Positions 1 to 28,463 of a DNA stretch of 28,463 bases are shown here, one piece after another. The stretch comes from a virus. The stretch spans positions 1 through 28,463 of the IMG/VR virus record IMGVR_UViG_3300013092_000003. One strand, written 5' to 3'. Each line of letters opens with the position of its first letter. Within the stretch, counting starts at the first letter, position 1. The position numbers and the translations under genes were made by a program. The notes below the pieces were generated by a model. The model was not told where the DNA came from. It worked only from the letters and a program-made list of their open reading frames with translations, and searched no databases.

Positions 1-105
1 ACTGCGAAAGCTAATTGGTCAGCGGTACCATGCTATGAATGTAGCGGATTTAACCCTAAGTTGCCTAAATCAAAGGAGAAAGGAGGGCTAAATTTTATTC
101 TTTGA
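1..105 (+). CDS. C-terminal end of an unidentified protein (partial)
   Basis: Reading frame 1 is open from the first base to a TGA at 103-105, giving 34 residues with a reasonable composition, including a Cys-x-x-Cys pair in the segment PCYECSGF. It lies just upstream of a promoter on the same strand, as expected for the last gene of the preceding operon. The fragment is too short to assign a function, and it could be a chance open frame. Confidence 0.45.
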   Translation, partial: TAKANWSAVPCYECSGFNPKLPKSKEKGGLNFIL

Positions 106-129
106 AGTTTAAGTGTTTCATAATATAAT
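102..129 (+). promoter_or_regulatory. Sigma70-like promoter upstream of the initiator gene
   Basis: TTGAAG at 102-107 is followed after 16 bases by TATAAT at 124-129, within an A/T-rich run. This is close to the sigma70 consensus and is placed to transcribe the hairpin leader and the gene at 284. The -10 region belongs to the TATAATATA-like box seen before other operons in the window. Confidence 0.55.
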
Positions 130-173
130 AAAAATACCTCAAATGGAAACAGGGCATCAAATTTTTCCTCAAT

Positions 174-206
174 TGCTTGGAGTAGCTCTGCAGGCTACTC
201 CAAGCA
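174..206 (+). other. Perfect 13-bp stem hairpin in the leader
   Basis: TGCTTGGAGTAGC at 174-186 is the exact reverse complement of GCTACTCCAAGCA at 194-206, with a 7-base loop TCTGCAG. No T-run follows on either strand, so a simple intrinsic terminator is unlikely. It sits between the promoter at 102-129 and the gene at 284. It could be an attenuator, a transcript-stabilising hairpin or a repressor operator. Confidence 0.6.
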
Positions 207-283
207 CCCTTCATATCTTCCATTTAAGGCAATAAGGTAGGGGTTATGAAAGTTATTAATTTTCCATTTGAGAGGATTGTTAA

Positions 284-1912
284 ATGCCAATCTCCCCCAC
301 AGACTGTGTTCAAAACTCAAGTGATCCAACTCCACAATTCCGAAAGGCACCCTGGTTCATCCTCAGAGATAGCAGCATTAAGAGCAATGGGGATGCCCTT
401 ATTCTCTCCGTTATCTGGGCTGCCATACAGGGTAGCGGGGATGATAAAACTACCTGCAAAATCACGAATGAAGAAATAGCTAAACGATCTGGTATTCGTG
501 GTGGTGGTCAAGCTGCCTTAAAACACCTTCAGAAGCTCGAAAAACTCGGCTTTATTAAGCGTCATGGAAGCCATTGCAATCGAATGATAGAATTACTCCT
601 GCAACCACCACCAGACGACAATCTTCTTGGTTTGACCATCGACGAAGATATACTCATTTCAAATTTATCTCCCACTAAAAAACTTCTCGCTTCCATAATC
701 AGGCACTTCACTTATGCCAAAAAACACTGGATTTGTGAGCAACTCGGGATCAAAGAAATGCAGTATTTTCAAAACATCAAAGAAGTCGAACCCTATAAGA
801 AAACTAAGTGCAACCCTATAAGAAAACTAAGTGAACCCTATAAGAAAACTAATCTATTAAGTATAGATAGTATAGATATTGGTATAGGAGTATTATCTAA
901 AGATAATACTAAAGAACCTTCGGTTCTGTTTGTTAAGGAAGTTCCTTCAAAAGAAAACCCCCCTATAGAACAAATAAACCTCCCTACAAAAAAGGAATAT
1001 AATATGCCAATAAGAATTCCTTATACAACCAAGGCTCCCGCTGGCACTGTTGAAGAGCATCTCCGTTTATGGGAACTCGAGACATTAAAGCCAATCCAAA
1101 GAAATGATTTCAAGAAAAAGAAAGTAGGCGAACTCAAGAAATATCCTATCGAAGTCACCCTCGATATGAACTGGATAAGAGAGAATCTCAATCTTGTCAG
1201 GTCACCCAGACTGGACACCAAAGAATATCATAAAGACACCAGAGTGGTCAAGGCACTCATATATGGCCCAAGCAATTACCTCCGACCAGATGAGATACAA
1301 GCTATTGTCAATAATATGAAGGGTAAGATAATGCCAGGTGGCAATTATCCTCTGACAGAGAAAGTTCTGAGAGAGAGATTTCTTGATCGAACATTTGACC
1401 AAGCTGAACGCCGTGAGTTATATCAACTGCTCAATAATATGTTGGGAGTGGATTATGGTGGTAAAGGAGAGAAGATATATTTGTCTGGCGCGATGAGATC
1501 ACATAAAGGATACTCCTTCCTTGCGAGAGTATGGATGGCAAATCCAGTCAAGATTGTCAAACAGATGCCTATTGACCTCAAGTCGGTAGAACGAGAGCTG
1601 GAACTGGCCATAGATATCATTCCTAAGAAAATAATGCCAGAAGACAAGCCAAGATTAGCCAGCAACATAATCAACCTCAAGAAAAGATATGTACAGGAGT
1701 ACAGGTTGAAGACGAATGGCAATTCTATCGGTAGAAATACCTGGCCAGAGTTCTTCAAAGAATTTTTGGACTCCATTGAAGATGCAGCAGAGATTGTCAA
1801 TGTTGGTTGGTTCAACCCTGATAACAAGCCGGTAAAGAATTTCTTGGACTCTATTGGAGTTGATAGACTAGCAGTTAGACCAGAATTAAGAATGATGCAG
1901 CCAGGACTATAA
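284..1912 (+). CDS. Putative phage replication initiator (winged-helix, origin inside the gene)
   Basis: This 542-residue protein has a winged-helix DNA-binding region at about residues 25-100: a helical start, the segment KITNEEIAKRSGIRGGG, a recognition-like helix AALKHLQKLEKLGFI and a wing ending in HGSHCNRMIEL. This type of N-terminus is common in phage and plasmid replication initiators. The C-terminal half (about 250-542) is not recognised. Three 18-bp direct repeats lie inside the gene at 789-851 and encode a low-complexity linker. This arrangement recalls lambda O, where the origin lies within the initiator gene. ATG 284 is chosen because GAGAGGA precedes it by about 9 bases and the frame is closed by a stop at about 254. 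An ATG at 246 opens a different, overlapping 77-codon frame that may be a leader peptide or a shadow. The DnaB-like helicase downstream fits an initiator role, but the role is inferred. Confidence 0.6.
   Translation: MPISPTDCVQNSSDPTPQFRKAPWFILRDSSIKSNGDALILSVIWAAIQGSGDDKTTCKITNEEIAKRSGIRGGGQAALKHLQKLEKLGFIKRHGSHCNRMIELLLQPPPDDNLLGLTIDEDILISNLSPTKKLLASIIRHFTYAKKHWICEQLGIKEMQYFQNIKEVEPYKKTKCNPIRKLSEPYKKTNLLSIDSIDIGIGVLSKDNTKEPSVLFVKEVPSKENPPIEQINLPTKKEYNMPIRIPYTTKAPAGTVEEHLRLWELETLKPIQRNDFKKKKVGELKKYPIEVTLDMNWIRENLNLVRSPRLDTKEYHKDTRVVKALIYGPSNYLRPDEIQAIVNNMKGKIMPGGNYPLTEKVLRERFLDRTFDQAERRELYQLLNNMLGVDYGGKGEKIYLSGAMRSHKGYSFLARVWMANPVKIVKQMPIDLKSVERELELAIDIIPKKIMPEDKPRLASNIINLKKRYVQEYRLKTNGNSIGRNTWPEFFKEFLDSIEDAAEIVNVGWFNPDNKPVKNFLDSIGVDRLAVRPELRMMQPGL
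789..851 (+). repeat. Three direct 18-bp iterons (candidate replication origin)
   Basis: The sequence AACCCTATAAGAAAACTA occurs exactly at 789-806, 812-829 and 834-851, at 23- and 22-base intervals, about two helical turns apart. Because 23 is not a multiple of three, the middle copy is read in another frame (NPIRKL) from the outer two (EPYKKT). Identity is therefore kept at the DNA level rather than the protein level. Directly downstream lie A/T-rich DNA, a tandem GTATAGATA (861-869, 870-878) and a palindrome. These are the elements expected of an iteron origin bound by the encoded winged-helix protein. Confidence 0.7.
852..927 (+). other. A/T-rich tract with palindrome and small hairpin beside the iterons (possible DNA unwinding element)
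   Basis: After the iterons come the 9-bp tandem GTATAGATA (861-878) and a palindrome with arms AGTATTATCT (889-898) and AGATAATACT (901-910) separated by AA. A short hairpin, AGAACC (913-918) against GGTTCT (922-927), follows. The tract is strongly A/T-rich while still coding. It could be the melting region of the candidate origin. The palindrome could also be an operator or a site for a host factor. Confidence 0.5.
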
Positions 1913-1933
1913 TAAAAGGAGATAGGAATTATT

Positions 1934-2233
1934 ATGGCTAAAGAATTTGAATGCGATGGAAGATGTGCTCTGATAGATAAGCAAGGCAATTATATTTCTC
2001 CAATGGAAAAATGCCCTGGATTTTCTTGGTGTAATGGAATTTCTCCAGATACACAAAAAGTGGTAGCTGTAGTAAACTCATCTTCCAAAAATAAACAACC
2101 AAAGATTTTCAAGTCTTTCCAAGAACTCCGCCAGCACTTCTTCCCCAAACAATATCGGAAGGAGCAGGCACGAGTTGAAGTTGGAAAAATTATGAAAGAG
2201 GGCGAAGAAAACCAGAACGAAGTAAATCTATGA
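1934..2233 (+). CDS. Small cysteine-containing hypothetical protein
   Basis: This 99-residue protein has an N-terminal cysteine region (CDGRC at 7-11, CPGFSWC at 27-33) that could bind a metal ion, followed by a basic, charged C-terminus. A Shine-Dalgarno AAAGGAGA lies upstream of ATG 1934, and the stop overlaps the next start. I do not recognise the family. Its place between the initiator and small membrane and metallopeptidase genes gives no clear functional hint. Confidence 0.7.
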   Translation: MAKEFECDGRCALIDKQGNYISPMEKCPGFSWCNGISPDTQKVVAVVNSSSKNKQPKIFKSFQELRQHFFPKQYRKEQARVEVGKIMKEGEENQNEVNL

Positions 2234-2502
2234 CACCAGATACAATAAATGGATTGTTTGAATTTCTCGGATCTTTATTTATCTGGCGCAGCATCATTCT
2301 GCTCTACAAACAAAAGCAAGTGAGAGGAGTTAGCTTTTTGACAATAGGGTTCTTCGCAGTCTGGGGTCTGTGGAATTTGCACTACTATCCATCCTTAAAT
2401 CAGCAGTTTTCTTTCGCAGGTGGAATTTCAATCGTAGTAGCAAATACCATCTGGGTCTTTCAAATAATCTATTATAAAAAGAAGGAGGCTAACCATGCCT
2501 GA
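2230..2502 (+). CDS. Small membrane protein, SemiSWEET/PQ-loop-like
   Basis: This 90-residue hydrophobic protein has about three membrane segments (about residues 8-26, 35-52 and 60-82) and a basic tail, KKKEANHA. The conserved-looking elements RGVSFLTIGFFAVWGLWN and YYPSLNQQFSFAGG resemble a family of small phage membrane proteins reminiscent of half PQ-loop (SemiSWEET) transporters. It overlaps the preceding gene by ATGA and the next gene by 8 bases, so it is translationally coupled. It would act in the host inner membrane. Transport activity is not shown by the sequence. Confidence 0.7.
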   Translation: MTPDTINGLFEFLGSLFIWRSIILLYKQKQVRGVSFLTIGFFAVWGLWNLHYYPSLNQQFSFAGGISIVVANTIWVFQIIYYKKKEANHA

Positions 2503-2899
2503 TTATCTCGATGCGCCAGAAGATGTCGAAGAATTGGCCAGAGCCAGATTTTTACAGAATCCTTTAATGGATGCTTGTAAGGCCAAAATCAAATATCTGG
2601 TCAAATCAGCCAAAAAATCAACCTGGCTTGGACAGACTCATCTTGCACATGGTCCATGGAAACACCTATCAGATTTTGATTATGTAATAATTTTATGGGC
2701 CGAATGGTGGGAGTGTGCCTCCGATCATGATAAACAAGCCCTACTCTACCATGAGCTCCTCCACATCGCCCTAACTCAAAACGAGACATGGGCATTACGT
2801 AAACATACGATTCAAGAGTTCCCGGAAGTAGTGAAACAATTTGGGGCGTGGACGCCAGAATTGAAATGTTTGGAACCGATTGTCAGGAGGCCGTATTGA
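2495..2899 (+). CDS. Putative phage zinc metallopeptidase (HExxH)
   Basis: This 134-residue protein carries HELLH at residues 86-90, the zinc-binding and catalytic motif of metallopeptidases, preceded by a helix (DKQALLYHELLHIAL). A downstream His-containing segment (KHTIQEF, about 104-109) could supply the third ligand. Size and layout match the family annotated as putative phage metallopeptidase, whose substrate is unknown. ATG 2495 has a strong GAAGGAGG site. The gene ends in TGATG overlapping the next start. Earlier residues include WLGQTHLAHG, typical of a compact fold. No signal peptide is seen, so it should be cytoplasmic. Confidence 0.7.
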   Translation: MPDYLDAPEDVEELARARFLQNPLMDACKAKIKYLVKSAKKSTWLGQTHLAHGPWKHLSDFDYVIILWAEWWECASDHDKQALLYHELLHIALTQNETWALRKHTIQEFPEVVKQFGAWTPELKCLEPIVRRPY

Positions 2900-3333
2900 T
2901 GAACTGCTCACAATGTGAAAAAGAAATCTCACCAGAAAAACAAATCACTATTGAAGATAAAGAAGACTGGTGTTACGATTGCTATAAAGCCAGTCCAAAA
3001 ACCATCTGTGTTGATTTCGATGGAGTATTAGCAGAATACATAGGCTGGAAAGGTCCTGACCATCTGGGTGATCCTATGCCTGGGGCTCTAGGTTTTCTTA
3101 AACAACTATGTATGCTAAATTATGAGATTGTCATCCATACCACCCGCAATCCATCTGGAATAATTGCTTGGACTTACAAATATGGTGTTGGCGATCTCAT
3201 TCATAAGATTACTAATCGAAAAGTTCCAGCAGTAGCTTACATTGATGATCGAGCAATTCCATTTTTAGGCAATTTCTCTGATACCTTAATGACTCTACAA
3301 AACTTCAAACCGTACTGGAAGGAAGATAAATGA
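2899..3333 (+). CDS. HAD-like phosphatase with N-terminal zinc ribbon
   Basis: Start ATG 2899 is preferred over the upstream ATG 2848 because CAGGAGG at 2884-2890 lies 8 bases before it. The product has 144 residues. The N-terminus has two CxxC pairs (CSQC at 3-6, CYDC at 25-28), a likely zinc ribbon. The rest is a small HAD domain: motif I VDFDGVLAEY (38-47) with the nucleophile and acid Asp pair, a motif II-like HTTRN (80-84), and the acidic motif AYIDDRAIPF (113-122). Such phage HAD proteins are often assigned to nucleotide or end-group dephosphorylation, but the substrate is unknown. A second HAD with a zinc region at the other end lies at 11514. Confidence 0.75.
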   Translation: MNCSQCEKEISPEKQITIEDKEDWCYDCYKASPKTICVDFDGVLAEYIGWKGPDHLGDPMPGALGFLKQLCMLNYEIVIHTTRNPSGIIAWTYKYGVGDLIHKITNRKVPAVAYIDDRAIPFLGNFSDTLMTLQNFKPYWKEDK

Positions 3334-4043
3334 TTACCACAAATCTGAAAGTTAGAACTTTGGAGCAGGCATGGTTGGGCATCATGCAGGAAATCATGTC
3401 CAGAGGCCGCGAATACCATAAGGATGGCGGCTCTAGGGCTGGGATGCTCCGTAAGGCCCTGGACTTTTGCTCAGTGGAAATCAGTCATCCACATGAGCGC
3501 CCACTGGTACCATTGGCCAAACCAGGTTGTTTGTCGCCATGCACCGAAGATGATGCTGAGAAATATCTTCGAGAATATTTGTATAACACTGAACCCCCTG
3601 CTGAGCATGAATCATACACCTATGCTCAGTATTTAACTCCGGCCATTCATGCAACTGCCAAGCATTATGCCCAGGCGGGGTTCTATGTTCAACAGGCAGT
3701 AATGCCTGTAGGGTTGCCCAATGATGTAGAGAGATATATTGAGCCACATGATAGAGATACGGTGTCAATCCCCTGCCTCAGAATGATTGATACTCGGATT
3801 ATCTACAATAAAATTGCTCAGATGGATTATCTTCATTACTACGTCTACTTCCGAGCATGGAATCATTTCGGGGCCTTTCCTTTGAACATGGCTGGTATTC
3901 AACTCCTCAAAGAAATTCATTGTTGTATCATCACCCATGAATCTGGCAAGATGGTAGAGCCAGGTCCGACTGTAGCCATGTCAAAAGATTTACACATCAA
4001 TGATATCGAATGGGATGCTGCTAACGCTTGGTTGGGACAGTAG
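3330..4043 (+). CDS. Thymidylate synthase-like protein (archaeal-type ThyA fold)
   Basis: This 237-residue protein matches the thymidylate synthase family. It has a TLEQAWLGIMQEIMSRG N-terminus, a candidate nucleophile Cys149 in SIPCLRMIDTR, the segment YFRAWNHFGAFPLNMAGIQL (173-192) equivalent to the substrate-binding helix of ThyA, and SKDLHINDIEWD (218-229) equivalent to the GDAHIY loop. The CLR and YFRxW patterns are closer to short archaeal-type enzymes than to E. coli ThyA. The expected reaction is methylation of dUMP, or a related pyrimidine C5 transfer such as dCMP hydroxymethylation. The sequence does not decide which. It is coupled by ATGA to the HAD gene, which suggests nucleotide metabolism. 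Confidence 0.7.
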   Translation: MITTNLKVRTLEQAWLGIMQEIMSRGREYHKDGGSRAGMLRKALDFCSVEISHPHERPLVPLAKPGCLSPCTEDDAEKYLREYLYNTEPPAEHESYTYAQYLTPAIHATAKHYAQAGFYVQQAVMPVGLPNDVERYIEPHDRDTVSIPCLRMIDTRIIYNKIAQMDYLHYYVYFRAWNHFGAFPLNMAGIQLLKEIHCCIITHESGKMVEPGPTVAMSKDLHINDIEWDAANAWLGQ

Positions 4044-4046
4044 AAC

Positions 4047-5573
4047 TTGACCACTTGGACCCGCCAAAGAGCCGACACCCAGATCGAACGTTCGATCCTT
4101 ACTGGAATGATAATCTCTGATAGGGTGCTCCGCAATCTAGCATTAGCTTACAAACCACGCTATCTGACTGTACCTTATATGCAAAAAGTGGCCTTGTGGG
4201 CATTGGAATATTTGGCCCAATATGATCGCGCTCCTCAAGGTCATATCCAGGACTTGTATGAAGCCAACCGTCGAGCCGGCATGGATTCAGATCTTTCTGA
4301 GCTTATCGGTCAATTTCTCAGTTCTATATCAGAAAGCTATGAACAAGGTGAGTTCAATGAAGAATATCTCCTTGACCAAGCACAACAATACTTTGAGGAG
4401 CGTGCCCTCACACTCCTGAAAGAAGACCTTGAAGAAAGACTTGGTCAAGGAAACATCCTAGCAGCCAGAGAATCAGTAGCCAATTTCATCGCCCCAGAGA
4501 AAGTAGTGACCTTGGGTTGTGAACCGCTTAGAGATATGGAGTCAGTCAGAGACGCCTTCACAACTGATGATGAATTATTCACTCTTCCTGGAGATCTTGG
4601 CAGACTACTTGGACCGATGGTAAGAGAAGATGCTTGGGGCTTGGTAGGGGCCTACAAAGCAGGCAAATCCTGGGCTTGTACTTATATCCAAGATCAAGCC
4701 CTCTATAATAGATTGAATGTAGCCAGATTCAGTTTTGAAATGAATAAGAGAAAAGAGACTCGCAGGTTCATCCAATCCATCTGTGCAATGCCAATTCGCC
4801 CACCAAAGGATGGTAAAATCTGGATGCCGGTCTGGGATTGCAAATTCAATCAAGATGGATCTTGCTATCGACCCGACCGAACTTGTGGCATAACCTTGTA
4901 CAAAGGAGAAGAACCAAGACCGATATTTGGCCAGGAGCACCCAGGATACAAACCATGCGCGGTCTGTCGAGGACAGAAGAGTTGGCAAATGGAAACCTGG
5001 GCCGAAGAATGGAAATGTGACGTCTTGACATGGCGCAATGCCTGGAGAAAAGCAGAGGGGATTTCAAAGCAGCTTCGCGGAGCTAGATTCAAATTCCAGT
5101 ACTGGCCAATGTATTCTGCTGGCATATCAGAGGTAAAAGCCACCCTTCAGGTTTGGGAACATCTGGAAGGGTTCGTCCCAGATGTAATTGTTATAGACTC
5201 TCCAGACTTAATGAAGAAACCCGGACAAACAGATAGACATACAATAGTTGATAATCGCCGGTTTGCAGTGGCCCTGGCCCAACAATATCATAGTTTATTG
5301 ATAATGCCATTCCAAGCAGGCAGTAAAGAAGCTATTGAGAGGAAGACAAAGAAAAGATCGGACATTGGAGAATCTGTGGCTATCTTAGGTGATGTTGACG
5401 GGATGATTAGCTTGGATCAGACGGATAGTGAGCGTGAAGCCATGAGGGCAAGGATTGGAGTAAGTGTTCAGCGAGACGACAAGAGCATCCTCGCCAACCA
5501 GGTGACTATTCTACAATGCATAGAGCTTGGTCAAGCGGTGATTGATTCTTCTTTTGTGAGGGGAAATAATTAG
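4047..5573 (+). CDS. dnaB: DnaB-like replicative helicase with a cysteine-rich insertion
   Basis: This 508-residue protein has a DnaB-type helical N-terminal domain (about 10-115) and a RecA-like motor. Walker A is GAYKAGKS (201-208), motif 1a is FSFEMNKRKETRRF, Walker B is DVIVIDSPD (379-387), and the C-terminal end reads SILANQVTILQ. Between 1a and Walker B is an insertion with cysteines 265, 273, 280, 304 and 307 (DC..., GSC..., TC..., PCAVC), which probably binds zinc. It would unwind DNA ahead of the phage polymerase. The start is TTG 4047, three bases after the previous stop. The next in-frame ATG would lose part of the N-terminal domain. The methyltransferase start follows directly after its stop. 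Confidence 0.85.
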   Translation: MTTWTRQRADTQIERSILTGMIISDRVLRNLALAYKPRYLTVPYMQKVALWALEYLAQYDRAPQGHIQDLYEANRRAGMDSDLSELIGQFLSSISESYEQGEFNEEYLLDQAQQYFEERALTLLKEDLEERLGQGNILAARESVANFIAPEKVVTLGCEPLRDMESVRDAFTTDDELFTLPGDLGRLLGPMVREDAWGLVGAYKAGKSWACTYIQDQALYNRLNVARFSFEMNKRKETRRFIQSICAMPIRPPKDGKIWMPVWDCKFNQDGSCYRPDRTCGITLYKGEEPRPIFGQEHPGYKPCAVCRGQKSWQMETWAEEWKCDVLTWRNAWRKAEGISKQLRGARFKFQYWPMYSAGISEVKATLQVWEHLEGFVPDVIVIDSPDLMKKPGQTDRHTIVDNRRFAVALAQQYHSLLIMPFQAGSKEAIERKTKKRSDIGESVAILGDVDGMISLDQTDSEREAMRARIGVSVQRDDKSILANQVTILQCIELGQAVIDSSFVRGNN

Positions 5574-6311
5574 ATGATTTATTATCATTCATCTGCCAAT
5601 ATGTCAGAACTGGAAGATGAGTCTATTCATTGTGTCATAACATCTCCTCCATATCCTATGATTGAAAAATGGGATAATAGTTTCGAAGATCAGGGCTGTG
5701 GACCAAATTCTGGGCTTTGGTTTGACTCAATAGCTCTGCTGAGTTTATCCATCCGAGAATGTTATCGAGCTCTTATTTCTGGTGGTATTCTCTGTTTAAA
5801 TATTGGTGACGCCACCAGAACCATCAATAAGAATTTTGAGTGCTATCCAAATTTTGCAGCTTTAACTATTTGTTGCAAAGAAATTGGTTTCACTCCACTC
5901 ATTCCAATCTTGTGGAAGAAAATCAGTAATCGCCCTAACGCATTTCTTGGTAGTGGTTTTTTACCAGTCAATGCTTATGTCTCACAAGATCACGAATATA
6001 TCGGAATATTTCGTAAAGGTAGATTGAGGCAGTTTCATGGTCAACAAAAAATACAAAGACAATTATCAAAATTTACCAAATTTGAGAGAGACTTATGGTT
6101 CCAACAGGTTTGGAATGTCCAGGGAAAGACTGGAGCCAAAGGTGATTCTGGGTGGCCACAAGAAATTCCTTACCGACTGATGAGAATGTTTTCAATTATT
6201 GGTGATACCATACTTGATCCATTTTGTGGTCCAGGAGAAGAAAAATTATACAAGGAATATAGGAGAAATTTTGTGGGTTATGAAATTTTACCAAAGAGAA
6301 TACCGCAATAA
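5574..6311 (+). CDS. DNA methyltransferase, beta-class N4-cytosine/N6-adenine type
   Basis: This 245-residue protein shows motif IV TSPPY (residues 23-27) near the N-terminus and motif I DPFCGPG near the C-terminus. That motif order is typical of beta-class amino-methyltransferases, and SPPY is common in N4-cytosine enzymes. Supporting elements are GGILCLNIGD, the HEYIGIFRKG strand and PYRLMRMFS. Motif I continues as GEEKLYKEYRRN instead of the usual GTTxxAA helix, a slight deletion or divergence that could affect SAM binding. No restriction endonuclease lies beside it, so it is probably a solitary phage methylase for host-restriction evasion or regulation. ATG 5574 follows the helicase stop immediately, with GAGGGGAAA as its ribosome binding site. 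Confidence 0.8.
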   Translation: MIYYHSSANMSELEDESIHCVITSPPYPMIEKWDNSFEDQGCGPNSGLWFDSIALLSLSIRECYRALISGGILCLNIGDATRTINKNFECYPNFAALTICCKEIGFTPLIPILWKKISNRPNAFLGSGFLPVNAYVSQDHEYIGIFRKGRLRQFHGQQKIQRQLSKFTKFERDLWFQQVWNVQGKTGAKGDSGWPQEIPYRLMRMFSIIGDTILDPFCGPGEEKLYKEYRRNFVGYEILPKRIPQ

Positions 6312-6313
6312 AC

Positions 6314-6346
6314 TTAAAGTTGAACCAGACAAAACTATAATATAAT
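6314..6346 (+). promoter_or_regulatory. Promoter ahead of the 7-deazaguanine operon
   Basis: TATAATATAATA at 6336-6347 contains two overlapping -10 hexamers. TTAAAG at 6314-6319 lies 16 bases before the first, and TTGAAC at 6320-6325 lies 15 bases before the second. It falls in the 48-base gap after the methyltransferase, with AAAGGAG and the ATG at 6360 immediately downstream. Confidence 0.55.
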
Positions 6347-6359
6347 AAAGGAGATTTAA

Positions 6360-6788
6360 ATGGCCCTAACCAGTAGGATATTAATTGATGGACAGGAAGT
6401 ATCAGCATACGAGCAAGATCCTCGACAAATTGTATCTCATATGCTTACCCATCCGGCCAATCTGGAGTTCTGGTCATTAGACGCTCTCCGGGAATTCTTG
6501 ACCGGCACCATTGAGTTGGTGTCCAGCTGGTGCAAGATCCGCCTTGAAGAAGCACTTCCAGATGACCTGAAAAGGAAGTACCAGAGGTTCGGGACCTGGG
6601 CAGTCAAGACCCTCAAAAACTTCCCAAGAACCCAGGAGTATGCGGTATATTATCTCTACAATGTGGCTTTGGCCGGAGAGAATAAGGGTCTGTTGAACGG
6701 GTTTGGAATCAGCAATCGTTTTCAGGACCATATCAAGGGAAACCCTGAGAAAGTGACCCTACGGCAAGCCGAATGGAGTGAAGTATAA
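6360..6788 (+). CDS. Hypothetical protein, first gene of the 7-deazaguanine operon
   Basis: This 142-residue protein is largely helical, with no membrane segment or signal peptide. Distinctive stretches are WSLDALREFLTGTIELV (39-55) and YYLYNVALAGENKGLLNGFG (97-116). I do not recognise the family. It follows a promoter and a good ribosome binding site, and its TAATG end overlaps the start of queD, so it is co-expressed with the pathway. It has no visible cofactor or metal motif, so its position is the only link to base modification. Confidence 0.7.
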   Translation: MALTSRILIDGQEVSAYEQDPRQIVSHMLTHPANLEFWSLDALREFLTGTIELVSSWCKIRLEEALPDDLKRKYQRFGTWAVKTLKNFPRTQEYAVYYLYNVALAGENKGLLNGFGISNRFQDHIKGNPEKVTLRQAEWSEV

Positions 6789-7168
6789 TGTCAAAACTTA
6801 TCATTGTTAAACAATTTGAATTTGCAGCCGCTCATCGTCTTCCTAACCACAAAGGAGCTTGTCAAAATCTCCATGGCCATAATTGGACAATAGAAGTAGG
6901 GGTAACAGGGCCAGTAGATCCAGAAACAGGGATGATTGCTGATTTCAAACAACTGAAAGATCTGGTCAATGATCACATCATCGCACATTTAGATCACCAA
7001 TATCTCAATGAAACTGGCTTGATCGGGGTGTGTGAAAACCCCACTGCCGAGAATATGATTCAGTGGATGGCTACAATATTAATCCATCATCTACAGAAGA
7101 CAGGATGTGAACTGGCCTTAATCAAACTCTGGGAGACCTCTGGTTCTAGATGTGAGTGGAGGGCCTAA
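6788..7168 (+). CDS. queD: QueD, 6-carboxy-tetrahydropterin synthase
   Basis: QueD converts 7,8-dihydroneopterin triphosphate (from FolE) to 6-carboxy-5,6,7,8-tetrahydropterin, the second step toward preQ0. The 126-residue length is typical. Zinc ligands are His16 (AAAHRL), His29 and His31 (LHGHN). The catalytic Cys25 lies in GACQNLHGH, and the segments LDHQYLNE, NPTAENM and IKLWET are family hallmarks. It overlaps the previous gene by TAATG and precedes queE with one small gene between. The FolE and QueC-like partners lie further down. Confidence 0.92.
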   Translation: MSKLIIVKQFEFAAAHRLPNHKGACQNLHGHNWTIEVGVTGPVDPETGMIADFKQLKDLVNDHIIAHLDHQYLNETGLIGVCENPTAENMIQWMATILIHHLQKTGCELALIKLWETSGSRCEWRA

Positions 7169-7170
7169 AA

Positions 7171-7371
7171 ATGATTCTCGTTATCTGGAAAACTCGGCAC
7201 AAGGCAGGAGATGAACCAGACTATTTTTCTTATAGTCTTAAGCGAAATGGTTATTTTCCGCTTCTGCTCACAGCTAATCAACTTAGTATGCTATTACCTA
7301 CTGTTAAAACCGAGTTGATTCCAGAGGCACCAGAAACTGGAACCATTGAAATAAATGGAGAGTTGGTCTAA
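7171..7371 (+). CDS. Small hypothetical protein between queD and queE
   Basis: ATG 7171 gives 66 residues and is preferred over GTG 7156 because GGAGGG lies about 8 bases upstream. The protein starts MILVIWKTRHKAGDEPDYF and has a mixed strand/helix composition with no cysteine motif or membrane segment. Its stop overlaps the queE start (TAATG). The family is not recognised. Its tight placement inside the pathway suggests co-expression only. Confidence 0.6.
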   Translation: MILVIWKTRHKAGDEPDYFSYSLKRNGYFPLLLTANQLSMLLPTVKTELIPEAPETGTIEINGELV

Positions 7372-8012
7372 TGCAAGTATTTTCGATCTTTCAATCTGTT
7401 GATGGGGAAGTTAACAAGTGGGGGCAGGGTTGTCCCAGTACTTTCTTAAGATTATCTGGGTGCTCGCTCCGGTGCTCGTATTGTGACATTCCCGAAGCGC
7501 AAGATCCCAAAGCTGGCCAAGAGACGACCATCGATGAGGTTGTCAGGATCATCCGCAACTATGGCTGCAAAAAGATTACCATCACCGGAGGCGAGCCACT
7601 CCTCCAAGAGGACGAAATTCACCTCTTGATAAACCGTCTCTTCCCGGAAAACTACCGTATTTCCATCGAGACGAATGGAACGATTTCTACTCGCCGGTTC
7701 CGGGAATGCCGGAAGCCGAATGAAAACGTGTGCCTTATCGTAGATTACAAACCTGGGCACTACAATCCAGATGCCTTTGAATTCTTGAGAGAGTTCGACT
7801 GGGTGAAAATAGTGGTAGGCAGTCGAGAGGATTTTGATGGAGCTACAAATATTTTAGGGCTTCTGAGAGAGTTGGGCTGTAAGGCAAGATTTGCTCTCAG
7901 TCCAATCCACGAGGCCTTGTCTGGCAAGATGTTAGCTGGATGGATTCTAGATGCAAAGTTGTGGGATGTGACCTTGAATTGCCAAATTCATAAGTGGTTG
8001 GATTTGAAGTGA
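7371..8012 (+). CDS. queE: QueE, 7-carboxy-7-deazaguanine synthase (radical SAM)
   Basis: QueE rearranges 6-carboxytetrahydropterin to 7-carboxy-7-deazaguanine using S-adenosylmethionine and an iron-sulfur cluster. The cluster ligands are Cys31, Cys35 and Cys38 in SGCSLRCSYCD, followed by the SAM-binding TGGEPLLQ (72-79). Further signatures are ISIETNGT and a C-terminal LNCQIHKWLDLK of the kind that ends many QueE proteins. The 213-residue length and the N-terminal FSIFQSVDGEVNKWGQGCPS, which substitutes for the usual TxQGEG, fit the family. It overlaps the preceding gene by TAATG, and a promoter region follows it. Confidence 0.9.
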   Translation: MQVFSIFQSVDGEVNKWGQGCPSTFLRLSGCSLRCSYCDIPEAQDPKAGQETTIDEVVRIIRNYGCKKITITGGEPLLQEDEIHLLINRLFPENYRISIETNGTISTRRFRECRKPNENVCLIVDYKPGHYNPDAFEFLREFDWVKIVVGSREDFDGATNILGLLRELGCKARFALSPIHEALSGKMLAGWILDAKLWDVTLNCQIHKWLDLK

Positions 8013-8055
8013 GGAGAAATAATCATCCTAATATCAAAAAAGTTAGATAAATTTC

Positions 8056-8084
8056 TTGTAGAAAACATCAAAATTTACTATAAT
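8056..8084 (+). promoter_or_regulatory. Promoter before the G/C-rich basic protein gene
   Basis: TTGTAG at 8056-8061 is followed after 17 bases by TATAAT at 8079-8084, embedded in ACTATAATATAGTATAG. This is one of the best-spaced promoters in the window. It would give the gene at 8123 its own transcript, ended by the hairpin at 8837-8876. Confidence 0.6.
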
Positions 8085-8122
8085 ATAGTATAGAAATAAA
8101 TACCTAACCAAGGAGAATTATC

Positions 8123-8821
8123 ATGACTGATCAAGTCGAAGTGAAACATGCAGACCTTCAACACGCTACCAAGGACATCAATGAGGTGTTCGGCCTTAAA
8201 CAGAGCCATATCACCAAGCGCCAGGCCCTCATTGACTTCATCGTCAACACCGTCAACGGTTGCATCGGGCCCGACCCAGACAATGCCGAACAGTCCATCT
8301 GGACCGATGAGCGCGCCGGCAATCTGAAATCCGAGACCATCAATACCTACACTGCCCTGGTCGAGCAAAACCTCGCCACAGAAGTTGCTGAAGACGACCC
8401 GGCGTCGGCCGTCGAAGCACAATCCCCGGAAGTTGCCGCGGCAGATGTGGCTGGCGAACCAGACCCAGCGCTGCCCAAAGAATGCCCGAACTTCGGCAAG
8501 GATCGAGACCCGACCGATGAAGCCTGTCAGATCTGCAAACGCACTGAAGAGTGCGCCCAGGTCATCGAGGCCAAGGCAGCGAAGAAAAGCAAGCCGAAGG
8601 CGGAAAGAAAACCGAGCGAAGGGAAGGATCAGTTCGGCTCGTCACCCAAAGCTGCCACTGGTCAAATGAACGCTCTCTTTCTCCAGGGTACTACCCTCAA
8701 AGCTGCCTCAGAATCCACCGGAAGGTCTTTGGGTTATGTCACCGGGCATTTCAAAAACCTCAAGAAGATGGGGGTCAAGTTTGAGGAATCGGTAGATGGC
8801 ACCGTCAAAGTCATCGAATAA
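8123..8821 (+). CDS. G/C-rich DNA-associated protein with cysteine cluster and HTH-like tail
   Basis: This 232-residue protein has three parts: a helical N-terminal region (1-90), an acidic Ala/Glu linker (90-118), and a cysteine cluster C121, C135, C138, C144 that begins ECPNFGKDRDP and ends ACQICKRTEECA. A Lys-rich stretch (151-170) and a C-terminal helix-turn-helix-like segment (about 178-215, LKAASESTGRSLGYVTGHF) follow. The cluster matches tails in the polymerase (14588) and SSB (20109). The gene is visibly more G/C-rich than its neighbours and has its own promoter and terminator-like hairpin, suggesting high, independent expression. A DNA-binding or replisome accessory role is inferred. 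The family is not recognised. Confidence 0.75.
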   Translation: MTDQVEVKHADLQHATKDINEVFGLKQSHITKRQALIDFIVNTVNGCIGPDPDNAEQSIWTDERAGNLKSETINTYTALVEQNLATEVAEDDPASAVEAQSPEVAAADVAGEPDPALPKECPNFGKDRDPTDEACQICKRTEECAQVIEAKAAKKSKPKAERKPSEGKDQFGSSPKAATGQMNALFLQGTTLKAASESTGRSLGYVTGHFKNLKKMGVKFEESVDGTVKVIE

Positions 8822-8836
8822 ACTCACAATATCATA

Positions 8837-8876
8837 ACGGAAGAAGTTAATCGTATTTTTGATTAACTTCTTCCGT
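8837..8876 (+). terminator. Perfect 16-bp inverted repeat, probable terminator
   Basis: ACGGAAGAAGTTAATC at 8837-8852 is exactly complementary to GATTAACTTCTTCCGT at 8861-8876, around an 8-base T-rich loop. It follows the stop of the G/C-rich gene by 15 bases. A short TTTT lies about 10 bases downstream, so classic intrinsic termination is possible but not ideal. An mRNA-stabilising hairpin is the alternative. Confidence 0.55.
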
Positions 8877-8902
8877 GCCATGTCGTTTTAAATGGAGACT
8901 TA

Positions 8903-9823
8903 ATGATCTACTATTCACCAGATGATTTCAAGACAGACTGTGAGTCACTGGCTCAGAAGATCAAAAAAGCCAATCTGGCTTGTAAGGTCATCTACGGCAT
9001 TCCTCAGGGCGGGACTGCCTTGGCTATGGAACTCAGTCGGTTGCTAGGCAAACGGGTCATCGACACCAAAGAATTATCCGAATGGGACAAAGAATGTGTT
9101 TTGGTGGTCGATGATGTTGTCGATTCTGGAGCTACCATCAGTCGATTCGAAGGGTATAAAACTGCTACCCTACATGTAAAAACTAACACTCCCGTTCGCC
9201 TATGGCCCGATTTCAATTGTAGTGTGTTGGGTGACTGGATTACTTACTGGTGGGAATCTACTGAGGAAAGATCCATTCAAAATAATATCGTTCGAATGAT
9301 TCAATTTATTGGTGAAGATATAACTCGAGAAGGTTTACTCAAAACCCCAGAACGAATAGTTAAATCCTGGAAAAAAATCTTTGAGGGTTATAAGATAGAT
9401 CCAGCGTCTATCTTTACTACCTTTGAGCCCGATGGTTATAATCAACTCGTCCTACTCAGGAACGTGGAATTTTTCTCGAATTGTGAACACCATTGGCAAC
9501 CATTTTTTGGAAAGGCTCATATTGGTTATATCGCCAAAGATCGAATTGTCGGTATTTCCAAACTCGCTCGTCTCTTAGATATCTATGCTCGTCGTTTACA
9601 AATTCAAGAACGAATTGGTCAACAAGTAACCTCTGACTTAATGAAATATCTTGATCCGGCTGGAGCTGCTTGTATCATCGAAGCAGAACACCTGTGCATG
9701 CGATGTCGAGGAGTAGAGAAGCAAAACTCGGTAATGGTGACCAGCTCTTTAACTGGTCGATTCCTGGAGGATACCGATGGAGGAAGAGCTGCTCGTAGTG
9801 AGCTAATGGGGCTAATTCGATGA
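8903..9823 (+). CDS. folE: Phosphoribosyltransferase-GTP cyclohydrolase I (FolE) fusion
   Basis: The 306 residues hold two domains. Residues 1-115 form a type I phosphoribosyltransferase, with the PRPP-binding motif VLVVDDVVDSGAT at 66-78 and the loop YGIPQGGTALA at 31-41. Residues 125-306 are GTP cyclohydrolase IA, with zinc ligands Cys194 (SNCEHHW) and Cys268 (MRCRG), the motif VGISKLARLLDIYARRLQIQ and a C-terminal SSLTGRF. The cyclohydrolase makes dihydroneopterin triphosphate from GTP, the first step to preQ0. The transferase might recycle guanine or another base to a nucleotide for the same pathway. That coupling is inferred. ATG 8903 has a GGAGA site, and the stop overlaps the radical SAM gene by ATGA. 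Confidence 0.88.
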   Translation: MIYYSPDDFKTDCESLAQKIKKANLACKVIYGIPQGGTALAMELSRLLGKRVIDTKELSEWDKECVLVVDDVVDSGATISRFEGYKTATLHVKTNTPVRLWPDFNCSVLGDWITYWWESTEERSIQNNIVRMIQFIGEDITREGLLKTPERIVKSWKKIFEGYKIDPASIFTTFEPDGYNQLVLLRNVEFFSNCEHHWQPFFGKAHIGYIAKDRIVGISKLARLLDIYARRLQIQERIGQQVTSDLMKYLDPAGAACIIEAEHLCMRCRGVEKQNSVMVTSSLTGRFLEDTDGGRAARSELMGLIR

Positions 9824-10815
9824 GTATTATAAAATGCGAATTCTTATGGACTAGAACCTGCCCAATAAAGTGCTCTTATTGCGGAATGGCAGATGGCAGA
9901 ACCAATACAATTCCATTAGACCAAATCAAGATCGGGATTGATAATCTTAAGACTCTTGGTTGTCAGTTTATTGCTTTCTGCGGCGCAGAGTGTATGACAG
10001 ATTTCGACAAACTACCTAAGTCTATTCAGTATGTCGAAAGTCTTGGGATTCATACGACAGTGATTACCAGCGGAGTCGCAAAAGACTTTTTCAAAAAACT
10101 GGAGATATTATATCAACACGGTTTGAGATCTTTGACCATGTCGTATGATATCATTCCGTTGGATAAACACAGTAAGACCAAAACAGCCTTAGCAATGAAG
10201 GGGCTTGACTTCTTTCAAAAATTAGGACCAATAAGGGATACAGCTATCATCGTAACTCTGACCAAAACCAATTATCAATACCTGCTTCCCACAATTGAAA
10301 AAATGTCAAAAAAGAACATCTGGACCTTCTGCGATTTTATTCATACCGATAGGGGTCAACCTGGAAGTAAATGCAAGTCTGTTGATCCAAATCTACTATT
10401 TACAGACGATGATTATCCAAAATTAAAAGAAATTATGCTGAAAGTTATAGAGATGAAGAAAGCTAGATATCTCTGTCACTCAAGTCTCCAGTTCGTCGAT
10501 ATGGTAACTAGAAACGACTTTGAACTTATCAAGAAATACAACTGGAACTGTGCAGAAGAACCTGACTTCCCGGCCTGGGTTACTTTAGACTGTGATGGTT
10601 ACGTCTATTGTTGCGATGATTTTCAGCCCAGAGACGGAAAATTATTTCATATAACTGAGCTTGTAGAGAGATGGCAAGAGTTTTCTGAATACTGGAAACA
10701 GATCATCCTTGACGTTTGCCGTCCTGGCTGCTGCTGGAGCCATCATATCGACGCACATCTCGTAAAACGCGGTGCATTAGACATAAGCGACTATGTTCAC
10801 GGTCTAAAGTGTTAA
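9820..10815 (+). CDS. Radical SAM enzyme with SPASM-like cysteine tail, in the 7-deazaguanine cassette
   Basis: This 331-residue protein has the cluster motif CPIKCSYC at Cys14, Cys18 and Cys21, then FIAFCGAECMTDF in the place of the GGEP motif. The C-terminal region is cysteine-rich (CDGYVYCCDDF, then CRPGCCWSH, then a terminal Cys), as in SPASM or twitch domains that hold extra iron-sulfur clusters. It is clearly distinct from QueE. It lies between FolE and QueC with an ATGA overlap, so it is probably co-expressed with the pathway. A tailoring step on the 7-deazaguanine or on a protein is possible. The substrate cannot be read from the sequence. Confidence 0.8.
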   Translation: MSIIKCEFLWTRTCPIKCSYCGMADGRTNTIPLDQIKIGIDNLKTLGCQFIAFCGAECMTDFDKLPKSIQYVESLGIHTTVITSGVAKDFFKKLEILYQHGLRSLTMSYDIIPLDKHSKTKTALAMKGLDFFQKLGPIRDTAIIVTLTKTNYQYLLPTIEKMSKKNIWTFCDFIHTDRGQPGSKCKSVDPNLLFTDDDYPKLKEIMLKVIEMKKARYLCHSSLQFVDMVTRNDFELIKKYNWNCAEEPDFPAWVTLDCDGYVYCCDDFQPRDGKLFHITELVERWQEFSEYWKQIILDVCRPGCCWSHHIDAHLVKRGALDISDYVHGLKC

Positions 10816-10816
10816 C

Positions 10817-10858
10817 TCGATTACACGCGATTACAATAGGTCGTAAGTAGGAAATAAT
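10817..10858 (+). other. Short spacer with a repeated 8-mer before queC
   Basis: The 43-base gap contains CGATTACA twice, at 10818-10825 and 10828-10835, one helical turn apart. It then has GTAGGA as the ribosome binding site for ATG 10859. The repeat may be an operator half-site pair or may be accidental. Confidence 0.3.
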
Positions 10859-11530
10859 ATGAGCCAATACCCTATAATTTTACTCTTTAGCGGAGGCATT
10901 GATAGTTTCGTCGCCTGGCATTATCTTAACAAGCCGAAGACAGTTTATTTTAATCTACGCAGTCGATATTCAGAGAAAGAACTCCAAGTCATCAAATCGA
11001 TAAATCCAGAGATTATCATTGATGAATCTCTTAATCTTAATGATAGAGAGATTGGCGAAAAGGCATATATTCCATTCCGCAATTTGCTCCTGGCTGCCCA
11101 GGCAGTAAAATATTCTGATACTGTGGTAATCGCCGGTGTAAAAGACGATGTAGTATCAGATAAGAACGAATTGATATTTCAAGAAACGTCAGATATTCTA
11201 TCCAAGCTGGAAGGAAGAGAAATTCTAGTAATGAGTCCGTTTTGGAGAATGACAAAAGAACAGGTAGTTAAATGGTTCTTATCAAACGGAGGAACCGAAC
11301 AAGAAATCCTCTCTACTGTCTCTTGTTACGATCCAGATCCAAACGTAACGTATTGTGGTAACTGCCCAAGCTGCTTTAGAAAATGGAATGCCTTACGAAG
11401 TAATGGAATAGACATAAAATTTTATAACGAAAGATTAATGAGAGAATACTATAATAAGGCAATAGACAGAATTTATATCCCAGAAAGAAATTTATCAATA
11501 ATAAGAGAGATCGATGCATATCACGGTTGA
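10859..11530 (+). CDS. queC: QueC-like, 7-cyano-7-deazaguanine (preQ0) synthase
   Basis: QueC uses ATP and ammonia to turn 7-carboxy-7-deazaguanine into preQ0. The 223-residue protein has the ATP-pyrophosphatase loop LLFSGGIDS (8-16), the family segment AYIPFRNLLLAAQA (69-82) and the zinc site SCYDP...YCGNCPSCFRKWNAL, with Cys156, 166, 169 and 172. The first third is somewhat divergent and short. It is the fourth pathway enzyme in the window, so preQ0 can be made from GTP by phage enzymes alone. It overlaps the next gene by 17 bases. Related enzymes can make the amide instead of the nitrile, so the exact product is inferred. Confidence 0.88.
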   Translation: MSQYPIILLFSGGIDSFVAWHYLNKPKTVYFNLRSRYSEKELQVIKSINPEIIIDESLNLNDREIGEKAYIPFRNLLLAAQAVKYSDTVVIAGVKDDVVSDKNELIFQETSDILSKLEGREILVMSPFWRMTKEQVVKWFLSNGGTEQEILSTVSCYDPDPNVTYCGNCPSCFRKWNALRSNGIDIKFYNERLMREYYNKAIDRIYIPERNLSIIREIDAYHG

Positions 11531-12143
11531 TATAGATGGAATACTAACCAAAGAAACTATTGGTCACGATTATAAAGAGCGCTCTCCTAACATCGAAGCT
11601 ATCAAAAACCTGCAAAAATTACAAAGAGATGGTTACAAAATAAGTTTGTATTCTTCCCGCTATTTATTAGATCGCACAGATACCATTCAGTGGCTTCTGG
11701 AGAATCAAGTTCCATTCGATAGAATGATTCTTGGTAAGCCAAATGCAGAAGCCTACATTGACGACAAAAGTCTTCCGTATGTTGAACCAAATCTTAACCA
11801 TTATCTTAACTACCATGCCGAAGGGTCGTGTTGGCGACACACTCATAGCAATGGTACTCCTGAGGGGGAGAAGCACCCATGTTATTTTTGCGGAAAAGAT
11901 ATTGATGTTAAAGATGATAATGAATCATGTAGCTGCGGAATTGCGCGTTGTGAGTCCTGTGGAAAATGTCTTTGTAATATCCCATTGTTAAGTCGGATAA
12001 CTGTTATAAAAATCCACGAAAAGTATTGCAAAAATCTACCAGATTTCAATGGTAAGATAGAATTGGATGGATTTGTTGATATGTCTATTATCAAAAATTT
12101 TCTCTCGGCGTTGTCTTATTGCAAGAAAATGGAAAATTTATGA
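11514..12143 (+). CDS. HAD-like phosphatase with C-terminal Cys/His-rich domain
   Basis: This is a 209-residue protein. The first ~95 residues are a minimal HAD fold: motif I VDIDGILTKE (5-14) with the Asp pair, motif II SLYSSRYLLD, and the acidic motif AYIDDKSLPY. Residues about 100-172 are rich in Cys and His (HPCYFCGKD, SCSCGIARCESCGKCLC), probably two zinc sites. ATG 11514 has an AAGAGAGA site and lies inside the end of queC, so translation is coupled. In base-modification clusters such a phosphatase could act on a nucleotide intermediate. It resembles a rearranged counterpart of the HAD gene at 2899, which has its cysteine ribbon at the other end. Confidence 0.7.
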   Translation: MHITVDIDGILTKETIGHDYKERSPNIEAIKNLQKLQRDGYKISLYSSRYLLDRTDTIQWLLENQVPFDRMILGKPNAEAYIDDKSLPYVEPNLNHYLNYHAEGSCWRHTHSNGTPEGEKHPCYFCGKDIDVKDDNESCSCGIARCESCGKCLCNIPLLSRITVIKIHEKYCKNLPDFNGKIELDGFVDMSIIKNFLSALSYCKKMENL

Positions 12144-12649
12144 AACTAAATATTGGTTGTGGGAAAAGAATGTTAGGAGGTTTCTGTAATATCGATATCT
12201 TTGATAAACTTCCTTTTAGCGAAGAAAAAGAATATATGAAAGGAGACGTAAGAAATTTACCTTTTCTAGACGACACGATAGATGAAATTATTGCAGACAA
12301 TGTACTTGAACATTTATTTTTTGAATCCGCCTATGAGGCTTTATGGGAACTCCATCGTATTTTAAAAGAAGTTGGGGTTATCCATATAGCAGTTCCAGAT
12401 TTTGAGTATTGGTGTAGGAATTTTGATAAAGTCAAAAACGATATGTTAGCAGTTACAGATATGACATATTCTATTTTATGTCCAGTTCGTATCGGTTCGA
12501 TGTCTCCCCACAAAAGTTTATGGTGGAAAGATTTGTTAGAGAACGTAATGACAAGAATTGGGTTTAGCGAACTTGAAACAACAGGTAAAGATGGACAATT
12601 ATATTGTAAGGCTATTAAAATACGAAAACATTTAATCGGAGTTCTTTAA
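12140..12649 (+). CDS. SAM-dependent methyltransferase (class I) in the modification cassette
   Basis: ATG 12140 overlaps the HAD stop (ATGA) and gives 169 residues. The SAM-binding motif I is KLNIGCGKRMLGGFCNIDIF (2-21), followed by GDVRNLPFLDDTID (motif II/III) and DNVLEHL (motif IV). HRILKEVGVIHIAVPDF is the strand-helix typical of type 11 methyltransferases. It lies directly before the DpdA-like gene and overlaps it by TAATG. That position makes methylation of a 7-deazaguanine side chain an attractive but unproven role. Similar folds also methylate sugars or proteins. Confidence 0.78.
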   Translation: MKLNIGCGKRMLGGFCNIDIFDKLPFSEEKEYMKGDVRNLPFLDDTIDEIIADNVLEHLFFESAYEALWELHRILKEVGVIHIAVPDFEYWCRNFDKVKNDMLAVTDMTYSILCPVRIGSMSPHKSLWWKDLLENVMTRIGFSELETTGKDGQLYCKAIKIRKHLIGVL

Positions 12650-13461
12650 TGTCAAAAATAAATCTCTTTCTTGATTCCGGAGCTTATAGCGCAAGAAGCA
12701 AAGGAGTCACTATTGATATTCAAAAATACATTTCTTTTATTAAAAAAAATAAAGACTCTATCAGAGTATATGCGAACCTTGATGTAATAAATGATCCAGA
12801 AGCCACTATGGTTAATCAAAAGATTATGGAAGATGCTGGATTAACTCCACTACCATGTTATCATTATGGTGAGGATATTAAGTATCTTGAATATTATTTA
12901 TCAAACTACTCTTATATTGCTATCGGTGGAGTGGCCGGAGGACTAAAAACAACAGCTAAAATTATCGGCTGGTTGGATCCATTATTTCTACACTATATTT
13001 GTGATGAACAGGGTTTACCAAAAGTCAAAGTTCATGGTTTTGGAATGACTTCGTTTTCTTTAATGTCTCGTTATCCCTGGTACTCGGTTGATAGTACAAG
13101 CTGGATACAATTTTCTGCTTATGGTGTAGTATTGGTGCCAGCTTTTCGTCAAGGAGTATATGATTATCAATCTCCTCCTTGGAGAATATTTGTTTCGTTT
13201 GACTCTCCCTTTATGAAAGATTCTGGAAGTCATTTTGAAACCTTCTCTAATGACCAGCAAGAAGTTATCCGTCATTATGTAAAAGAAAAAAATATAGAGT
13301 GGGGAGATTTAGAAGCTACGGTTCCTGGTATTTCTAATAATTATAAAGAAAGAACAAAATTGAATATCATTTATTACAAAGACATAGCTAAGTTTCTACC
13401 TAAATGGCCATGGCCACTAAAACTTATTGAATTCAAACGAAAAGAAGGATTTGGGTTATAA
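12649..13461 (+). CDS. dpdA: DpdA-like DNA 7-deazaguanine transglycosylase
   Basis: DpdA proteins are paralogues of tRNA-guanine transglycosylase that exchange guanine in DNA for a 7-deazaguanine base. The 270 residues show FLDSGAYSARSKG (7-19), matching the TGT acid Asp (Asp9). IDIQKYISFIK and YANLDVINDP follow. AIGGVAGG (91-98) would be the base-binding loop, VKVHGFGMTS (126-135) a conserved turn, and YSVDSTSW (145-152) holds the likely nucleophile Asp148. No TGT-type zinc site is seen, as usual for phage DpdA. It follows the preQ0 enzymes and the methyltransferase, completing the path from GTP to modified DNA. The following small gene may encode the N-terminal part of a related protein. 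Confidence 0.82.
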   Translation: MSKINLFLDSGAYSARSKGVTIDIQKYISFIKKNKDSIRVYANLDVINDPEATMVNQKIMEDAGLTPLPCYHYGEDIKYLEYYLSNYSYIAIGGVAGGLKTTAKIIGWLDPLFLHYICDEQGLPKVKVHGFGMTSFSLMSRYPWYSVDSTSWIQFSAYGVVLVPAFRQGVYDYQSPPWRIFVSFDSPFMKDSGSHFETFSNDQQEVIRHYVKEKNIEWGDLEATVPGISNNYKERTKLNIIYYKDIAKFLPKWPWPLKLIEFKRKEGFGL

Positions 13462-13670
13462 TGAAAATTTATCTAGCAACTTCTACTTCTAAAGTCCACA
13501 ACAAGACTTTGAAAGAAATGGGACAAGAAGATATTCTTCTTTCTTATTTCACTTTGATTGGAGCTAAAGAAGAAAAGGAGCCTGCCGATGTTTTTGGACA
13601 GGAAACAGTTTTTGGAAGCCCTGAAATTACTTCAACCAGGGTTGGCATCCCGAGAGATCGTCGAGGGTAG
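13461..13670 (+). pseudogene. Possible orphan N-terminal fragment of a second DpdA-like protein
   Basis: A 69-codon frame starts with a TAATG overlap at 13461. Its first ~37 residues (MKIYLATSTSKV..., then ILLSYFTLIGAKE) resemble the N-terminal strand-helix-strand that I recall preceding FLDSGA in longer phage DpdA-like proteins. After that the frame runs out of phase into the sliding-clamp gene, whose ribosome binding site and start at 13588 lie inside it. It looks like a truncated gene left at a junction, or a separately translated module for the DpdA above, which begins directly at FLDSGA. It could also be an unrelated small protein. Confidence 0.4.
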
Positions 13671-14586
13671 TGTTCATTTTCACTTCCACCGGGATTGTAT
13701 CTCTACGTATAATGACCAGTTTGCAGTGATGGTTCCCTTTGTTACTGACGTAGAAGGAGCTGTCAGAGCTGAGGAATTGTATAAACTCTTGGAAAAGATG
13801 ACTGGTGATCAGGTAGAGATCGCTCAAGATCAGGAAGATAATGAAATCAAAATTAAATCTGGGAGAACCAAAGCTGGCCTTCGGCTCTTAGAGAAAGTTG
13901 TGCCACCATTGGAACCAGAAAATGAGTTTCTCTCTCTTCCTAAGGATTATCAAAAAGGACTCTCTTTCTGTCAGTTCTCCTGCAGTCGAGATATGACGAA
14001 ACCTCACCTGACTTGTATTCACATCCAAGGCAATGTGATCAGTTCATCTGATAACTGGCGGATCACCCAATTCGTTCAAGAAGAAGCTTGGCCATATGAT
14101 TTTCTCCTTCCGGGAGAACAAGCCGAACATCTGAGAAAATATGAGTTTACTCACATGGCTTTGGATTGGGCCTGGGTTCATTTTTTCAATGAGATATCTG
14201 GACTTCTAGTGAGCATTAGACTCAAGTCGGGAGAGTTAATGAACATAGAAGAATATCTTCAAGTAGAAGGAGATGTAATTTTACTCCCAGATGAAATTAA
14301 AGAATCTATGGATCGCTCTATAATTATGGTAGAAGGTGCTTCTCTCCTTGATCTACGTGTCGATCTTACTCTAAAGGAAAATCAGTTAATTTGTAAAAGT
14401 AAGAAAAGTGTGGGTTGGCTTGAGGAAATCATACCGATAGATTACTCCGGCCCTTCAATCCAGATGATGGCTAATCCTAAATTCCTTCAGGAGATTTTCT
14501 CTCTAACTCAAGAGATGGTGATAGGTGAGATTTCCTGTTTATTCCGTGGTCCTAACTTTCGTCACGTAATGATGTTGATGACATAA
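13588..14586 (+). CDS. dnaN: Sliding clamp, DNA polymerase III beta-like
   Basis: ATG 13588 is chosen because AAAAGGAG at 13573-13580 lies 7 bases upstream. An earlier in-frame start would lack a site. The 332-residue product has the beta-clamp layout: an opening MFLDRKQFLEALKLLQPGL, a first domain ending near KVVPPLE, the segment ISSSDNWRITQF (equivalent to the DGHRL loop) and a final FRGPNFRHVMMLMT, matching the usual C-terminal ...YVVMPM strand. It is shorter and divergent compared with the 366-residue E. coli protein. It would tether the adjacent polymerase and be loaded by the DnaX-like ATPase. Confidence 0.8.
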   Translation: MFLDRKQFLEALKLLQPGLASREIVEGSVHFHFHRDCISTYNDQFAVMVPFVTDVEGAVRAEELYKLLEKMTGDQVEIAQDQEDNEIKIKSGRTKAGLRLLEKVVPPLEPENEFLSLPKDYQKGLSFCQFSCSRDMTKPHLTCIHIQGNVISSSDNWRITQFVQEEAWPYDFLLPGEQAEHLRKYEFTHMALDWAWVHFFNEISGLLVSIRLKSGELMNIEEYLQVEGDVILLPDEIKESMDRSIIMVEGASLLDLRVDLTLKENQLICKSKKSVGWLEEIIPIDYSGPSIQMMANPKFLQEIFSLTQEMVIGEISCLFRGPNFRHVMMLMT

Positions 14587-14587
14587 T

Positions 14588-17500
14588 ATGAGTTACTTCG
14601 TCCACCTTCACAATCACGACCAATACTCCCAACTTGATGGTTTAGGAACTGCCAACCAATACGTAGCCGAAGCCTGCCGACTCAACCAATCGCATTTGGC
14701 CTGCACAAATCACGGCAACGTGGATGGTTTGATCAAGTTCCAAAAAGCGTGTGCTAAACAAAACATAACTCCAATCTTAGGCTGTGAGTTATATGTTTGT
14801 CAGGACATCAAGGTCAAAGATAATCAAAGATACCATTTGATAACCCTGGTAAGATCCAGGGAGGGCATGACTAATCTATTTAAGATGCTCTCTATTGCCA
14901 ATCTGGAGGGCTTTCATAAACGGCCCAGAATAGACCCCGATATTCTACTCAGGCATACCGAAGGCTTGGTATTTATGACTGCTTGTGTAGGGTCATTTAT
15001 CAACATGTCAGGCGGCGAAGTATTACTCCAGCAACTTCATCAATGTTCTCCGACCTATCTGGAGATCATGCCCCACAATTATCCAATTCAATTAGAGACT
15101 AATCTTAAAAAATTAGAACTATCCAAGAAATACAACATTCCTCTTGTAACAAGCAATGATTGTCATTATCCTTTTCGATCTGGAGTTAAAACTCAGGAAG
15201 TCTTACTTGCCATTCAAAGAAAAGCTAAATGGAATGATCCTAATCGGTGGAGATTTGAATTCACTGGCCTGTATCTTCGATCTGCAGCTGAAATGGAAAT
15301 GGCTTTCGAGAAACAAGGCTGCTTTGACAAGAAAACTTATCTCGATGCTATGGCCAGAACTATGGAAGTAGCGGAACTTTGTAATGGTTATACAATTGAA
15401 AAACTTCCAGTCAATCTACCGAAAGTCTATGGATATGAAGATCAAGACGAAACAGAACTACTTTGGTCAATCATAGTCGATGGCTGGTCAAAACGACCAG
15501 TAGGAGATTATGGTGTTTACGAATCAAGGGTTAACGAAGAGTTCAATCTAATCGTTCAGATGGATTTTCAACGATATTTCCTTATCGTCTGGGAACTGAT
15601 CAATTGGTGTAAGAAGAATGGAATTATGGTTGGTCCCGGGAGAGGTAGTGCCGGTGGAAGTCTGATTTGTTACCTCATGGGAATCACCGATGTAGATCCC
15701 ATTAAATATAGACTTATCTTTGCCAGATTTATCAGTCCAGAAAGGAGAGATTTACCAGATATTGATTGTGACTTTGAGGATCATCGTCGTGAGGAGGTAA
15801 AACAGCATCTTCGAGATTGTTATGGAGAGCATAACGTAACTGGTCTGTCAACCTTTACTAGCATGAAAGGTAGAGGTGCTCTACGAGATGTAGCGAGGGT
15901 TTTCGAGACTCCCTTAAAGGAAGTCGATTTAGCAGCAAAGACTATCGTAAGTATCGCAGATGGTGATCCGAGGATAAACCATAGTATTGAAGATAGTTTA
16001 AAACTGGAAGAATTAAAACAGTTCCAGAAGAAGTATCCAGATGTAATCAGATATAGTATGGAATTAGAAGGACAGATACGCGGTAGTGGCCAACACGCTG
16101 CGGCAACTGTTTTATCGTCTGATGATCTTCGACAAGGTCTTAGATGTAACTTAGTTCAACGAAGCGGAATTCTAGTGGCCAACTGGGACAAAGGTGACGC
16201 CGAGTACATGGGCTTAATGAAATTAGATGTGCTTGGGTTGGCTGCCTTATCTATTCTCAATGGTGCTCGAAAGATGATAGTAGAGAATTTAGGGGCAGAA
16301 TTTGATATACAATTCGACCAGATTCCACTTAACGATCAGAAGGTGTTCCGAGAGATTTCGGCAGGTAATACCACAGGTGCCTTCCAGATCAATAGCCATG
16401 GATTAACACAACTTTGTAAAGACATGCAAGTTAAAGAATTTAACGATATTGTTCTTGCGACTGCTTTATTTAGACCTGGGCCTTTAGGAGGAGGAGTAGT
16501 TGAAGACTTTTTGAAACGGAGGAGAGGACAATCTAAAGTCACTTATATTCATCCTAAGCTAAAGAAATATACCAAAGATACTTTAGGTATTGTCATTTAT
16601 CAAGAACAAGTCATGTGGGCCATGTACGAACTTGCTGGTCTGCCTTGGGGAGATTGTGATAAAGTTAGGAAAGTAATGGGTAAGTCCAAGGGCGAAGAAG
16701 CCATGGACAAATTCAAGAAACAATTTGTAGATGGTTGTTTGTGGACTGGTAATCTAAACTCCAAAGACGCCGCTCATATTTGGGATATGCTTGCGTCGTT
16801 TGGAAAATACGGATTTAATTTGGCACATTCTGTTGAATACTCTATGATAACATATTGGATGATGTATTTAAAATGTTACTACCCCAAAGAATTCTTAAGC
16901 GCCTGTCTTACGTACGGCGGAAAAGATGATGCTAAAAACTATGTAGACGAAGCCAGGCGACTTGGTCTTCAAATAGAACTTCCAAAGCAAGGATTGTCAA
17001 AATCAAAGGATTGGTATGCTCCACCAAATCAAAATGTTATCTATGCTCCATTGATGGCTATTAAGGGAATTGGAGATTCTCAAGCAGAAAGAATTCTAAA
17101 AGGAAATATCAATAAAGCAGTTCAGACCAAACCAAGTAGCCGAGGAAAAGTTAAACAACAAAAAGAAAAGATAATTCCACGAGGGTTCTTTGATAAGAAA
17201 ATCATCAATCCAATATCAGAACCATCACAAATAACTATTCAGAAGACACAGAGGTCTGCCATTACAGAGACGCTTACAAAAGCTGGCTACTATCGTGAAC
17301 AAGATCTGACATACGAAGAATTGAAACAAGCTATCCCATTTTTTGACTTCAATGTCTTGACTGGTCAAGAACGGTTTTCTCGACTAAATTTAACTGATTA
17401 TTCTGACAGAGATATTCTTGCCTGCCATCTTGATAATTACCAAGGCAATCTGATTGAAATCAATAGATACATCTTACCCAAGATCGAATGTCAAAGCTGT

Positions 17501-18172
17501 GAGTTGATTAATGAGTGTACCAAACCAGTTCAGCCCTCCTTTGGTCGATACAATATTATGATTCTTGGGGAGGCCCCTGGGAAGACAGAAAATCAAGAAG
17601 GAATTGGTTTTGTAGGTAGTGCGGGTGAAGATGTGCTTTGGCCAGCGCTAAAGAAATATGGATTATCTCCATTTATGTTCCACATCTCAAATATTTGTAA
17701 GTGTTACCCTTCAAAAACAAAAACGCCATCTAAAAAACATATCCAAATTTGTTCACAACACATTGATATAGAAATCGAAAATCTAAAACCGATTATCATT
17801 CTGGCCTTCGGTAATACTGGAGTCAGGTTCTTCCGGGATGAAAGCAGTGGTATATCTGGGTTGAATGGCACAACAGAATGGTCCGATAAATATCAGTGTT
17901 GGATCTGTTGGTGTATTCATCCAGCCTCAGTATTATACCAGCAGAGCAACAAGCAAGTTTTCGCCGATGGTATTGAAAACTTTGCTCGGAAGTTAGCTAT
18001 GATTGGAGGCCAGGTTTGGGCTGGTGATGAATGGCAACCAGATCCTATGACTTGTCCTTATGGTGGAATCTTTGCTTCCAATAACAATATGTATGCTGAG
18101 TGCCAAGAATGTCAGATTTGGCAACAGTGTGCTATGTCCAAAGCAAAATCCGATTGGATGGCAGTGAAATGA
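14588..18172 (+). CDS. dnaE: DNA polymerase III alpha fused to an iron-sulfur uracil-DNA glycosylase
   Basis: The 1194 residues hold a PHP domain (VHLHNHDQYSQLDG, residues 6-19), the polymerase core (PGRGSAGGS near 350; catalytic Asp391 and Asp393 in LPDIDCDFED; Asp547 in KLDVLGL) and a helix-hairpin-helix near 825 (IKGIGDSQAERIL). From about 960 a family-4/5-type uracil-DNA glycosylase follows: Cys968 and Cys971 (ECQSC), LGEAPGKTENQEGIGFVGSAG-like motif 1 near 993, NICKCYP at 1035-1041, Cys1055 and HPASVL at 1111. These cysteines fit a 4Fe-4S cluster. The usual ED of motif 1 is EN here. A tail (1150-1194) carries C1156, C1172, C1175 and C1181, the CQxCx5CA pattern. No tau-binding or OB region is obvious. 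The start lacks a strong ribosome site and is probably coupled to dnaN. Confidence 0.9.
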   Translation: MSYFVHLHNHDQYSQLDGLGTANQYVAEACRLNQSHLACTNHGNVDGLIKFQKACAKQNITPILGCELYVCQDIKVKDNQRYHLITLVRSREGMTNLFKMLSIANLEGFHKRPRIDPDILLRHTEGLVFMTACVGSFINMSGGEVLLQQLHQCSPTYLEIMPHNYPIQLETNLKKLELSKKYNIPLVTSNDCHYPFRSGVKTQEVLLAIQRKAKWNDPNRWRFEFTGLYLRSAAEMEMAFEKQGCFDKKTYLDAMARTMEVAELCNGYTIEKLPVNLPKVYGYEDQDETELLWSIIVDGWSKRPVGDYGVYESRVNEEFNLIVQMDFQRYFLIVWELINWCKKNGIMVGPGRGSAGGSLICYLMGITDVDPIKYRLIFARFISPERRDLPDIDCDFEDHRREEVKQHLRDCYGEHNVTGLSTFTSMKGRGALRDVARVFETPLKEVDLAAKTIVSIADGDPRINHSIEDSLKLEELKQFQKKYPDVIRYSMELEGQIRGSGQHAAATVLSSDDLRQGLRCNLVQRSGILVANWDKGDAEYMGLMKLDVLGLAALSILNGARKMIVENLGAEFDIQFDQIPLNDQKVFREISAGNTTGAFQINSHGLTQLCKDMQVKEFNDIVLATALFRPGPLGGGVVEDFLKRRRGQSKVTYIHPKLKKYTKDTLGIVIYQEQVMWAMYELAGLPWGDCDKVRKVMGKSKGEEAMDKFKKQFVDGCLWTGNLNSKDAAHIWDMLASFGKYGFNLAHSVEYSMITYWMMYLKCYYPKEFLSACLTYGGKDDAKNYVDEARRLGLQIELPKQGLSKSKDWYAPPNQNVIYAPLMAIKGIGDSQAERILKGNINKAVQTKPSSRGKVKQQKEKIIPRGFFDKKIINPISEPSQITIQKTQRSAITETLTKAGYYREQDLTYEELKQAIPFFDFNVLTGQERFSRLNLTDYSDRDILACHLDNYQGNLIEINRYILPKIECQSCELINECTKPVQPSFGRYNIMILGEAPGKTENQEGIGFVGSAGEDVLWPALKKYGLSPFMFHISNICKCYPSKTKTPSKKHIQICSQHIDIEIENLKPIIILAFGNTGVRFFRDESSGISGLNGTTEWSDKYQCWICWCIHPASVLYQQSNKQVFADGIENFARKLAMIGGQVWAGDEWQPDPMTCPYGGIFASNNNMYAECQECQIWQQCAMSKAKSDWMAVK

Positions 18173-18183
18173 CTATAATAAAG
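18168..18183 (+). promoter_or_regulatory. Weak promoter-like box before dnaX
   Basis: AATGACTATAATAAAG at 18168-18183 includes TATAAT at 18174-18179 and overlaps the polymerase stop. The same 16 bases occur at 24701-24716. No good -35 is seen at the right spacing, so activity is uncertain. Confidence 0.35.
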
Positions 18184-18195
18184 TAAGGATAAACA

Positions 18196-19110
18196 ATGTC
18201 ACTCTATCTCACATATCGACCCAAAACCCTGGAAGAAGTGTTCGGAAACGAATCCGTCAAAACTTCTATTGCTACGATTTTTGCCCGGGAAGATAAGCCC
18301 CGAGCCTGGCTATTTACTGGACCTTCGGGTACTGGCAAGACCACCATGGCCAGAATTGTAGCAACTGGTCTTGGTTGCAACGAGCGGGATTATTCTGAGT
18401 TGAATATAGCTGATGCCCGTGGAATTGATGACGCCCGCAAAATCATACAGAACATGTCATACATGCCACAGTCAGGAAAAGTCCGGGTATTTGTACTGGA
18501 CGAGTGCCAGTCGGCTACAGGTCCCTTCCAACAGTCCATCTTGAAAGCATTAGAAGACACCCCAGCCCATGTAGTATTTATCCTTTGTACTACCGATCCA
18601 GACCGATTGATAAAAACCATCCGCACCCGTTGCTCTACTTTTGGAATGAAATCATTGCCAGGGCCGGTAATGCGTCAGTTTATTTCTCATATCGCCGAGA
18701 GTGAGGGCATCCAAGGCTTTCCATCCGATGCCATTGATGCAATTGTAGAAGCATCGGAAGGTTCGGCCAGACAGGCATTGGTCTTACTCGATACAGTAAT
18801 TGATATTGCCGATGACCAAGAGATGTTGCAAGCTATCCAACAGACCCGGGCCAACGAATCGACCGTCAAGGAATTGTGTCAGGCCCTACTCCAGAAGAAA
18901 TCCTGGGATAATGTGAGGGAAATTATCAAGGGATTGGGTGAAGGTGAAGACTGGGAGAAAGTAAGGAGGGCAGTATTGGGTTATGCTGGGGCTGTTCTTC
19001 TTAATAAAAATGACGCTGCTGCGGCAACGGTCATAGAATGTTTTAAGACTAACTTGTATGATTCTGGGAAGGCCGGACTCGTATTGATGGCGTGGAGAAC
19101 AGTTCTTTAA
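18196..19110 (+). CDS. dnaX: DnaX-like clamp loader ATPase
   Basis: This 304-residue AAA+ protein begins LYLTYRPKTLEEVFGNE like DnaX. Walker A is GPSGTGKTT (42-50), Walker B is VFVLDECQ, sensor 1 is FILCTTDPD, and the arginine finger lies in TIRTRC. SARQALVLLD is the sensor 2 region. The four-cysteine zinc module normally found after Walker A is missing (GLGCNERDYSELN keeps one Cys), and there is no tau extension. It would load the phage clamp. No separate delta or delta-prime gene is visible in this window, so it may form a homomeric loader or borrow host subunits. A TAAGGA site precedes ATG 18196. Confidence 0.85.
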   Translation: MSLYLTYRPKTLEEVFGNESVKTSIATIFAREDKPRAWLFTGPSGTGKTTMARIVATGLGCNERDYSELNIADARGIDDARKIIQNMSYMPQSGKVRVFVLDECQSATGPFQQSILKALEDTPAHVVFILCTTDPDRLIKTIRTRCSTFGMKSLPGPVMRQFISHIAESEGIQGFPSDAIDAIVEASEGSARQALVLLDTVIDIADDQEMLQAIQQTRANESTVKELCQALLQKKSWDNVREIIKGLGEGEDWEKVRRAVLGYAGAVLLNKNDAAAATVIECFKTNLYDSGKAGLVLMAWRTVL

Positions 19111-19134
19111 AGATCACAAGAATTTGACTATAAT
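19106..19134 (+). promoter_or_regulatory. Promoter before the gene at 19155
   Basis: TATAAT at 19129-19134 lies in GACTATAATATAAA. TTTAAA at 19106-19111, 17 bases upstream, is a weak -35 that overlaps the end of dnaX. The downstream GAGAGGA is the ribosome binding site of the next gene. Confidence 0.5.
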
Positions 19135-19154
19135 ATAAATGAGAGGATAAAATA

Positions 19155-19961
19155 ATGGCCGAAAAATATCCAACTATCCCACTGAATTATCAAGAAGATT
19201 TAAATATCGACCAACACCAGCTCGAACTGGAATGGCTATCTATCGCCAAACAGATTATGACCTATTCTGAGGCGTTCGCCCAGGCAATCTATGATCGGAA
19301 TCGTGCCAAAGAGTCATTGGATGCAACTAAGGCAGATTTGGATTCTGGAATTAGAATGGCTGCATCTACTGCTGGAGAGAAAATCACCGAGGCAGTCGTC
19401 TCTAATCGTATGCAAGTTAAGCCAACCCATATTGAGGCTTTACAAAATCTCCACAAAGCCGATTATGTGGTTGATTTACTCCGAGGTGCCGTTGCTGCTT
19501 TCCAGGCCAAGAAGTCTGCATTGGAAAACCTGGTCAGACTGTTCGGTATGAAATACTATGCCGAACCTTACGATCCTTCAGGGTCAAATACCAAACCCAT
19601 AGCCATGGAACAGGGCAAACGAGCTGGAGTTGAGGCATTGAAAAGTGTGATGGTTAATGATCCAGGGATAATCACAAAGATGCCTGGGCCTGAAACCAAT
19701 CCAAATCGAGAGAGATGGGCTGTCGGTTCAACTAATGACCGTCCTACATTTTCTCACGGTCCATTTCTGAATCTGGAAGAGGCTCTGGAATGTATTCCAA
19801 ATTATGCAACGGCAGCTATCTACAAACTGGTCAGAAATCAACCGGACGAATTGAATTATATCTGGAAAGATGATCAATGGACAGCAACCGAAACTATGCC
19901 CTCTAAACCACCAACTCTTCCTCCCAGACCTCCAATGAGGCCGTTGCCAAGGAAATCGTAA
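19155..19961 (+). CDS. Phage recombination/replication accessory protein, possibly UvsY-like
   Basis: This 268-residue protein has a helical, coiled-coil-like N-terminal half (about 12-135: DLNIDQHQLELEWLSIAKQ, a KESLDATKADLDSGIR helix, then KKSALENLVRLFGMKYYAEP). A loosely structured C-terminal half ends in a proline-rich tail (PPTLPPRPPMRPLP). The N-terminal pattern is one I associate with phage proteins encoded beside single-strand binding and RecA-like proteins, sometimes linked to the UvsY recombination mediator. That match is weak. It has its own promoter and is followed by a membrane microprotein and the SSB. The proline tail, also seen in the SSB, may be a protein-contact site. Confidence 0.65.
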   Translation: MAEKYPTIPLNYQEDLNIDQHQLELEWLSIAKQIMTYSEAFAQAIYDRNRAKESLDATKADLDSGIRMAASTAGEKITEAVVSNRMQVKPTHIEALQNLHKADYVVDLLRGAVAAFQAKKSALENLVRLFGMKYYAEPYDPSGSNTKPIAMEQGKRAGVEALKSVMVNDPGIITKMPGPETNPNRERWAVGSTNDRPTFSHGPFLNLEEALECIPNYATAAIYKLVRNQPDELNYIWKDDQWTATETMPSKPPTLPPRPPMRPLPRKS

Positions 19962-20131
19962 TGACTACTGGAACTAATCCTTGGGCCATTGCTGGCATCG
20001 CCTTTTTAAGCATTGTCGGCATCTATATCACTGCAAGGTTGGTTTTTAAAGCCTTCTTTGAATCCAAGGCAGACTATCTCAAGAAATACAAAACAAGGAG
20101 AGATGAACATGAGTCCGATTCCACCGAGTAG
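19961..20131 (+). CDS. Single-pass membrane microprotein (56 residues)
   Basis: A TAATG overlap at 19961 opens a 56-residue frame ending at 20131. After a short polar start (MTTGTNPWA) there is one hydrophobic segment (about 9-33, IAGIAFLSIVGIYITARLVF). A basic region (KADYLKKYKTRR) would sit on the cytoplasmic side by the positive-inside rule. It overlaps the start of the SSB gene by 23 bases in another frame, so it may couple SSB translation. No family is recognised. The stop/start coupling and clean membrane segment support it as a real gene. Confidence 0.55.
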   Translation: MTTGTNPWAIAGIAFLSIVGIYITARLVFKAFFESKADYLKKYKTRRDEHESDSTE

Positions 20132-21245
20132 ATCAGGAGGACCTCCCCGAGGTCCAACACCTGGTAGTAGACCAATGACTCCAGCGCCTGCGGCAGTTTC
20201 CCGGGTAGATTGGGGTGCCCAAACCCAGAAGTTGGCCGAACGAGGCGAACAATCCTATCGCACCAAAGACGGTGCCAGTTACAAAGGCATCCTAGATGCT
20301 CATAGTACCAAAAACATTCAAACTGGCCGGATCACCGCTGGAGACAAATACTGGTCCATTGTGCCATATCTCTGCGGTGCCCAAGACCCAGAGGTCATCT
20401 CCGGCCGAATGAAAGAAGGAGACCCCACCTATACGGTAGGCGTCTATGTCCACAAGAATATCGGCCCTAACAATGATCGGTATATCTGCTTGGCCCGCAC
20501 CTATGGTCAACCGTGCCCCATCTGCGAGTACCGCAACGAATTGGGCCGAGACCCAGACGCCGACGAAGAGCTGGTCAAGTCCCTGCGTACCAGCAAGTAC
20601 ATGTCGTACCTGTACTACATCTGGGACCGAGATGCCGAGGCCAAGGGAGTAGTGATCTACGAAATTTCCGGTTACTTCTTCGAACGGGAACTCCAGGCCC
20701 AGGCCAAAAGCGCCCGGGGCGGTGGCTACATTCCATTCATGTCTCCCTTGGCAGGATCGGGCGGAGGGCGAGATATTGCTTTCAAGGTGACCATGGCCGG
20801 CACCAATCAGGACTGGACCGGAGTGAAATTCGAGGAGCGTCAACACTCCATTCCTGATCACATCCTAAATCAAGCCATAGTCCCCCTCGACGAACTTCTC
20901 CATGTACCTTCCTACGAAGAAGTTTATGAGGCCTTCTATGGATCCGGAGGGCAGGTTGAACCTCAGGAGCAAGTTGAGACAGATGCTGAGGCACAGCGCT
21001 TCGAGTGTTTCCAGCAAGGAACCTGTGGTGGATATGCGGACTGTCAAACCTGTCCGGATTATCAAGAGTGTGCCAAGGGCGGGATGGTTAAGGTTCAAGA
21101 GCCCGACATCCCTTCTGAACCGGTTCACCAGCCGCAGCCCGGACCGGCACCTACACCTCCTGCGGCACCACCGAGACAGCCTGTTGGGCCTCCGCTTTCA
21201 AGACCTGGGGCTGGCCCCACTCCTTTGAGGCGTGGACAAAAGTAA
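20109..21245 (+). CDS. Single-stranded DNA-binding protein, T4 gp32-like
   Basis: ATG 20109 lies 8 bases after AAGGAG (20095-20100), giving 378 residues. Nearby in-frame ATG 20103 is too close to that site. A Pro/Gly-rich start (SGGPPRGPTPGSRP) leads to a gp32-like core with a zinc site His115, Cys127, Cys136 and Cys139 (VYVHKN, YICLA, QPCPICEYR). The spacing is nearly that of T4 gp32. The C-terminus has a second cysteine cluster (C300, C306, C312, C315, C321: DCQTCPDYQECA) and a proline-rich end (PAPTPPAAPPRQP). The gene is markedly G/C-rich compared with neighbours, as expected for a highly expressed gene. It should coat ssDNA for the polymerase, helicase and recombinase. Confidence 0.82.
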   Translation: MSPIPPSRSGGPPRGPTPGSRPMTPAPAAVSRVDWGAQTQKLAERGEQSYRTKDGASYKGILDAHSTKNIQTGRITAGDKYWSIVPYLCGAQDPEVISGRMKEGDPTYTVGVYVHKNIGPNNDRYICLARTYGQPCPICEYRNELGRDPDADEELVKSLRTSKYMSYLYYIWDRDAEAKGVVIYEISGYFFERELQAQAKSARGGGYIPFMSPLAGSGGGRDIAFKVTMAGTNQDWTGVKFEERQHSIPDHILNQAIVPLDELLHVPSYEEVYEAFYGSGGQVEPQEQVETDAEAQRFECFQQGTCGGYADCQTCPDYQECAKGGMVKVQEPDIPSEPVHQPQPGPAPTPPAAPPRQPVGPPLSRPGAGPTPLRRGQK

Positions 21246-21252
21246 AACTAAT

Positions 21253-21332
21253 TGTGCTGAGGTAGGTGGCAAGACCTGACGACACTGGATAGGGTGACTT
21301 GTGCAAAAGAATCCAGCCCACCCCAAGGCACA
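21253..21332 (+). ncRNA. Possible structured leader RNA between SSB and the small gene at 21351
   Basis: Nested pairings can be drawn: TGTGC (21253-21257) with GCACA (21328-21332), GGTGG (21265-21269) with CCACC (21318-21322), and CTGGAT (21285-21290) with ATCCAG (21311-21316). The region is non-coding and ends in ATATTTTTA before the next ribosome binding site. It may be a weak terminator or a regulatory leader. I cannot match it to a known riboswitch. Confidence 0.35.
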
Positions 21333-21350
21333 TATTTTTAAGGATTATCA

Positions 21351-21575
21351 ATGCCAAAAGAATACCTCAGCCTTAATTACGACCGAGTAGTTCATGAAAC
21401 CTATGAAGGCGAGATAAATCAAGGTGCAGTATTACTTGCTTTTGGTGACGAAGAAGTTTGGATTCCAAAATCCACCATAGACCCGGAATTTCTGCCATTG
21501 GAGAAAGATGGTGGAGAAGTAGCAATAGAATTCTGGATGGTGGAACAAAAATCGCTTGAGGATTATGAATCGTGA
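21351..21575 (+). CDS. Small hypothetical protein (EVWIPKS family)
   Basis: This 74-residue acidic protein is likely a small beta domain, with the segment GDEEVWIPKSTIDPEF (31-46) resembling a motif seen in many small phage proteins of unknown role. AAGGA lies 7 bases before ATG 21351, and its TGA overlaps the GTG start of the recA-like gene. There is no metal or membrane motif. Confidence 0.65.
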   Translation: MPKEYLSLNYDRVVHETYEGEINQGAVLLAFGDEEVWIPKSTIDPEFLPLEKDGGEVAIEFWMVEQKSLEDYES

Positions 21576-22699
21576 ATCTACCACCGAACCTACCACCGAG
21601 ACCTAAAAGTTTAATTGACCAGATAATAGCCAATGCCAACACACCAGCTCAACAAGCCAAGGTAGAAACCTCATGGCGAGCGACTGTCAGCACAGGCTCC
21701 TTACTCCTTGACTTGGCAATCTCTGGCCTAAAAACCAGATATGGAGGTTTACCAGGTGGCATATTAGCAGAGATTAGCGGCCCTCCTGGATCAGCCAAGA
21801 CTACTATTCTTGGTGAGATAATTGGTGGGATTCAGCGGTTGGGCGGCCAAGCCAGAATCAAAGACTCAGAAGCCCGCCTGGATAGTGATTATTGTCGCAT
21901 GATGGGAATCAAATTCGACCCATCCATCTACTCTGTTCCCAAGACCGTAACTGATGTAATTGAGGCCATCATAGGTCCACTTGAAGAAAAGAGTGGCAAA
22001 ACCAGGCGCAACTGGGATTTGGCATGGAAACCAGATCCAAAATTTATTAACTGCGAAGGAGTTGATTCATTAGCCGCTTTGTCGACCAGAATGGAAATGG
22101 AACAGGGCGATAAGATGGGACAGAGAAGAGCTAAGGAATTCTCCGAAGGCCTACGGATTATTTGTTCCCATATCAAAGATTATAACATCCTAATGGCCTG
22201 TTCCAATCAACTTCGCGATAATGTCGGTGGAGGTATGTTCTCTCCCTCTACTATTACTCCTGGTGGTCAAGCCATTGGTTTCTATTCTTCTGTACGTATC
22301 CAACTCAAAGCCATTGGGAGAATCAAGAGGGGGACAGAAGGGAAGCAAATTATCATTGGTAAGAATATTGAGGCCTTTGTCAGTAAGAACAGTCTTGATA
22401 TCGAGTACCGTTCTGCACCAATTCGTATTATCTTTGGTTATGGTATTGACGACCTCGGGGCCAATATGGAATGGTTAAAGAAGCATAGCGAACTATCTGA
22501 ATTAGATGGAAAGAAATATGCTGGATACGTAATTGGCAATAAAACATTCCCAGTAAATACTCCTGGTGGAGCTTTGGAAACAGCCATCAAATATGTAGAG
22601 GATAACAATTTGGAACAGGACATCCGTGAGTTGGTAGTGGATTTGTGGAATAAATTGGAATTTGAGGCTCGCCCACAAAGAAAGGAGAAGGTACGATAA
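21572..22699 (+). CDS. recA: RecA/UvsX-like recombinase
   Basis: This 375-residue protein has the RecA core: GGLPGGILAEISGPPGSAKT (59-78) with Walker A GPPGSAKT. DSEARLDSDYCRMMGI matches the RecA region DAEHALD..YA..LG. A Walker B-like strand (KFINCEGVDSLAAL) and CSNQLRDNVGGG, like the L2 region that follows NQ, complete the core. It would catalyse strand pairing for recombination-dependent replication together with the SSB and the SbcCD-like proteins. The start is GTG 21572 (GTGA overlap). A nearby ATG is out of frame. The N-terminus is Pro-rich (NLPPNLPPRP). TAATG couples it to the MazG-like gene. Confidence 0.85.
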   Translation: MNLPPNLPPRPKSLIDQIIANANTPAQQAKVETSWRATVSTGSLLLDLAISGLKTRYGGLPGGILAEISGPPGSAKTTILGEIIGGIQRLGGQARIKDSEARLDSDYCRMMGIKFDPSIYSVPKTVTDVIEAIIGPLEEKSGKTRRNWDLAWKPDPKFINCEGVDSLAALSTRMEMEQGDKMGQRRAKEFSEGLRIICSHIKDYNILMACSNQLRDNVGGGMFSPSTITPGGQAIGFYSSVRIQLKAIGRIKRGTEGKQIIIGKNIEAFVSKNSLDIEYRSAPIRIIFGYGIDDLGANMEWLKKHSELSELDGKKYAGYVIGNKTFPVNTPGGALETAIKYVEDNNLEQDIRELVVDLWNKLEFEARPQRKEKVR

Positions 22700-22956
22700 T
22701 GTCTCCAATCTTTGATATTTTACATGAAAGGACTCTCCAAGATAAAAAATGGGGTGAGCAGAATCATGATGACTTTACTTGGCTCACTGTACTTTCTGAG
22801 GAAGTAGGGGAGGTCGCCAAGGCCTCGCTTCATGACAAATTTGGTGGAATTGAAGCAGGAAATGTCAGAAATGAGTTAGTCCAGGTAGCAGCTGTAGCTC
22901 TGGCATGGATAGAGTGTATTGATCGGAGAAATAATGTTACCTCAACTCCCTCCTAA
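22699..22956 (+). CDS. MazG-like nucleotide pyrophosphohydrolase
   Basis: This 85-residue protein shows the all-alpha NTP pyrophosphatase pattern: an N-terminal KWGEQNHDD, the metal-binding SEEVGEVAKASL (33-44) and the second acidic helix NELVQVAAVALAWIE. Such enzymes hydrolyse (d)NTPs to monophosphates and in phages can shape the nucleotide pool. That would fit the thymidylate-synthase-like gene and the modified-base pathway. The end overlaps the nuclease gene. Confidence 0.8.
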   Translation: MSPIFDILHERTLQDKKWGEQNHDDFTWLTVLSEEVGEVAKASLHDKFGGIEAGNVRNELVQVAAVALAWIECIDRRNNVTSTPS

Positions 22957-23569
22957 TCCTGCCCAAGAGTTGCCTGAGCCTATAGCTGCGCCTAAACAGA
23001 GGAGTAAACCTAAAAAGCCCTCGAAGCCTGAATTAATCAACCAGCTTCGAGGTTTAATGACTTTGGAGCAATGGAATCTAATAGCTGAATTGCGAGGCAT
23101 TCCTATTCCAGCCACAGATAAAAAGAAAGACAATTTTCTCACTGGAATATTTAAAAAGAAAATCAGTGTCAGTTCAGCTAAAGGGAAGGGGCGCAATCTT
23201 CAACAATGGCTCGCAAATAAAATAAGTGAATTTACTGGACTACCATGGGGAAAGGACGAGGAGATAAGAAGTAGGGAGATGGGACAGTCCGGGCCAGACG
23301 TTGGGATGAGTTCTACTGCTCGTATGATGTTCCCATTTACTGCCGAGTGTAAGAGTGGTAATCATTGGAATCTCCCTGCTGCTATCAAGCAATGTCAGGC
23401 AAATCTCTACCCGTTTACAGATTGGTTGGTCTGTTTAGATAGACCGAGTATTCACCCTGATCAACGGATTCTGCCTATAATAATTTTGTCAGGAGAAAGA
23501 TTTTTTGAGATCATAACCAGAGAGGCATTATGTCAAATGAACTCGACCAAGCCATCAGACAAAAAATAA
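22934..23569 (+). CDS. PD-(D/E)XK nuclease, resolvase-like
   Basis: ATG 22934 has CGGAG at 22924-22928, 5 bases upstream, giving 211 residues. A Pro/Lys-rich start (PNPAQELPEPIAAPKQRSKP) precedes GKGRNLQQWLANKI. The catalytic pattern has Asp122 in MGQSGPDVGMS and Glu138 and Lys140 in FPFTAECKSG, and a supporting helix AAIKQCQAN follows. This is the PD-(D/E)XK arrangement of phage Holliday-junction-resolvase-like endonucleases. In this recombination cluster it could process branched DNA. It overlaps both neighbours. Confidence 0.75.
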   Translation: MLPQLPPNPAQELPEPIAAPKQRSKPKKPSKPELINQLRGLMTLEQWNLIAELRGIPIPATDKKKDNFLTGIFKKKISVSSAKGKGRNLQQWLANKISEFTGLPWGKDEEIRSREMGQSGPDVGMSSTARMMFPFTAECKSGNHWNLPAAIKQCQANLYPFTDWLVCLDRPSIHPDQRILPIIILSGERFFEIITREALCQMNSTKPSDKK

Positions 23570-23733
23570 AGAAACTTCATCAGATAAAAGATGAGATGAA
23601 TCAGATGTTAAAAAAAATCAACAATGTGCCTGGTCTGGAAATTAGGGTTGAAGTTTTGGAGTCTAGAAGCATTAGCGATAAGCCAGGGATAGTTGGTATC
23701 GAAATATCTGTGATGCAGGAAATCTATCCGTGA
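23530..23733 (+). CDS. Small hypothetical protein ahead of the Rad50 N-half
   Basis: This 67-residue protein has a helical, coiled-coil-like start (LDQAIRQKIKKLHQIKDEM) and a beta-like end. GAGAGG precedes ATG 23530 inside the nuclease gene, and its TGA overlaps the GTG start of the next gene. The function is not recognised. The position suggests a partner of the Rad50/Mre11 system. Confidence 0.6.
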   Translation: MSNELDQAIRQKIKKLHQIKDEMNQMLKKINNVPGLEIRVEVLESRSISDKPGIVGIEISVMQEIYP

Positions 23734-24776
23734 CTATCAAATCAATCCACCTTACAAATTTTCAATGCCACAAAGACACCGAACTAACGCTTTCTGATAG
23801 AGTCAATGTCATAATCGGCCCCAGCCGTCAGGGCAAAACAGCTATACTTAGGGCGATTCGTTGGGTGGCAGAAAATCGCCCCTCTGGAGAAGCATTCAAA
23901 CGTCATGGGTCTGAAAAAGAAGGAACTGAAGTTTCTATAGAACTCGACACCGGACAGATAGTCACCAGAGTAAAAACCAGTAATGATAATTACTATGATC
24001 TGAATGGCCAGCCATTTAGGGCATTTGGTCAGGAAGTCCCAACTCCGATATCCGAAGTTCTAAATCTCTCTCCTATAAATACAGCTGGACAGTTTGACCA
24101 ACCCTATCTCATATTTGATTCTCCAGGTGAAGTCTCCCGTCAACTCAATAAAATTGTCCACCTTGATGTTATCGATACTTCTCTCTCCAATGTGGCTGGA
24201 TTAAAGAGACAGAATGACCAAGATGTAAGAACCCAACAAAACAGACTGAATGAATTAAATGAATTGAAAGCTACTTTCCCCGACTTGGAAGGAGCCGAAG
24301 AATTTATTATCGAGTTGGAGAATCAACAGCGAGAGAAAGAAAATAAAGAACAGACTATATCGGTCGCAAGATCTATACAGAACAATCTTACTACACTGCG
24401 ATTTAATCTTACCAAGATTCAAATACCAGCAGGAGTCGAACAGAACATTGATAATCTAATCCAGAAACAAGCCGAATTAGAGCAGAAATCCTACACCTTA
24501 AATTTGCTTCGAGATAGGCAAACTATTTTGGTTGGCCTTCGGGCCAAGAGCAATGAACTGAAAAAGACTTTATCTCAGGATGGCTGGGTTAGCGAACTTC
24601 TCACAAAAAATGCTATGCTCGGTCAGAAGAAAAAGATTCTGGCCAGATTTAGTTCATTGAACGAACAGATTCGACTGGCAAGGATTAGGCTTGCAGAAAA
24701 AATGACTATAATAAAGAAAGAAGAGTTAAAATTCAAGGAGATGATGCCAAATGAGTGCCCGCTCTGTGGAAAGTGA
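23730..24776 (+). CDS. Rad50/SbcC N-terminal half ending at the zinc hook
   Basis: This 348-residue protein starts like SbcC/Rad50 (IKSIHLTNFQCHKDTELTLS), with Walker A GPSRQGKT (30-37) and the Q-loop-side sequence PINTAGQFDQPYLIFDSPGE. Coiled-coil helices run from about 155 to 335. It ends exactly with NECPLCGK, where Cys343 and Cys346 form the CxxC half of a zinc hook. Walker B, the signature motif and the returning coiled coil are absent and are found in the separate gene at 26140. GTG 23730 is a GTGA overlap. It should act with SbcD on DNA ends. Confidence 0.82.
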   Translation: MTIKSIHLTNFQCHKDTELTLSDRVNVIIGPSRQGKTAILRAIRWVAENRPSGEAFKRHGSEKEGTEVSIELDTGQIVTRVKTSNDNYYDLNGQPFRAFGQEVPTPISEVLNLSPINTAGQFDQPYLIFDSPGEVSRQLNKIVHLDVIDTSLSNVAGLKRQNDQDVRTQQNRLNELNELKATFPDLEGAEEFIIELENQQREKENKEQTISVARSIQNNLTTLRFNLTKIQIPAGVEQNIDNLIQKQAELEQKSYTLNLLRDRQTILVGLRAKSNELKKTLSQDGWVSELLTKNAMLGQKKKILARFSSLNEQIRLARIRLAEKMTIIKKEELKFKEMMPNECPLCGK

Positions 24777-24936
24777 AAAGAAGTTGAATATTTATTATGA
24801 TGGACCGTTAGATCAAGAGCTTGATAAAGCAATAACCAAAACCTTAGAAGATCAGGGCTGGATATGGCTTGGTTCTGGTACTGAATTGTCTTCTGGTGAG
24901 CGAGATTTGTCATTTTATAAAGAGATCAAAAAATGA
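24751..24936 (+). CDS. Small acidic protein between Rad50 N-half and SbcD
   Basis: This 61-residue protein includes the pattern NIYYDGPLDQELDKAI (13-28) and a terminal SGERDLSFYKEIKK. AAGGAGA precedes ATG 24751, which lies inside the zinc-hook end of the preceding gene, and the stop overlaps sbcD by ATGA. It may be a dedicated partner of the split Rad50. The family function is unknown to me. Confidence 0.65.
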   Translation: MSARSVESEKKLNIYYDGPLDQELDKAITKTLEDQGWIWLGSGTELSSGERDLSFYKEIKK

Positions 24937-25835
24937 TATTGACTGCTGATCTTCATCTCAGACGCAACCCACCACGAGCCAGAACCGATGATTATACTAC
25001 TGCACAGGAGCGAAAACTCCGCTTCATTCTGAAACAAGCCCAGACAAGCCAGCCTCTTTTGGTCGCCGGGGATTTCTTCCACCAGTCTAGGCCAGGAGAA
25101 GGTATGCTACGATGGGTTATTGATTTGTTAAGAGAATATAAGGTCAAACCCATTTGTGTCCCTGGCCAGCATGATTTGCCCGGACATTCACTGGAACAAA
25201 TAGGAGAATCTGGCCTTGGAGTTTTGGCTGCAGCTGGGGTAATACAACTATTATGTAATGATTTTTTATATGATGATGATCACCGACTATCATTATTTGG
25301 CCAAGCTTTTGGTAGTTTTGATTTTGATATTAAATTTTTGCGGAGCGACACTAATACCAAAATTCTCCTCTGGCACCACATGGTAATCAATAATGAACTC
25401 TGGCCGGGTCAAGAAGCAGATAAAGCGACTGCTATTCTAAGAAAATACAAACAGTTTAATCTCATCATCACAGGAGATAATCATCAGAGTTTTATGGTGT
25501 CGCCAAGTTCAGACCTAGATGGAAAGGAGAAATTATTGATTAACCCTGGGTCGATGATGAGAATGACTGCCACCCAAGTAGACCACAAGCCCTGTGTATT
25601 CAAATGGGAACAAGGAAAGTTGGAACAGATATTCCTTCCCATCGAAGAAAATGTGCTTGATCTAACTGAACTCGAACAAACCAAAGAACGAGATGGTCGC
25701 ATCTCTGCTTTTGTTGAGAGATTAAACACCCAACATGAAATTGGGCTCGACTTCCAAAAAAATCTCGAAATACATCTACAAACTAATGAGATAAAAGAAA
25801 ACGTTAAAAAAATCATTTGGGAGTGTGTGGAATGA
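24933..25835 (+). CDS. sbcD: SbcD/Mre11-like nuclease
   Basis: This 300-residue calcineurin-like phosphoesterase has metal-binding motifs TADLHLRR (4-11), VAGDFFHQS, PGQHDLPGH, WHHMV and TGDNHQS, ending with NPGSMMRMT. GQHD replaces the usual GNHD and GDNH the usual GHxH, variants I recall in phage homologues. Mre11/SbcD trims DNA ends and hairpins in complex with Rad50/SbcC. Here the two Rad50 halves flank it. ATGA overlaps at both ends show tight coupling. Confidence 0.85.
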   Translation: MILTADLHLRRNPPRARTDDYTTAQERKLRFILKQAQTSQPLLVAGDFFHQSRPGEGMLRWVIDLLREYKVKPICVPGQHDLPGHSLEQIGESGLGVLAAAGVIQLLCNDFLYDDDHRLSLFGQAFGSFDFDIKFLRSDTNTKILLWHHMVINNELWPGQEADKATAILRKYKQFNLIITGDNHQSFMVSPSSDLDGKEKLLINPGSMMRMTATQVDHKPCVFKWEQGKLEQIFLPIEENVLDLTELEQTKERDGRISAFVERLNTQHEIGLDFQKNLEIHLQTNEIKENVKKIIWECVE

Positions 25836-26080
25836 CCAAAGATATCGGACAAGAACTTTTGAAGATGAAGGCTCATATTTCCACCAGCAAATCTGAGGCC
25901 GACCAAATCGCGGGTCAGATAAAACAGATTGAAACTCAGCGAAGTACAGAATTGGGTTGCACCACCGATGAGGAAGCAGAGGAGTATATCAAGGAGCTTG
26001 AGGGAGATGTCTCTCAATTAGAAAAAGAACTTGATGTGGGCCTCGAAACTATCAAAAATGAATTGGGATGGACTATTTAG
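25832..26080 (+). CDS. Small coiled-coil protein of the Rad50/Mre11 operon
   Basis: ATG 25832 overlaps the sbcD stop (ATGA) and gives 82 residues. It is almost entirely charged helix (ELLKMKAHISTSKSEADQIA, then EEAEEYIKELEGDVSQLEKE). The central LGCTTDEEA could be a turn between two antiparallel helices, so it may form or extend a coiled-coil arm with the Rad50 halves. It is followed by a 59-base gap and then the C-half gene. Confidence 0.65.
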   Translation: MTKDIGQELLKMKAHISTSKSEADQIAGQIKQIETQRSTELGCTTDEEAEEYIKELEGDVSQLEKELDVGLETIKNELGWTI

Positions 26081-26139
26081 CCTATCCAGTCTTAACTCTT
26101 TGTTACGACGCATTACATTAAGTTCTATGGGGTGTTTAA

Positions 26140-26748
26140 GTGATAGTCGTACAGGATTTTCGAGTCAGACTTGAGAGAGAGAAAGGCAGGTTTGCTCAAG
26201 TACAAACTGATATTGCTCAATCCCAATCAACCCTCTCCATTCTTCAAGCACAAGTCATTGATATTGAACAAGCAGCCATTGTAATTAGAACTATAGCTCA
26301 ACAAACTCAAGAGCAACTCCAATGGTACATCTCAGATATGGTCAGTGCAGCAATCGAATCAATTTTTCCAGAAGATGATTATGAATTTAAGTTGGAATTT
26401 GTACAACGTCGTGGGAGAACCGAAGCGGATTTATTTTTGGCAGATAAAAATGGTAATCGAATCAAACCATCAGATGCTGATGGTGGAGGACTCGTAAATA
26501 TAGTGGCTTTTGCTTTGCGTGTAGCTCTATGGAGTCTATCTAAATCATCTAGGCCGATTATGATTTTAGATGAACCCATGAATTTCTTACATTCAAGAGA
26601 AGCTCATGTTAAAGTAGCTGAATTACTTAAAACTATATCAGAACAACTTCAACTTCAGATTATCATGGTAACTGGGGAAGATGAAAACACCGAAATTATT
26701 GAGGGTGCAGATAAAGTATTTAAAGTTTCCAAAGGAAGTCTTGTATGA
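26140..26748 (+). CDS. Rad50/SbcC C-terminal half (separate gene)
   Basis: This 202-residue protein has a coiled-coil start (7-50), then the nucleotide-binding half: FKLEFVQRRGRTEADLFL, a signature-like DADGGGLVNIVAFALR (112-127), Walker B RPIMILDEPMNFL (138-150) and IIMVTGEDEN (174-183). The signature is GGG rather than LSGGE, and the switch-loop His of typical VTHD is absent. It should assemble with the N-half at 23730 to form one ATPase. GTG 26140 is the only start near the 5' stop (TAA 26137-26139), and its ribosome site is weak. Confidence 0.78.
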   Translation: MIVVQDFRVRLEREKGRFAQVQTDIAQSQSTLSILQAQVIDIEQAAIVIRTIAQQTQEQLQWYISDMVSAAIESIFPEDDYEFKLEFVQRRGRTEADLFLADKNGNRIKPSDADGGGLVNIVAFALRVALWSLSKSSRPIMILDEPMNFLHSREAHVKVAELLKTISEQLQLQIIMVTGEDENTEIIEGADKVFKVSKGSLV

Positions 26749-26789
26749 GTAAAAAAGAGTGTGATAGACGAAGCCGACAAGGTAATTAA
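26745..26789 (+). CDS. Possible 14-residue microprotein
   Basis: ATG 26745 overlaps the Rad50 C-half stop (ATGA) after AAAGGAAG and encodes MSKKECDRRSRQGN before TAA. The spacing is good, but the length is tiny, so it may be a remnant or a leader before the RNA gene. Confidence 0.25.
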   Translation: MSKKECDRRSRQGN

Positions 26790-26816
26790 AATCAAGAAAA
26801 TAAAAGGAGTTTCCGC

Positions 26817-26822
26817 TATAAT
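26817..26822 (+). promoter_or_regulatory. -10 box for the structured RNA
   Basis: TATAAT at 26817-26822 in GCTATAATATAGAATATACC matches the recurrent box. No clear -35 is seen. A start about 7-9 bases downstream (26829-26831) would begin the RNA just before its proposed guide segment. Confidence 0.5.
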
Positions 26823-26829
26823 ATAGAAT

Positions 26830-27016
26830 ATACCTGTCCGAGAAAACAGTGAACAATTATCCTGGGGCGGCCCGGCGGCAACCGGGAGAAGATTCAGCCT
26901 GGCTTGTACTCCAAGCCGTAAGACTCCAAGGGTAAGTAGGCTGACTGCCCCCTTGAAAGCCGGGAGTAAAGGTGTAGCAAGTGCCGAAATCCGGCCCCCA
27001 GGAACCTTTTGGGGGG
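26830..27016 (+). ncRNA. Structured RNA resembling HEARO/omega RNA, no IscB nearby
   Basis: This G/C-rich non-coding stretch folds by eye. A closing stem pairs TCCTGGGG (26860-26867) with CCCCAGGA (26996-27003). CCCGG (26871-26875) pairs with CCGGG (26882-26886) around a CGGCAA loop. CAGCCT (26895-26900) pairs with AGGCTG (26938-26943) and encloses GGCTT/AAGCC (26901-26905, 26913-26917). Unpaired conserved-looking stretches include GGTAAGTAGG and GTGTAGCAAGTGCCGAAAT. The pattern is like my memory of HEARO RNA, the omega RNA that guides IscB nucleases, in which the guide is the 5' end. Here the segment at about 26831-26846 would be the guide. It could instead be a leader controlling the gene at 27027, since GGGGGG (27011-27016) can compete for the CCCCC at 26995-26999. 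Confidence 0.55.
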
Positions 27017-27026
27017 ATAAGGCCAA

Positions 27027-27242
27027 ATGTATCTCAAGGAAATTATTGCTGACTGGCTCAAGGAACATGGTTATGGTGGCCTTCTCCATGCCGATACTTG
27101 CTGCGGATGCGCCACAGACGACCTTATGACCTGCGGGGAACCGTCTCCGTGGTGCGAACCGGGGTATGCAGGGGAAGGCTCTTGCGAGTGCGGCGGCGAT
27201 TGCATTGCGGGAATTTGGCGGGAGAAACAGAAAGCCCCATGA
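27027..27242 (+). CDS. Small cysteine-rich phage protein
   Basis: This 71-residue protein starts MYLKEIIADWLKEHGYGGLL and continues with many cysteines (TCCGCATDD, CGEPSPWCEPGY, CECGGDC). The LKEHGYxGL...C...DDL..C....C.PGY layout resembles a common small phage protein with a presumed zinc site and unknown role. AAGG lies 5 bases before ATG 27027, directly after the structured RNA. The stop is overlapped by the next short frame (ATGA). Confidence 0.65.
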   Translation: MYLKEIIADWLKEHGYGGLLHADTCCGCATDDLMTCGEPSPWCEPGYAGEGSCECGGDCIAGIWREKQKAP

Positions 27243-27328
27243 CCCGCCCCGCCCTAATCAAGCTGGCGGTTGAGGGTGGGTGGTACAAATGCCAGACAAA
27301 AAGGAGAATCGTATGCGAAACATGGTAG
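27239..27328 (+). CDS. Possible 29-residue microprotein
   Basis: An ATGA overlap at 27239 opens MTRPALIKLAVEGGWYKCQ..., reminiscent of the start of some phage proteins (IKLAIEGGW). It ends after 29 residues and overlaps the next gene's start. It may be a truncated relic. Confidence 0.3.
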   Translation: MTRPALIKLAVEGGWYKCQTKRRIVCETW

Positions 27329-27594
27329 AAGCAGTAAAGGCAAAATCCTCGGCAATGGCAGAGGAGGTTTCGAGATTAGCGGAGGCACTAGAAGGGTTGC
27401 GCGATTCAGTGGAAATACTCCGTTCGAACTTGGATATTCCCGATCCAGAAGCAGAAGAGACCGTGTGTCCTCCCCGATCCTTGCCCAAAAACCTGGTCGA
27501 AGCCAGAGCCGTTGAATTTGAGAGCCTTACAGACAGATTAGTCTACTTGACTAGCCGTTTGGTCCCGGTTATGGAAGCGGTGAAAGCAATTTAG
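27313..27594 (+). CDS. Coiled-coil hypothetical protein
   Basis: ATG 27313 follows AAGGAG (27301-27306) by 6 bases and gives 93 residues. It has a heptad-rich helix (EVSRLAEALEGLRDSVEILR) and a second helix near the end (FESLTDRLVYLTSRLVPVME), with a Pro/Glu-rich loop between. It is probably a small dimeric coiled coil. No function is recognised. Confidence 0.6.
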   Translation: MRNMVEAVKAKSSAMAEEVSRLAEALEGLRDSVEILRSNLDIPDPEAEETVCPPRSLPKNLVEARAVEFESLTDRLVYLTSRLVPVMEAVKAI

Positions 27595-27600
27595 TACAAG

Positions 27601-27639
27601 TAGACACATGGGGCGGTTGAGTGCCGCCGCCCCCGTCTA
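27601..27639 (+). other. G/C-rich hairpin in the 110-base gap
   Basis: TAGAC (27601-27605) pairs with GTCTA (27635-27639), and GGGGCGG (27610-27616) pairs with CCGCCCC (27627-27633). Further on, a GGGGGGAAGTTTTT run (27652-27665) could add weak termination. The gap 27595-27704 holds no gene that I can support. Confidence 0.45.
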
Positions 27640-27704
27640 ATCGGCCCGTTCGGGGGGAAGTTTTTCACCCTAAAAAGCCAGAGGTTTTGGCGGGGAAGGG
27701 AATA

Positions 27705-28184
27705 ATGGATAAATGTCTGTGTTCTATATGTAGCGGCGAAACTAAGATCAAAAAGATTGACATTGACCAAGCCCACGCCTTTTTGCGGCCCATTCAAGAG
27801 CAGTACGAAGCTGAACTCGCCGCCCTCAAAACCCAACTGGCCGAGAAGGATAAACGGCTGGCGACGGCGGAAGGGTTGTTGCAGCGATGGCTTAAAAAAT
27901 TGTCAATGGATAACAAAACCGACTTACGGCTTGATACGGAAGTATTCCTCACCCCCACCAGCCCCGCAACCAACCCTGTACTGCCGGAGGGGATGGTACT
28001 GGTGAGGCGGGAGGATTGGGAGAAAGCTATAGATTTTATGGAACATACAGCAGGGATTTATTGGTCCGAAATTAAAGACCGCCTCAAAGCCGCCCTGGAG
28101 AGACAACCACTATGTTCATGTCAATCCAAAGAAAATTATGACCCTTTTTGTCCCACACATGGAACTCAAGAATTGCCCCTATAA
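27705..28184 (+). CDS. Hypothetical coiled-coil protein with terminal cysteine motifs
   Basis: ATG 27705 is preferred over an earlier in-frame start because GGGAAGGGAA precedes it. The product has 159 residues. It begins with a Cys pair (MDKCLCSICSGE), has a coiled coil (FLRPIQEQYEAELAALKTQ to about residue 65) and contains LPEGMVLVRREDWEKAID, a segment common in small phage proteins. It ends with a second cysteine region (CSCQSKENYDPFCPTHG). The two ends may bind zinc. The function is unknown. Confidence 0.65.
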   Translation: MDKCLCSICSGETKIKKIDIDQAHAFLRPIQEQYEAELAALKTQLAEKDKRLATAEGLLQRWLKKLSMDNKTDLRLDTEVFLTPTSPATNPVLPEGMVLVRREDWEKAIDFMEHTAGIYWSEIKDRLKAALERQPLCSCQSKENYDPFCPTHGTQELPL

Positions 28185-28194
28185 AGGAGGAGCT

Positions 28195-28389
28195 ATGTTT
28201 GCCTTAAAAGAATCCCCCAAAGACATGGGAAGTTGCTCCTGTGAAGACTTTTATCATGGGAATAGACCTTGGGTAGAAAGCAATCTGTCGCCAGGTTTAA
28301 CGGCAATGATACAGGGCTGGGATGCTTACTGTACCATAAAAGATTATGATGAGATAGCAAAAGAAGAAATGACAAAGGAGAAACCATGA
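28195..28389 (+). CDS. Small hypothetical protein
   Basis: ATG 28195 follows AAAGGAGG by 4 bases, giving 64 residues with a CSC pair (GSCSCEDFYHG) and a charged end (IAKEEMTKEKP). An upstream frame opening overlaps the preceding gene without a ribosome site and was not used. The stop overlaps the next start (ATGA). The family is not recognised. Confidence 0.6.
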   Translation: MFALKESPKDMGSCSCEDFYHGNRPWVESNLSPGLTAMIQGWDAYCTIKDYDEIAKEEMTKEKP

Positions 28390-28463
28390 CCGACCAAGTG
28401 TGCCCGTTCTGCGGGGCTGGATTAATTGATACATCTAATGATACTTTCCCTGCCATTGTTTAT
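28386..28463 (+). CDS. Zinc-ribbon protein, N-terminus only
   Basis: An ATGA overlap after AAAGGAGA opens MTDQVCPFCGAGLID..., and the frame continues to the window end (26 codons). CPFCG is a zinc-ribbon half. This is a partial gene, cut off by the window end. Confidence 0.55.
   Translation, partial: MTDQVCPFCGAGLIDTSNDTFPAIVY

Follow-up and report, generated by a model that had tools for sequence, protein, structure and literature searches.

The window analysed here, a viral DNA fragment of 28,463 nt (28.5 kb; positions 1-28,463 of the IMG/VR record IMGVR_UViG_3300013092_000003), carries a radical SAM enzyme (rSAM), a divergent QueC-family protein (QueC*) and a HAD phosphatase that constitute a conserved, co-directional, DpdA-linked module standing in place of the canonical QueC. 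Because this conserved trio adjoins the guanine-swapping gene, the virus and about 30 relatives, represented by environmental DNA only, probably carry an undescribed modified guanine in their DNA, whose role would likely be the evasion of bacterial defences. The reading that we favor, and consider rather probable, is that the cassette corresponds to a phage DNA-hypermodification module branching at 7-carboxy-7-deazaguanine (CDG), with the substrate, step order and product that we infer below.

The operon runs in the order queD, queE, PRT-folE, rSAM, queC, HAD, MT and dpdA and, judged from its genes, is a complete-looking one of the phage 7-deazaguanine type, all of it on the plus strand. QueD (6-carboxytetrahydropterin synthase, 6788..7168) matches Pfam PTPS (3.9e-36) and scores above the TIGR03367 cut-off, and QueE (7-carboxy-7-deazaguanine synthase, 7371..8012) matches TIGR03963 (6e-38) and phrog_2076 (5e-29). 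FolE (GTP cyclohydrolase I, 8903..9823) matches GTP_cyclohydroI (7.4e-62), scores above the TIGR00063 cut-off and bears an N-terminal phosphoribosyltransferase-like domain (phrog_8995, residues 3-119). The original prediction located radical SAM, HAD and methyltransferase genes between FolE, QueC and DpdA, and the three of them are intact and lie as placed. It also described these genes as coupled to queC and dpdA, which agrees with the overlaps between QueC* and HAD (17 nt), HAD and the methyltransferase (4 nt) and the methyltransferase and DpdA (1 nt), but not with the 43-nt gap from rSAM to QueC*, given which that pair does not overlap. FolE and rSAM overlap by 4 nt. A megablast of 25 kb revealed no isolate relative.

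The linkage of the module is supported by a scan with the rSAM profile alone, which retrieved 29 distinct loci, 28 of them with both QueC* and DpdA, the odd one being cut by the contig end. FolE and QueE are each present in 26 of the 29, within the DNA covered per locus, and canonical QueC in none. The module genes lie on a single strand in the window and in 28 intact relatives, FolE-rSAM-QueC*-HAD-DpdA being the commonest order (15/29). Moreover, none of 74 distinct DpdA loci has both a canonical QueC and a QueC* (0/46/8/20; Fisher p 2e-4), and the occurrence of rSAM goes with that of QueC* (6/0/2/66; p 1.5e-7). In 15 of the 19 module records, which span at most 104 kb, no PF06508 protein other than QueC* occurs. 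Also, the closest relative of the window found, L009 (QueD 77% and FolE 70% identical), has a canonical QueC and is devoid of all four extra genes. The trio is not strictly invariant, since four module phages (L052, L082, L111 and L115) also encode a Gat-QueC and HAD is absent from the module loci L116 and L119. In addition, locus L146 combines rSAM with a QueC*-HAD fusion and shows no DpdA, FolE or QueE within the 20.6 kb covered; given that the profile seeds were taken from DpdA loci, DpdA-free homologues may be under-sampled.

The gene at 10859..11530, taken as a canonical queC in the original prediction, belongs instead to a divergent subfamily of PP-loop enzymes. It matches Pfam QueC (1.9e-17) and reaches 40.7 bits against the NCBIfam model TIGR00364, under the cut-off of 150.3 for canonical QueC. 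In a quick tree, QueC* forms a clade apart from canonical QueC (SH-aLRT 100) and different from that of Gat-QueC. The SGGxDS ATP loop is found in 45 of 46 QueC* sequences, including the window, [VI]PxRN in 41 and the zinc cysteines CxxCxxC in all 46; QueC* also has a new CFR[KR] motif. However, the substrate motifs YPDC and YxQxHxxE are fully lost (0/46 each), whereas canonical phage QueC from like loci retain them in 45/52 and 30/52 sequences, respectively. The E. coli enzyme depends on the motif tyrosines Y35 and Y131 to form preQ0, and QatC, a divergent member of the family, cannot stand in for QueC (PMC13329287). QueC* is itself part of the novelty of the cassette.

The rSAM protein (9820..10815) falls within the radical SAM superfamily (Pfam Radical_SAM, 2.4e-9; 38 bits against a cut-off of 29.5), with a CPIKCSYC motif whose cysteines (C14, C18 and C21 of CxxxCxxC) are conserved in the 34 members of the family. 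Toward the C-terminus, C244, C265 and C304 are invariant and C300 is present in 31/34. These four conserved cysteines correspond to the one-cluster twitch pattern and rule out a full SPASM domain, with seven cysteines and two auxiliary clusters, so the SPASM-like assignment made earlier was abandoned. The AF2 model (pLDDT 94) is closest to BlsE (Z 25.1, rmsd 3.6 over 304 residues; runner-up Z 21.6), in a comparison where the absence of a family from the list says nothing against that family. BlsE is the decarboxylase of cytosylglucuronic acid in blasticidin S biosynthesis (PMC3715490), and most members of the rSAM family possess a GAEP loop of the GGEP type. Nevertheless, the identity with the window protein is 13%, and a shared fold in a predicted model would be no proof of a shared reaction. 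Searches with the window rSAM as a single sequence gave no match in viral contigs and genomes, nor in 50,697 isolate phage records, which would explain why this chemistry has so far been closed to study; relatives were reached only with profiles built from DpdA loci. In cellular genomes, one match was obtained, on a phage-like MAG contig. Thus, homologues of rSAM sit with DpdA and Que genes rather than mostly away from them, and for this reason the proposal of a new, tailored 7-deazaguanine is well supported as regards rSAM and HAD.

The methyltransferase, the third gene in that proposal, does not hold its place in the core. This class I SAM enzyme (12140..12649; Methyltransf_11, 1.3e-7) starts at the ATG at 12140, with an alternative TTG at 12119 being possible, and has homologues in just 4 of the 29 loci, unrelated methyltransferases occupying the same slot in others. 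It is accessory.

In the HAD protein (11514..12143) the catalytic motif set (DxD, a motif II of the Ser/Thr type, Lys and an acidic motif IV) is complete, with D6, D8, R49 and K75 invariant in 28 sequences and D83 in 26 of them, while site 48 is occupied by S or A. Its description as a HAD-Cys/His protein stands for the HAD part; the Cys/His-rich C-terminal tail is optional, and apart from the window only L059, L064 and L095 have it. The structure model is poor past residue 85 (mean pLDDT 68). The best PDB match of the profile (2.7e-19) is AfhF from phage HY126 (PDB code: 9IQW), a D-arabinose-1,5-diphosphate phosphatase that is likewise a small phage-encoded HAD phosphatase with the HAD catalytic domain. 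Unlike AfhF, the window-type HAD is fused or coupled to QueC*: of the 29 loci from the rSAM scan, 21 have it as a separate gene, and over all scans it is fused to the C-terminus of QueC* in nine distinct loci.

Based on these data, FolE, QueD and QueE would supply CDG, and QueC* would activate its carboxylate with ATP in the place of canonical QueC. Since the substrate signature of a preQ0 synthase is lost, the amine coupled to the activated CDG would most likely not be free ammonia. HAD could then take a phosphate off the amine donor or the adduct, and the twitch rSAM could decarboxylate, oxidise or otherwise rearrange the side chain, which the accessory methyltransferases, differing between phages, may cap. 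Finally, DpdA would exchange guanine in the phage DNA for the finished base or a precursor. A more specific version, offered tentatively as a possibility below even chances, is that QueC* forms an amide between CDG and an amine that bears a phosphate (e.g. an amino sugar or amino alcohol), which HAD dephosphorylates and the BlsE-like rSAM remodels, giving a bulky 7-deazaguanine and a new class of DNA hypermodification. To our knowledge, a base of that kind would be unlike the eight derivatives described from phage DNA; a 2023 paper reportedly deals with four further derivatives.

A simpler scenario is that QueC* is a fast-evolving but ordinary synthase of preQ0 (or ADG), the base being a known one such as dPreQ0 or dADG and rSAM and HAD having some other function in the infected cell. 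The retention of the ATP loop, [VI]PxRN and the zinc cysteines would fit this, as would the 15 of 19 records in which QueC* is the only QueC homologue and a QueC* profile that still ranks QueC structures first in the PDB (3BL5, 1.7e-14). Nonetheless, we regard it as unlikely, given the complete loss of two motifs whose tyrosines E. coli QueC requires, the strict pairing with rSAM and fusion to HAD, and the presence of Gat-QueC alongside QueC* in four phages. In some archaea, archaeosine is formed by a ligase followed by a radical SAM enzyme acting on 7-deazaguanine (ArcS and RaSEA). By analogy, QueC* might add an amino acid or other donor and rSAM cleave a C-N bond, providing a new route to a formamidine-type base (dG+ or similar). 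This seems improbable: the NCBIfam RaSEA model is neither among the matches of the window rSAM nor among the 25 most-matched families of the 34 rSAM family members, leaving no sign of kinship at that level, and Gat-QueC, which some module phages have as well, already serves dG+ in phages. In the Gat-QueC pathway of phage 9g a QueC-family variant sets which 7-deazaguanine enters DNA, as suggested here (PMC6884629), although QueC* is without the glutaminase domain and falls in another clade.

Protein deazaguanylation is another use to which QueC-family enzymes have been put (PMC13329287, PMC13279940), and Cap9 is among the PDB matches of the QueC* profile (8e-12). QatC and Cap9 have the QueC fold, and the joining of CDG to an amine is presumably common to them and QueC*; in QatC the substrate signature is altered as well. 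Like Cap9, and as proposed for QatC, QueC* could attach CDG to the N-terminus of a protein, in which case the module would modify a phage or host protein and not DNA. This is highly improbable in our view, because the adjoining DpdA keeps both conserved Asp, clustering of the neighbourhoods gave no conserved small partner protein, and the Cap9 and QatC systems, as described, contain nothing that corresponds to rSAM and HAD. QueC* differs from QatC and Cap9 in that it retains [VI]PxRN and CxxCxxC, adds CFR[KR] and adjoins DpdA, rSAM and HAD. Lastly, rSAM and HAD might have no part in base modification and merely hitch-hike in a slot of the phage replication region whose content varies; unrelated genes, among them HNH-like ORFs and non-homologous methyltransferases, also occupy it. 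A co-occurrence in 28/29 loci, the absence of any case that has a canonical QueC, and the nine fusions of QueC* to HAD make this scarcely credible.

The module departs from the phage preQ0 pathway of Escherichia phage CAjan and Mycobacterium phage Rosebush, where folE, queD, queE and dpdA are clustered as in the window, in that rSAM, QueC* and HAD substitute for canonical QueC; none of seven isolate phages examined has these three genes at its DpdA cluster. The phage 7-deazaguanine pathways worked out so far finish with preQ0 or CDG altered only slightly. In the many uncultured phages that have it, the module takes the place of the preQ0 synthase and brings in a radical SAM enzyme together with a phosphatase, and hence a chemically richer DNA base is predicted. 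If true, this would represent a QueC-family reaction beyond those of a 2026 family survey and a new route for phages to escape restriction. The QueC*-HAD fusions and the close pair formed by the window, with the module, and L009, without it, make the question directly testable.

The DpdA of the window (DNA guanine transglycosylase, 12649..13461; phrog_887, 1.7e-54) is an N-terminally short form that starts at LDSGA. Its D9 and D148 are invariant across the window and seven isolate phage DpdAs, including that of CAjan, and with FolE, QueD and QueE adjoining, it has the setting expected of the pathway; a scan with this DpdA alone gave no match. It is followed by a small ORF of 69 aa (13461..13670) like the N-terminal segment of longer DpdAs (N-terminal-segment profile, E 0.06), and in CAjan a small ORF, clamp and polymerase likewise come after dpdA. 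Many relatives of this ORF beside DpdA in other loci match the profile more strongly. Small ORFs of this type adjoin 31 of 42 short DpdAs but also 30 of 47 full-length ones, and a split enzyme made of the short DpdA and the 69-aa ORF was therefore not accepted.

This linear fragment of 28,463 bases is one entire IMG/VR virus record and covers a phage replication region, with genes for a DnaB-like protein, a clamp, DNA polymerase III alpha, a clamp loader, a gp32-like protein, RecA and an AAA/metallophosphatase pair. The 7-deazaguanine operon is flanked by the genes for the DnaB-like protein and the clamp. The operon contains QueD, QueE, FolE extended at its N-terminus by a phosphoribosyltransferase-like domain, a twitch-type radical SAM protein (rSAM, 9820-10815), a QueC-family protein (10859-11530), a small phosphatase-like protein (HAD, 11514-12143), a class I methyltransferase (MT, 12140-12649) and the DNA guanine transglycosylase DpdA (12649-13461), with the cassette genes all on the plus strand. 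The gene placement of the original prediction was borne out, coordinates and reading frames being the same on re-analysis. The pairs FolE/rSAM, QueC/HAD, HAD/MT and MT/DpdA overlap by 1 to 17 nt; unlike these neighbors, rSAM and QueC are spaced by 43 nt. The FolE N-terminal domain (8903-9250) also occurs in FolE of Vibrio, Sphingomonas and Stenotrophomonas phages. Also observed was an N6/N4 DNA methyltransferase directly upstream of the deazaguanine genes (5574-6311, Pfam 5.8e-24), 68% identical to its counterpart in L009, the closest relative found. Away from the operon, 2848-3333 encodes another HAD protein, whose N-terminal segment is rich in Cys, and the phage DNA polymerase III alpha (14588-18172) carries a domain of the uracil-DNA-glycosylase superfamily at its C-terminus (residues 989-1123, 1.6e-21).

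Scanning viral contigs with a DpdA profile gave 80 loci, 74 of them distinct, and rSAM occurs in six of the 74, each time with HAD and QueC*, the divergent QueC-family clade that includes the window protein. Counting related phages as independent, the rSAM-QueC* association among these 74 has a Fisher p of 1.5e-7, and canonical QueC (46 loci) and QueC* (eight loci) share none of them (p 2e-4). With the rSAM profile alone, 33 loci were retrieved from viral contigs and one from a genome contig, corresponding to 29 distinct loci, of which 28 have QueC* and DpdA, 26 FolE, 26 QueE and none canonical QueC, absence here meaning absence within the DNA sampled per locus, as the records are mostly fragments. 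The sole locus lacking QueC* and DpdA (L121) lies on a contig that stops within rSAM. The module genes (rSAM, QueC* and HAD) are co-directional in the window and all 28 intact relatives, FolE-rSAM-QueC*-HAD-DpdA being the most frequent order (15/29). Because the profile seeds were taken from DpdA loci and each scan was built on two peptide patterns, DpdA-free relatives could escape; one locus (L146) has rSAM and a QueC*-HAD fusion, with DpdA, FolE and QueE not found within 20.6 kb.

Eight of the 29 loci seemed to lack HAD. In five of them (L094, L099, L109, L113 and L120) it forms the C-terminal domain of QueC*, two (L116 and L119) show no HAD, and L121 is cut by the contig end. L133, L146, L156 and L159 likewise carry QueC*-HAD fusions, nine in total (HAD profile 1.8e-28 to 2.2e-42), and in L079 HAD is fused instead to the N-terminus of the phosphoribosyltransferase-FolE protein. 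These fusions tie HAD to the deazaguanine enzymes rather than to the gene neighborhood at large.

Among 84,980 species genomes scanned for the patterns, a single cellular match came up, and a 298-genome sample of its phylum gave none in the remaining genomes. This match (L161, 421-7817) lies on a contig of a Sulfuricurvum MAG and comprises the entire module; the contig also has clamp and polymerase genes resembling those of the phages, while the canonical QueC of the host is located elsewhere; the contig is probably viral sequence binned with its host. Regarding isolates, CAjan and six other phages have the order queE, queC, queD, folE, dpdA, then clamp and polymerase gene, with no rSAM- or HAD-like genes in between. 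The window rSAM had no tblastn match in 50,697 isolate records, and tblastn of QueC or QueC*-HAD fusions returned distant QueC or HAD matches only. A QueC*-like gene and DpdA occur together in two of the matched records, Bacteroides phage BS162P1 and an unannotated faecal contig, and neither rSAM nor HAD was detected in either.

Canonical QueC bears the signature SGGxDS, YxQxHxxE, VPxRN, YPDC and C(x)8CxxCxxC; the E. coli enzyme requires Y35, R99, Y131 and Y189, and QatC, which has lost YxQxHxxE and YPDC, fails to substitute for it (Libby et al. 2026, PMC13329287). Judged by its sequence, QueC* is different from canonical QueC. It retains SGGxDS (45/46), [VI]PxRN (41/46) and CxxCxxC (46/46), and the substrate motifs YxQxHxxE and YPDC are found in 0/46 each. 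Moreover, CFR[KR] occurs in 45/46 QueC* versus 0/52 canonical phage QueC (counted as the slightly looser C[FL]R[KR]), and a quick-method tree sets QueC* on one side of a branch of length 1.15 (SH-aLRT 100). In 15 of the 19 module records, which extend to 104 kb, no PF06508 protein other than QueC* is present; Gat-QueC accompanies it in the remaining four (L052, L082, L111 and L115).

FolE, QueD and QueE produce 7-carboxy-7-deazaguanine (CDG), which QueC converts to preQ0, and DpdA swaps guanine in DNA. The base is set by the QueC variant, FolE, QueD, QueE, QueC and DpdA leading to dPreQ0 and Gat-QueC to dG+ (PMC6884629). Since QueC is missing and QueC* present, CDG would be the branch point: QueC* would adenylate it, as in the family reaction, and couple it to a different amine, after which HAD and rSAM would complete the side chain, either before or after DpdA insertion. 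MT would be a local addition to this pathway. The rSAM model (pLDDT 94.3) best matches BlsE (Z 25.1, 304 residues, rmsd 3.6), a decarboxylase of cytosylglucuronic acid (PMC3715490), followed by SuiB (21.6), PqqE (20.3) and viperins (about 19), and its C-terminus has four conserved cysteines, compatible with one auxiliary cluster. For HAD, the best solved relative by profile is 9IQW, a phage D-arabinose-1,5-diphosphate phosphatase (2.7e-19). These matches hint at small phosphorylated substrates that may resemble sugars, but are no proof of them.

L009, the nearest relative found (QueD 77%, FolE 70%, QueE 67% and PolIII 54% identical), encodes canonical QueC; no rSAM of the window family is present in its entire 84-kb record, and QueC*, HAD and MT were not found within 20.9 kb. 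On the other hand, the window QueC* is 59-64% identical to that of phages whose clamps are merely 28-38% identical. This similarity and the contrast with L009 suggest that the module travels as a unit and seems to be exchanged for queC.

Several other arrangements were observed. In a sister arrangement beside DpdA (L082:5743-9995; L143, L148, L149, L150, L152, L155 and L160), a more distant rSAM is accompanied usually by a short-chain dehydrogenase, Gat-QueC and QueC*, and often by HAD; this arrangement may represent another version of the chemistry. Four loci (L041:7288-8863, L057, L058 and L063) have HAD and a tandem pair of divergent QueC-like genes beside FolE and DpdA, without rSAM, several of these QueC-like genes being without a recognizable SGGxDS. 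In L156, the neighbor of rSAM and the QueC*-HAD fusion is a protein of 444 aa (7562-8896; phrog_10773, no assigned function) that bears a TGT-like YSDSGGLQ motif and is a candidate for an unrecognized DpdA subfamily. Finally, the window DpdA (region 12649-13670) and 42 of 107 distinct DpdAs begin at LDSGA, without the 50-60-residue N-terminus of the others; small ORFs with the MKIYLA...RLLSYY pattern of that missing N-terminus, often several per genome, adjoin short and full-length DpdAs alike and could be detachable DpdA N-terminal segments.
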